From Acanthamoeba lenticulata (Eukaryota > Discosea > Longamoebia > Acanthamoebidae), in assembly GCA_002179805.1 (NCBI GenBank), contig NAVB01000302.1, positions 62,001 through 126,000 on the forward strand: a stretch of 64,000 bases of DNA. Direction: 5' to 3'. Position numbers and translations under genes: made by a program. Below are positions 1 to 64,000 of this stretch, piece after piece. Under the pieces are notes generated by a model. That model saw only the letters and a list, made by a program, of their open reading frames with translations, was not told where the DNA came from and did not search any database. Within the stretch, counting starts at the first letter, position 1. Each line of letters begins with the position of its first letter.

Positions 1-416
1 GGAGTTTTGGCCTTGATATTCCTTTTCCCAACCAATCAGCACTAGCCGGCGCCCGGTATTTCCGTCATGTGACACACCGTACGCCACACAGCGCTTTGCC
101 TGCGGGGGTCGCCGGTAGGAGGAAGCAACTTCGGCCTTTCGGCAACCCCGGGCCGGACTGGGTCGCCGTTGGCTCCTGGGCTAATACACACTTGTGGGGG
201 TGAGAAAAGCTGAGGAAGAAGTGGAGCCCAGTGGCCTCGCTCTTCCGCGCGGCAAAGTGTGCGTTGCGTTTCCGGTTTTTGTTCACTCTTCAAAGTCCGT
301 TCGCTCTTTCTCTTCGCGGGTTCGGCCCCCAAGAGAGAGGGAAAGGCGGCTTGGAACGTGTACGTTCTGCCACCGAGAAGCCCGTAGAGGCATACCAGCA
401 GTGGCGAGAGAGGCTT
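1..416. other. Intergenic / 3' flank, no gene seen
   Basis: No reading frame here has a recognisable motif. The stretch lies downstream of the minus-strand LYR gene and probably holds its 3' untranslated region. Open frames on both strands are GC-driven and lack a supported start codon or splice pattern. Confidence 0.5.
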
Positions 417-809
417 TTATTCGTCACTTGGTGTGACGACGTAACGAATATCACCACCTTCCTTGACCATACCGAACTTGCGTCTTTGTCGGATGATTTT
501 GTCCTCCACGGCAGCCAATTCAACCTCTCCCTGGCGCAGCAGGTACTCAATCTCGCTGGGCTTTTTCTCGTCCTTTCGTTCCCGAAAGAGCGTTCGCACG
601 TTGTCCTTGCAGGCCTCTATTAGATTCTCCCTCTTCTGTGCCACTGCCTCGATTTCGAGTATCTTCTCTCGCGACACGCCTCGCGAAGACAACTCACGCA
701 CCATCTCGGTACGCATGAATTCTCGCACACCCGGAGAGTCCACATAGGGTCCTGCCAACGTAATGGCGCGTTTGTACAGACGCAGCACATCGGTCCGGCG
801 TGCATTCAT
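417..809 (-). CDS. LYR-motif protein (complex1_LYR superfamily)
   Basis: This is a single-exon 130-residue protein starting at a true ATG. An N-terminal LYR signature (L-x-L-Y-K-R, about residues 9-14) is followed by a predicted helical bundle and a basic tail. LYR proteins are small, mostly mitochondrial, and bind acyl carrier protein to help assemble respiratory complexes, Fe-S clusters or mitoribosomes. Residue 9 onward fits the first LYR helix, and the R-E-F pattern around residues 29-31 resembles the conserved aromatic position. I cannot assign it to a particular LYRM subfamily. It is divergent from the tRNA-Met gene whose 5' end lies 98 bp upstream of its start codon. Confidence 0.7.
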   Translation of the reverse strand: MNARRTDVLRLYKRAITLAGPYVDSPGVREFMRTEMVRELSSRGVSREKILEIEAVAQKRENLIEACKDNVRTLFRERKDEKKPSEIEYLLRQGEVELAAVEDKIIRQRRKFGMVKEGGDIRYVVTPSDE

Positions 810-907
810 CTTTCAGACGAATCAGCACCGGGAGAAGCGAAAAAAGAAAAACGTGCATAATATATTTATGAAACGTCACATTACTCTTAAGCATAGCTGT
901 CAAGCCC

Positions 908-980
908 GCCTCGCTAGCTCAGTCGGTAGAGCGTCAGTCTCATAATCTGAAGGTCGTGAGTTCGATCCTCACGTGAGGCA
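908..980 (+). tRNA. tRNA-Met (CAT), elongator type
   Basis: A complete 73-nt cloverleaf. The 7-bp acceptor GCCTCGC pairs with GTGAGGC with one G-T pair, the anticodon loop reads CTCATAA (anticodon CAT), and the T-arm contains GTTCGATCC. There is no intron, and CCA is not encoded. The GCC acceptor start marks the elongator, since initiator tRNAs start AGC. The sequence is identical to the copy at 52186-52258. Confidence 0.97.
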
Positions 981-986
981 CTCCTC

Positions 987-991
987 TTTTT
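987..991 (+). terminator. Pol III terminator of tRNA-Met
   Basis: A run of five T residues begins seven bases after the tRNA end, as expected for RNA polymerase III termination. Confidence 0.7.
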
Positions 992-1421
992 GTACGCAAC
1001 TGCGGCAGTATTTTTGTTCAAGCGGGAGCTTTCCTCCTTCCGTTCTTTGCAAGATGTTACGGCAGAGAGGCCAACGGATACTCACCCCTGTGGCCAAACC
1101 AGTTCGCTTTGCCAGCTTCTGGCCTACGCAAGCACGAAATTTGGTTGCAGTATCTTGCTGTGCCAGATTACAATCTACTTCTGTCTCTATTCCTCTCCCC
1201 CCAGCATCTCGCTTCTCCTTTTCTACCGGTATGCCCGCCCACTCCGTCCTCTCCACATTAATCTTTTTTTATATTGCTGATTCGTGTCGCGGCAGCCACT
1301 CAACCTCGCCCGAAGCGCACCAGCACCAACACCAACAAACTGCCTTCCACGCTCCGGACGGTACTGCACCCGCTGCCTGTATCATCGCTGTTTCTCTACT
1401 TTGGAGCACTGGCTGTACCAA
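992..1421. other. 5' flank of the CCA-adding enzyme gene, possible upstream exon
   Basis: No separate gene is seen. A plus-strand frame beginning at ATG 1054 encodes an Arg/Ser/Ala-rich, acid-poor stretch resembling a mitochondrial presequence. The region directly in frame with the ATG at 1422 is also basic and Ser/Thr-rich but has no ATG of its own. Either could supply an alternative mitochondrial N-terminus. Confidence 0.4.
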
Positions 1422-4371
1422 ATGAGCGCTGAACCCCCTTTTGCTGCTGTCACCACACGTCCTCGTCTCTCACAGCTGCCTGGGTCGAGCATCACCCTGA
1501 CCGAAGACGAGAAGAAAATCTTTGACTACCTGCTCGATGTCGTCAAGTTCCACTACCTCAACTCGGAGCTGCGCGTCGCCGGCGGTTGGGTGCGCGACAA
1601 GGTGCGTGCTCGTGCTGTGGTTCACACGCTGATCTCGCGTGCGCCCCGTCTGGCCGCGCCGCTGATCGTCTGCTTGTGTGTCCGGATGGGTCGCGGTGCG
1701 CACGATATCCACAGCTCCGGGCAGCACGAGGCGTGCAGATCGAGACAACACCGGACATCGACATCGCCCTCAACAACATGATGGGCCAGATGTTTGGCAA
1801 CTACGTCAAGCGATACAACGACCACCACCAGCTGCCCGCCTCCAACATCGGTCTCGAAAGCGTCCCTCTATCTCTCCTTTTTTTTTCTTTCTTTTTTTTC
1901 CTTCTCCTCCACAGCTGGCAATGTCCGGGCCTGTTCTCATGCTGGCCAGGTCCGTGGACGGTGGAGCAGGGATCGTGCGATACAACCCCCACAAGTCGAA
2001 GCACCTGGAAACGGCGACAACGCGCATCTATGGCTACGACGTGGACTTTGTCAATCTGCGCACGGAGGCCTATCGGCCCAACAGCCGTATCCCGACCTTT
2101 GTGGTGCGACCGTCATCTTCTTCCACACCCAACGCGCGTCACAAACACCTGCAACGTCTCTAGAAACGAGGGGCACGATGTGATGTTGTTCTCATAATTG
2201 TTGTTGTTGTTGGGCGCTTAATGCAGGGGCTGGGCAGCCCGGAGCAGGACACCCGCCGGCGCGACTTCACGGTCAACGCGCTCTATTACAACATCAAGGA
2301 GCAGCGGATCGAGGACTACACGGGACTCGTACGACAGCCCGCTCTCGGCGCGTCCAACCCCGACTAACGCCACCACCCATGGCTTCGCGCGCACGCACAG
2401 GGTATTGAGGACCTTGAAGCCGGCCTCCTGCGCACGCCAGACGAACCACTCACCACCCTGCTTGAGGATCCCTTACGGTGCCGTTTTATTAATTTCTTTA
2501 TTTAATGGTTTTATATGTTGTAATTTATTTGTATATTTTAAGGCCAATTTCATGATTATTTTGGGGCCGAGCGCAGAGCACTGCGGGGCGTGCGATTCAA
2601 GGCTGCGCTCTCGTTTCGGTTCGATCCTGAGCTCCATGCGGCCATGCAAAGACCTGAAGTCAAGGTGCGCTGAGGAGGACGTGGGCGCGCACTGCAATAG
2701 AACGAAAACTGAAGCCCATGGCAAATGGTGCAGGAGGCGCTGCTGGAGAAGGTCTCCCGAGCGCGGATCGGGAGCGAGCTCAACAAGATCCTGAGCCTCG
2801 ACCCGTCCAAAGTGATAGTCGCCTTCGAGCAAGTCGCGTCACTCGGGCTGCAGGACGCCATCTTCCCCCTTCCACCCTTCACGCCGGCCGACGTCGACGT
2901 CGACACCACCACCACCAACAACAACGGCGAGACGGGCGGCGACAGCGTGCAACGGGCGGCGGGCCGAGTCGTCCTTCAGGACGCGCTGGGCGTGCGGGTT
3001 GCCGCCAGATCCTGGCCGGACGGCCTCACACAACAGGCCCTGCGCTGCACGCGCGCGCTCTTTGAGCAGGCCCCGCCCGATGCGCCCGCGCTCGTCGGCC
3101 GCACCGCGCTCGGCCTGTTGAGCCTGCCCCAGGGCAGCAGCCTGGCGCTGCTGACGGCCTTCCTGCTTCCCGCGCTGGTCCACCGCGACGTGGTGCGCCC
3201 CATGCTCCTTGGGCTCACTCCCCGCGGACATCTCACCTTTGTCGTCCTCTCGTGGCGGCGCAGCTTCAAGCCACCATCGAATCCACCAAGGCCCACCAAG
3301 TCGGGGACGACGACACGCAGGCGATCGACGCCGATCAGGCCAACCGCCAGGAGTTGGCCCGCGCCGAGCTGTCGCAAGCCCGGGATGTCGCCGAGCTTCT
3401 CCTGAAGCACTCCCTCGCGGTGCGCGCCGCGGCCCTTGGTTGAGTGGAGTGTCAATGTCCCGTCGTGTGGCGCACGAGGATTCACACACACACACACACA
3501 AAACATGCAGTTGTCAAACGACCATGTGCGATGCGTGACGAATCTGGTGCGGGCCATGGTGAACCTCCTGCCCCTCATCAAGGACGTGGAGGCCGATCTG
3601 GAGTCGTCCTCGGCTCAGGGCACCGACGCGCTGCTCTCGCTCCTCCACGCCAAGCGCGTGGAGCTGGGCAACTGGATGCGCAGCGTTGATCGGTACGTCG
3701 CCGTCGACGGCTTGTTGAGAGGCTCATCGCTGGCTGACGCGCTCCCCTCCTACGGACTTTTATGAGCAGAACGACGGGCGATCACATGTGGGAGTGGGCC
3801 GTGCGTTTGGCCTTTGTGGCCCGCGCCCACCTGCTCGATCAGCCTGGTGGCCGCCTGTCCGATGGTATGGCCCCTCTTCGCCAGAGGGGCTCGAGCACCT
3901 GTGGTGGGGTAAGTGGGAACTCACGCGTGTTCTTCCTCGTCGTGGTCATGGGGCAGGCAACGAGTTCGTGCGGGCCTTCCACGAAGCGGGCCTCGTGACG
4001 CTAAGCGACGTCTCACCTCTGCTGTCGGTGCGATAGCCATTAACTTATGGCCCACCAGATCTCCACCTAACTCGCCTTCTTCCTCTTCTTCTTTGTCGTC
4101 GTTTGCAGGGCAAAGAGATCATGCAGCTCCTCCAGGTCAGGGCCGGGCCCCTCGTTGGTATGTCGTCGTTGGCCAACAACCTCACTCAGTCTTTTCGCCT
4201 CACCCGAGTTGTTTTTGTGGATTGGTGGTGGCCTCCCCAGGGGAGGTCAAGGCCAGGTTGGTGTCGTGGCAGCTGGCCCAGGGCGGTCGGGCGACGAAGG
4301 AGGACGCCGAAGCGTTCGTGTCCCGCCTCGCCAAGGAGATTGGCCACGAAACGAGTCAATTCACGCAATAA
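1422..4371 (+). CDS. CCA tRNA nucleotidyltransferase
   Basis: Class II poly(A) polymerase-like enzyme that adds or repairs the 3' CCA of tRNAs. Motifs appear in family order over spliced exons. Exon 1 (1422-1601) has LRVAGGWVRDK. Exon 2 (1739-1861) has the catalytic D-I-D-I-A (metal-binding DxD). Exon 3 (from 1915) has the KSKHLETATTRIYG and DFVNLR segment. Exon 4 (2227-2328) has EQD-RRRDFTVNALYYNI. Exon 5 (2401-2477) has the DLEAGLLRTP region, continued in exon 6 (2577-2664) by the ALRGVRF helix. Exon 7 (from 2734) has the KVSRARIGSELNK helix. At least five short exons follow, and the last ends at TAA 4371. The segment 2880-2950 is a Thr/Asn/Asp-rich insertion. Splice sites after 3190 are less certain. 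Eukaryotic CCA enzymes serve nucleus, cytosol and mitochondria, often through alternative starts. Confidence 0.9.
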
Positions 4372-4462
4372 AAGAAACACAAAAACTTGCCAAACAACAA
4401 CAGTAACGTGAAGACTGAAGAGCAAGAGACGGAACCTCTCGCTTGCTTGTTTTGTTTCTTTC

Positions 4463-5955
4463 TTAATCTCGTCCTCCTCGGAAGCCTCCACGACCACCAC
4501 GACCCCCGCGGCCACCACCACGGCCACCACCACGGCCACCGCGGAAGCCACCACCACGGCCACCACCTCGTCCACCACGGCCGCCGCCTCGCCCACCGCC
4601 TCGTCCACCGCCTCCACGGCCACCGCGGAAGCCTCCCCTCCCGCCACGGAAGCCTCCTCTGCCGCCGCCTTCGTAGCCACCACCTTCAGCATTGCTCATG
4701 CTCTGGGCATATTCTTCCTTCTCCTGCTTCTTCTGCGCCACCTTCACCTTGAAGTGCTTTTCCTACATGATTGGGAAATGGCATGCCCATGGTCAGCCGT
4801 CGTCCACTAGGAAGAGCAAGATGATGACGGGAGCAATGGGGAGAGGATGGTGCGCACCCTTTGCTTGTGGAGCCGGTCCCTCCGGGCCTGGATCTTCTCC
4901 TTTCGTGCAGCGCTGTTGCCGCCGCCTGGTGCACCACATGGTCGCGTGTCAGTCAGTCTGAGTTGGCCCTGGGATGGCGGCAATAGCAGACAAGGACGAG
5001 AGAGAAGCGAGAGAGATACCTCCGGCGGTGAGTTCCACGTTGATCTGTCGGCCATTCATGCTGGTGTGGTGCATCTTCAACGCTTTCTGGTGTCGTCGCT
5101 GGTGTGAGTGCTTTGGGGGAGAGCGAGTAAGTGAGAAAAAAAGGAGGGCTCACCTGTTGAGCTTGCTTATCCGCCAGCTCGAGGAACGCACAGCCGCGAG
5201 GCTCGTTCGTGTTCTTCTTCGTCAGTACCCGAACGTCCACAATGCTCTCTGCACAAGGCAAACGCGTCAAGAGGTGAATCACACAGGCCAAGGAGTCACT
5301 TCAAGAGAGTCTTGAGGAGGCGCACCTCCAACACAGCGGAAATGCTCCTGAATGGTCTCTTTGGTGGCTTCATACGACAAATTGCCTACGCAAGGAACCA
5401 GGGTTAGAGATTTTGTGTGAAAATCAATCGTGACAGAAATCAGTGGCAGATCGCACCCAAGAAGAGGATGTATCGCCGCTTAGGTTCTTCTTCCATATCG
5501 TCAGCCTCTTCGCCTCCATCGGCCTCTTCGTCCTCATTTTTCTTCTCGGTGGCTGCTTCTGTGTCAACCTTTTGGCGCTTGGCGTTCTTCTTTTTCTTCT
5601 TGTCCTCCGTTTCGGCCTCATCCTCCTCCTCCTCGCTCAAAGCCACCAGCTTCGCTTCGCCATCTTCATCTACGATGAACTCCTTAATTTCTTCTTGACC
5701 ATCATCGGCAGGCTCCGCGGCAGTGTCCTTCACCTCAGCCTTAGCTGGTTTCTCTTTCTTCTCCACCCTCTTCCTCTTCTTCGTCTTACTCTTAGCCTTA
5801 GCACTGCCATCAGCTCCGGCATCAACCGCCGGAGCGGCAGACGGCGCAACTTGCTCCTTCTTGTGTTTGCCCTTGCCCTTTGGCTTGGCCGGCGGCTTCG
5901 CCGTCGTGGTGTACGGCGCCAGCGAGATGAAGTCCTCTCCGCCTGTCGAAGACAT
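4463..5955 (-). CDS. Nop6-like RRM/RGG-box RNA-binding protein
   Basis: The protein starts at ATG 5955 with about 155 residues of Lys/Glu-rich, acidic low-complexity sequence typical of nucleolar proteins. One RRM split over several exons follows. RNP2 (YILFLG) ends exon 1 near 5457, a short exon near 5338-5385 gives NLSYEATKETIQEHF, and RNP1 appears as RGCAFLEL near 5165-5200. The strand after the RRM reads INVELTAGGGG followed by N-S-A-A-R-K-E-K-I, which I recall as characteristic of fungal Nop6-type 40S biogenesis factors. The C-terminus (4463-4690) is a long run of RGG and FRGG repeats, likely arginine-methylated. A role in small-subunit ribosome biogenesis is inferred. The frame stays open upstream to about 6149, so the true start may lie at 6340 through one more intron. 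Confidence 0.75.
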
Positions 5956-6148
5956 GTGTGCTGCGTGCGTTGGGCGGGAAGATCGAAAAGCGGAAGAGGT
6001 ACAGACAAGACGTCTGTTTCCGCTGCTTTTCTTGTCGGCCTTGTGCTCGCTCGCTGGCGTGCGCCGCGCACTGAAGTGTTGGAGGTCGGCGCCTCCGTAG
6101 TAGAGGCCCTTGGCCTGCTCTGTGTAGGCGGTGACCAGCTCCTCGAAC

Positions 6149-6340
6149 GCTGCGTGTGTGTGGCCACACGACTAAACACAATCCAAACCAAAAGGTCCTT
6201 TCGAGTAAAGAGATTACTTACTGATTGCACAACAACACTAGGATGAAATTGCGGGGGTTTTATGATGCATGGGTCCGCTTACAAGAGTGGGGAGGACGGA
6301 ACGCAGATATGAAAGGGGCCTCTGGAAATCCTTCCTCCAT
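6149..6340 (-). other. Possible 5' exon(s) of the Nop6-like gene
   Basis: A frame contiguous with the start of the RRM/RGG gene extends upstream without stop to about 6149. It has protein-like sequence (FEELVTAYTEQAKGLYYGG) preceded by a good acceptor. An ATG at 6340 opens a 58-nt exon (6340-6283) ending in gtaagc, which joins in phase to this segment. The ATG would lie only 24 bp after the ATP synthase epsilon stop, so I keep it as an alternative N-terminus. Confidence 0.35.
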
Positions 6341-6363
6341 GGTGGGACGTTGAGAGCTACATC

Positions 6364-6573
6364 TTAATGGGACTGGCCAACAAGGTCGGAAGCTTTCTTC
6401 AAGTCAGTCTTGTCCTGGCCCTTGCCCGCAATCCATTGCTCGACCTTCATGTTGACGCTATCCCTCTCGGCAGCCTTGACGCGGAAAGGCTCCTTGAGCG
6501 CCCTGCGAGTAAGAATAGCGCAAGTGTTCGAGTAGCGCAGGTACGAGAAGCCAGCAGATCTCCACGACGACAT
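6364..6573 (-). CDS. Mitochondrial F1-ATP synthase epsilon subunit
   Basis: A single-exon, 69-residue protein. The N-terminus W-R-S-A-G-F-S-Y-L-R-Y-S-N-T-C is the hallmark of the eukaryotic epsilon subunit (ATP15/ATP5F1E type), followed by RALKEPFRVKAAERDSV. Family members are about 50-75 residues, so this one is full length. It would sit in the central stalk of F1 in the mitochondrial matrix. The protein is imported without a cleaved presequence in other eukaryotes, consistent with the direct start here. The gene lies head-to-head with the PAS gene (382 bp between start codons) and just upstream of the Nop6-like gene on the same strand. Confidence 0.93.
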   Translation of the reverse strand: MSSWRSAGFSYLRYSNTCAILTRRALKEPFRVKAAERDSVNMKVEQWIAGKGQDKTDLKKASDLVGQSH

Positions 6574-6955
6574 GTTTACTGATTGATTGCTTGGTCTGAA
6601 TCAATTCGGTTCGATTCTCTGGCGCGACAGCGAAAACGTAGGTTTTTTGCTCTGGCCACCAAAACTCAATCGTCCGCTGTCTGCCGGATTTTGAGGGCAA
6701 ATCCTTGTCCAAGGTAACCACGAAAAACCGTCAGTCGCCAAGAAACTGATCTAAGTGACATGCATCCTTATTGGTGCAGCTGTGCGAGTTTGTCGGCAAA
6801 TCTCAGCCATAGTTCACAGCTTTGCAACGCCAACTTTTTAAACGTGCAACCGTGCAGCTTTGGTCCTGTAACTTCCTGACCACAGCGAACCCCAAGTGCT
6901 TGCTCCTACGCCTCTCCTCTCTCTCTCTCTCTCTCTCTTCATCTGCTCAAGCAAA
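6574..6955. promoter_or_regulatory. Divergent intergenic region with CT microsatellite
   Basis: Shared upstream region of the ATP synthase epsilon gene (-) and the SAM-PB1-PAS gene (+). A pure CT tract at 6916-6938 lies 17 bp before the PAS-gene ATG, within its likely 5' untranslated region. I see no recognisable TATA box. Confidence 0.45.
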
Positions 6956-9365
6956 ATGAAGGCCATACGCAGTAGCAAGAAGGACAAGAGCGGAGCTAGC
7001 TCCGGTAAAACGAGCGTACCCAAGCGGTGGTCCGGCCAGTTCTCCAACGTGTCGACCAACAGTGACGGCGGTACGCCACTTACGCTCGATGGCCTCCTCG
7101 AACACGAGCGTGCCATGGAGGCCTCCAAATGTACAACGGCCTACGGCCTGGCCCGGCTCAAGCGGACTGACCCGTCGGAGTGGACCGTGGCCGACGTCGG
7201 CGTCTGGCTCGACTGGCTCTGCTTGAGCGAGTATCGAGCCGAGTTCATGAAGAACGCAGTCTCTGGTGCCGAGTTGAAGGAGCTGGACAACGCTGACTTT
7301 GTCTCCTTGGGCATCAACAAGGTAAGTGTCTTCAGCGGAGTGGCTCAAGAGGACTCCGCGAAAGGCCCGTTAATGCTAATGACCAAACGCGTACGCCTGC
7401 AGGTGGGCCACCGCAAGAAGCTCGAGAGACGCATCAAAATGCTGCAGCACGGGCTCGACCCGATGGCCGACGATGACGACGACGGCTCCTCGTCCCAATC
7501 GTCTCATTCTTCCATGCACTCGTCTCATTCCACCTCGACCTCCCAAAAGGTGCTCCACGCCACCCCCGTTGTCCTTCCTTCTTGTCATTGGCGGGGCGAC
7601 CTGACCTCGTGTGCCGTGTGCCCACAAACCACAGTCGAGCGCTAGCGCGGTCTCCGAGAACTACCAGTCCAAGATGAAGAAGGACAAGGTTCGCCCCCGC
7701 AGTCAGGCCAAAGCGTCTTGACCGGTTAAACTCACGTGAGAGCGGTTGGTGGTGATTGCGTAGATCACGCTTAAGTGCGTGTTCAAAGACGACATCTCGC
7801 TGGTGCATGTGTCGCCCATGCTTGAATTCAGCGAGCTGGCCAAGAAGATCAAGAAGGAGTACGGCCGCATGATGGAGATCAAGTACAAGGACGCCGAGGG
7901 CGACATGATCCGCGTCAAGAGCACAAAGGGCATCCGCAGCGCCATCAAGAGTTGGTCCGGCGAAGGTACTCGTGTTTTTATATATAAGCTCGATTTCTCC
8001 GTTACGTGTCTCTGACGTCCTCCACGCCAATGCAGGATCATTGAAGCTTCAACTGTCGGAGAAGAAGAAAAAGGTAACGAAGCGCAATACCGACATCATG
8101 GACACGATGCTCGACGCCGTGATCACGATCGACCATAAGGGCAAGATCCTGGTGTTCAACAAGAAGGCCGAGGAGATCTTCGGCTACCGGAAGAAGCAGG
8201 TTCTCAAGAAGAACGTCAACATGCTCATGCCGCCGGACGTGAGTCGCGAGCACAACAGCTACCTCAAGGCCTATATGCGCACCAAGAAGAAACACATCAT
8301 CGGAATCGGGCGCGAGGTCACCGCGCGCCATGCCGACGGCCACGACTTCCCGATCCACCTGTCCATCAGCGAGAGCAAGACCAGCGAGGACAGCCTCTTC
8401 ACCGCCACCATCCGCAAGATCGACGCGACGCTCGAGAAGGCCTTCCCCGCCGCATCGGCTGCGGTTCCGTCGACCACGGCTTCCTCGTCGCCCGACGCGG
8501 CCCTGTTCGGCCTGCTAGACTCGCTGCTCGACGCCACGGTGGTGATCAATCAAGATGGCATCATCCAGTTCTGGAACAAAGCCGCCTCGGAGAGGCTCGG
8601 GTGGAGCAAGGAGGAGATCGTGGGCAAAAACATCAAGCTCTGCATGCCGACTTCCATTAGCGGTACGCCTGCGTCGCTTTCACTCTTTTGTGCTGTTCGT
8701 TTTCGCTTTTTTACTCATGCTCATGGTGGCGCGTTTTTCACAACAGAGAAGCACGACGCGTATATCCAGCGATACCTGGCCACGGGCGAGGGCAAGGTCG
8801 TCGGCATTGGGCGCAACGTGGTGGCGCAGAAGAAGAACGGCGAGATCGTGCCGGTGCACCTCTCTCTTACCGAGCAACAGATCGGACCCGACCGGCGCTA
8901 CTTCACTGGCGTCATGCGAGCGGTCGAGGAGGAGCTCGAGATGAAGAAGACCGTGCTTCAGCAGGAGCGGGAGGTCATGGACGGCCTCGCCGTGCCCGCC
9001 ATGATCGTGGACGAAACGGGCAAGATCCACGGCTTCAACTCGGCGATGACCAACCTCGTCGGCTTTAGCTTGATCGACGTGATTGGCCGCAACATCTCCG
9101 TCATGCTCCCGGCCGACGTGGCCAAGTGCGTTCTGCTTTCTCATCATGTCCTCCTCTTGCGCGAGTTCTAATGCACAACATGTGCAGGGAGTACGACCAC
9201 TTGATCCAGACCTACTTCAAGTCTGGCGAGCTGCAGACGTTGAAGTCGGGCCGAGATCTGCTGACGCTCCACAAGGACGGCTCCATGGTCCCCGTCCACG
9301 TGAGTATCAACGCCAAGAAGGACGGCTTGAAGACCATCTTCACCATCATCTGCCAGAAACTGTAA
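6956..9365 (+). CDS. SAM-PB1-PAS-PAS-PAS protein with FixL-type haem-PAS signatures
   Basis: Seven exons (6956-7321, 7403-7549, 7635-7688, 7764-7965, 8036-8662, 8747-9125, 9188-9365) join in phase to give 650 residues. In order: a basic N-terminus; a SAM domain (about 72-138; VGVWLDWLCLSEY, then FVSLGIN); a Ser/His-rich linker; a PB1 domain (about 190-262) with an N-terminal Lys and an acidic OPCA-like D-x-E-G-D-x-I motif; then three PAS domains (about 270-385, 405-525, 530-650). PAS1 and PAS2 contain H-x-x-Y and, exactly 20 residues after the His, the Arg of GIGR (codons 8251/8311 and 8752/8812). This matches the proximal haem His and distal Arg spacing of rhizobial FixL. PAS3 has Tyr at the His position. 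No kinase, cyclase or other output domain follows. Haem binding and O2/NO/CO sensing are inferred; SAM and PB1 suggest a scaffold output. Confidence 0.88.
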
Positions 9366-9559
9366 CCATAACCAGAACCAGCACAGGCAAGTGGTCCCGT
9401 GCCTTTCCTCAGCAACAGCAGCAGCACGACCAGCCATCACCGAATCTACTCTCCATTCAGCAAAACATCATCAATTCTTCGTTTCGCTGTGCTCCCGTCT
9501 ATGACAGCTATTGTACAGTTTGTGTAACAAAATCATTCCGCTACTTGCACGTTGGCTCA

Positions 9560-11016
9560 TCAGTTCGTTGTTGTTGGCGTGATGCCGGGCGATGACAACG
9601 TCTTTGAAGAAGGAGGCAACGCAAACAGAACAAGGTTCTTGCCTTCAAAGTCGAGCGTCGCCGTCTGGATTCGGTCGGGCGCCTTTGCCACGAGGTAGGC
9701 CACGAACTGCTGGTACGTGGTCACGGGCGACCCGTTCATGCGTCGTCGCGGGAAGAGCTTGTGGTAGACACAACACGGCACGATCGCGAACCCTTTGTTC
9801 CTGTGGCCCCGCCACACCATCGTGCGTCAGATATTCCAGTCCACAGAGCTCGCGAGCCAGGCATGCACAACGTACCACTTCAGTGCAAAGTCCACGATGG
9901 CCTCTGTGGCCTGGTCCGGGTGGAGGCCCACGATGAGGGAGCACTCCATGAGCAGCCGCTGGACGGCTGGCCACTCCACGATGCCCGCGTCGTCCTTGGA
10001 CTCGGAACCTCTTCGTTCCGCCTCCTCGTCTCCATTCTCTTCAGGATCCTCAAGGTCTTGGCTCTTGGGCGGTTGTGCTTCTTCGTTTGGCTCAGAATCC
10101 TCTTGAGCCACGAGGCCCTTCTCCGTCCACGCAACGGCACGCGCGTGGGCCAACATCGCTTCAAAGCCCTTGGCCGCCTCCTGCGAAGGGTTCTTGGTTA
10201 GATCTGAAGAGAAATGTGGACAAGCCGCCAACGAACCTCTTCCTGGCCCTCCTGGTGGAGGACGAGCAGCTGCAGGAGTTGATCGTCAAAGAAGGTGCGC
10301 AAGTGGCCAGGCGTGCGAACGTCGGAGGGACTCGAGGGCGCGGGCAGGTGATTGTAGGCCTGCCACGGGCCCGTCCTGTGGTAGATGCCTACCAGCAGCC
10401 GTTTGCTGAAGCGGCCGAGCTGCAGCGGGCGCGGGTCGATCACCGTGGTGGGCACTCCCGTGAGGTTGGCCAGTTCGAAGGAGAGCTCGCCCTTGCCGCC
10501 AGCGATGTCCAGCACGCCCGTGCCGGAGCCCAGCAGCTCCCGGCCAAACGTGTCGGCCAGCCACCGCCTGCAAACAAGGCCCCCGTCGAGTCAGGCTCGA
10601 GGCTTGCAGTGAAGGGCAACGCGGGGCGAGGGTATTGAGGGTACCGGAAGGCACCGGCCTTGTTTCGGTTCATGATCTTGTTCCTCCGCCCCGCTCCTCT
10701 GTTCTGTTTCCGTTCATTGCTCAACCTGCGCCGCACACACGTGCACGTCAGAGCAAAGCTCAAGTGCACAGAAGGAGGGCGTGGGCACTTACTTGGTGAA
10801 GGCTTGGCGGCGGTCTTCCGCAAGCGTTGAGGCCGGGCAACCTCCGGTGGCCCCTTGCTGCTCATTCTCCTCTCCCTCCTTCTTGATCTCCTGTTGGCCG
10901 CTGGTGTCTGGCTGAGGATGTCGGAATCGGCACCGTTCCGCGTACAGACACCAACCCATACGTTTCCAGTGTCGGCACACAGGCACTTCTTTCTCGACAA
11001 CTGCTTCTGCCTCCAT
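9560..11016 (-). CDS. CCCH zinc-finger / SAM-dependent methyltransferase-like protein
   Basis: Exon 1 (11016-10793) encodes a CCCH finger (C-x8-C-x5-C-x3-H, residues about 14-34) in a Glu/Gln-rich context. Exon 2 starts at 10567 and gives a Rossmann methyltransferase start, G-V-L-D-I-A-G-G-K-G-E-L-S-F-E-L, then VIDPRPL. A later exon (about 10200-9890) has an acidic insert and GLHPDQATEAIVDFAL. The last exon (about 9810-9560) has AIVPCCVYHKLFPRR. The D-x-A-G-G-K-G motif I and the VPCC block indicate an intact SAM-binding fold. The substrate is unknown; the CCCH finger suggests RNA. The exon 2/3 junction near 10210-10230 is uncertain, since only very short introns keep the frame there. The gene is head-to-head with the MORN gene, 95 bp apart. 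Confidence 0.75.
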
Positions 11017-11111
11017 CTTCTTTGGTTTTTTTTAGAAATGAATTTAAGAAATGAATTTAAAATAGAAAAAGTATTTCCTTTTGCTTCTCATTCTTTTGTG
11101 CAATCGGCAAG
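11017..11111. promoter_or_regulatory. 95-bp bidirectional promoter
   Basis: Only 95 bp separate the start codons of the CCCH/methyltransferase gene (-) and the MORN gene (+). The AT-rich core has a tandem direct repeat, GAAATGAATTTAA twice in 11036-11062, in an otherwise GC-rich neighbourhood, and is the likely shared core promoter. Confidence 0.5.
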
Positions 11112-13137
11112 ATGAGGTCCAGCATCACCGCAGGCTCCATTAGATCTGCTTCTTCACGTGTTGTTGTTGATGTCTCGCGAAGTCTTGTGCACCGTTGCAA
11201 GACCTCTGCCTTCGGACAGCCTCTTCTTTCCGGCAATCGTTTGACGTCATCTCCGCAATGTGTGCTGCTCCGCCGCCCGGCGACCCAGGGGCTCGTAATC
11301 CCTCCGCTGCCTTCCGTTCACATTGTCCGTCTTCCAGCTCACGCTTGCCCCTCTCTTGCGGCAGCCTTGGCGTGGGCTTGGGCACCTGCTGCTGTGCAGG
11401 GCGCTAGCCACGAAGGTGCCGCCCTCTCCCGATGAACAGGCTTCCTCGAGCAAGCCCAAGAAGGTCAACATCAGTACGTGCAACCGCCAGTTCTGCTTCA
11501 GTTCAGTTTATGCAAGTCGAGTGCGCACGCCAACGCACGTCGTGCAGACACGGACGAAATGTTCGGAGCGGCGGAAGCGGTCAACGAGCACTGGATTCGG
11601 ATGACCATCAACGACGACTGGGAACGCGATCCTGACGGACCGCAGGTGTCCCGGCCGGCCGACATCTACTTTGCCAAGTCCGTTCTCCGCACTCTTTTGT
11701 TGATCGTTCTGGTGCCAGCTCTTCTCACCCTTGTGCGTCGCCGTCATCGTACAGGTTCCTCGGCAAGCTCGACGAGCAAGGCATGCCTATTGGACGAGGT
11801 ACCAACAAGCTCCGCTGCGGTCGGTCCCTCGGTCAAACCGTCTCACTCTTGCCAAACGCGACTTGGCAGGCAAGTTGTATTCGCAGGACAACGACGAGGG
11901 CGTTTCATTCTATTACCACGGCGACTTCAAGAACGGCAAGTACCACGGCAAAGGCCGTTCGGTGAGCATCGAGCACGCGGATTTGAACAAGGCGCAGAGG
12001 GCCCTGCTCCCCAAGAACGTGTATCAGTGGACAGGCAAGCAGCGCCCCTCCTCATCCTCTTCACCACTATCATCATCACTCACAAGCCCAATTGTGTTTG
12101 TGGTTCGATTCAGGCAAGGAGAAGCTGTTGCCGCTCGGCACCGTGTACGAGGGCGACTGGGAGGAGGGTAAGATGCACGGCCAGGGACGCCTTACGGAAT
12201 CCCTCAAGGGCGACGTCTACGAGGGCGACTTTGTTCAGGTGCGCAAGCAAATTGGCTTGCTGCTCTCCACAGCTCCTTCTCACTCTCTCTCTCTCTCTCT
12301 CTCGAATATTATCTCACATGAGTGAACAAACTGGTGGTCGGTTCTGGCTACCTCACGTGCCTTGGCCGCTCACTAGGGACGCAGGACCGGCAAGGGCAAG
12401 ATGATCTCCAAAAACGGCCATTACCTTTACGTGGGCGAGTTTGACGACGGGTTCGTACGCCCTTGTGTCAGACTTGATTTGCGGATTCAGATCGAGCTCG
12501 TTCTCATATTTCTCTTCCTCCGCCACGTTGATGGCGACGACACCAACATCGACAGGATCTATCAGGGCAAGGGCACGCTTCGATCCAAGGATGGTGACGT
12601 CTTCGAGGGCGAGTTCGAGCGAGGGATGATGCGACATGGCAAGGGCAAGCTCACGCTGGAAGACGGCTACATCTACGAGGGCGGGCTCTACGACGGCGCC
12701 CCCAGCGGCTACGGCAAGCAGTATCATCCTGGTACCTCCTTGCAGAAGCATCCTTGCCCATCCCCAAGGTCTGATCGCAGTCTATCGTTTGGGGGGGGGG
12801 ATGCATTCTAGATACAGTTCAGAAGGGGGGTTACGAGGGCAACTGGGTTGATGGCGAGTACCGAGGCCAGGGTAAGCTCTTCCTCCCCGAAGGCGGTTTC
12901 ATTGAGGGCACGTTCGAGGGTGGAATGGTACGCCAGAGTTTTTGTTTTTGTTTTTGTTCTGTGCTGCTGACGCGACTGTGCCCCCCAAAGCTCGAGGGCG
13001 AGGCCATACACACAGACACTGACGGTAACCGTGAGACTATTGTCCTACGCCGAGGCGTAGTTCAAGAAGAAGAGGGAGACGAGGATGAGGAAGATGAGGA
13101 GGGTGAGGAAGAGAAGGGACCAACTCGGTCAGCGTGA
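11112..13137 (+). CDS. MORN-repeat protein
   Basis: The start is at ATG 11112. The first about 50 residues are rich in Arg, Ser and Val and poor in acids, resembling a mitochondrial presequence. One splice then changes frame to the exon beginning near 11400 (ALATKVPPSPDEQ), and the next exon begins at 11548 after the donor at 11474. Successive short exons encode at least six MORN repeats (Y-x-G-x-[FW]-x-x-G-x-x-x-G-x-G), for example YHGDFKNGKYHGKG, YEGDWEEGKMHGQG, FEGEFERGMMRHGKG, YEGGLYDGAPSGYG and YEGNWVDGEYRGQG. The C-terminus is acidic (Glu/Asp tracts, 13060-13125). MORN repeats form a lipid- or protein-binding beta scaffold at membranes. The presequence, the exact first donor and the localisation are inferred. 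Confidence 0.82.
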
Positions 13138-13356
13138 TGGTCCGCGGAGTTGATGGCAAGCACTGGAAAGATCGAGTCGACATTAAAAAAAGCTTTTCGC
13201 GCCGAGTTAACACCAAAAAACCAGAAGCTCCCCGTGCAGAAGCCAACGCACCCGATCTTGCAGCAGCGTTCAGTCGAGGCTCTGATTATTAAACCCTGAA
13301 AACAGTTTGATTCCCTCTGGGCTTCCATCTCCTCTCTTTCCCTCCTAGCGTGAATC

Positions 13357-14433
13357 ATGCACAAAAATGGAACCTACGGATCGATAAGCAGTGGCAGTTC
13401 TTCAGGACTCACAAGGAGAAGAGAAGCGGAGGACAAAGAGAGGAGGAAGGCTCGTGCTGCTGCCAGGCTGGGGGACGATTTCGACATTAATGCCATTTTG
13501 GAAGCAACCAGCGTTGCCTCGATCACAGGGCAGCCAGCAAAACCTCACAAGCCAGCACCCACCACAGCGCAATACGAAGAGCTAGACAGAGGGAAGGGCA
13601 AGGGGAAAGAGAGAATGCGCGATGACGACTTTTCCCACAGTGATAGAAGGAGGGACAAGCGCAATGGCGACAATGAGCCCATTTTCCATACCGTGTCGGC
13701 GACTGATACGCTTGAGGGCATCGCCGTCAAGTACGGCGTTCAGGTGCGCCTAATCAATTCGAGTCGCGTTTAACGGCGTGTGTTCTTACTGCTTCCGCCC
13801 CATTCTTACTGCAGGTGGCAGACATTAAACGTGTAAATAGGCTGTTTTCCAACCAGGACTTGTGGGCACGAAAGGAGCTTGTCATCCCTTCGCCCGAGGT
13901 GAGCTCTTCTCCATTTGATTTCTGATTATCTGCTATTCCAAGGGGGCGAAGTGTTGAACTTTCTGCGCACACGTGCAGGAACTTGAGGAGGAGTTGGCGA
14001 GGCCCCGGCGCAGCTACGAGAAAGACATCAAGTCGCCTCGCGGAAGGCGCAGTTACGACAAGGACGCCCCGAAGTTTGTGTATCCAGCTACGCCCGAGGA
14101 TGAAGCGGTAGGTGTTCCCGTATGTCGCCAGGGCTAAGCACACGCTCACCACGCGCTCCTCCTGCTCGCGCGCGCAGCCGGACCAGAGGCGGTCGCTCCT
14201 CGGCTTCAGCTACAATTTTTCTACCGACAACGGCGAGGCTGCCTTCCGTGACCTGGAAACTGTTGGCGCTGGTGTTAGGTACCATGGCGCCCTCCCCTCC
14301 TGCTCGGATCGGACAAGATCATGTTGACCTCATCTCTGATCATCCACTCTTCTGGGCAACAGGATCAAGCAGATGGGTGCTCACGTGAGGAAGCGCCTGG
14401 AAGAGGAGGAGAACAAGCTCTACGGCCTCTAGG
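13357..14433 (+). CDS. LysM-domain protein (LYSMD-like)
   Basis: The gene starts at ATG 13357 with a basic, Lys/Arg-rich N-terminal 110 residues. A single LysM domain is split by an intron at about 13742-13815: F-H-T-V-S-A-T-D-T-L-E-G-I-A-V-K-Y-G-V-Q, then VADIKRVNRLFS and L-W-A-R-K-E-L-V-I-P. Later exons contain an RRSYEKD / RRSYDKD repeat, and the protein ends ENKLYGL at TAG 14431. The layout resembles intracellular eukaryotic LYSMD1/2-type proteins rather than secreted chitin-binding LysM effectors, as there is no signal peptide. The ligand and role are unknown. Confidence 0.85.
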
Positions 14434-14951
14434 GGAGCAACGTTGCGAGGCCGCCACTCTATTTATTCGCTTTGCGCTCCTCGCTTCTCCTTGCCTTGCC
14501 GCAGAGTTTCGCGGCGCGCTGGACTCCTTGTTTAGGAAGCTGTTGTGTGTAGCTGCTTGTTGAAAGCGCGCCGTTGCTGCGGCGTGATAGCGCCAAACAT
14601 TGTACATAGGCCGTGCTCTCCTCCTTTCGTCTCTCCTCTTCCTCTTCTTGGCCAACCGCGTTGCGGTTGCGATGCTCGTTGCTGAGGACACACCAGCCAA
14701 CGGCCGGTTGTCCGGACTGTGGGCGTGATCTGCCTGCCGCGTAGAAACGCCGGTACCCATCGAAAGCTTTCGTCTTACCAAGACTTTACCTCGCCGGCAC
14801 AACACCACCACCGACACCAACTCCCTCTAGCTGACGTCTTATCAACCTTTAGCCTCCTTGAGCTCGATTTCCCGCAGTCGCCACTCCATTCTCTTCAACA
14901 AGCAGCGTTAGAGAGTCGAATTATCTCCAGGGTCGACGTGGTTGTGGGTCG
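14434..14951. other. Intergenic, no gene seen
   Basis: About 520 bp between two co-directional genes. It should hold the 3' end of the LysM gene and the promoter of the DUF547 gene. Open frames present lack motif support. Confidence 0.5.
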
Positions 14952-16110
14952 ATGCTCGCCCTCCTCAAGTCACTTCGCAAGCGTAAGCACCAGAAGAAGG
15001 ACTACCCACCACGTGTGCTCAACGACGAGGCGCAGCTGCTCCAGCTCGCTTCTGCAGACTCTCCGCTTGCTCCCGTGCTAAGAACACGAGGGTCGCCGCG
15101 CAAGTCAACGAGCGAGAGCAACAACAGCCCCTCTGGGGCTTTGTCCATCGCGCACGACTTGCACGTTGCCCTGGAGGAGCTGCAGCTTCTAGGCTTGATT
15201 GACGAAGGCCTCGGCAAGGTCGACTTCGAAGGTCTCGGCAACAACGTCTTGTGGCGGTTCTACCTGGAGCAGGCGTGCCAGCTCCAAAGCGAGAGCCTCG
15301 CATTTGCCAGCACGAATGAAGCCAAGAGCTTTTGGGTCACCATCTACAACAGCCTTACCATTCACGGATTAATCGAGGCAGCGCGCAGCAGAACGAAGGG
15401 CAGCCTCGATTTAGAGGATATTGCCTACTGCATCGCCGGTGAGACGTTCACGTTAGACGACATTGAACACGGCATATTGCGCGCCAACCGGCCGCATCCT
15501 GCGAACGCCGACGAACACACGAACTACTTCCCGCAAGACGACACACGGTGCGCTTCGTCTTCAGTTTCTTTTCCCGCGCTTTTCTTTTCTCACATTTTTT
15601 ATGGCGGACAGGCGGCGCTACAGTTTGCCCAAGCGCGACCCGCGCATCCACTTCGTGCTGGCATGCCCAGCCCTCCGCTTCTACGATCCCAACACCATCG
15701 ATCACGCGTTGAACGCAGCCGCTTCGGCCTTTTGTGCCCAGGGGATCGAGGTGGACGGCCGGGCGCGCAAGGTCACCATCCCAAAACTCTTCCATTGCTA
15801 TGCGATGGACTTTGGTGAGACGACCTACGAGGTCCTCGAGTGGGTCCTGCGCCATCTCCCGCCCGGACCAGCCACGATTCTTCAAGGCCTACTGGGCGCG
15901 TGGGTCATCTCAATGCCCAAGCTTGTCTACCGGAAGCACGACTCGGGGCGAAGTCCTGTCATGGCCAGGTCGCTGCCGGTGGGCGATGTTCCTCCTGTCG
16001 GGGCGGCACAGCGCCGGATGAGCGAGCCCGACCTGATGGGAGTGGACAAGCAGCCGCTGTGCAAGACGTCACGATCATTCAGTGTGAGCGAAGAGCTGTG
16101 CTGGGCTTGA
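14952..16110 (+). CDS. DUF547-domain protein
   Basis: Two exons (14952-15547 and 15612-16110) give 364 residues. After a basic N-terminal region, the DUF547 core runs from about residue 120 to 290. It shows S-F-W-V-T-I-Y-N-S-L-T-I-H-G-L, then FTLDDIEHGILR, then DPRIHFVLACPALRFYDP and a C-terminal Q-G-I-E-V-D block. The conserved His and Cys positions of the family (H-F-V-L-A-C) are present. DUF547 proteins in plants and protists are often fused to DEP or glutaredoxin modules, but none is visible here. Biochemical function is unknown for the family. The C-terminal 80 residues are Ser/Arg/Pro-rich and probably disordered. Confidence 0.85.
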
Positions 16111-16207
16111 ACTCGGAGTTAACTGCAGTTCCCGCTCCTTATTTCGACCGAACCAACAACAATAAAAATAAAAATAAAAAAAGCCAAGGACTTTTCCTTT
16201 CCCGCCC

Positions 16208-18263
16208 ATGATGGACGTAGACCAGGAGGAGCCCCCAGTGCGTGGTAAGTGAGACTCAACCTCTCCCCTTTTGTTGGCGTTGCTCATCTTTTCTTCTGTA
16301 CTCTAAGAGGACACCAGGGCCACGTGCTGCATTTGCTTCAAGTCTTTCAAAAAAGCTCAAGGTGCCGCCAGTCACCTGAGGACACATCGCAATGACCCTG
16401 CGGCCAAGGAGTTTTTTGAGATGCTGCAGCAGTCCCGAAACACGAACATCTCAAACAGCACGGCACCCTTGCGCCACAATTCGACAAGCCCCACTGGACC
16501 TACCTCCCTCGTCAGGCCCATTATTCCTCAGCCCCCTCAACTAGCACCGCCCGCCACCTTCGAAGCGTCCCTGGGGAACCAGTTCAGGAGTATGGCCAGC
16601 CACTCGCCGTCAGTTGGGTCGCCGTCAGTTGGGCCCGACCTTGGCGGGCCGCCCTTTTTTCAAGCTCAGGCGAAGCCACTGGTGCAGTTGGCCCTGGGTG
16701 ATCGGGACAACTTCCTCAAGTTCCAAGGCGTGCTTCCGCAGCACATCATTGAAGCGATTGGCCCGTCGATCACCATTCATGGCCTGGGCTCGGGGGCGTG
16801 GTCACAGCCGTGGCCAGGTCGGGGCCCGTGGACAATCCCTCTGCCTGCTTGGGACCAGGTTCGTCTGGTCCGAGACCTCAGCAATGAGACTGGCCGCCCA
16901 TTTACCCAGCGGCTCGAGGTCCAAATCCGTGATCGCACTGGGGCACTCCTCCACCGGCAGGTCGTGCAGCAGTGGGCCGATACGTGTGCGTCCCAGCCCT
17001 CATCAATCAATCGCATTCTGCTTTCCTTATGTACATGTGTTCAATAGTGCAAGCTGCCTCCAAACCGAAAGGAGAGCCTGTAGAAGGTGACGATGATGAG
17101 GTGGTCGTGGTCGAGGTGTGCAATGACTGCTTGCTTGCGCTCCAGCTGGTGCTGCCTCTCCACCCTCCAAAACACCCTCACCAACACCGTGCTAAGTTAC
17201 CTGATTGACCACAGGACGAAAGGGCTGAAAGTGACAATGCCCCTTGTCCTGCACCTGAGCTGACCAAGTATGTATATTCCTTTTGCCTTGTTGTTCTCTA
17301 ACTTACCAAAGGCAGCTCTGGGCAATCATGTGAAAGGTTGCCAGACATGTCACAGTTACATGCTGCCGTGAAAGCTGCTGATGAGCTGCTTGCTGTATGC
17401 TTCTATCTCTTCTTGTCCTTTCCTGCAACACAGAATGTGATTCCTGTGGTGAGCAGAGCCCACACGAGCTATGTCAGGCAGGCATGGAAGATGTCCTGCA
17501 GGATTTGCTGCAGAACCTCAAGAGTTTGATGCCAGACTTGGTGCATCTTATGTTTGGCAGGGGATAGAAAGCACACAGCAAGCAGCTCATCACCTGTCGT
17601 GTTGCAGGGTGAATGCATGACCTCAAGAAAGGCACAGCTGGAGCCGCGCCTCAGCAAGTCGCTGGACACCATTGAAAGAGTCCTGCATGGTGCGTGTCTT
17701 GCAGGCCAAAGCCTAAGCGCATGCCTCACCCAACTTCACCACATTCGTTCGTGGGGGATGAAGAACGCTGTTGGACAAAAGTGGGCACCCTGAGCCAGTA
17801 TGACGAACTCACAGTCAAGTATCCATTCAACAAATACAAGTGGGGTGGGACCTACAACAATCTTAGTCCAATGCCCCTGACCATCACGCACTGGAACCGA
17901 GGCCTGCGCGTCACCTTCAAAAACTCTTACCCACAAGGTTTCCTACACATTCCTGCATTACATGAAGCATTGACTTCTGTTGCCTAATCACACTCATGCC
18001 TGTCTTTTATGCAGGTGATGATGGTGGCAACTTGTCTCTCGGCAACTCAATCTGGACACGTGGGACAGATGATGCACAGACCAAGGCAGCTGGCGGGCGT
18101 ACGTCTCCTCTGCATTATGGAATTGGGAAGATTTGAAGGAAGGCACTAACAAGAGTTGGCTGCCACAGAATTCTATCATCGCTATGTGAATGGCGACTGC
18201 AAGCCTGGGCCGGGAGGCAACGGAGTGGGTGCTGAGCTTACGATTTGGGTCAAGCACTACTGA
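16208..18263 (+). CDS. C2H2 zinc-finger protein with an unrecognised C-terminal domain
   Basis: Exon 1 (16208 to about 16244) reads MMDVDQEEPPVR. Exon 2 carries a single C2H2 finger, C-C-I-C-F-K-S-F-K-K-A-Q-G-A-A-S-H-L-R-T-H, followed by a Pro/Ser-rich linker. A beta-rich region of about 120 residues starts near 16690. Several small exons follow (acidic stretch at 17078-17115, helical segment near 17480-17535). The C-terminal exons near 17800-18263 encode a Trp/Gly/Asn-rich domain (PFNKYKWGGTYNNLSPMPL, then ITHWNRGLRVTFKN, then GNSIWTRGTD, then LTIWVKHY). I do not recognise this domain. Junctions between about 17690 and 17800 are unresolved because the flanking frames do not meet by a standard intron. 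A DNA-binding role is inferred from the finger alone. Confidence 0.65.
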
Positions 18264-18354
18264 GCCCGTGGATCCTCCTGCCCTCTTTGTCTCTCTTAGC
18301 CCAGTTTTCTTTGCTGGCAGTTGGTGGAATGATGTTTTCTGCATCAGCAAAAAG

Positions 18355-19038
18355 ATGGAGTTACAAGGGGGTGTGGTCAAGCTCAACATTGGCGGTCACA
18401 AGTTTGTAACCACTGTGGGCACTCTCACCCACCATGGGGCTGACAACTTCTTCACTTCGCTCCTCTCCGGCCGCATTCCCTCGCCCATGGTGGGTGACGC
18501 GTACTTTATAGACCGAAACGGGCGGTACTTCCAGCCCATCCTTGACTACCTCCGCACTGGCCGCTGGGTCTGTTGATTGTGCTGTGGGCAGGCGCACAAG
18601 CACCGGGCCTTGCTTGACAAGTACGCCACTGTCGTAAGCTTCGTGCAGGCGTTCGTCTCCGAGCACTTCACCAAGCAGCTGGAGCAGGGAGTTGAAAGCC
18701 TCAAGACACCTCTCATCTGCCTACTCTCCCACGACGTTGCGCGGACCTAGTGCCTAGGCACAGTTCAGGCGGCCTGGGCCCGTTTCGACGATTTGGTCAG
18801 AGGAGTACATTTTTGTGAGAGTGAAGCAGTGGAGTTTGGCGAAATGGGGGAGCTCGTGCAGGCCGTACTGTGGGACTTCAACCTGAACGCAGAGCTCTCG
18901 CTTATGGTGAACACTCACTACCTTGTCAACACCGTCTATCGCCGTGGCACGATTTTGGAGATCTATGACTACCCCCCTCACACATCTCCTCACACATCCC
19001 AGACGTGCCCACTCTACCGTTTCGCTTGGTCCTGTTAA
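18355..19038 (+). pseudogene. BTB/T1 (KCTD-like) gene with two in-frame stops
   Basis: ATG 18355 opens a BTB domain of the potassium-channel T1/KCTD type: V-K-L-N-I-G-G-H-K-F-V-T-T, then FFTSLLSGRIPSP, then AYFIDRNGRYFQPILDYLRTG. The frame hits TGA at 18574, is otherwise open, hits TAG at 18748, and then stays open to TAA 19036. All three segments are in one frame and read like protein. Each stop lies inside a GT...AG segment that is a multiple of three (18568-18591, 24 nt; 18736-18768, 33 nt). It is therefore either a gene with extremely short introns or a recently decayed gene with two nonsense mutations. Many KCTD proteins act as Cullin-3 adaptors. The start lies only 91 bp after the previous gene's stop. 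Confidence 0.55.
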
Positions 19039-19180
19039 AGAAGACACGGTTCGCGTCGAGCCTTCTCTTTGCTCTTAGTTCCATGTTCGATGACCTTGGC
19101 CACGTTGGAATCCAGAATAAACATCAACGTCGTCCGCTACGTAGATTGAAGCACTTGGTGACAATTATTCCTCACTCATC

Positions 19181-22100
19181 TCACTTGCTGGTGTTACCAA
19201 AGAAGAACATGATGGAAGCGCGTGTGCGCCGCGTCATGAGGTCGGGATTGGACTCACTCAGGACCTTCAAGCGCTCGCTCAGCTCCGGAGCAGCGTCGGC
19301 GCCCTCGTCCTCGCCCTCTTCAGGCTCGCTGGCCTCTTCGTCCTCGCTGCTCTCGGCCGCCTTGACGCCGTGACCGTTGGCGCTGCCGCTGGCAGCGGCC
19401 GCTGGTTGGAGGGCGTCTTGAGAGGCCGGGTGTGGCACAGGACTGGCCATGAGGTGGACGCTCGGTGCGCGCGCCGGCACGGGCGGTGGCGTGCGCGTGG
19501 CGACACTCTGTGAAGACGCCGACACCTGCGACGAGCCTGCCGATGTGGTGGTGGACAACGGCGAGCTGCTGGGCGACGGCGCGCCGCCGCTCTTCTTGGC
19601 CGAGAAGGGCCACATGGTCTTGGGCGTCACGAACCGCTTGCGCTTGGACTTGCTGCTTCCGCCCTTCTTCCGCTCCCCGCTCGCGCCGCTCTTGTCCTGG
19701 AGCGCCGCGCCCTGGTGAGCGATGAACTCGAACAGGTTGACCTCCTCGCCGGACGCGGACTTGGCTTCTTGGACGGCGGCGACCTCGCCACTCGAGCTCG
19801 TCTCGTAAAACTTCTTGATGTCCTCTTCGTCCTCATCGGCCACGTCTTCTTCATCCTCTTCGGCCTTGCTAGGCGCGCCCTGCCCGCCGCTGACGTGGTC
19901 GCCGCGGGCGTTGGTGTCGTCGTCGTCATCTTTATCGTCATCGTCGTCGTCGTCGTCATTGTCGCTGGCGAGCAGCTCCTCGAGGGAGAGCACGTGAGAC
20001 TTTTTCTGGATCCACTCGTCCTCCATGAGGATGCTGTCGGCCCGAATGGCCCGCGTGCGGTTCTGCACCTCCTCGCGCTGTTCCCGTTCCTCGCGCTCGC
20101 GCCGTTCGCGCTCTTCGCGCTCGCGCCGCTCGGACTCGAACTTGACCTTCTCCGACTCGAGCAGCTTGCCCACGCCCTGGCTCATGGTCTTGAAGAAGGC
20201 CATCGAGCCGCGCTTCTCGGCGTCGCCCTGCTCGTCGCCGAGCGCGGCCACGCGTGACGGCGGCTTGCCGTCGTCTTCGTTCTTTTTCCCTGTCGCGGAG
20301 GCCGCCACTTTCGCTCTTTCCTCTTCGAGCAGACGGTCGCGGGCGGCGAGCTCTTCGCGCAGGTGCTTGAGTTCGATCTCGCGCTCGAGCTCGGCCGCCT
20401 TGAGCCGCTCGATCTCGGCCAGCATGGTCTTCTTCTCCTCGAACTCGCTCTCCATGAAGGCCTTGAGCCCGTCGATCAGCTTGCGCTGCTTGGTCACGCG
20501 CCGCTGCAGGCGCTCCACCTCGCGCAGCTCCTCGCCGCGCTTGGCCTCGGCCTCACGCTCCCGCTCAGCGGCCTCGCGCTCGCGCGTGCGCTTGTCGATG
20601 CCGCGCCTCAGCTTGGTCATCCACACCTCCTTGTCCGCCGCGTTTCGCGCGTGGAACACGAACGTCTTGCGCGCCCGCGCGGGCCCGTCGCCCTCATGCG
20701 GCTGCTCGCCCTCGATCTGGAACCCGTGCAAGCGGCCTGCCGGTGCCCGCCCGCACCCAAAGCCGGGGGTCAGCAGACGCATGGTAATGAGCATGTGCGG
20801 CGAGGAAGGATGAGGAAGAGGAGAGCACTCTTGTCCTTCTGGTCGTCGATGGGCTTGAGGGTGGCCGAGGCGAGCGAGATGGCCGTCACGAACTGGAGGA
20901 AGTTTCTGTAGCCCAAGAACGACGCCTTCTGTCTCCCGCCCAAAACAAAAAGCCCCGGCGCGATGTCGATGTCGACGTCGACGTTGAGAGACCATGGGTG
21001 ATGTCGACGTCGACACAAAGGATGGCGTGATGCACCTTGGACTTGGCGATGACGAGGAGGTCGGAGAAGAGGTAGCACTGGCGGACGGTCACGCGCGCGC
21101 CGGACTGGACCACCTGCGCCAGCGGCCCTTCGTGCTTGTACCGTCGCCCAGCCTCAGCCAGTCGGATCTGACGATGATGTGATGTCGCACCGCGGTGCTG
21201 TCAGTTCGCCCCGCTGCGAAAAGTACTGTCGACAGACACGACTCCAGCGCGCACCTTGCAGTTGGCCATGGAGGTCTCGATCATCATCATCGTGTGGATG
21301 TTCTCGGCCTCCTTCCGCGAGATGTTGATGTAGGTCACCTGCGCACCCACGCCCGCCCGCGTCCTGTTCAGTTCCCCCAACGAGGAACGTGCCACATGGC
21401 GGAAAGGGAAGGCCACACCATCTTCTCGAGCGTCTCCAGGCAATCAACCTGCAGCTTGTAGTCTCGGTGGTCCGTTGGCGTATTTTGCAGCAAATTCTGT
21501 TTTTTTGTTTTTGTTTTTTTTGTTATTTTGTTATTTTGTTATTTTTTATTTTTTTGTTTCCGACATTGTACAGCTGCGAATGAGACTCAGCGTACCTTGA
21601 AAAGGAGCGGATACTTGCAAATGCGTTGGATGGGCTTGATCAAAAAGTCCCTCAGCGACAGATTGTTCACCTCCGGCTTTTGGCTTTGCGTCTGCGCAGA
21701 ACACGTTTGTACGGCCGTCAACAACACGATCAGGTGCCGCACAAAAACTCGGGCTGTAAAGAACGAAAACGGCAAAAGAATGAATAGGAGAGAGGAGAAG
21801 TCGCGCACGCGAAGAAAGTCGGCAAAGGCTGGGATCTGTTTGGCTCGCTGGATGGCGTCCATCGACTTTTTGTAGTTGCTGCAGTAGTGCTTGTACACCA
21901 CAAAGTTCTTCGCCTGCGATTGGGCGATCATGCGTGGGAAGCGTGTCAAAGCTGCACGTGTATAATCGGAAGGAAGAGCAATGACGGACCATCTCCTTGA
22001 AGATGTCACCCACATGGTAGGAGATGGACCGCCCCTTGGACGACGAGCTCTCCATCACGACCTCCCCCGTCGCGCGCCTGTAGCCATCCAAGAGCAGCAG

Positions 22101-23139
22101 CAGCCAGCAGCAGCAGCAAAGGGTTTCAGCATCATCACCAGACAAAGAGACCAGCTTACAAGAGCAGGGAGCGCACCCCGTGGAGCGGGCCGGCGACATT
22201 TTCTCCACGCCCAGCCGCTTCATCAGCTGTTGTCACACACCGGCAGCGAAAAAAAGTAAATAAAAACAAAAATGAGACGAGGCTTGGGGAAGGAGGGAGA
22301 GGCCGGGGAGAAAAAGGACCTTTTGAAGGAGATCGCTGTGGACGCCGAGGATGATCTCCACGTTGAGAAAGATTTGTGGGATCTCATGTGAGGGCAGCAG
22401 CTCGCCGTCGCGGATCGGCGTTAGATAATACTGTGAACGATCATCGAAGAAGAAAAAGAAGAAGAAGAAGGATCAGAGTCGACGAGGAAGTGACTAGGAA
22501 GGAGGAGACACACAACAACACACACACGCAACCTTGACGAGGGTCTTGAGATCTTCGACGTAGAGGTACTCTGTGTTGAGGATCTCCTGGATGATCTGGA
22601 AGCGCTTGAATTGGGCCGCGATTTGGGTGTCCATGGACGTCGTCTTGCGGTCGATCCCGATCATCGAGCTGCCCGCCACGCGCCGCTCCCTGACGGGCGG
22701 TACATCACCCCACCGAGTTTTGGAGGCCGTTAGCGTTCTCTGGCCAGCGCAAGGAGGAGGCAAGTAGGCACGGACTCGGCGTCGCCCGCAGCAGCTGATA
22801 TCTCGGACGAGGAAGACGCCAACGAGTCCTGGGATCAGCCAAAAGAGAGAAAGAGAGAAAGAGAGAGGCAGGTTGGCAGGCGGTGCCGGTTGTGTGAAAT
22901 GGCGAAACCCAGGGGCAGGAGCGTACCGCAGCTATGATGGGCGAAGAGCCGCCAGCTGGCAGAGTGTTAAACGCTTGCAGTTGCTGCAGCTTGCGGGAAC
23001 CGCCTACCACCGCTCGAGGGTCCGTCTGCACAAAACCAGACGAGTCGCGAGATGAGGGGGATGGTCGCTCATTTTTAGCAATGTGGCAAGCATGTACAGG
23101 ACGCGTTGAGGGAACAGCGCCTTTCTTCCCAGTAAACAT
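19181..23139 (-). CDS. DH-PH domain Rho guanine-nucleotide exchange factor
   Basis: A multi-exon gene with its first ATG at 23139. After a Ser-rich N-terminus, the DH domain starts near 22650 with conserved region 1 (I-I-Q-E-I-L-N-T-E-Y-L-Y-V-E-D-L), continues with NFVVYKHYCSNYKKSMDAI near 21850, and reaches conserved region 3, S-L-R-D-F-L-I-K-P-I-Q-R-I-C-K-Y-P-L-L, near 21640. A PH domain follows (21150-20600), including LFSDLLVIAKSK and the closing helix DKEVWMTKLRRGID. The large last exon ends at the stop at 19181-19183. It encodes a charged coiled coil (20600-20000), an Asp run (about 19925-19970) and a Ser/Pro/Ala-rich tail. It should activate Rho/Rac GTPases at membranes or the actin cortex. 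An intron holds a T-rich tract at 21498-21558. Confidence 0.88.
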
Positions 23140-23316
23140 GGCGTTAAGATTGCCCTGTGGCTTCAATCAACACAACCAACAAGGCGGTAGGCCGTTGGCT
23201 GGCCAATTAATTCTGCAACAAAAAGCGAAAGAAAGAAAAACGCAAGGAAAAAGAAAGAGAAGAGAGACAGGAAGGAGAAGATCCTCTCTTCTCCATTTGA
23301 ACAAATGTACAAAAAT

Positions 23317-23841
23317 TCAAGCATCCATAACTTCAATGCCCTTGGTACGCTTGAGTGCTCGGTTCAATCGCCTGATAAGCTCCGCGCGGCTGCCTCCGGT
23401 GGGCTTGCCAAGCTCTTGCAGTTCAGCTCGTAGCTCAGCCATGCTCATCCGCTCCGTGTCGCGGGTGACCTTGACCTTTTCGTGAATCTCGTGTAGAGAG
23501 AACGTCGTCATCATATCTTCGTCGTCGTCCCACTCGAGAACTTCCTCCACAATCATCTCGTTGGTCCTCACTTTCGACCGCGCGACGGGACTAACTGGCA
23601 CGCGTGCTGCCGTGAGGGAGGAACTTCTGCTGACGATGCTAGCCAGATTGATCTCAGGTGCTTCGTCCTTCTCGAACGTGAGTATTTCGGTCGGCTGCGA
23701 AGAAACGAATCCTACCCTCTTCTTGGCTTTCTTCTTCACCACCTCCTTCGAGTCCGCTGGCCGGTTGTCGTCGTATGGCTCTGCATTTTCTTTGTTTTGA
23801 CTCTTGAGGGCGGTACGTCGCGCTACTCGTCGGGAGGACAT
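23317..23841 (-). CDS. SAP-domain protein
   Basis: Single exon from ATG 23841, 174 residues. The N-terminus is basic (R-R-V-A-R-R-T-A-L-K), with a KKKAKKR nuclear-localisation-like cluster near residue 38. The C-terminus carries a SAP motif, M-S-M-A-E-L-R-A-E-L-Q-E-L-G-K-P-T-G-G-S-R-A-E-L-I-R-R-L, the helix-extended-helix fold that binds A/T-rich DNA. In-frame sequence upstream of 23841 has no ATG. A chromatin or DNA-repair role is inferred only from the SAP domain and the nuclear signal; I do not recognise the rest. Confidence 0.75.
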   Translation of the reverse strand: MSSRRVARRTALKSQNKENAEPYDDNRPADSKEVVKKKAKKRVGFVSSQPTEILTFEKDEAPEINLASIVSRSSSLTAARVPVSPVARSKVRTNEMIVEEVLEWDDDEDMMTTFSLHEIHEKVKVTRDTERMSMAELRAELQELGKPTGGSRAELIRRLNRALKRTKGIEVMDA

Positions 23842-24226
23842 CTTGGTTTTACTGCTGTAGAGATTGAAGCAAACGCCCTCCGGGTTGTGGTGGTCGAAAC
23901 GCGAACGTTGTGCCGGCGTGACCGTTGCTGCTGCTTCCCGCCTTTTATTTCGGCTGCTATTTTTTTCGTGCTTTGAGGAATAATTTACAGAGCGTCTTAT
24001 TTCGTGCAAGAACTTTGGCACTAAGCACGAGTTGCTTCACTCGCGGTCTTGGCCGAGAACCTCCGGTACTTGGCACTTGACAAGGTGCACGACCAGCAAG
24101 TAAATACACATTTTCCCTTCCTTTTCTTGCTTTTCTTCAACTTCCAGATGAATTGTTTTCCCGCCGTTTCTCGTTTGGGTTATTCCGTTATTCAGCTGTT
24201 GCTGCGTGCACCAGAGAGTGCACCCG
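23842..24226. promoter_or_regulatory. Divergent intergenic region
   Basis: 385 bp between the start codons of the SAP gene (-) and the ePHD-SET gene (+), probably promoters of both. No specific element recognised. Confidence 0.4.
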
Positions 24227-26195
24227 ATGGAGATCGAGTACCGCAGCTCCTTGATGGGCTGGCACAAGAATCACAGCATTGCCGACGCCGATGAAGGTGG
24301 AGATGACGATGTGATCTTTGTAGGAATGTCGCGAGGTTCACCTGGATCGAGCTGTGAGGAAGAGCCGTCACCTGTTGCCACCGAGGTCCGCACCAGCGAG
24401 CTCGAACAAGGTGCTCCGTTCATCTTTGACTTACCTGTCGTGGACGCGATCGTCAATCTTATTTTTATGTTTTACGATTTTCTCTTACGGTGCGTTGGAA
24501 TCTTGCTTACACATGTCGCGTTTTCCTGCCTGCAGGCCCGGTGAAACGCAAACGAGGCCGACCACGCAAGGCGCAGCAGGTGTCGTCGCGTGACTTGGCT
24601 CCTCCAACAACCACAACAAAACCGCCCAAGACGTTCCAGTCACCACCAGCCTCGCCTACCCAGTGCGCCTTGTGCCTCGGAGATGACTCCTTTGCCGGCT
24701 CTCTCGTGCCGATCTTCGGCGTGCGTCTGGGCCGCCACTCGGCCACGCGCAAGTCAGCCCGAGTCCTCTATGTCCACACTGACTGCCTCTTCTACTCCTC
24801 GCGCAAGCAACCCGACGAAACCGACACCGAACTGGTCCAGCGCGTCCTCCAATACTCTCTCGTACGAGGCCCTCCCCTCGCCCAAGCATGCTAGCGTGCT
24901 CAGTTCAAGCTCATGCCGTCATCATTCTTTTTAATCGTCGTTGTGCTTCTTCAGGCGTGCAAGCACTGCAGGCAGAAACGAGCGTCAGTCGGGTGCCGGC
25001 TGGAGCGGTGCACCTACATCTGCCACTACCCGTGCGCCATCGAGTCGGGCGGGGAGTACACCGAGCACGGCGGCTTCTACTGCCCGACTCACGTCACCGA
25101 CGCCCGAGCTGGTACGACGACGTTCCCGCTTGGCCTTGCCTTTGCCCTCTTGGCCCTCTGGCTGAACGTGAGCCTACTCGTCATAAAAAAATCAACCAAA
25201 ACACAGAGATGCTGGAGCTGTGCAGGTGGCCGACGGAGCTGCCGGTGCGCTTCACGCCAACCAACGTGTGGGACGACATTGCACTGGAGGACCGGGACTT
25301 TCTCGCGCAGCATAACCGGCATTGGGAGCACTACACGCCGACGTTCCTCAACCAGAACCTCAACAGCAAGGTCTACGTGCAGGAGATTACCTTTGGCCAC
25401 TGGGCATACTGCACCAACCTCGAGCGGCACGGCATCCGCAAGCAGTTTGAGGTGCGCGCGGCAGAGGACATCGAGAGCGAGGACATGATCGGGGAGTACG
25501 TCGGGCGGATTCGGTACCAGAAGGACGTGTCGGCCGGATCGCACTACGTCGCCAACTTTTGGTACCCGCCGGGCGTGGGTGAGCTCCTCGGGGACAAGCA
25601 GCTCTGCATCGACGCCGAGCACGAGGGCAACGAGATGCGATTCGTCAACTCGGTGGCGCCCACGACGGCCTTTTACATCAAGCAGAACGCGACGATGGCC
25701 ACCGTCTGGTGCCGCGGCCAGCTGCGCGTGGTCCTCACCTCGACCAAGCGCATCCTCAAGGGCCAGCCCATCATCGTCAACTACAACGAGTTCAGCTCGT
25801 CCTTCTTTGAGGAGAACCTGCCCTTCTTGCCCAAGTTCTCCATCCGCATCCCGCCCATTCCGCCACACGTGCTCGCCTCTGGCAAGAAGTCCGACGCCCT
25901 CCGCTTCCTCTCCTCCTCATCTTCTTCCTCGTCTTCTTCTTCTTCTTCTTCTTCTTCATCGTCTTCATCCATCACCGTCAGCACGACGAGCTCGAGTTCA
26001 AGTACAAGCACCATTGCCCCGGAGCTCGTAGCGCTGATCAAAAAGGAAAAGGAGGATAACGGGGACGACAGTGACGCCACGGACAGGGCGGCAGGCCGAA
26101 AAGCGCGCCGCCAAAAGCGACCGCGCGTGGGACACAAGCGCGAGCAGCAGCAACGTCAACCGCCAGCCCACGTCGACGTCATCATCCTCGACTGA
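24227..26195 (+). CDS. AT-hook, extended-PHD and SET-domain protein (histone methyltransferase-like)
   Basis: Exon 1 starts at ATG 24227. Exon 2 opens with an AT-hook (K-R-K-R-G-R-P-R-K). An extended PHD module follows: C-x2-C at QCALC, a distal H-x2-C (HTDC), then after an intron C-x2-C (CKHC), a Cys pair, H-Y-P-C and FYCPTH. A SET domain begins near 25365 (EITFGHWAYCTNLERHGIRKQFEVRAAEDI), with MIGEYVGR. The catalytic-site motif reads N-E-M-R-F-V-N-S where most SET enzymes have R-F-[IV]-N-H, and the second block reads VNYNE. The C-terminus is a poly-Ser tract (25910-25970) and a basic tail. ePHD plus SET is typical of trithorax/MLL-type and related chromatin regulators. Residue changes at the active site leave catalysis uncertain. 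Confidence 0.83.
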
Positions 26196-26389
26196 CCTGC
26201 CCTTCAGATCCCCTTTCTGCTGGTCGTTGGTCTCGTTTTTTTGACCCCCCTTTTTGTACAGCAACATCCCCAACCACCCAACGTGTATGTACGACTCCAG
26301 TTTCCTCTACTTTTGCGTTCCTTCTTTTTCTTCATGCGAGTTCTTCTCGTCTTTGTCCTCTTGGCCGCCAAAACGATGAACCTCGTCGC

Positions 26390-26610
26390 TTGCTGTATCG
26401 TCCTCAGCTGAAGGAGCAAGGGGCGCCACACGGCCACATCTTCGCTGGCCACGAACGTCAGGGCCCGGCAGGACAGGCTCACAGCCACCACCGCAGCATC
26501 GTGCACACCGCACAAAGCAGCTCCGCTGGCAGCGTGTCCAGGTTCGCCTGCATGCAGGCAAAACGCACGCGCGCCGCTCCCACTCGCCCTTGAGTGCTCC
26601 AGCACAGGCT
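26390..26610 (-). pseudogene. Possible F-box remnant with a frameshift
   Basis: On the minus strand a frame reads LDTLPAELLCAVCTML, which looks like the first half of an F-box. The second half (VSLSCRALTFVASEDVAVWRPL) follows directly but in another reading frame, with no credible intron between. No other domain is attached. It may be a decayed F-box gene or a chance match. Confidence 0.25.
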
Positions 26611-26740
26611 CTTCGCCTTCATCCTGGACTTCGTCATGCAGGCGCTTCCCCACCAGGCGGCAAAAAGCCACGAAGTCGGGGACAAGAAAAGGCCAAGAAT
26701 AAGCATAAATTACAGTATTTCTTTCGTTTTCAGTGTTGAT

Positions 26741-26974
26741 TTACAAGCAGTACATAAGGAGGAGCTGCAGCGGAGAGTCGATGCGGCAAGACGAAGGGTG
26801 GCGCTGTTCAAAACTGTGGGTCATGGTTGTGGCATTTGTGCACAGGTTCGACCCGGCGCCCTTGATGGGTTCCACCTTGAAGGGTTGGTGCTCGTGCATA
26901 AGACTTCGGGGGTGGCCGGAGTGAGGCACTGGCGTGGCGCTGGCGGTGAAAGTGGCAGGCTTCGTGTCGGCCAT
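26741..26974 (-). CDS. Small hypothetical protein
   Basis: A 77-residue frame from ATG 26974 with hydrophilic, Pro/His/Thr-rich composition (MADTKPATFTASATPVPHS...). It has no recognised domain, signal peptide or splice structure. It lies in the otherwise gene-poor interval 26196-27409 between the SET gene and the M13 peptidase, and may be a chance frame in untranslated sequence. Confidence 0.25.
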   Translation of the reverse strand: MADTKPATFTASATPVPHSGHPRSLMHEHQPFKVEPIKGAGSNLCTNATTMTHSFEQRHPSSCRIDSPLQLLLMYCL

Positions 26975-27409
26975 CTTCTGGGACGTGTGAGACAGCGTTT
27001 TCGGTTCTTTTGTGTGAGTGCGGGCCTGGGCGAGGGGTCGCGTCGGACTCGAGCGAGGTACGAAGAAGAAGGCGGTGGGTCTTGTGTGTCGAGGGTAAGT
27101 TGAGGAGTGGAGGCTGCGCGCAGCTCGGTACTTATTGACAAAGTTCAAGCTGTGTGCTAGGTGGCGGGACCTTCGTGGCCGAGAGGCCCGAGTGGCGCGT
27201 CACGCTGTGATATGGGATCGTCGTATGGGAACGTTCTACCAGACGATCGCCTTGACGACTTGCTTCCGCATAATTCTTTTTATTCCCGGGACGCGGGGTT
27301 TTCAGCTTCCGCCAATAGGAATATTCAATATCCTGATAAATTCTGCCGAACAGAAACGCGGAGGCACACGCCGCAAGGATGACGCGTGCCGTGCGTGCTG
27401 ATGAGCTCA

Positions 27410-30400
27410 TCACCAGATGTTGCAGCGCTTGGTGGGATTCATCGGCGAGCCGGCGGGACACTTGAAGGCAGCGGCAAAGTCGGGGAGCTGGGAGAGCGGC
27501 CCGTTGACGCGGAAGCGCGCCGGCGAGTGCGGGTTCGAGTTGACCTGTCGCCTCAACGCCTGCGGCGTGTCAACCTGGTCATCACGCACGCGCCATAGAG
27601 CGTGTGTTACCTCATTGAAGTGGAGAGGGAGGTTGCAGGGGTTGTGGTGATGGCACTGGTGCTTACCTCACACCAGTGAAGACCGTGCGCGATGAAGAAC
27701 ATCTGGTTGACGGTCGCATTAGGCAGGATCGGGGGCACCGGCCCGGGCAGGCTGCTCACGTAGGTCCTGAAGGCGGTAAAGGCCTCGTGCACGCCGCCGA
27801 TGTCGGCCACGTTCTCGCCCAGCGTGAGGTTTCCGTTTACGTACAAGCCGGGTAGCACCTGCGTTGAGCAAAACATAAGCAGAAATTTATACAGATAAAT
27901 ATTAAAAAGTAAATATGAAACGATACGGCATATTGATTATCAATATTGCAATAAAACTATTATGTAAATGAAGAAAAAAAATAAAAAAAATGCAGGGAAC
28001 AGGGCCAACCTCAAAGGTGGAGTAGAGGTCCGCCACGCAGCGGGTTCGCTGCGCAAAACGCTCCCTGACGGGGGCTGGCCACCACTTGTGCAGCTTTCCG
28101 GTGCCGTCGTACTGCCCCCACCTCAGGTCAGCCCGCCGGCCAGAGAACAAAAGGAACAAGCGTAGCAGCAACGTACGTTGGCACCCTGGTCATCAAAGCC
28201 ATGGCTCAGCTCGTGTCCCATCACACTGCCAATGCCGGCAAAGTTGATCGTGGCCGGGTAGGTGGCGTTGAAGAACCAGGGAGACTGTTGTCGTAGTGGG
28301 GAGGCACAGTGGTGTGAATTCACGAGAGCGTAAGAGCGCCACCACAAGAAACAAACGAGTTTAGGGGATTACGAGAACACAAACCTGGAGGATGCCGGCA
28401 GGGAACACCATCTCGTTGAGAGTCGGATCGTAGTAGGCATTGACGGTGGGTGGGGTCATTTGCCAACGGCCCTTGTTCACAGGCAAGCGCAACTGCGCAA
28501 ACTGTGTGATGTGCGTCAAGAGTCAGTACATAGAACAGGCAGTCAGCCTCTAATGGTGAAAAAAGGAAGACGGACCTGATCAGCAACGGAGAAGGCATTG
28601 CAGGCCACCAGGTTGCTAACAAAGAAGTCCTGCGAGATCGAGAGGGACGAATAGTCCTTCCAGTGTTCGGGATAGCCTGAAGAAGCCCACATACAACAAC
28701 AACAACAACAAAGAGAGGAAAACAATGTCAGTACTGACCTGCTTAACAAAACGAGGAGGGAAGAAGCAACACACCGATGAGGTTCTGAATCATGCCAAGC
28801 TTCTGGGCAGCAAGCTTGCGCGTCGCGTCGTCCATCCAGTCAACTGACCGTACACGTGATGTAAGCATGAGCGTCTCACAAGAACTTCAGCAGGCATTAT
28901 CGAGAGTAAGGCGCACTGCGTTTGAGATTGGCAAGGAAGGCATCTTCAATGCGGTGAACGAGGTCGCTCGCCATCTGCTTCGAGATGGCCGGGAAGTGCT
29001 CCAGGACATAGTATCGGCCCAGGAGCTCGCCCAAGGACTGATCGGTCTGCTGGACGCATCGCTTCCAGAGAGGAGCGTTCTGCTTCTTGCCTGTGAACGG
29101 GACCATCATGATTGGTTTGAGCAGCGAATAGGAGGTCGGCCGACGCTTGGGTGGTTTACCTGAATAAATCTTGCCAAAGAAGTTGAAATTGGCCTCAACA
29201 AAGTCATCCGAAAGGGAGGCAGACAGCTGGTTCAGGACTGAGTACTGCACATAGACCTCCCAGGTTCCCCAATCGAGTTGGGTCAACTGGAATTTCAAAC
29301 GATTCATTACACCATCACGTAGTGCCCGTTAGAGACGTGTGAGAAAGAGCTCGTAGGAAATGCACAAGTCTGGTGTTGTACCAGGGTGGAAAGGTTCGAG
29401 AAGAAAGTCGGCGTTTCGACATCGACCACCTCATTTAAGTTAGCGACTGGAGAATAGTGTGTGTTCGTGTCAGAAAGAAGCAACAGAGAGCGAACACGTG
29501 GGCGACGGCAAGTTTCATACCATCGATAGAAATGCCGGAGGTGAAGAAGTAGGCTTTCCAGGCTGCCTGCGAGATGCCGGGCGCCAAAGCATAGAGCTCA
29601 CTCAAAGTGAGGTTGTTGTAGGTCGCGTAGGGGTCCCTGCGATGATGTAAGATGAGGACGAAGAGGAGTACGACAAAGGTCACTTGAAACTTGAAACTTG
29701 ACAACATGAGGAAAGAAGCCCGCAGGCGCGCACCTGAGAGCCGCCGGTGAGAGCGAAATGTTCGCCAGCGCTTGCTCGACGGCAAGCACCTGCTGGGCTG
29801 AGAGCTGCTCTCGCGTGAAGTTTTCAGAAATTAGAGATCGCCCTCCATCCGCGATTCGGCGCACACGTCGATACAGCGGTCAATGGGAGGGTGGGCGCTA
29901 CGTGCCTTGGCCTTGTCTGTGTCCTGGCCAGCGAGGGTGAAGAGTTGCTGCACATACTGCGAGAACTGGCCAGACAGTGTGGGGTCTGTGAACATGATGC
30001 GAGGCTGTGAGAACAAGAAAAAGAAGAAAGAAGCATGACCGCCAATGTTGGCATCAAGAATGAGTACCGTTATAGTCACTGGGCACGTCGAGGGAAAGAC
30101 CACCCTGGCCGAGCATGAAGATGTTGTTGGTCGGGTTCATGGCATCAACACCGACGCTATTTGCGCAGTGAACACAAGTGGCGGTTATGAGCAAAAGCAC
30201 TGGCCAGTGTTGGTCCTTCTGCTCACCACGAGAAGAGACATGCTACAGGAATTACATACCTGGCGGAGAAGAGAACATTGATGCCGATGGAATGCAGATA
30301 ACCAACAGCGCTCATCAAGGTGGATATGTCCTGGATCTGCTGGAAGTTCAGCAGGATGCTGAGCACAGGGTTGATGCCAAGCTGGTTGCGGCGGTCCATG

Positions 30401-30890
30401 TTCATGCACGACTTGTAGAAGGGCCCGATGATGGGCCACTCACCCGAGGGATCCTCAAGAATGCCCCTCAGGACACTGCAGCGTGCGGACCGAAGAAGGT
30501 GAGCACATGCTCATGCATTGTTGGAGAAGCGACTAGCGTGTGTACTTTAGATTGTCCTGCTGAATCTGGTCGAAGGCCATGCCGAAGCGCGAGGCATCAG
30601 GAGGCAGGGGGTAGGTGTTGACCCAGGTGCCTTTGTAGCCATAGGTCAGGAGTCGCCAGCCTCAAAGCAAAGAAGAAAGAAGGGATAGCCATACCACAAG
30701 TGTACTCGTAGAAATCAGTGCAGGGATCAACAGACGTGTTCATGATGGCCATAATCTGCTTCGCCAGCTCACTGTAATCATCTTGGCGTACGCTCGTGAG
30801 GCTTTCCTCATTACTAATGGGAATTCGCACGGCAGCACATACGACCGCAAGTGCGCCCAGCACCAGCAAGATGCTGCGCAAGCTCTTCAT
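27410..30890 (-). CDS. Secreted M13-family zinc metallopeptidase (neprilysin/PgPepO-like)
   Basis: The start is ATG 30890. A signal peptide ([20 protein letters not shown]) is followed by the M13 N-terminal mark [10 protein letters not shown]. The catalytic motif [14 protein letters not shown] lies near 28180-28225 (HExxH zinc ligands). It is preceded by [16 protein letters not shown] and followed near 27800 by G-E-N-V-A-D-I-G-G, whose Glu is the third zinc ligand. The C-terminus [18 protein letters not shown] is the family ending. There are about a dozen introns. With no transmembrane anchor after the signal peptide, the enzyme is probably secreted or lumenal and would cleave peptides on the amino side of hydrophobic residues. 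All catalytic residues are present. Confidence 0.93.
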
Positions 30891-31040
30891 TCGATGGGTG
30901 GAGAGTGGCGCTGAACGTAAAGAGAAAATGTCTTTGCCTTGGTGGTTTTCGGCGTTTCCAGTGAGAAGATCTAAGAAAGGTTCGTTGCCTGTTCGCGGCG
31001 AAACAGTCTTTGCGCGTTCCCGCAGGGCGCAGGAGTGTGC

Positions 31041-32396
31041 TCAGAAGAGGATGCACTTCTTCTTCTTCTTTTCGCGTGATCCATCGTCCGTGCTGACCTC
31101 CAGCTTGATGGTGGGCTCCTTTCGCGGCGTTAGCTTTGTCTGCACTGTCTTGTTGGACGCCGTGCGGCTACGCTTGGCGGAGGGGCTCTCGCTGCCTCCC
31201 TTGTCTTGTGAGGTTGGGCCCTTGACCACTTTTCCCTGAACTATTCGCTGGCACAAGCCCATGAAGAGCTCGTCCAAGCCCTCCTTCCGCATCGCCGACG
31301 TCTCAAGGAAAAAAGCTCCTGTGGCGGGTGTGGTCCACATCCATGCACGTCAGCACGGCGATCCATCAAGTTACGCGAAAGCGACATCACCGCTTGTACC
31401 GATGCTGTCAGCATACTCCAGGGCGTCCTGAGTGGACACCTCGCGCTTGCTCTCGAGGTCCTTCTTGTTGCCGGCGATCCTGGATACAAAAACGATGGAG
31501 TTAACGGGTGGGTGATGAGAAACACAAGCTATACAGCATTTGGCTGTACCCTATGGCCATGCTCTGCAGCTCTCCATGCTGCAGCGCCGCGTCGTTGAGT
31601 TCTAGTCCAAGAGATTCGGGCATATGTGTGAGCATTCGGAAGGGGAAGCGGATGAGTGGGTCCTCGTACCTTTAACCCAGCCCTTCACGGCGCGGAAGGA
31701 CTCGGTGTTGGTGATGTCGTACACTAGCACCGCTGCAGCGGCTCCCCTATAGTACATCGGAGTCATGCTCCTAGATGTGATGACGCAGGACGAGAGCCAG
31801 AGAGTCAGCAAAACGGGCCCAAGTCGCAAACACAAACAAAGGGCGATCGCCCTGGGGTAAATGGCATGCCTGAATCGCTCCTGCCCAGCCGTATCCTGCA
31901 TCCAGGCACAGGTGAGTATACGATGCAGGAAGGGGGGAGGGGTTGAAAATGCAGCAACGAACCCATATCTGCAGTTTGATTTTGACGTCGTCCATCACTC
32001 TGGTGGCAATTCTGATTAGCATTACAAGCATTCGAACCTCATCACCCGTGCACTCGTGGGCAAGTGGGTATGTACATACATTCGCTTATTGGCAAAGCCA
32101 GCACCCACAGTAGTGGTGATATTGCTGTCGAAGACATCATTCACGTAGCACTGCATCAGCGATGTCTTGCCAGTCCCTGCATCGGTTTCGTGAGGCCACA
32201 CTTGCGGCGGGGGCGGGGGGGGGGGGAAGAGAGGAAGAGCGAAAACAGCGAAGAAAGAAGGATCCGTTGCACAAGGAGGAGCGGGAGGAAGCGCACCCGA
32301 GTTGCCCAGCAAAACAACTTTGGCTTCGAGAGCAGTTTCGCTGCAGCTGTACGTGCTTGGCTCGGGCGCTTTGATCCTCTCTGAAGGAGCAGACAT
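31041..32396 (-). CDS. Rab-family small GTPase with a CaaX-type C-terminus
   Basis: The start is ATG 32396. The P-loop is split by an intron and reads G-N-S-G-T-G-K-T-S-L. Switch II follows as I-W-D-T-A-G-Q-E-R-F (near 31890-31980), then MYYRGAAAAVLVYDIT, the guanine-specificity motif N-K-K-D-L-E (near 31455) and E-T-S-A-M (near 31300). The C-terminal extension is Lys/Ser/Thr-rich and ends KKKKKCILF. That is a polybasic stretch plus a single-Cys CaaX box with Phe at the end, rather than the usual Rab double cysteine. It probably regulates a membrane-traffic step. The exact Rab subfamily is not clear, though WDTAGQERF and YYRGA place it in Rab rather than Ras or Rho. Confidence 0.85.
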
Positions 32397-32619
32397 GGGG
32401 TGGTCCCACTAGACCTGGAAACGGCCAAGCGAGGAGGACCCTGCGCTCTTCAAACGCGCTCGAAACGCTCACCGGTTCTGGCCCCCCTTTGCGCTGGTCG
32501 TGTGCGGGTTACCCAACCGCTCGTCTTGTTCACCAACAAATATTTGACCTGCTGTATTTATTTGAACGCGGAAATGTCCCGAAATGAAGTTATTGGCACG
32601 ATCGTGCCCAGCGCGAGTG

Positions 32620-34815
32620 CTATGGGCGAGGTGTCTTGGCCGCGGTGCCCTTCTGTTCCTTTTCATCGTCTTCTTCGACAAAGAGATCACACACGTCGCC
32701 ATAGGTATGTTTGAAGAGATCGTAGAGCCTTGGGTGAGAGCGGCGCAGCACTTGTGGGCTCTCGGCAAAGCTCAGAATCATGGTAACCACCGCACTCTCC
32801 ACAACCTGCAGCACCTGGCGCATCACCGACGAGCCACCCTGATGATCATGCGCACCACCATGGAGGCCCCAAACGTGGATCAGGTAAGGGAAAAGCTCTC
32901 AAGGCACAAGCACGTGCATGCTTAGCAGTACCCCGTAAGCGAGTACGAAGGCGAGCAGATAAAAGTCTCGCTCCAGGACGGAGATGATGGAAAGCCCCAC
33001 GATCAAAGAGAAACCGCCAGCCACCAGGCTGGAGAGGGGCAGTATGCCTCCAATGACGTTATCGTTGAGCATATTAATGGTGCCGCCCTTCGACAACAGT
33101 CGCCACGTATCGCTGGCGGCCGTGCAGTACGACTTGCGGTAAACGCCAATCTGAGCCAGCAAGCGACCATGTAAAGGCCGGGCTGTTAGCCGAGGTAGCA
33201 GATCGTCTCTCCTCCCCTCTTTGACCCTTACGCACGTGAGTGTAGGCGTAATAGTTGAAGCGGTGGATGATCTTGTCCAGCCCGCTAACTACCCCGCGCA
33301 TGCAAGAGGCGTAGCACGACTTGGAATTCTTGGTCTTGTTCCTACACGCGCAAAGTGGCGATGAGTGGAGCCAAGCCATGGCTGCGCCAAGGAGGGGAAG
33401 AGGACTTGTGCATACAGGAGCGACCCAAAGATGGCGCGCAAATTGCGCCAGTCCGAGGCCAGCAGGGCCGCCACGGCGACGGAGCCAAAGGACTCGGTCA
33501 TCGCCTGCTTGATGAACGCGAGTGTCGGATTGTCCGTCATGTTGGAAGGAATCTGTCCTGGCTGGCCATCGAGGGCTTCGGTCTCATCCTCCATCTCGAT
33601 CTCGTCAGTGTAGCGCGATTGGCTGTGGTAATACCAGACGCTGCATGTCCCGGCGCTCACCACACGCAGGAAGCTGTTGATCACTGAAACCAACGGCATG
33701 AGCAGCTCGCATGTAGAGTGACACACGAATGTAGCTTACTCACCAGCCGAAACCCACATGGAGGAGAAGAGGAAGAAGATCACGATGAGGTAGCGGGTCC
33801 AAGATTCATAGAGCAGGGCCGCCAAGATCAGGCCGAGGGCCGTGAAGTAGGACCACACCAGCTCAGGCAGCAGCGAAATAAATGCTGGTATTGAATCAGC
33901 ACAGAGTATGCAAGCGGGAGCAGCATCACCACTTCATGTCAGAGCACTGCCGCAACTTGTGGCATCGAGGTGGGAAAGAGGACAATACCAGCCCGAGTGG
34001 GCCCGGGGTAGCTATGGATGAAGAGAGCCACCAATCGTAGCATTTCTATAGCGAAGGGGATGCGGTCCCGCCAGGCCCACATCGCCCACATATTGATACA
34101 CATGAGGATGGCCACTGCAATGGCAGAGGAGTACAAGTCTGAGAGCGCGCGAGTCAGTCTATAGCCGCTGCAGGTGACCTTAAGCATCACAGGCAGGAGA
34201 TTATTACCCTTGTAGCAAAATAGTACAGCCAGATAGAGACCGGGCAGCTGAGAGAGCACCACCGACGAGTAGACCAGAGAGCGCGTGTAGTTCTTGCTCA
34301 AGGCCACCCAAATCCAGGTGTACACTAAGCCCACCAGCTGGGCCGCAGCAAACACGAGCATCAAGTGCAGTGTTGACGCGCTCCAGGCTGGTGGCAGGAC
34401 CTGCAAAGAGCACAACGGCATCGCCAAGGCCACACGCGCGCGTTACTTTTTTGAGGTGCTCATGATCTCACTGTGCTCCCATACGTAGTGTTGCCCCATC
34501 AAGCTGACAGTGTATCGGGTGGTGAGGATAGCGCTGTCGAGGTCAACTTGAGAGAGCATGATGGCCATGAGCACCATGGCAGCAGCCATGTGGACCCAGA
34601 AGGCGACAGCGATGTAGTTGTCTCCGTTGTCTGTCCATTTCTTCCGGTGGTGTCAAAGTAGAGGCGACCGAGCAGGTTTGGTGCAGTTGAAGTACCTTAT
34701 AGCTCAACGCGAGGTCACCCAGGGGTGGGTCGGGAACAACAAGCGGAGTGGAGGCTTGAGGAACGGCTTGTCCCGTGACTCTTGTATGCGTCTCGAGCGT
34801 GCCGTAGGAGGCCAT
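32620..34815 (-). CDS. Choline transporter-like protein (SLC44/Pns1 family)
   Basis: The start is ATG 34815, with many exons. After about 50 soluble residues come roughly ten hydrophobic segments, for example MVLMAIMLSQV, LHLMLVFAAAQLVGLVYTW and LYSSAIAVAILMCINMWAMW. The family block near 33290-33500 has ESFGSVAVAALL, then a Cys-containing segment, then I-I-H-R-F-N-Y-Y-A-Y, the SLC44/Pns1 fNkyAY mark. The tail reads F-A-E-S-P-Q-V-L-R-R-S-H-P-R-L-Y, matching the conserved end of Pns1-like proteins, and closes with an acidic cytoplasmic stretch. It is likely a plasma-membrane or organelle transporter of choline or related amines; substrate unproven. It is divergent from the plus-strand Rab gene (296 bp apart). 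Confidence 0.85.
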
Positions 34816-35111
34816 GCCTGGGTGAGCACCTCGTCAGATAAGACGGCTACAAGGCCAGCAAGCAGTGCTCTGCCCGAGGCGAGCACGGACGTGCACTTCT
34901 TTCCTGCGCTTCTGTCGGGTATTTCTTGTGCTGTGGTCGGGGACTGGCCAAAATCTCGCAAAAGCGCACAATTTTGTGTGGTCACGGTTTTGCCTACCTC
35001 GCCCAGTCCCAGCGCAAACAAGGTCTTGCCCCTCTGGGCTGCGGATCGCCGCTACCTTGCTCAACAACAACAACGAAAAGCTTACGCCTTCTTCTGGGTG
35101 CCACACAAGAC

Positions 35112-36104
35112 ATGACAGAACGAGAGAAGTCAGATGGAACCAAACCCAAAATAGCATCGATAGATGCCAAGATAGTTCTCTTGGGAGACACTGGGGTCGG
35201 CAAAACGAGTCTAGCCTTGAGATTCGTTCAAGATGCCTTCTCTTCACGCACAGCACCCACAGTGGGAGCCTCCTTTTTGACGAAAGTTTTGTATGCCTCT
35301 CAACGGCACCCTCGCTGCACATGCTTATCCTCATATATTTGCTTCATATTCTGTTTCGTGCCAGGCTTATCGCCGACTGCAAGATTAAACTGCGAATTTG
35401 GGACACGGCGGGTGCGTTTTATTGTGTTTTATTATTTTTATGCATTTATTTATGCATTTATTAAATGGTTGTGTAACACGACCAGGCCAAGAGCGGTTTC
35501 GATCATTGGCGCCAATGTATTACCGAGGGGCGTGTGCGGCGGTAATCGTGTTCGACATCACACGGGAAGATAGCTTCAAAAAGATGCAGGACTGGGTGAA
35601 AGAGCTTCAGATCAACCTCGCCGAGGAAATAAGTGCGCTGAGCCCCTTTCTTGTTCTCTCTCTCTCTCTCTTTTGTGCACGGTCGTGGCGCGCGTTCTTC
35701 TCGTCCTCTAGTGCTGAGAAGGTTCAGGCATCGTGCTCACATTGAGGTGGTGCTGGCCAGTTTTGGTGGTGGTGGGGAACAAGTCCGACTTGGAGAAGTT
35801 TCGAAAGGTGTCCAAAGCGACGGCCGAAGAGTATGCCCGAACCATCGGCGCCTTGGGCTACGTGGAAGCATCGGCCAAGGTTGCTCTCCCTCTTTCTTTC
35901 ATTGTTCAAGTCCACTCACGGTCGTCGTTGCTGGTCACCGGTGGGCAGACGGGGGACGGGATAGAGGATATCTTCTCCAACATCGCACACAAACTAAACG
36001 AAAAGCGCCTCTCGTCACCGGACGCGGTGGAGCGCCCTCCCGGTGGCGGACGACGGCTGGTGGACGACACCCAAAGCGACCCAGGCAAGAGATGTTGCAC
36101 ATAG
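35112..36104 (+). CDS. Rab5/21/22-subfamily-like Rab GTPase
   Basis: The start is ATG 35112. The P-loop G-D-T-G-V-G-K-T-S lies near 35190. The switch I region T-V-G-A-S-F-L-T-K is typical of the Rab5/Rab21/Rab22 group. I-W-D-T-A-G follows, then after an intron [15 protein letters not shown], then G-N-K-S-D-L-E (about 35775) and E-A-S-A-K (about 35870). The end R-C-C-T gives two cysteines for geranylgeranylation. Five introns are visible. Rab5-group GTPases act on early endosomes, phagosomes or macropinosomes. All nucleotide-binding motifs are intact. It lies 195 bp from the stop codon of the convergent calmodulin gene. Confidence 0.9.
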
Positions 36105-36299
36105 ATCCTCCTCTCTGTCACCCGTTCCAACGTTTTGTTAATACACTGATGTACCACGCGCGATGCAACCCTCTTCCTCCATCAACTCTCTTTGTGGTGC
36201 CGCGGCACACCATCTTCAGTATTTAGTATGGCCATGATCGTCGTGCTCCATTTCAATGCTGTACAGAACTTAAAACGTGTGGTCACCTTCTTCGTCACC

Positions 36300-36882
36300 T
36301 CACTCCTTGCTGGCCATCATGCGCGCGAACTCAGCAAAGTCCACTTGGCCGTCGCCGTTGGAGTCTTGGGAACAAAAAAAGCGTTAAAACCTGGCCAAAA
36401 CAATACTGCGAGGGAGGACGGGCGCGTGCACCTGCTTCGCGAATCATGGACTCGATCTCCTCCTCGCTCAACTTCTCACCCAGGTTAATCATCACCTGAC
36501 GCAGCTCTTGAGCCGAGATAAAGCCGTTGCCGTCCTTGTCAAAAACTTTGAAGGCTGCGCGCAGATCGTCATCGTCGCCCTGCATCTCTTTCATTCGCCT
36601 CGCCATCATGGTAAGGAACTCTGTGAAGTCGATTTGACCATTCCCTATTGGATTGCGTATATGAGCACACGGCCCTCGGACAAGCAGCAAAAGTGACAGC
36701 GTACCATCAGTATCTACGCTTGCAATCATCTCGCCAAGCTCTTGCTCGGTTGGGTTATGCCCTAGTGACCTGAGCACTGTGGACAGCTCCTTGGCAGTCA
36801 CCACACCGTCATTGTCCTTATCGAATAAGGTGAAGGCATCCTTGAATTCATTGATTTGCTCCTCCGTCAGCTCGTCCGCCAT
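36300..36882 (-). CDS. Calmodulin (divergent)
   Basis: Three exons: 36882 to about 36703, about 36650 to 36433, and about 36373 to 36300. The start [17 protein letters not shown] is standard calmodulin. All four EF-hand loops are complete with Glu at position 12: [24 protein letters not shown] (made across an intron), [12 protein letters not shown] and [12 protein letters not shown]. The central linker differs from canonical calmodulin ([15 protein letters not shown]), and the end is FARMMASKE. The length, about 150 residues, fits calmodulin or a close paralogue. It should bind Ca2+ and regulate kinases and myosins. It is head-to-head with UBFD1, with 128 bp between start codons. Confidence 0.93.
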
Positions 36883-37010
36883 CTTGCGTGCTGGTGTTGG
36901 GAGTTTCATAAGAATTTCTTCTCTTCCTTAGTGCATTTTTCGGCAGAATATCAGCACTGCCTTCTTTGCGCAAAGAAAAGCTGCCCAGTTGCACCAAAGA
37001 CGTCCACAAG

Positions 37011-38125
37011 ATGGAAGTAGAACAGCACGCGGCAACTGATGCTCAGGCGACTACTGAGACGCAGCAAGACAAGGGAGAGATGGTCAACTTCACCCTCAAC
37101 TTCAAGAAGGAGAAGTACGACATTTCGTGGCCTTGGGATGACAAGATTGGCCATTTGCGAGCCCACATCACCCAATTGACTGGAGTGCCGATCCCTTTGC
37201 AGAAGCTTATGGTCAAAGGTGCGCGTACCTTGCCAGCTGCTTTGCGTGGAAAGTGCTCAACCCATGCGCTCGACAGGTGCCGTCAAAGATGACAGTGCTA
37301 CCCTGCGATCGGTTGGCATCGTTCAGGGCGCAAAGGTGATGCTCATCGGCAGCACAATCAATGATGTCATGAAAGTGAACCTTTCTCCCGATCAGCAAGC
37401 TGCTGTCGCTGTTGCTGAAGGTATTAACCACCACTGCTGCATCCGTCCTCTGTCTTCAAGATCTCATGAGCTGCCACTTGCCAGATGAATCAAAGTCATC
37501 AGAACCCTTGAGCGAGCAGACGAAACACAAGAAGATCATCGAGAAGGGTCCGCCTGACAACGTGCTCAAGGGTTACAAGGACAGAAATGTACGTGCTGTC
37601 CCAGTAGCGCTTCCCTTTCAGCTGCTGAAGTTATATTGTTTCACCAACAGGACCCGCTGCCCTCGACTCCGCTCGTGGGTGTGCTGAACAACAGAGGCAC
37701 GAACGTGCGCCTGACGTTCAAGGTTCGTCCGGCTGGGTTAGCTGGCTGAGCTCGAGGCTCTAGGCTCAATCATTGTCTTCTGTTTGTGTTGTCGCACTTT
37801 AGATATGGTCGCAAGAGTTGTGGATCTCTTCGAAGACGAGCACACAGCAAATTCCTTTCCCTCAGATCCGTGATGTCACGTCGGAGCCTATTAAGGGTCA
37901 CGAAGAGTATCACATAGTGGTATGTGCTTATTCTTCCATGTTATGCTGCTCGTGGTGGACTAAATAAGTAACAAACACTACTTGTACTCTGACCTTGAAC
38001 GCTGCGCTTTGCAGAGTCTTCAGCTGGGCCAAACCAGCACGGAGCATACCAAGTACTACTTGTACTGGGTGCCCGCTCAGTACACGAAAGCCATCCGTAA
38101 CTCTGTGTTGGGCACCTTTGACTAG
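37011..38125 (+). CDS. UBFD1-like ubiquitin-domain protein
   Basis: The start is ATG 37011, with a ubiquitin-like domain over the first exons: M-V-N-F-T-L-N-F-K-K-E-K-Y-D-I-S, then LTGVPIPLQKLMVKG, then TLRSVGIVQGAKVMLIGSTINDV. The C-terminal half is the UBFD1 family domain: KHKKIIEKGPPDNVL, then VRLTFK, ELWISSKTSTQQIPF, SEPIKGHEEYHI and YYLYWVPAQYTKAIRNSVLGTFD. Six exons are visible. UBFD1 is conserved across eukaryotes; its molecular role is poorly defined, with links to polyubiquitin binding and NF-kB in animals. The protein is full length and I see no anomaly. Confidence 0.93.
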
Positions 38126-38531
38126 GCTCTCCCCTGCTTCGAGCGAGCACTCTCAGTTTCACGCAACGTGATCCGAATCTCCTTTTCCACTCCCTTCTCT
38201 TAAGATGCAGCTTGTTCATAGGTGTTTTATAGACGAACAACAGCACCGTCATCTCCACTACGCGGTTCAAGAAAGCTTTTTCTCGTTTGGGTTTTCTTTT
38301 TGTCCACGTCACCACACTCCGTGTAGCGAACAAGACACGCGGCAGGGGAGAGCTTGTCAGAAGTACCTGCAATGCACGGCGTATGTGTGCGTGTGACCAC
38401 TCGAGACCCACGGCAGGTGCTGGCACCTGGTTGGCCCTCTCGCCTTCACAAGTACCCACAACTCCTCCTTCAATCTTCTTCTTGTCGGGGCAGCTGACAA
38501 AGGGGGCGGGCAAAGAGATGGAGCGACGTGG
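38126..38531. other. Intergenic, may contain the first exon of the TYSND1-like gene
   Basis: No independent gene is seen. The conserved N-terminal part of the following protease begins near 38540 without an in-frame ATG, so a short ATG-bearing exon probably lies here. I could not find a phase-compatible donor with confidence. Confidence 0.4.
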
Positions 38532-41088
38532 GTGGGCGCGTCGGGGGTGAGGTTGCCACTTGAGGGCAGCGAAAGTGACAGTCTGGTGGTGACCTCGGGA
38601 ACCCTCTTTGTTCCGTTCTTCGCCAAGGTAGAACATGCTTCAGTTCCTCTGCACCCACGCCCCCCACCGTCTACTCGCATGTCGGTGGCGCTGGCACCCG
38701 GCACGCGCGTCGAAGTATTGCTGCCTCCTGCGGCTGGAGCCACGTCAAGTGTCTCAGAGGCCGAGGTCTGGCACGAGGCCCGCCTCGAAGGGTACGCGTG
38801 TAGCATCCGGCGGCAGTACAAGTATGATCTACCCCGAGTCTAACACGTGTCTGGACATGACCAGGCTCTACTGTCCGCAGGAGGCCATGAGCGCGCTGCT
38901 TCAACTAACGGGCGATCAAACCACCTGGGGCATTGGCTGGCGCGAGGCCGGCCAGCCTCAGACCCCAACATGGGATCCCAAGGCAGCTGCCAGCCTCGCG
39001 ATCCTGCGTCTCGCCCCTCCGCGATCCCGTTCCAAATCGAACTTGCCGACAACATCCGCTGTTGGTTCGCGGCTACAGCGGTTCGAGTGGGCCGCGGCGG
39101 CGTCGCTGATGCAAGGCGACGCGCTGCAGCTGTACGGCTCACCCTACGGCCTGCTGGCGCCTCATGTCTTCTTCAACTGCCTGTCAACAGGCATCGTTAG
39201 CGGGCGCCTCGAGGTGTTGCCGCCCCTCTTTGAGACGTCCGTCGGCGACCCAGCGTCGCCGCGGCCGCCTCCAACACGCTATCCGCTGCTTTTAACTGAC
39301 GCCCGCTGCGTGCCGGGCTGCGAAGGCGGGCCGGTGTTCAATGACAAGTCACAGTTCGTCGGGGTATATGTCTATCTCTCACTCCTGCGCTGCCGACGCG
39401 TTTGCTCACATGTTGGCTTGACCTTCTCCTCCAGATAACGATGCCGCCCATATAATATCCTTTATGACCACTCTCCGTGCGCGCTACAGGCGCACTCTTC
39501 CCTTCTAATGATGCCAACTTCCTTAACAACGTGTCCCTACTTTGCGTAGCGGATCGCCGGTTGAGCTGAACCTCATTCTTGCCGCTGACGTGGTCGTGGA
39601 CGTGGTCCACCGCCATGTCGTCGCCTCCGCGGCCGGGATCGCCTCTTCGCCCGCGACACCGGCGACAGCGCTCGGTTCGTCTCGGCTGCCCGGACCGTCT
39701 CAGGTCCGAAAGCCGACGGAGCCCTCCGCCGCTGTGCGTCGAGCGCAGAAGTCGCTGGTGTTGCTCGAAGTCGGCAACTCATGGGCCTCTGGTATCATCG
39801 TCTCCGCCTCGGGCTGTACGTTTACCCTTCTCTTAACCTCTCGCGCTGTGACTGACCGCAGCGGGATACTTCAGACATACTCACCAACGCACACGTTGTT
39901 CGCCCGTACCTTTTGGGTATGCCGAGCACCGCCTACCCCATGTTATTTATTGATAAACAAATACTTATTTGTATGTCTCCATGTGCGGACAGAGGATTCG
40001 GAGGTGCTTTCGCCGGGTGTGACGATCCGCGTGCGCGTGGAAGACGCTGCACACCCGAGCGGCTTCTCGTGGTGCAAAGCCGACCTCGTTTTCGCCTCGT
40101 CCTCATGCATCGACGTGGTGCGTGCTGCCTAAAATGTGAACCATTCGGTCGTGGGACTAACAACAACTGCTTAACCCAAACGCAACATGAATTCTCAACT
40201 CGCCTCCAAGGCCCTCCTGCGAGTCAAGGACGACCGCCAGCAGTTCACGCTAGTGCCAGCCAGCTTCGCGCCACAGACGCCACGCGTCGGCGAGCCCGTC
40301 TTTGTCATCGGCTACCCGCTCTTCTTTCCCACTGTTGGTGCGGCCCGCGCCTGCGCAAAAGGCCTTCGGCGAGCTGGTCCCTGACACGTTCGTGTGTGTG
40401 GTGATGGCTGTGGGACGCGGCAAAGGCCAAGGCTGCGTGTGCACCGGAGGCAAGGTTGCCAAGGTGGTGACCATCGGGTCTGATGCTCGACCGGGGGTCA
40501 TTCAAACCACGGCGGCCGTCCACAACGGCAACAGTGGCGGCGCCCTCGTCAACAAGTGCGCCCTACTCGCCCTGCAGCGCCGCGCGCTTCTCCTGCCCTT
40601 GGTAACACTGCGCGGGTGGGGTGCGGGAGTAGCGCGGGTCGCGTGGTGGGGATGGTGACGTGCAACATGCGGCGAAAGGGGAACGAGGACGAGGCGACTG
40701 GCGGAGGAGTCATCATCCCGCGGCTCAACTTCAGCATTCCGGTGGCCCTATTGGCACCCGTCCTTGCCTACGCGCGCGATCCCTCGGCCTTCCCCGGTAC
40801 ATCTCGCAGGTCTGAATGTTGTTGTTGACAACGCGCTCATGCATGTATGGCGTTGTTGTCGTAGATGTGCGGGTGGCTCTGGCCGCCATCAACCACGCCG
40901 AACGCGATCTGGAGGAGGTGTGGAAGATGCAACGCCTGTCCGCCCTCCCTACCCTCCCGGACAGTAAGTTCAGCCGCTTCGTGCGTTCCTTCGCGCCAGA
41001 CCCGCACACGGCGTCTCCACAATCGTCCCCTGCGCCCGCCCCAGAGAGGACGACAGTGCCGCCTCCCCCACTTGCGTCTGCTTTGTGA
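38532..41088 (+). CDS. TYSND1/DEG15-like peroxisomal processing protease
   Basis: A trypsin-like Deg15/TYSND1 family protein. The N-terminal half shows the degenerate protease-like copy (S-L-V-V-T-S-G-T-L-F-V-P-F-F near 38580, then CVPGCEGGPVF near 39310). The C-terminal half is the active protease. It has SLVLLEVGNSWASGIIV and a catalytic His in T-N-A-H-V-V (codon 39892). The Asp is in D-V-A-L-L-R-V, made across an intron. The Ser is in G-N-S-G-G (codon 40533), and NFSIPVALL follows. The enzyme processes PTS2 and PTS1 proteins in peroxisomes of plants and animals. Here the C-terminus ends S-A-L, not a canonical PTS1 SKL-type tripeptide. The real start codon is unresolved: 38679 is the first in-frame ATG but falls inside the conserved region. 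Confidence 0.8.
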
Positions 41089-41214
41089 GGCGGTGTCAAT
41101 CAAATATTTCGCCAAAGCGTTTCATCAAACATTTCAGAACTCCGAGAAAAAAGTTGTTTTGTTTTAGTCTTTGTTTTTTCTGTTTGCGGCATTGTTTGTA
41201 GCAGACGGTGAGAG

Positions 41215-43476
41215 ATGGAGATTCCCCGGGGCAAGCGCACCGCTACGGAGGCGATTTCGATCCCGAGCTCGTTCGGCGCACCGGTCCCGCCCGATTTCCT
41301 GGCCTCGCCGACGTCTTCGCCCTACACGTCTCCTTCGACCTCGCCCGTGGGGTCGTTGGGCTCCGCGTTCTCGATGTCGCCCCCTCTGCTCTCCAACCCG
41401 CCTATGCTGCTCGGTGCTCAGGGCTCGTTGGAAGGCAGTAACCCGGATCAGTGGTACCCCTGCGTCGTTTGTACCCAGCGTTTCCCTCTTCCTCAGCCCC
41501 TGCTCGAGCACATGGGCATTTTCCACCATTTGATCATCTCCGATCTTCATCAAATTGCTGATCTCCATGCGTACGTGCAAAATCATCCGGTTAGTCTTAG
41601 GCCTCTAGAATACGCATTCTAATTTTGCAATTAATTGGAATTGGCGATGAAGTTACTTGGAGTACTGGCATAAGAAGCTGTCCGTTGAGCCGCTAGCCCA
41701 ATATGCTTCCACCATCAACACCCGCATGACCGAAGACGGTTCAATCTTCATCTTCATCATTCCTCTCTGCAGTATTCTGGTGCTGACACCTTTATGGCGC
41801 AACAGCCGACGCGCAGCCCTACTACCTCCTCAGCGACATCCTGCCGGAGGATAAGCAACTGCGCACTCGCCTCCAGACCACCCGGCTGGTGCGTCTCGCT
41901 CGCTTTTTCTTCCATTCGGTCGCGCGACAGGCGGCAGTACTGACACTCGCTCTCACACCGACGACAACAGAACAAAATGCTTACGCTGCAGGCCAAGGAG
42001 CGTTCGGAAATCTTTAAGCGGAGATGTCTCTTCTGCAACAAGCTGTGGTACAAGCGGTACACGCTCCTGTCCTCGAACTCTCGAGTGTTGTCGTGTCCTT
42101 GTTTCTCTTTCCCGCTCGATCACGCCAAAGCATCTCTCACTATTGCGGGGGGGGGACAGAGATGACCTGTTCCAGCACATGTTCGCCGAGCACCACTTCA
42201 ACATCGGGCGACCGGACAACTTGGTCAACATCCAGGAGCTGCTCGACATCCTTCAGCAGAAGATTGATGCGTACGCGTGATTCTTGCTCGAGTGCTTTCT
42301 CTGCTTTGCACACTCAAAGTTATGTTGAACGCAGGATCAAGTGCATCTACTGCGAGAAGACGTTCAAGAATCATGCCGTCCTCAAGAAGCACATGAGGAA
42401 GAAGAAGCACTTCAAGATCAACTCCAAGGACACCTCCTACGATCGCTTCTACATGATCAACTATCTCGTACGCTTCTCTTGAAGTCCAGCTTTTTTCTTC
42501 TTCTTCTTTTTTTTTTGTTTTGTTTTTCATTCTATGTTTATTTTTATTCATCAATAACGATAAATCATCATCTTGACCTGGTCAGGAGCCCGGCAAGGAT
42601 TGGAAGGCGCTCGAGAAGGAGAAGGACGACGATGAGGACACAGCCTCCATGGGCACCATGACTTCCGCCTCCGAGAGCGAGATCGATGAAACGTACCGCT
42701 TCGCCGCTTTCGGTCTTTCTTTCGTTATTTGTCTGATCTGGGTGACTGACGGGATGGTGATGCAATCTTGAAGGTGGGACGACTGGGTGGAGGATGTGCC
42801 CAACGACACGGACTGCCTGTTCTGCGACCGCGTCCTCTCTGCGCCGGTCATTTGCATGGACCACATGGTCAGTGAACACGCGTTTGACTTCCGCGGCCTT
42901 AAGAAGCAGTGGGGTGCGAATAACAACTTCCCTTTTTTAAAAAAAGAAAATTAAAAAAACTAAATAGAAAATAAATTCACCTGTGACTGACCGGGCGCTG
43001 CGCATCCAGAATTGGACTTTTACGACAGCGTGAAGCTGGTGAACTACATCCGCCGGCAGGTCGAGGAGAAGGCGTGCGTGCGGTGCGGCGAGAAGCAGGC
43101 CTCGCGCGCCGCCCTTCTCGCCCACATGCAGAAGGAGAGCCACTTTGCCCCGACCAGAGACGCGGAGTTCTGGAAAAATCCCCAGTGCGTCATCCCACCA
43201 CCTTTCCTCACCTCACACGATCGTCATCCGTGAAGATGCTCCTTGCTAAAGAGTGACTGATATCTCATCAGGTACTTGATCCCGAGCAAGGAGAACGACG
43301 CGTTCCTGCAGGGGATCGATGACGGCCTGGAGGATGAAGATGATGACGAGCATGACGATGAAGCGATGCGCCGGTACATGACCTCGATGAGCGAGGAGGG
43401 CAGGCTCGACGCCGTCGTGCGCGACTTGGGCCGGCAGCAGCTCAACGATGACAAGTTCGTCGACGCAGACGACTAA
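41215..43476 (+). CDS. ZNF277-like C2H2 zinc-finger protein
   Basis: The start is ATG 41215. The Ser/Pro-rich N-terminus is followed by a first C2H2 unit (C-V-V-C-x12-H-x4-H, near 41465-41530), then YYLLSDILPEDKQLR. Short exons carry C-L-F-C...H-M-F-A-E-H-H-F-N-I-G-R-P-D-N-L-V, then C-I-Y-C-E-K-T-F-K-N-H-A-V-L-K-K-H-M-R-K-K-K-H. After an acidic linker come C-L-F-C...H-M-V-S-E-H-A-F-D-F and C-V-R-C...H-M. The order and spacing match ZNF277, a protein with degenerate paired fingers. In animals ZNF277 associates with ribosomal protein uS5 and with chromatin regulators; the role here is not known. At least ten exons, ending at TAA 43474. Confidence 0.88.
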
Positions 43477-43601
43477 AGCCCTTTTAGCCCTCGCAAAGGG
43501 CCCTCCTCGCGTTGGGCCATGATTAAGAGTGCGAGAGAGCACAAGCAAGATGTTGTTTAACTGCTTGCTCTTGCGAACAACACACATGGCTTGTTAATGG
43601 G

Positions 43602-44183
43602 CTACGCTTCTGTCTTGGTGGTGGTGGCCTTCTTCTTCTTTTTCTTGTCCTTCTTCTGGTCGGTCGTTTTGCGCTCTGTGGAGGTCTTCTTGGGCCGACG
43701 GACGCCGAAGGAGGTGAAGTCGAGGGTGGTAAGGCCCTCGCGCTCGTTGGTGAATTCGCAGCGGTCGATGCGCGACTTAGGTGAGCCCTCCTCCTGCAGC
43801 CACTTTCGTCTGACAGCCGCCCAGTCAACACTGCGGATCAACATGCGCAACCAAGAAACAGCCGTACAAGGTGTGCAGAGCTTCGGGGTCGCCCTGAGCT
43901 TGGCCCACGACGGTGCCCTGCGGGGTGTTCATGACCCAGCCCACGAGGCCCAGCTCCTGGGCCTTAGCTTCCGTGTACTTCCTGCACGCTCCCACAATGT
44001 ACCAATGGCCAACAACAGCACCCAGTCTCAGTGGCTAGCAGGAACGCTGCACCTCCGTGTGGGCAGGGGACTACCGAAAAAAGACACCTGCACGTGGCTT
44101 TAGTCACACTCGAGACCATCAACTTGGGGTTCTTCCTTACCTTGCACCTTGCCAAACACCTCAAAGTCGAACGCTCTGCTCAT
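43602..44183 (-). CDS. Acylphosphatase with a 13-nt microexon
   Basis: Four exons (44183-44141, 44087-44075, 43981-43868, 43830-43602) sum to 399 nt, 132 residues plus stop. Joined in phase, they give the active-site signature V-Q-G-V-F-F-R-K-Y-T (phosphate loop with the catalytic Arg). VGWVMNTPQGTVVGQAQG follows (catalytic Asn in W-V-M-N), then GSPKSRIDRCEF. Exon 2 is only 13 nt (GTGTCTTTTTTCG) and supplies most of the active-site loop; intron 3 is only 37 nt. The enzyme hydrolyses the carboxyl-phosphate bond of acylphosphates in the cytosol. The C-terminus adds a Lys/Thr-rich tail of about 25 residues not usual in the family. Confidence 0.92.
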
Positions 44184-44338
44184 GGTGGCTGCAAAAGCTA
44201 AAAAATAAAAACAAAACAAAACAAAAAGAAAAAAAACTGTTTTCTTCTTGGGCAAAGTGCGGTTGTGGACAAAGCGCAAGGCAAGCCCAGAGGCTCTACA
44301 AAACAAACAAAGAGGACATTGACGGAAAGGAGCAGAAC

Positions 44339-45578
44339 TCACTGGAGGGGAGAGAAGCTCGTGGGCGTGAGGATGCGCGAGTCCATCGACTGAATAAGCG
44401 GGTGCGTCAGCTCCACGATCTCCGCCCTGTAAGCGTCGCGATTCGCCACGGTCATCCACCGACACACATCATTGTAATGCGAACAACGAGAGAAGAGAAG
44501 CGTTGTTGGTGACGTACCAGCCGGGCTCGTCCCAGACAGCCTCGCGCAGCTGCCTCCTCTGGTCCATGTCGTCATAACGCCTGCGAGAACCGCGACAAAA
44601 CAATGTATTAGGCGCAATGTTTGTCACAGTGTCTTGTCGTTTGTCACTACGCACCAAAGGTGGTGAACGGTGTTGAGGCGGCCAATCTCGGTGTACCAGG
44701 CCCCGACGGGCTGCACATACTTGGATCGGTGCTTGAGGCCCTGCGTCCAGTAGTCGCCCCAGACCCAGGTCGCGCCCGGGATCAAGCGGTAGGTCCTGAG
44801 CTCGTAGATGCCGCCCTTTGTCTCCGGGTACTGGAGCGGCCAGAAGGGGAACTGCAGGATGATCGAGTACTGCTGGTGCTGCAGCATCGGCTTCACCGTC
44901 CTGTGGCGCGAGCACGTGTCAGCATGGACATCGCTCGAACGCTCGAACAAAGAGAGGGAAACAGCGCGCGCGTACCGGGTGTAGTCCTCCCAGGCCGGGT
45001 TGTGGGCGAGGTTCTCGGAGGCCTTCTCGCGGTGCTTGTAGCTCTCCCACTGCCAGATCTGGACGACGTCGTTGGTACACTCGCCCAGCGTCACATTCCA
45101 GTAGCCGATGAGCTTGGCGCCTGTCCCTCACCCCAACCCGCGCCAATCCCAGCGGTGTGAGAAAGTGAGCCCTTGAGGTGGGAGGAGGGGGAGGGAGACC
45201 ACCTTCGTTCGATTTGTGCGCAAGAGCCTTCTCAGAAACCTGCACGAACTCTTTGAGATGGCCAGGATTGATGGTAAGCACTCGCAGCTCGTGGACGTGC
45301 GGATCCTCCACCTGAGAAGATCAAGCGAGGAAGCGGCTGGGTGAGATCAAACTGCATTGCATCATTAATAGAACTTTTACTGTTGTTAAGCAGCCACGTA
45401 CCTTCTTGGCTGTCGCCTCGTTCTTCTTGGTGGCAACCGAGTGGCGCGCGTTGGTCAAGGACTGCCAGATTTGGGAGGAGGGCGTAGCTGACACCAGCGA
45501 GCGCTGCGCCAATCCTGCCGCCAACGAGCTGCTGCGCCCAAGAGCGATGGTCGAGGTTGTGCCTGCCTTTCTCAACAT
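44339..45578 (-). CDS. NIPSNAP-family mitochondrial protein
   Basis: The start is ATG 45578. The first about 55 residues are rich in Arg, Ser, Thr and Ala with no acids until late, a typical mitochondrial presequence. Two ferredoxin-like NIPSNAP repeats follow. The first has V-H-E-L-R-V-L-T-I-N-P-G-H and QIWQWESYKHREKASENLAHNPAWEDY. The second has GGIYELRTYRLIPGATW, then G-A-W-Y-T-E-I-G-R-L-N-T-V-H-H-L-W, then WVTVANRDAYRAEIVELTHPLI. The GxWYTEIGxLNxVxHLW block is the family hallmark. NIPSNAPs are mitochondrial matrix proteins that act as mitophagy signals in animals. Six or so short introns; no missing block seen. Confidence 0.92.
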
Positions 45579-45763
45579 ATTTTATGGTCCAAGGTATGGG
45601 TTGTCTTCGCGTTGAAGACAAAATCAAGTCAGCCGGCTGGTGGTGTTGTGTACAAGTTGCTGAGTGGTATTGACTTTCTGTTGTCTTGGCTTTTTGATTT
45701 TTTTCTTTTTCTGATTCTTCATTGGTGCGCGGTAAATGACATGCGCCTTCCCGAGACTGCTGG

Positions 45764-48559
45764 CTAGAGCGCCGGAAAGGGTGCGCTGATGGACTCTACG
45801 CGCGTCTGCTCGAGCGGCAACAAGCGCATGAGCGTGTCGAAATGGATTTTCATCGTCTGCAGATTCCTGAAATTGGGTTCTTAGTGAGTGAGGTTTGCTT
45901 CGTGCAAGACCTGGGGGCAGCCGTCAAGACGTACTGCTCGAGAAAGTCGGGCTCCTCCATTCTGCTTGCACCGCTGTTGGCGTAGAAGATTGGATCTTGC
46001 TGAGCGCTGCTAACCAGCTCGCTGTCCACGATCGTCTGAAGCGTGCGCCTGGATAGGGTGTTGTAGAAAGGGCTCGTCAGCCAGGCGCTTGGAGAAAGAC
46101 AGACAGAAAGAAAGAAAGAAAGAAAGAGGGCCTCCAAGAGGGTCGACCGGTGGTAGAACGCCGGGAAGTGGCGGGCTGTGAAGCCCGTTCGGTTGAAGAC
46201 GACGTCATACGAGGCCAGTGCAATGTAGGACCGCTTGACGGTCTTCTCCTCCTGGTAGGTGCTGCCAAAGAGGACCCGCTTGAGGCGGTCCTCGTCCACG
46301 AGGCGGTCGCCATTGAGCAGGACTACGACCAGGTCATACTCGTTGTGCCTGCCTGCGTGTCGTCTGAGGTGGGCGCGGCGTCACGTCGCGTTGGCCGAGT
46401 GAGTCACAACATGCCCGTCGCCAGTGTGTGGGCGGAGGCGGGGAGGACGGAAGCACCGCTTGGGCAGGTGGAAGCGGAAGAAGACGAGCTCCTTGAGCAC
46501 TTGCTTGGGCGCCACGCCCAAGAGGGTCGCCAGCTCGGCAGATGACGTCCGACAGAGCGAAAACGTGGCGGTACCTGTGTGTGAAGCAGACGCAATAGCG
46601 CGCGCTCGTGCGGCCTTGGATGAGCGTTTGGACGCGCGCGTGCGAGTGCGTATGTGCGTGCAGGCACCAGAGGATCGGCCGATCTGCTGCCGCTGTTCAA
46701 AGCGGAGGATCTCCACGGACTCGCCCTTGCGTTGGATGTAGTCCATCAGGGCCTGTGTGCGGAGGGGCACCGTGACGCGCGGATCCGAAACGCCGACGCT
46801 CACCAGGTCCATCATCGCCCGCCAGAACAGCGATCGCCACAATTTTTCGGCCTTTTGGAGGCTCAGCGCCACGTCCTCTTGGCTCTCATCCTCCTCCTCC
46901 TCTGCCTCGGCCTCAGGGCCGGAGGCAGCCGCTTGGGCGACAGCTTGCTCACGACGTAGACGGCCGTGGCAGGCGGCCAAGACGGTCAGGCGCCGCTCGG
47001 CCTCCCGGGTGGCCTCCGTGATCGTCCGGGCCGCTGGCTGCGCCGTCCAGACGCGGTGGACCTCGTCCGCGGCGGCCTCCACGCCGGCCTCGCTCAGGTA
47101 CACGAAATTGGGCGAGCTCGAGACCTCCTCCAGGTTGCGCCGGATGTAGCTCCCGCAGAGCTTCGCCAGTTCTGTTGGTTTGGGTGCGGTGGCCAACGCG
47201 ATCAGTCTGCCCCGTCAGGCACCCATCCACACACACACACACACAGCGGAGAGCGCAGGAGAAGCAGCAGCACCACGGGCGTTGTGGAAGAGCGCGATGT
47301 CGTAGATGAGGCACACGTTGTCGCCATCGAGCACGGCGGCCAGGCGCTGCTCGCAGATGGCCTTGAGCTGGGTATCGGCCTGGTCGGCGCTCTGCGGGTT
47401 GACGAGCGACGTGGCGCCGTACTGGTGGCACACGGGGATCAACTCCACCGCCGCGTCGGGCGTGAGCAGGCTCCAGTCCTGCAGCGTCGCGCTGTACATG
47501 TAGTCCAGGAACAGCTCAAACGCCGACACCGAAGCCTTTCCTCCCCCGCCCCACAACGTGACATGTCAGCGGGAGCCTGCGATGCGGGTGGCTGTGGTGC
47601 ACGCGGCGGACCTCGGTAAGGGCGATCTCTGACTGGAAGCTCTCGGCCATACCGCTGCCAAACATACGCGCAAAGTAGGCGCTGCGGGCTGCCAGGATCG
47701 CCTGCAGGCCACCGGACACGGCGAAGTTGGATTGAGCCACGGCGGGATTCGAGGCGGGGGCGAGGAGGCGGACCTTGTGAACGGGGAACCGCTGGCCGTC
47801 GACCAGAAGGGTAGCGTCGGCGAACAGCGGGTTGCGGCGGGCGGCGAGGAGCGGCTTGGGTGGCGGCGGTGCGTCGATGGTCGCCAGGAGGCTTGGGTCC
47901 GGCAGGGTCCAGCACGCGTCATGCGACCTAAAGTCGGATTGGTTCGGTTTGTTGGGCCCACATCACGCGTGAGGACAGAGGCAGGCAGGCAGAGGACGGA
48001 ATGGGACGCACTTTTTCCAGGCCTTGGCATTGGCCAGGCCTGCAATGTCGTAGTGCTCACCGAAGGAGATGAGCTTGCCCATGTCCTCCTTGGTCACGCC
48101 TGGCGACGTGACGGAGTCCGTGTACAAATATTCCTGCAAGGGGAGATAGGCCGTGTGGAGAGGGTCAGGCTTTACGCCGTTTCTCATGTGCATCGACATG
48201 GTGAGAGGGAAGGAAGGGACTACGAGGCAAAGCTTGAAGATGGCGGGCTCCAGCTCGATTGTGGCGCGTTGTGGTGCAGCGTCATCGCCTGCAACCGACA
48301 GCAATGCGGCAAACAGCATGGGCGCCGTCTGCGCGCGGTGATGCGACCCGTAGTAGCCAAGAACATGAGCGTGTATGCCTCGTAGATGAGGAGGGAGGAG
48401 TGCAAAAGAGTCACGTACGTGATAGATGACGACTTTGTGGGCGTGGAACGCCTGCTCTGTGCGACTGTCTTCACTCGTCGGCACTACCCCAGCGGCCCTG
48501 GGTTCAACGACTTGAAAAATGACGTCGCTATAGGGAGAGGAAGCGGCCCCACTGAGCAT
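45764..48559 (-). CDS. Double BTB/POZ protein with BACK-like region
   Basis: The first ATG is at 48559. An N-terminal BTB reads SPYSDVIFQVVEPR, then E-Q-A-F-H-A-H-K-V-V-I-Y, and ends in E-Y-L-Y-T-D-S-V and ISFGEHYDIAGLANA. A second BTB (47900-47450) reads PLFADATLLVDGQRFPVHKV, then I-L-A-A-R-S-A-Y-F-A-R-M-F, SFQSEI and F-L-D-Y-M-Y-S-A-T, followed by a BACK-like helical region (LAAVLDGDNVCLIYDIALFHNARG, then LCGSYIRRNLEEV). A Glu-rich coiled segment lies near 46880-46920. The C-terminal part (46600-45764) is not recognised. BTB-BACK proteins commonly act as Cullin-3 substrate adaptors. A GAAA-type microsatellite lies within an intron near 46100-46128. Confidence 0.78.
47226..47248. repeat. CA microsatellite
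   Basis: A short (CA)n tract in an intron of the double-BTB gene. Similar tracts occur at 3483-3501 (CA, in a CCA-enzyme intron), 12284-12303 (CT, MORN gene intron), 28688-28711 (AAC, M13 gene intron) and 62464-62480 (CT, R-SNARE intron). All lie in introns. Confidence 0.6.
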
Positions 48560-49163
48560 GGACCACAAATCCAGCCGCCACTGTGCGCAGCCTTTGGGCA
48601 AGTAGCGTTTTTCTCAAATCAGCGGCACTTTAAAAATCATGCAATTGATTAATATCTGAAGAGGCCAAAGGCTAGAATAGGTACCAACAGCCACAGGAGA
48701 AGCCATCACACAAGCGCAGTGCAGTTTTGCCTCTCCTGCAAGAAGGTGTGCCCGCCAACTGTGCGGAACTTACACAAATTGTGCACGTTCGGGCTTTAAC
48801 CGAAAATGGGCAGCAATTAAAACACTCGCGCACTGTCGTCGCCATGCTCGTGTTGTTGTCGCCGCGAGCGGCCCTGACTGATTCTGCGACCGCACGCGGC
48901 AAAGCCGATTTCTCCAGGCCCAGCTGCCACGGCGGTCGGCAGTAGTGACGTGGAGGTCCAGCTCCGGCCAACCACGAAGCTTGAGCGAAGTCTTAACGTC
49001 TCCTTTGTCCTGTTGTGCCTCTGCTTCGGCCAACCAGGCGTTGGTGCATCGTCGCCGCCAATCATACCCCGACAAATAAAGAATTGGCTGCCGACAATCT
49101 TGCGCATGAGCAAGTTTAAATGGCCACACGAGCGTGAGGAATCGCCACAAAGCTTCCTCAACC
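48560..49163. other. Intergenic, no gene seen
   Basis: 604 bp between divergent genes (double-BTB on minus, secreted protein on plus). Likely promoters of both. Long open frames on the minus strand are not supported by motif or start codon. Confidence 0.45.
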
Positions 49164-49862
49164 ATGCGTTTCCTCTTGGCCTTAGCTGCTCTTGCCTTCG
49201 TGTTGTGCACTGCCTACGCTGCTCCCTCGAGACCCCGCCTGAGCGAGGTTTTTGAGGCCCAGGGTGTGGTCTCCATCACCGTCAACCACACCGAGTACTT
49301 TGGAGAGAGTACGTGCTTTGTTTGCTTGTGCGTCTTCGTGCTGTGCTTATTCGTGTGTTTTTGTTAGCCCGTTGGGTTGTGGACCAGCCGGAGGGTAAGG
49401 CACTGGACTGGGTCATCTTTGGCGGCTTTGAAGAGCTGAATGTGTTCAGCCTTGAGCGTTGGGACCTGGTTCGTTGCAGCTCTCTCCCTGTCTCAGTTTT
49501 ATATATGTGCCATTGCTAAGTCGTGTGTTCAGCACAAGGCTTATCGCATTGAGAACCACGAAGACAAAGACTGCGAGGTCCATGACCTCAAAGGCAAGCT
49601 GGAGCCCATCTGGGGATGGGTGGAGAAGGCAGACTGGGTGAAGAACTATACCGGCGGGAACAACGTGGTCTACGACGTCTGGGCCTACTCGACTGGTGGC
49701 GTCAAGTTCGAGATTGGCGTGCCCGCCGCAAATCCAGACAGCCTCGTCTACTTGAGCAGGGCTTCGCGTTCAGAGTACATCAACTTGTACGTGCAGCGCT
49801 GGTCCACCGAGAAGCCGCACCCCAACTTCTTCAACGTGCCCAGCGAGTGCCCTAAACAGTAA
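49164..49862 (+). CDS. Small secreted protein, possibly ependymin-like
   Basis: The start is ATG 49164, with a clear signal peptide (MRFLLALAALAFVLCTAYA). Three exons with two introns (near 49309-49365 and 49470-49532) give roughly 190 residues. The mature part is beta-rich with many Trp/Tyr (WVVDQPEGKALDWVIFGGF, then WGWVEKADWVKNYTGG, then VYDVWAYSTGGVKFEIG) and ends NFFNVPSECPKQ with TAA at 49860. Two N-x-T sequons are present (NHT, NYT). The general pattern of a secreted beta-sandwich ending in a Pro/Cys motif recalls ependymin-related proteins, but I would not assert the family. The function is unknown. Confidence 0.75.
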
Positions 49863-49962
49863 AGGGCTGCTTGTTTGATAGTTGCCACTAGGAACGGTAT
49901 TTTGTTTAGGTCCCCCCAATGGTAAGCATCTCTCACCAATAAGAATCTCCAAAATATAAGGG

Positions 49963-50035
49963 TCCTCGGTAGCTTAGTTGGTAGAGCGCACGGCTGTTAA
50001 CCGTGAGGTCGCAGGTTCGAACCCTGCCCGGGGAG
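49963..50035 (+). tRNA. tRNA-Asn (GTT)
   Basis: A complete 73-nt cloverleaf. The acceptor TCCTCGG pairs with CCGGGGA, the anticodon stem CACGG pairs with CCGTG around the loop CTGTTAA (anticodon GTT), and the T-arm reads GCAGGTTCGAACCCTGC. No intron; discriminator G. Confidence 0.96.
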
Positions 50036-50040
50036 CTTTC

Positions 50041-50045
50041 TTTTT
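50041..50045 (+). terminator. Pol III terminator of tRNA-Asn
   Basis: Five T residues starting six bases downstream of the tRNA-Asn 3' end. Confidence 0.65.
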
Positions 50046-50316
50046 CGTTTACAGCGATTTCTTGCGTTGGGGCACAAATGGGCAAAAAGCAACCTCCGCA
50101 CCAATGGGCAGTGTGGCGTATCGACATTAAAAATTGAAACACGCAAAAAACGTACAAGCATATCCTGGATGGTCACCAGACGAGCACCAATAGCCGACGT
50201 AGCACAAGTCATTCATTTATCAACCACGGCTTTACCTACGCCAGTGTCACGCTTCCTCCTCCCACCCCGCTCACCTACTCCCACAGTGCCACGCTCACTC
50301 ACCCCTGCCCGCCTGC

Positions 50317-51852
50317 ATGTCTTTCTCAGCTCCCCGTGGGGTCTGCTTTTTGTTCTGTCTCTTGTGTCTAGTGCTAGCCGTCAGCACTGCGGCTGGCCAT
50401 GCTGCTGAAGCGCAAGCTACCCAATTGTTGGCAAACCGCGACGTCTGCGTTCTCGGCGCTGGTGCTGCGGGATTGTCAGCCGCCGTGTTCTTGAAGGACC
50501 GCGGTTACAGCGTCGTCGTCCTTGATTCTCAGCCCATCGTCGGCGGTCAGTGCGACACTTTCCACTTCACTCCTCCCTCTCCTGGAATGCCCGACTGGCT
50601 CGACGTCGGCGTGCAGTTCTTCGCCAACACGACGTCGGCCAACGCGGCCGGTCTCGGTCCGTGGGTGCTCGACAGTGTCTCCTTTACCGAGCGCTTCGCT
50701 GGAGCTGGCGCGGCCGTCGGAGTCGACTTCACCACGGATACAACGCCCAACTATGCCGTCGACCTGAGTCTCGGACTCTCGCTCGGCCTGCAGAACTCGT
50801 CGGGCAGCTCAACGCCTGCTTTCTACGCTGCCTATGGGCGGCTGCAGGCCATCCTTGCCACTTACCCGTGGATCGACACTGCGTCTGTGCCCGATCCGGT
50901 GCCCGCCGAATTGCTGGTGCCCTTCACGCAGTTCATCGCCACGCACCAGCTTGAGCCGCTCGTGGGGCCCGTCTTCGTGCCGCAGCTGTTCGCCGGCGGG
51001 CTTGGGGACTTTGACCGCCTGACCACGCTCTACGCGCTGCTCAACATGGCCCCCACCATCCAGCGCATCTTCAGCGTGCCCAACTCGGGCTTCGTCGTGC
51101 GCGGCGGGTGCCAGACCATCTACGATGGCATGCGCGCCTACCTGGGCCAGTCCAATGTGATCACCAACGCCGACGTCAAGCTCGCCCTGCGGCCACTGCT
51201 CCTGGGCTCGGTGGCTCTCTCTGGCGTCGTGCAGCCGTCGCCCAATGAGTTCCCGCTGCCGCGGCCCTTCCTGTACACGTGCGACAAGTTGATCGTGGCC
51301 TACCCACAACTGACGAGCAACATGGCCGACCTCGGGCTCGACAGCCGCGAGCGCGCCGTGTTCAACAACGTGCGCCAGCGCTTCTACTTCACTGGCGAAC
51401 TCGAAATCGAAGGACCCCTCGCTGACGTGGGCGCCTTCAACTTGCTCAACCTCAATGTGAACCCGGCCGCGCCGATCATCACGCCAGTTCTGCCGGCCAT
51501 CACGCAGATCACGCGCGGCTACCCCTACGGACCGGCCCAGTTCAAGGCCTCGTCCAACGCAGACCTCTCGGTGGCGGAGATGACACAAGTGGTCAACGAG
51601 CAGCTGGGCCGCTTCCCCAAGTCGCTGTTGACCAAGGTCAAGCTGGTCAAGCTCATCCGCCACGACTTCCAGCCCCACTTCACGGCGGACAAGCTCGGAG
51701 CGGCAGGACAGACCTACGGGGCGCTGGCCGAGCTGCAAGGGCGACGCAGCACCTTCTATCTTGGGTCGCTCGTGCGCTTCCCGACGACCTACATGCTCTG
51801 GGACTACAGCCTCCGCTTCGTGTCAGCCCACTTCCCCAACCGACGCGCCTGA
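50317..51852 (+). CDS. Secreted FAD-dependent amine oxidase-like flavoprotein, intronless
   Basis: A single uninterrupted 511-residue frame from ATG 50317. A signal peptide (CFLFCLLCLVLAVSTAAGHA) precedes a Rossmann dinucleotide motif (V-C-V-L-G-A-G-A-A-G-L-S-A-A), then VVVLDSQPIVGGQCDT, the FAD-binding extension of the flavin amine oxidase / phytoene desaturase clan. The middle part holds the substrate-domain segments (FIATHQLEPLVGP, RGGCQTIYDGMRAYL). The C-terminus FYLGSLVRFPTTYMLWDYSLRF resembles the final FAD-contact region. The substrate is unknown. Lack of introns contrasts with nearly all neighbours, so retrotransposition or horizontal acquisition is possible. It lies between tRNA genes. 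Confidence 0.85.
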   Translation: MSFSAPRGVCFLFCLLCLVLAVSTAAGHAAEAQATQLLANRDVCVLGAGAAGLSAAVFLKDRGYSVVVLDSQPIVGGQCDTFHFTPPSPGMPDWLDVGVQFFANTTSANAAGLGPWVLDSVSFTERFAGAGAAVGVDFTTDTTPNYAVDLSLGLSLGLQNSSGSSTPAFYAAYGRLQAILATYPWIDTASVPDPVPAELLVPFTQFIATHQLEPLVGPVFVPQLFAGGLGDFDRLTTLYALLNMAPTIQRIFSVPNSGFVVRGGCQTIYDGMRAYLGQSNVITNADVKLALRPLLLGSVALSGVVQPSPNEFPLPRPFLYTCDKLIVAYPQLTSNMADLGLDSRERAVFNNVRQRFYFTGELEIEGPLADVGAFNLLNLNVNPAAPIITPVLPAITQITRGYPYGPAQFKASSNADLSVAEMTQVVNEQLGRFPKSLLTKVKLVKLIRHDFQPHFTADKLGAAGQTYGALAELQGRRSTFYLGSLVRFPTTYMLWDYSLRFVSAHFPNRRA

Positions 51853-52040
51853 AGCGAAAGAGGACAACACAACAGAGTGCGCAAGGCCTTTGCTTGTCTC
51901 GACCATTTTAATTAGAAAGGAAATAAATGTGATTTTTGCCCATATCCAAAAGAGCATTGCAAGTGCCCAACGCGAGTTCAACAGAGGGGCCATCATTGCA
52001 ACATTTCTCATTAATATAAAATTAGCAATTAGCCAAGAAA

Positions 52041-52111
52041 GGCGCCGTAGTTAAGTGGTAAAATTCTCGCTTAGGGTGCGAGAGGCCCCGGTTCGATTCC
52101 GGGCGGCGCCC
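52041..52111 (+). tRNA. tRNA-Pro (AGG)
   Basis: A complete 71-nt cloverleaf. The acceptor GGCGCCG pairs with CGGCGCC, the anticodon stem CTCGC pairs with GCGAG around the loop TTAGGGT (anticodon AGG), and the T-arm reads CCCCGGTTCGATTCCGGG. Discriminator C. Confidence 0.96.
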
Positions 52112-52115
52112 TATC

Positions 52116-52121
52116 TTTTTT
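52116..52121 (+). terminator. Pol III terminator of tRNA-Pro
   Basis: Six T residues starting five bases after the tRNA-Pro end. Confidence 0.7.
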
Positions 52122-52185
52122 GCATTTCTCCTGGAGGGTTTAAACGCATGCTCTCGTTAAGCCACGACCAGGTTTTCATACAACA

Positions 52186-52258
52186 GCCTCGCTAGCTCAG
52201 TCGGTAGAGCGTCAGTCTCATAATCTGAAGGTCGTGAGTTCGATCCTCACGTGAGGCA
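52186..52258 (+). tRNA. tRNA-Met (CAT), elongator type, second copy
   Basis: Base-for-base identical over all 73 nt to the tRNA-Met at 908-980. The flanks differ, so this is dispersed gene duplication rather than a large repeat. Confidence 0.97.
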
Positions 52259-52262
52259 TGTA

Positions 52263-52267
52263 TTTTT
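52263..52267 (+). terminator. Pol III terminator of the second tRNA-Met
   Basis: Five T residues starting five bases after the tRNA end. Confidence 0.65.
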
Positions 52268-52313
52268 GTTCCCCCTTGCAGCTTGTTTCCGTTTTTTTTT
52301 GCCTGTTCTGCAG

Positions 52314-52405
52314 CGGCAGGGACCAGGAGGAGCGACCGCGATCGGGACAGGGACAGGGAGAGGGATCGCGACAGGGACAGGGACTACGACAGGAGGCGGC
52401 GCTGA
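52314..52405 (+). pseudogene. Orphan RD/RE-repeat exon (SR-like C-terminus)
   Basis: After a polypyrimidine tract and acceptor (TTCTGCAG, ending 52313), the frame reads A-G-T-R-R-S, then alternating Asp-Arg/Glu-Arg dipeptides, then D-Y-D-R-R-R-R and TGA at 52403. This is the typical C-terminus of an RD/SR-type RNA-binding protein. No upstream coding sequence is possible because the tRNA-Met ends 55 bp earlier. It appears to be the last exon of a gene whose 5' part is missing, left beside a tRNA gene. Confidence 0.4.
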
Positions 52406-52575
52406 GGCGAGCCACGAGCAGAGACCCGTGTGCAAAGAGAGGTCTCGTGGTGTGGGAGGAGCCCTTCGAGACAAAGCCAATTGTGGCGACAAGGCATGGC
52501 TCTGAAGTGAAACCGATGACTAAACTGTAGGATGACCCCTTAAAACAAATAAAATAAACTTTACCCGTTGGCTAT

Positions 52576-54669
52576 TTACAACCACACAGTGGACGAAGCG
52601 CCGTTTCGCAGGTGGTGGACTTGCAGCTTGTCCACTGGCTCGGCTTGCTGGGTGGTGGACATACAGAGGACCGGGCAGGCGTCCGTCACACCAGTGTTGG
52701 CGTCAGCCTCGGCGGCGACCAATGGTGGCGATCTCCAAGCCTCCTCCTCTGCACCGCACAACGCCACAAAGGCGGCCCGCGATTTCGCCAGCTCGGGGAA
52801 GTGATCCACCGCAAACTCGCGCAACGCGCCCTGCGTCAGCACGGTGCAAAACCTGCGTGGCAGAAGAGGCATCACACGCGATTAGTCAGTCAACCTGGAC
52901 AGCCGCTCGCTCATCGACATGTCAGCCACGTCGCACCCTTCCAGCGCCTCGTCAAAAGCGGCCTCCGGGGAGACGCGATGTGTGGCGGCGGACGAAGAAT
53001 CAACGTCGAGGCCAAGGTATCGCTTCAGGGCCAAAGTCATGACCTCCTCGCGGATGAGCTTGAGCTTGGACTCGTGGCGTAGGCTCACAAACACCTCCAT
53101 GGTCAGCACATGGTTCCTGTGACGGCCAGCCACAACGTCGTCAATCCTAGGATCCTAGGAGCGGACCCGAGGGGGACGAGAGGGCACGAACCGCTGCAGC
53201 TCCTCGTAAACCGGTGTCTCGCCGCAAGCCACCGCTCGGTGCAGCGCCCGATGCTGGTGAGACGACTCCATGTGTCGCGCTTGATGGGTGTCAAAATTGA
53301 GATGCGTGCCGGGCATGCCCAGCCGCTCCTCCGTCTCGTGGTACCGCCGCTCCAAAAACTCTTCGATTTCGGGCGACCTGACCGGCGTTGCCATCGTCAG
53401 CAGGAGGAGGAGCATGATGATGGCAAAGGAAGAGAAGATCTCAGAAGTACCGCTGCTGTTGCTCCCATGAGGCGCCCGTCTTTTGCTCCAGTTTCTCACG
53501 CAGGGCGTGCAGGTGGCAGATGTGCTTGTGCCACGCTCCTCCCGGCCAGTAGATGTGCGATCTGCTCACCACGCATGAGCTCACGACTGGATTTGAAGAA
53601 GAAGAAGAAGAAGATGATGACGAGGATGAGAGGTGCTCTACCGCTTGATGGCCTCCAGGATCTCGAGGGGCGCCACCATCGCCTTGCCACCGCCTGGGAA
53701 GGGCTTCACCGCAGTCATGCGTTCCTTGTGGGAGATGACAAAGTTGGACACCAGGTCTGCTCGCGTGTTACGTGGGTTCACATTAGCGCATCGGCCACGA
53801 CACATCACAGCTGTGGTGGTCCATCCGCACCAAAGAGGAGGCAGTTGCTCGACGGCTGGGTCTGGGCGGCCTGGTCGTAGAGGTACTTGGCGCAGAGGTC
53901 AAAGTGGATCATTTGGTTGTCGAGCGTGCAGTCTACGCGCCACAGCTTGGTGACATGGCCGAGCTGACGGCGAGGCAGGGCCGCCTCGGGCAGCCGCGGG
54001 TTGGGCAGCACGTATTCGTACATCTTGAGGCCGCTCTCGGGCTTGGTCACTGTCAGGTTGTTGATGGCGAGCCAGTTCTCCAGGGCCCATGGCAGGATGA
54101 CAATGTTCCAGTCGGGCGATGCGTCCGCCATTTGGGACGCGTCCTGGGTGTGCACGACGACGGTGAAGAGTGGGTGAGAGTGAGTGACCACAATGGTGAA
54201 CATGGAGGAAAGGGGCCACGTTGACAAAGTCTGAGATGTGTGTGACACGAGGAAGACGTACAGGGTCCCAATGAAAGGCGGCACGAGAGCCAATGAGGAT
54301 GGCAGAGGGGAACTTGACATGGGTGGGCTTGAACTCATTGATGAGTGTACCGAGGAAGGTCAGCACCTCCTCATACCCCTCGGCGACAATACAGCCACCG
54401 GCACACTTCCTCTTCTTGAGTCCTGCATCAGCACTCGCGCCGGCAAGTGGCGCCGCTTTGGTGACGCAAGGTGATGGCGCTTGCCCTTCCTTTTGGTCCT
54501 CCTTGGCCTCAACACGAGGAACACCCAACTCATCTTGATCCTTCTCCGCCCGGCGGAGCTTTTTGGCGGGTCCTTCGGTCTCTTCCGTCGACGTGGTTCC
54601 ATCATGCACGGCTGCAGGAGAGGGTTCGTCGTCCATAACGGCCGCAGAAGCGGCGTGGGTCCTCTTCAT
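52576..54669 (-). CDS. Nucleotidyltransferase-like protein of a family shared with viruses and phages
   Basis: The first ATG is at 54669 (MKRTHAASAAVMDD). About 100 residues of charged, low-complexity sequence precede a conserved core. The core has F-P-S-A-I-L-I-G-S-R-A-A-F-H-W, then D-W-N-I-V-I-L-P-W-A-L-E-N-W, like a degenerate nucleotidyltransferase start. HFDLCAKYLYD, LVSNFVISHKERMTAVK and S-H-I-Y-W-P-G-G-A-W-H-K-H-I follow. Next come ERRYHETEERLGMPGTHLNF and H-R-A-L-H-R-A-V-A-C-G-E-T-P-V-Y-E, then a C-terminal VLTQGALREFAVDHFPEL. This order recalls a family of uncharacterised proteins I associate with large DNA viruses and phages; the link is from memory and needs a profile search. About eight exons. 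Function unknown. Confidence 0.6.
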
Positions 54670-54887
54670 CTTTCTTCTTTTCTTGCTCGCAAAGGCTCTC
54701 CGCTGCGTGCTTCTCTCCCTTCCCGTCGTTAACGCTCGTCGTCTGGTTGTGCTTGAACGAACGGGCAAAAACACGTCAACGCCGATTGGTGCATTAGATG
54801 GAGCATTCAGCGGAAAAGCGCTTGCTCTCACGTCTGTTTCTGCCAATCGCAAGTGCGCTTCTTTTTTGCGTAATTTCTAGGCAGGGC

Positions 54888-56463
54888 TCAGGCGAAGAAG
54901 GGCTTGAGGGCCTCGGCCAGCTGCTCCGGCACGCTGTCGATCACGAAGGAATCGTACATTCTGGAGTTGGAGAGAAGGTTATTCGCTGTTGTTCAAGCAT
55001 GGGTGAGGCTAAAGGCTTGGTTTTTACCTCTCCATGGGGCCGGTGTCGCTGGTGTAGACGCCTGATATCGATCAAGGGCGCGATTGGTGAGCATGTAAAA
55101 AACATGACAAGAAGATAGAGAGGAGCCCGAACCCTTGGGACTGGGCCGGGAGAAGAGCTTAAGCACAAGCCAATAGGAGGCGGGAGTTCCCTGCACCTCC
55201 TCAGGGCCGTAGTAGGCTCTGCAACACACCACCTTTAGATCGCGACTCCAGCATTGAAGTCCAAGTGATCTTAGACCCTACCTGGCCGGCGCTGAGTAAC
55301 TGGCGATGTTGAAGGAACCCACGCTCAGCGCTTGCTGTGTATGCGCCCACGTGAGTAGTGGCTTCTTAACATTGCATCGCGGAGCAGAGAAGGAGGCACC
55401 TTGTAGCCCTTGAACACCTTCAGCAGAGCCGCCACAAAGTCGTCGATCTGCTTCTCGTTCAGGTCCGTCACCGATGAGACGTTCTTGAATACAAATTGCA
55501 CCTGCCCAAGAGAAGAGTCACGCAGCGGAGGAGCACGAAGAAACAACGTCAGCCTGCACTATCACAGTTGATCTCGCTTCACCCTCACCTCGTTGAAGCC
55601 GCGCGGAGCAAAGGTAGCAAGGACAAAGACGGAATCGTTCTCTCCAATCCAGCGCGCACCGCCCTTCTCCGCTTCATAGAGGTCCGCGTAGTAGTTCCGC
55701 TTGGCTGTCGTCACGATGTGGTGGAGCGAAAGTCAAATGGCGTGTACTTGTGCGCTTCGGTGTAATTGGAGCACATACTCCTGTTGTAGTACTCTGCAGC
55801 CTTGACAAGGAAGCGCTCGAGCTCGGGCACAGGGGTCTCTTCGACCAGGACCTGCACGTGAGGGTGGATGATGGAGCCGGCCGAGGGAGGCATGTAGTTC
55901 CACACGAGGATAGGAAAGCAGTAGGCCGATGGCAGGGCACGTATGTAGGTCTGTGCGCCTACGAGGCTGTCCTTCACCATCTTGTGTGTGAACTGGTCAA
56001 CGTCGAGGAAGTGTTCTTTGCAGATGACCCCGACGGCATGACTTTCACCAAAGGGTGAGAGGTTGGGGAAGAAGATGGCATCGCCTTGAAGAATGCGGCC
56101 ATCGTCCTTGCCCACCTCAGCAGCAAACCGGGGCACCTTGTCTAGGATGCGCTCGGGACAGAAGGGGCAGGCACCCGCTGAGGATGCGATCACCTGCTCA
56201 AACTGAGAGTCGAGGCCCTCGCCTTGCTTGGGACGTCGAGCACGGGCAGGATTGGTTCTCGTCTGCTGTCCTGTTAGTGGGTCCTTCCTGTATTCCACCT
56301 TTTTCATTCAGTCCCCCCCCCCAGCAGCAAGCCGTGAGAAGAGCAACAAACGAACAGTTTTCAATAACAGCTCAGCGCTCTACAAGAAGGGCATTCAGTG
56401 TGCCCCTACCTGGCCACGAATGACCTTGGGAAACTCGAGCGTGGCCGCATTCGTGGGTTCCAT
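54888..56463 (-). CDS. GalT-like HIT-superfamily protein
   Basis: Exon 1 starts at ATG 56463 (MEPTNAATLEFPKVIRGQ). The next exon, near 56298, continues VEYRKDPLTGQQTRTNPARARRP, then a Cys pair C-P-F-C of zinc-binding type, DAIFFPNLSPFGESHAVGVI, and the signature M-P-P-S-A-G-S-I-I-H-P-H-V-Q-V. The H-P-H-x-Q block corresponds to the nucleotidyl-His site of galactose-1-phosphate uridylyltransferases and their relatives. Downstream exons give FVLATFAPRGFNEVQFVFKN, and the protein ends EALKPFFA with the stop at 54888. The substrate may be a sugar-1-phosphate or another nucleotide conjugate. It starts only 55 bp downstream of the SELENOF-like stop codon on the same strand. Confidence 0.78.
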
Positions 56464-56518
56464 CTTGTTTACGCCACCAAATATACAAGAAAAAAAAAGA
56501 GTAAAGGAAATGCTGGCT

Positions 56519-57233
56519 TCAAAGCTTGCTTGGCCACTTGAGCCCGGTGGAGTCAGTCAGCCGAAGCGAGAGATACTCACGCAAGGTGTCCCGCGACCAC
56601 TTGTCAACCCTTTTGGACAAACTACAGTTAGTTGCGTTTCCTTGCCTCTCTTCTGCGCACGTACTCGATAGTGCTAACAGTTTTCTTGTTGATGTTCTTC
56701 AGGTGAAGAACCGCCTGCCTGCCCTGGTACACCTGTTGTCCAAGCTTAGTAAGAGCCCCAGGAGGGCACATTGGTGTACCTTCAGCTTCAGTCCCACAAA
56801 GAGCTTGGCGTCATTGTCAAGGAAGTCAACGAGTTGGGGCATCCTGCAGACACCCAAGCGTTGAACATGAGCTTCGCAAGATGGCAGCGCCATGAGCGCA
56901 TGACATACATTCTCAGAAAGGCATCATTGTAGTAAAGAACGGCATAAGGAGAACGTTCCAAGTCTTGTGGCTCCTTGTCTTGCGAGCAGCACTTCCGGCA
57001 TTCTTCCAGAAGCTCTGTTTCGCAATTGCTTAGTCTCATGAACGTGTTGTTATCACCAAGCGCGCCTCACCTGCGTCCTCTGTGAACTCTCCCAAGTTCT
57101 TGCAAGATGAACAGAGCAGCTCCGGTGAGAAGCCCCAGGAGTTGCATGTGTCCTCGGTCTCCTTGGCCACAGCCAGGTGTTGCTGAGCTAACACCACAAC
57201 CAACAGCACGCTCCACAGGCCTAGCAGCTTCAT
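56519..57233 (-). CDS. SELENOF (Sep15) homologue lacking the CxU redox motif
   Basis: The start is ATG 57233 with a signal peptide (MKLLGLWSVLLVVVLAQQHLA). The Cys-rich N-terminal domain is conserved: C-N-S-W-G-F-S-P-E-L-L-C-S-S-C-K-N-L-G-E-F, then E-L-L-E-E-C-R-K-C-C. The thioredoxin-like domain follows: L-Y-Y-N-D-A-F-L-R-M-M-P-Q-L-V-D-F-L, KLFVGLKLK, VYQGRQAVLHL and a C-terminal V-D-K-W-S-R-D-T-L-R-E-Y-L-S-L-R-L. In SELENOF the aligned positions hold C-G-Sec; here they read N-D-A, so no selenocysteine, SECIS element or redox pair is needed. SELENOF is an ER protein that binds UDP-glucose:glycoprotein glucosyltransferase. The UGGT-binding Cys domain is kept, so a binding role without redox activity is inferred. 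Confidence 0.85.
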
Positions 57234-57376
57234 GTCCCCTACTGACGAGCTGGCGTGAGCGCAGACCTCTGACGTCAGGATAGCAAGAGGAAAAGGCGTG
57301 TTTCCTTTTTACAGCTGATTTTAAAAAATACAAAGTTTGGTAAAAATACAAAAAAGCGCACCTGCGCTAGACGCTC

Positions 57377-60300
57377 TCACATGTGCTGGTCAAAGAAGGC
57401 GGAGAGGTAGGCCGTAAGTCGCTCGACATCATCGTCGCCTTCGGGCCGTTCGGGAGATATCACCGGAGCCACTTCGGCGGACGACGTAGCCGAGGACATT
57501 GAGGGCACAACCGAGAAGCCTCCCGACGAGGACGAGGAGGTATACAGAGACGACGTGGAGGACGTAGACAAGTAGATGCTATCGCTCCCCAAGAGAGGCG
57601 GGACCGTCGGAAGGGCGTGTGGCGTTGTCGAATAGAGCGGGAAGATTGGTGGCTGCGGAACGCTGATGGAGGGTGGCGATGAGGACATGGTGGGCGGCGA
57701 CGAGGACAGCGAGGTCGCAAAGGTCGCTGTCGGCGACGTCGACGGCTGCTTGTCCACAACTTCGACGGCCCATGGAAATTGTGGTGACGACGGGCCTCGT
57801 GAGCGCTGGTGTGCTTCGAGATGATCGAGCAACTGGCGGCAGAAGACGCTGATCGCCCCGAACTCGTGTGACAGAGGTCGAGCAACGCCCGTTAGCTCCT
57901 GCCAGGCGCAACGCACACGACCACGGACGGTTTTAGCGGATGTTTATCCGGCACGAGCAAAGAGGATCAAGATATCATACCTGGAGCAAGTCGTAGCGCT
58001 CCGCGTGAAGCAGGGTCTGAACAAGTGCTTGCATGTAAAGGGGCTTAGCGCACAGCTCGACGAGGCAGGCCGCTTGGCAGGGCCGCGTGAGTTCCGGCAG
58101 GAGTTGAACAAAATCAACCGCGCTGCAATCCCGCACGCCGGGCATGAGTCAACACAAGACTTTACCACCACGCCGCGCAGGATGAGCTGGCGCGCACCTT
58201 TCGAGGGCGTCATCGATCTGGTGGATGACTGCGTGGCAAGTGGTGCGTATGGCAAAGATGACGGCGCGAAGCAGGTGAAGCGTGTTGAGCTTGCCAAAGG
58301 ACTCCTGCAGGCCGCCGAGCTTATCCTCCAACTCGTCGAGCCGGTCGATTTGCTCCGTCAGCCCGTCGTGCAGCGGGACTCGTGATGCTGCGCCCAGCGC
58401 TACGTCAGAGCGGCTCAAGAGGGCTTTGCCATGGTGGAGGCGCGCCGGCGTACCATAGGTGAATGGCGGGTCGATGAGCAGGAAGATGTTCTTGGGAATC
58501 TCGTAGAAGTGGTCCCGCGTCACCTCGGTTAACTTGCCCTGTGGGTAGTTCTCGATAAACGGAGCCTCAGCGGCCCACTGCTTTCGCCACTGCGTTGAGA
58601 AGAGGAAAAACGAGCGGTTGGTGAGGTCTTGGGTTCAAACGAACACACACAGTCCAGCCGCTCTGCTCTGCGCCTCCGAAGCGAGGTCTCGTACACGGGG
58701 CTGGGTAAAGGCGGCGACAAGCTTATCCTCGACGTCCACGGAGAAGTAGATGCTGCGGAGCTTGAGCGCAATGAGGTAGTTCTCATCGTTGACGGCCCCG
58801 ATTCGCTCGCAAATCTGGAGGCTGAGCGTGAGGTAGTAGTCGCACTTCTCCCGGCCGTCGCGCTCGCCGTCGGCGTAGAGTCGCGCCAGCTGGGCCAGGT
58901 GGCGCAGCACGCACGCCACGTCGTAGTCGCTCGCGTCAAACATCTCGCTGACCTGAGTCCTACACACCCGAACCGAATACCAGAGCGAGCCATCGCATAT
59001 GGCGGTTGGTGGAGCCCAAAGCCCAACCGCCACAACGCGATCCGGAAAACGTCAGCAACGGCACATCGCCGGGCATCGTCTTGTCGCGTGACAAGAGGGA
59101 CAACAAGCCGAGGAGGTTGCCCGCACCTGAGCTTGTTCAGGTACTCGCGGCCGCGGCGGAAGTCGCCCGCAAAGGTGCTGCCAGCGCTGAGCGCAAAGTA
59201 GGCGCATAGGGCCAGCGGGCTGCGCTCCTTGGCACCGCCGTCGGTGGTGAGCAGGTAGCGTAACCGGTCCGTCTCCAGCGCCGCTGGGTTGACAGGACTG
59301 AACAAACACGCGTGTGTACATGCGAAGGACCGGCGGAAAAGGTTAGTGGCCGCCGCTCCACGAGGTGGTTCATCGGGGGATGTCGTGCACGGCGGAAAGC
59401 CAGAGTTGCTGTTGCAAGGGCTGGGCGATGAGGATGAGTGGCGGGAACGTACTGAAACCCCCAAATCTCGCGGCGGTAGATGTCCACGTAGAACTCGACT
59501 TCGCTCATGAGCTGGAGGTGCGTGCCCGAGGTCAGGGCGTCGAGCATGGCCGTCCCTGAGTGGTGGTCACCCGCACACCGTACGCGTGAGCCACAAAACG
59601 AGGTGGAGCAATCGGGGCCCGACCGCGGAATTAAAAAAGAGAGCTCGGCGCAAATTAGCCAAAGCATAAAAAAATCATTAAAAAAAGCAAAATAAAGAGA
59701 GCAGCACACGGCAACGGGGGTAGTGTGCTGGGAAGCTCCTCCGATACCGGGTGAACTGTTAGTCAAGGATGCGCCGGTGGTTGCCGGCGATGGCTCGTGG
59801 TTGCCTTGAGGGGTTTGAGTTGACGTGCTGCTGTTGCTGTTGTTGGTGCTGCTGTCGGCCATTTCCACCTCCATTGATGTGGGTGTGGCAGTTCTACTGC
59901 GCGTCCGTCGCACGAAGTAGTGGCCCGTCGCCGCGATGGCCGGATACGGGCTGAAGCTCGGGCTCGAGTGGAGGCTCACAGGCGCCGGGCTTGTTGAAGT
60001 TGTCGTCGTGGTCGCTGGCGAGATGAGGGGCAAGTAGTGGAGTTGTTGCTGCTGCGGCGGTGGTGGAAGTGGCTGTTGGCCAACAGGATGTTGTGGATGC
60101 GGCGTGAAGGAACAAGATTGCGAAGGCAGAGGTTGGGGCTGCACGGGGATCTGGGGCTGGAGGTACGGCGGGAGAAGGTTTTGTTGTTGTTGTTGTTGGT
60201 GCGGAGGAAGAGCCTGTCCATGAAGCTGAGGGATGGGGTAGTAGATCGGAACGGGCTGGACGAGACGGGGCGACACCGGCCGCATCCCCGCCGGGGAAAG

Positions 60301-61218
60301 GGAGGGCGGGGTGAGGCTCAGGGCGCCTCCGCGTGCGCGCACGTGGTGCGAGCTTGAGACGGGCGACTGGCTGTGGGCTCGTCGCACCATAGCCGAAGAT
60401 GGAGATGGCGAGCGGGAACGCACGGCAACAAAGCCCGACGAGGGGCTCAGCTGCTGCATTGACGGCAGGCTCGACGAACTACGCGAGTGTTGGGGCCGCG
60501 GCGGAGGCGAGAGCGGGCGGGTGCCGCTGATGGGGTGGCCAGCAGTGGCGAAGCGCTGCCTCGGCGCCTGGACTGTGGTGGGCACCACCGGGTCCGAGTG
60601 GTAGAGCCGATCCATGGGCGCGGGTGAGCTGGCTCGGGCCTCGACCGCAGTCGAAGAGGAACCCATGAGGGCGCTGGTCGAGGCAGCGCTTGATGTCGGT
60701 GCCTGGCCCACCCGCGGAGCGAGGTTACAATAGTGCCAGCCCTTGACCAACCGCTTGCGTTCCACATCCGGAAAAACGCGCTTGAACAGCTTGCCAAAGG
60801 AAGAAACATCGCACGGCTCAAAACCGCTCTGCGCGCAGAAGGCCCGATAGGCATCGTAGACCTGCTTCTTGGGGACCATGGCACCAGGCACGACGTCGTA
60901 GGTGTCGAGTAGCCTGTGGATGGATGGGTGGAAGGAAGGGGTCACACGGAGATGGAATCAATACTGACGCCCAAAAAGCGAACAGGCCACGAAGAACGAA
61001 AGTGACACTTAAAAAAGAAAGAAGGGGGGGGGAGTGGAAGTGCTACGCATGCCCAACACTCACGTCTTGAGTGTGTATCAAGCATCCCCGTTGAGGAGGT
61101 AATCCATAAAACGAATCAATAAAAAAGGAGAAGGGGTTTGTTCGAGCCACTACCATCGCTTCACCTCGGGTATGGCGGCTTCCTTGTCCTTTAAGAAGAT
61201 GCTGCCGAGCTGCATCAT
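57377..61218 (-). CDS. RFX-type winged-helix transcription factor
   Basis: Exon 1 (61218-61154) reads MMQLGSIFLKDKEAAIPEVKR. It joins across a 240-nt intron to an exon starting at 60913 to give the RFX DNA-binding domain: V-K-R-W-L-L-D-T-Y-D-V-V-P-G-A-M-V-P-K-K-Q-V-Y, then FCAQSGFEPCDVSSFGKLFKRVFPDVERKRL and G-W-H-Y-C-N-L. A long Pro/Ser/Gln-rich region follows (60700-59750, probable activation domain). Further exons carry helical segments near 59500-58200 (SEVEFYVDIYRREIWGF, ALCAYFALSAGSTFAGDFRRGREYL, YDVACVLRHLAQLARLY, NIFLLIDPPFTYGTP), and the end is YLSAFFDQHM. The downstream helical half resembles a regulatory domain seen in fungal-type transcription factors. Canonical RFX proteins read SKYHYYG where this has KGWHYCN. 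Confidence 0.82.
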
Positions 61219-61893
61219 CTTTCCACAGGTTCAGGCCCTTGCCCCAGCGCGCTGGGGGGGGAGGGTGTTCGGTGCGATAAGAAGGGAGAAGGGTCAAGGT
61301 AGAAAAAAAATTCAAAAGCTTGAAGCAGCCAGCTGTCTTGCTCTCTGCCCTGTAGCGCAGCAGAAACGGACCGTTGCGGTATCCAAGACGGGAATCGGTG
61401 GTTAAGGTTCATCTTACTGGTGCCCCTGCAGTAGACAACTGCCAAGAGCGACCCGAACATCGTTCCCGTCCATTGGTGCGTTATTTCGGGCTGAGAGTAC
61501 CATCGTGCCTGGTCATTCGTCTGTTGGTCTGACCAACCGTTTTGTTGCTTGGCGCATCAACCGCGGGCTTCCGGTTACTGCTGTACCGGACCCTAGACCT
61601 CACGCCGTAATTGTGTCCTCGCACTCAAGACCAAAGTGTTCGGTTTTGGCAGGGAAGACACTAGTTGGGCGTCTCCACGGCGACGGCGGAAGGGCAAAAA
61701 CAGAAGCTTTGGTAGAGGCAGCTTCTGCCCACAAGATTCGCAGGTCAGGGGGAGCTTCTTGGGCCAGCCGCTGCACCCGCCCTTCTCCAGAACAGTAATC
61801 AGTCCACCATCCGACCGTCCCAAGCAGCCAAACGACTTTCTCTTCCGGCGCAACATTTTCTGCGGCAATTAGCATTCACACCACACAATCACA
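61219..61893. promoter_or_regulatory. Divergent intergenic region
   Basis: 675 bp between the start codons of the RFX gene (-) and the R-SNARE gene (+). Open frames on both strands lack motifs. Likely promoters; no element recognised. Confidence 0.45.
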
Positions 61894-63474
61894 ATGGGGA
61901 AGGACGATGCTTCCTGCATTATCCATTCTCTGGTTGCCTATGAGGAGAAAATCTTGGCCTCTTGCTCTTCGCCTTTGAAGGAATCGGCCTACGATGCCCA
62001 GGTCTGCAGCGTCCTTTCCGAAAAGGTTTTGAAGAAGATATGCGCACGCATGCACAACCACAAGAAGACCTACATCACAGAAAAGTACGCGAATTGCTCC
62101 TGCGCGCCTGTTGCCGCTCGGCCGGCCTCACCTCCTCTCGTACTTACTGTAGGTACCATTTTCACTACATAATGGAGGACGGCCTTGTGTTCATGTGTGT
62201 GGCGCAAGCGGTTCATGGCCAGGTGCGCATCTTTATTTTCGTCTTAGCCAGTTAATTGACAGCATTAATCGCCTTCTTCTTTTTCTAACGTTTTTTCTTT
62301 CAATGCTGCAGCGATTGCCTTTTGGTTTCTTGAAGGATATTCGATCACAGTGGCACACCAAGTACCGGCTGCGCGAGGCGATGCAAGCCCGGCCCTACGA
62401 CATGAACCAAACCTTTCAATCCATACTCAAGCAGAAAATGGTTTGTGGCACTGTCCTTCAATTCCTCTCTCTCTCTCTCTGTACTGCACCTTTGGCTGAC
62501 TTCACCTCTTTTTCTCTTGCTCGCTCAGCTCTACTATTCGGACGACACAACTGACAAGCTGCGAGAGGTCATGGAAAAGGTGGAGGACGTGAAGGGCACC
62601 ATGCTCAGCAATGTGGGTACGATTCCTCGAAACACCATTTTCCTCCTCGTCTGCTCGTCCAGTAGTCTGTTGGAGGACAAGATCTTGTCCTCCTCTTCTT
62701 CTTCTTGTCGTCTCGCGCGCCTCTTGTTCGAGCGCGTCCCTCTCTCCTCTGTCTGGGCCCCACGCCATCAATCACTGTTATTACCATCATAATCACCATA
62801 TGCACGAACGGGCGATGGTGGTGATGACATGAATGGCACCACCAGACAAAATATTGGAGAGAGGAGACGCGCTGGAGCAGGTGGCGCGAAAGGCGAGGGA
62901 GATAGAAGAGGCGGGTGGGGACTTTCAAAAAGTCACCATCCCCTTCAAACGAAAAGCAATGTGTAAAAATCTCAAAGTGACAATCTGCCTCTGTTGTCTC
63001 TGTACGTACCGCTCACTCACATTCTCTTCTTTTCCCTCTTCTTCTGTCTTCTGTCTCTCTTCCCCCTACTCCCTTTCCGATTTCTTCATATAGAGGATGA
63101 TGATGATGATGATGATAACTTGGAGATCTCTGCGGGCGGGAGGACCAAAATCTGCCTCAAAAGATTTGCAATTCTTTTCTGCGTCTGCTTCTGCTGTGCG
63201 CCCGCCCCCTCCTCCTTGCTCTTTATTAATCTGCCCCTCCCTTCATCTAAATCCTCCTCCCCCATCATCATCATCATCATCCTACCTTCATTCTCTCTTC
63301 TCCTCCTTCTTCGTATGTGCTGACTCGTAATTTGATGGTTGGGCTTTCTATCTCTGTTGTGGCACCTGTGCAGGCAGCATTTTCATCCTGGGCGCGCTCT
63401 ACGTTGCCGGCGTGTTCGTCTGCGGTGGCTGGACGCTACAAAAATGTACAAATGCGATCTGGAACGCGTTCTAG
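61894..63474 (+). CDS. VAMP7-like longin R-SNARE
   Basis: Exon 1 is 61894-62084, exon 2 starts at 62153. The longin domain reads IIHSLVAYEEKILAS, then K-Y-H-F-H-Y-I-M-E-D-G-L-V-F-M-C-V-A, then R-L-P-F-G-F-L-K-D-I. The SNARE motif reads KLREVMEKVEDVKGTMLSN, then D-K-I-L-E-R-G-D-A-L-E, with the zero-layer Arg present, then FKRKAMCKNLKV. The last intron (63002-63373, 372 nt) separates this from the C-terminal membrane anchor SIFILGALYVAGVFVCGGW, with TAG at 63472. VAMP7-type SNAREs drive fusion of endosomes and lysosomes. The long last intron includes a GAT microsatellite near 63096-63116. Confidence 0.9.
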
Positions 63475-63679
63475 GCCTCCACGGGCAGCTGCACCAAGAG
63501 AGAGCCAGCGAGAGAAGGCGGGCGAAGGAGGAGGAGGAGAGACTTGTAGAGAGAGCCAGGCGGAGCCGGATGTCAGCGAGCAGCACGGGTCGTGCTGCTC
63601 ACGGGTTTGTACCATCTTCTTAAAAATACCAAACAAACAAACAGACAAAATACCACAACAAGAACCGCTGTTCTTCGCG

Positions 63680-64000
63680 TCATCGCACGCCCCGCACGCG
63701 CCACACAAGAAGAGCGGCCAGCAGGAAGTAGCCGATGCCGATGGCGTAAATCACCACGTAGCCGAGCCGCTCGCCGTCCGTGAGGTGCCTGTCCCGCCAC
63801 AATGGTCAGAAAGCGTTTCTTCCAGGTGGAGCAATACAAGTCCTTGGCGTACTGCTTGAAATAATCGAGCAGGAACCCGTTCACAGAGGTCGCCAGGATC
63901 TGCGCAAGGTTGGTGTTGTTGCTCATCATGCCCATGTCCTTGGCATTACTTACTCCCTCATTCTTCTCGTTCTTGGACAACACGCACGAGTTGAGCGCCA
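63680..64000 (-). CDS. Partial membrane protein, 5' end outside the window
   Basis: Minus-strand coding enters at 64000 (ALNSCVLSKNEKNEG). A 53-nt gtaagt...gcgcag intron follows, then ILATSVNGFLLDYFKQYAKDLYCSTWKKRFLTIVAG. The next segment, HLTDGERLGYVVIYAIGIGYFLLAALLVWRVRGVR with stop at 63680, has one clear transmembrane helix. It is offset by one base near 63785, and no GT...AG intron fits there. The two parts look like the same protein, so a frameshift or a sequence error is likely. I cannot name the family. Confidence 0.5.

Follow-up and report, generated by a model that had tools for sequence, protein, structure and literature searches.

The DNA analysed here, a 64,000-nucleotide stretch of an Acanthamoeba lenticulata contig (positions 62,001–126,000; hereafter, the window), contains a seven-exon gene whose product joins a SAM domain and a PB1 domain to three PAS domains. 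The first two, PAS1 and PAS2, appear to add two new members to the FixL-type heme-PAS class, and both are predicted to bind heme. It is fairly probable, in our judgement, that the protein senses gas by FixL-type heme binding, with O2 the most likely ligand, on a self-assembling SAM/PB1 scaffold without a kinase of its own. An earlier sequence-only reading had pointed to positions 8038–8950, an interval that covers PAS1 and PAS2 but leaves outside the SAM, PB1 and PAS3 domains, which it overlooked and which decide what the protein can do.

The putative sensor gene and its locus

The gene and its domains are as follows.

6956..9365, forward strand: seven-exon putative sensor gene, 650-aa product, stop codon included
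6956–7321, 7403–7549, 7635–7688, 7764–7965, 8036–8662, 8747–9125 and 9188–9365, forward strand: exons of the sensor gene
7175..7444, forward strand: SAM domain, residues 74–136, split by the intron 7322–7402 (Pfam SAM_1, E 1.8e-17)
7764..8061, forward strand: PB1 domain, residues 190–265, split by the intron 7966–8035 (Pfam PB1, E 2.6e-8)
8095..8406, forward strand: PAS1, residues 277–380, with His329 (codon 8251) and Arg349 (codon 8311)
8506..8925, forward strand: PAS2, residues 414–525, split by the intron 8663–8746, with His468 (codon 8752) and Arg488 (codon 8812)
8959..9359, forward strand: PAS3, residues 537–649, split by the intron 9126–9187, with Tyr594 (codon 9192) and Arg614 (codon 9252)

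All six introns are GT-AG and 62–85 bases long, and the relative P0001 shares 77% identity with the 650-aa protein at 100% query coverage. Pfam gave the domain order SAM, PB1 and then three PAS domains, and found no kinase, cyclase or DNA-binding domain in this protein, the C-terminus of which comes directly after PAS3. In the genome searched (48.5 Mb, 1825 contigs), contig C1806 is colinear with positions 2986–12624 of the window at 97% and is most simply the other haplotype of the sensor locus. The two haplotype coding sequences show 24 synonymous and 7 nonsynonymous differences (pS 0.055, pN 0.0046), none of them at the His or Arg codons of the PAS domains; the gene is under purifying selection. 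The closest relatives outside the SAM-PB1-PAS family are bacterial PAS histidine kinases, which might suggest that the sequence is bacterial contamination or that the gene is dead. Against this stand the introns, the presence of SAM and PB1, the existence of another haplotype, with pN much lower than pS, and relatives in other sources, Balamuthia among them; such readings are rejected, their probability being practically negligible.

On the reverse strand, the epsilon chain of mitochondrial ATP synthase is encoded by an intronless gene at 6364–6573 (69 aa; Pfam PF04627, E 4e-19). This gene and the sensor gene are divergently arranged, with start codons about 380 bases apart. No Pfam family matched the reverse-strand stretch 9827–10516, and an intron-rich forward-strand gene at about 11790–12980 contains repeated YEGxxxxGxxxGxG-like units, which by eye look like MORN repeats. 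Elsewhere in the genome, a profilin closely matches, though is not the same as, PDB 1f2k (‘profilin II’; E 3e-73), an Acanthamoeba protein.

FixL-like pockets in PAS1 and PAS2

The sequence-only reading had claimed His and Arg codons 20 residues apart in each domain, at 8251/8311 and 8752/8812, and this proved exact in the spliced protein, where both motifs (HNSYLKAY...GIGR in PAS1 and HDAYIQRY...GIGR in PAS2) can be read, the PAS2 His codon sitting in the exon downstream of the intron 8663–8746. The likeness that it drew to His200 and Arg220 of Bradyrhizobium FixL also holds, since the BjFixL chain reads HDSYISRY...GIGR with the same distance. The motif is more than chance because each whole PAS domain is FixL-like: phmmer searches of the PDB returned whole-domain matches to FixL heme domains (PAS1, E 6.8e-25; PAS2, E 1.1e-26), and FixL and DosP chains were the top 13 of 18 matches for PAS1 and the top 13 of 17 for PAS2. 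The best match of PAS1 was 2cmn, entitled ‘A Proximal Arginine Residue in the Switching Mechanism of the FixL Oxygen Sensor’, the printed sequence of which has Ala at 206.

According to the excerpted text of PMC10765370, His200 is the proximal ligand in FixL, Arg220 hydrogen-bonds the bound ligand, and Ile215, Leu236 and Ile238 line the distal pocket. On BjFixL numbering, counted from His200, PAS1 has M192, H200, Y203, A206, Y207, H214, I215, I216, R220, V222, I234, L236, I238, F249 and A251, and PAS2 has M192, H200, Y203, R206, Y207, K214, V215, V216, R220, V222, V234, L236, L238, F249 and G251. The proximal His of helix F is present in both domains (His329 and His468), and the three distal hydrophobic positions vary only conservatively (I, L and I in PAS1; V, L and L in PAS2). 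Both domains also pass a ten-position pocket signature that 195 of 220 bacterial His-bearing PAS domains satisfy, and PAS3, with Tyr594 at the proximal His position and Arg614 retained, fails it. These bacterial domains belong to a biased sample of 255 that were cut from listed homologues and picked by likeness to the query; His is present in 220, another residue in 26 and a gap in 9. Arg occurs at +20 in 97% of the His-bearing domains versus 23% of the 26 with another residue, a further 42% of which have a gap there.

Structure prediction, which the sequence-only reading had proposed as a check, placed the PAS1 fold closest to heme-PAS proteins. For the PAS1 model (m52b9cef788a9, pLDDT 90.3), the first 23 of the 50 structural neighbours listed by VIA and the first 34 of the 50 listed by Foldseek were heme-PAS proteins. 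The folds of PAS1, PAS2 and PAS3 in the model of P0001 also support a FixL-type heme-PAS assignment. When the whole P0001 model was searched with Foldseek, a PpsR chain ranked first and LOV, AHR and HIF chains were also among the matches, most of which were multi-domain alignments with large rmsd.

The position of the signalling arginine, Arg206, is occupied by Ala335 in PAS1 and by Arg474 in PAS2; it is Arg in 110 of the 220 bacterial His-bearing domains. In BjFixL, Arg206Ala much reduces the O2 inhibition of the kinase, and the SmFixL R200A variant, the counterpart of the PAS1 Ala, binds heme, O2 and CO yet autoxidises, as described in part of PMC10765370. Such a substitution would suit a protein that binds heme and responds physiologically to NO, CO, redox state or heme instead of O2, and the H-NOX proteins of A. 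castellanii are thought to serve NO signalling (PMC4053784, in part). However, the distal Arg, which hydrogen-bonds O2 in FixL, is kept in 16 of 16 PAS1 and PAS2 domains of the family, and we consider a signal other than O2 unlikely. It is very improbable that a fatty-acid signal, for example from bacterial prey, occupies the pocket in the manner of the RpfR PAS domain.

Family conservation and origin of the PAS domains

Seven further full-length SAM-PB1-PAS-PAS-PAS proteins were found (P0001–P0004, P0122, P0123 and P0124), of which P0124 is from Balamuthia mandrillaris (Amoebozoa, Centramoebida); together with the window protein they formed a conservation set of eight, with the fragment P0005 left out. 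The source record of P0124 calls it ‘SH3 and multiple ankyrin repeat domains 3’, probably a misnomer prompted by its Shank-like SAM domain. Both His and Arg are kept in 8/8 PAS1 and 8/8 PAS2 domains; in PAS3, Arg is kept in 8/8 and His in 7/8, the sole loss being that of the window protein. The mean pairwise identity of the domains within the family is 0.57–0.60. With I, L, V and M counted as one residue, seven pocket positions were more often invariant than the whole domain in PAS1 (6/7 vs. 45/109, p 0.019) and PAS2 (6/7 vs. 51/109, p 0.039), and not significantly so in PAS3 (4/7 vs. 42/109, p 0.26). This invariance lends modest support, at the sequence level, to the maintenance of the PAS1 and PAS2 pockets.

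These data bear on whether the domains, though of heme-PAS descent, have become dimerisation modules with a different small-molecule ligand or with no ligand. The part of PMC10468136 dealing with the FixL/DosP cluster counts more than 9700 sequences (60%) that retain the His; the remaining ca. 40% may sense other things, and PAS-A of human PASK has lost its His and binds other compounds. The window protein itself has lost the His in PAS3. Nevertheless, the His, Arg and hydrophobic positions of PAS1 and PAS2 are kept in all eight proteins, including that of Balamuthia, which is not expected under free drift, and we consider heme-free pockets unlikely. Sequence, predicted fold (of PAS1 in the window protein and of all three PAS domains in P0001), pocket residues and conservation give good support to the FixL-type heme-PAS identity that the sequence-only reading had assigned to PAS1 and PAS2.

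The same genome encodes more SAM-PB1-PAS proteins on contigs C639 and C284, and on C1182 parts of PAS domains belong to a gene close to the end of the contig. All three PAS domains of C639 and PAS1 of C284 have His and Arg 20 residues apart, each in one open frame; in the remaining domains, those of C284 and C1182, the two residues are in separate frames or exons. Lys stands at the position of DosP Met95 (His+18) in PAS1 and PAS2 of C639, PAS1 and PAS3 of P0004, and PAS3 of P0002 and P0122, and in 6/220 bacterial His-bearing domains; this Lys might act as a distal ligand or gate the pocket.

In a first tree, with 85 rows, P0011, a long row of bacterial origin, was placed among the PAS1 domains. 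A second tree (77 domains), from which the P0070 and P0011 rows had been dropped beforehand, recovered the PAS2 and PAS3 domains of the family each as a single group (SH-aLRT 90 and 98), and the PAS1 group included one kinase PAS domain from contig C162; its 113 alignment columns give little resolution. Constraining the 28 family domains to group together gave a log-likelihood 12.1 above that of the free tree (p-AU 0.70). The simplest reading is that one FixL-type domain tripled within the gene before the Acanthamoeba/Balamuthia split, and on general grounds, though the trees do not decide it, the FixL-type PAS domain may well have been transferred from bacteria.

Comparison with known sensors and proposed mechanism

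The window protein shares with FixL of Bradyrhizobium and Sinorhizobium the proximal His, the distal Arg at +20, the hydrophobic distal positions and the predicted fold. In contrast to FixL, a histidine kinase, it has a tandem of candidate heme pockets, two here and three in relatives, and differs from the FixL class because SAM-PB1 stands in the place of the kinase. Because it lacks a Pfam kinase domain, membership as a FixL protein was rejected; its score against NCBIfam NF041777 was 258 bits versus a cut-off of 850. DosP, the oxygen-sensing phosphodiesterase of E. coli, gave the second-best sequence and structure matches and likewise has tandem PAS domains. Its distal ligand is Met95, whereas PAS1 and PAS2 have Ile at this position, making DosP-like Met ligation unlikely, and Pfam found in the window protein no EAL domain of the kind that DosP has. 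Aer2 of Vibrio cholerae, an oxygen sensor, also has two heme-PAS domains per protein. It falls in an unrelated cluster of heme-PAS domains, in which the His has another position (PMC10468136, in part), and is a chemoreceptor.

Three other genes of the genome, on contigs C162 (L013), C353 (L028) and C323 (L029), encode FixL-like PAS domains with the His together with protein-kinase motifs, the kinase domain being confirmed by Pfam for C162 and recognised by motif for C353 and C323. They are candidate heme-regulated kinases and agree with PMC10468136 (in part), where the FixL/DosP heme cluster includes PAS domains of an A. castellanii PAS kinase. The Acanthamoeba PAS kinases resemble the window protein in having FixL-like PAS domains with the His; they differ in carrying a Ser/Thr kinase domain and in having PAS domains that show no firm grouping with the SAM-PB1-PAS family. 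The window protein ends after PAS3 with no Pfam kinase and is not a PAS kinase (PASK). Heme-PAS proteins are also reportedly present in a green alga, as Murthy in 2012 is said to have described FixL-like heme proteins in Chlamydomonas; the likeness lies in that report of heme-PAS alone, and our literature search returned nothing on these proteins.

The sequence-only reading had further suggested a heme-based O2, NO or CO sensor not known to it in this lineage. This does not extend to the domain type, which is not new to the genus because the PAS domains of an Acanthamoeba PAS kinase had already been assigned to the FixL/DosP cluster, nor to heme proteins as such, H-NOX proteins probably serving NO having been reported in A. 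castellanii (PMC4053784, in part). What is new is the scaffold architecture and its conserved pockets. The literature search, whose coverage leaves out most subscription journals, returned no paper recognisable as dealing with the SAM-PB1-PAS-PAS-PAS family. Protozoan proteins that combine PB1 with SAM or PAS domains are noted, mostly as single cases, in part of PMC7051960; therefore, the architecture may have been glimpsed before.

The nearest PDB sequences to the SAM domain are those of Shank2 and Shank3 (E 6e-13). Shank SAM domains polymerise, and the sequence likeness suggests that the SAM domain of the window protein may form Shank-like polymers, for which mid-loop and end-helix surfaces would be needed. 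The PB1 domain is weakly similar to solved structures (PKC zeta, E 0.0074) and contains the following features.

Codon 7773, forward strand: Lys193, the basic beta-1 Lys of PB1
7890–7904, forward strand: DAEGD, residues 232–236, the acidic core of PB1 with a DxExD pattern

Lys193 and DAEGD provide both hallmarks of a type AB domain, a beta-1 Lys and a D-x-D/E-x-D/E core; PB1 domains of this type can bind head to tail (PMC7051960, in part). Modules of the Shank SAM and aPKC/p62-type PB1 kinds are not known joined to heme sensors. The SAM-PB1 part as a query retrieved four proteins, and that of P0004 three, all carrying PAS domains, in a search that needs shared five-residue words and similar length and may thus miss other architectures.

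In the FixL-type gas sensor that we favour, heme b would be held by the proximal His of PAS1 (His329) and PAS2 (His468), and bound O2 would be hydrogen-bonded by Arg349 or Arg488. As in FixL, the ligand would move the heme edge and the distal beta-sheet, which could change PAS packing and the helical stretch leading into PAS3. This stretch contains a motif found in 8/8 family proteins, around which the P0001 model is helical.

8956..8976, forward strand: LQQEREV, residues 536–542

Changed PAS packing might then alter assembly or partner binding via SAM and PB1. The main transducer is likely to be PAS2, where the FixL Arg206 is kept; PAS1, with Ala at that position, may bind gas and couple weakly; and PAS3, its His lost in this species, is probably a dimerisation or relay domain. 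Because no kinase, cyclase or DNA-binding domain was found, the output would have to run via partners, such as the PAS kinases encoded in the same genome. More tentatively, and with a good deal of doubt, O2 could cooperatively assemble or dissolve a SAM/PB1 chain that serves as a scaffold recruiting the PAS kinases, with two hemes per subunit, or three where a relative has retained the His of PAS3.

The natural variants of this family (Ala at Arg206, loss of the PAS3 His and Lys at the Met95 position) are ready-made tests of heme-PAS signalling. According to parts of the A. castellanii genome paper, prolyl hydroxylases probably respond to oxygen and H-NOX proteins to NO; the paper reports no HIF and states that the amoebae survive microaerophilic conditions, and its main text contains no word beginning with PAS (PMC4053784). 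A conserved FixL-type family would supply a concrete, testable gas-sensor candidate for these amoebae and would exemplify a bacterial-type heme sensor whose kinase is swapped for eukaryotic assembly domains. An O2-gated polymer, if true, would mean that Acanthamoeba and Balamuthia, in a lineage reported to be without HIF, sense oxygen by means of a bacterial-type sensor combined with eukaryotic assembly domains.
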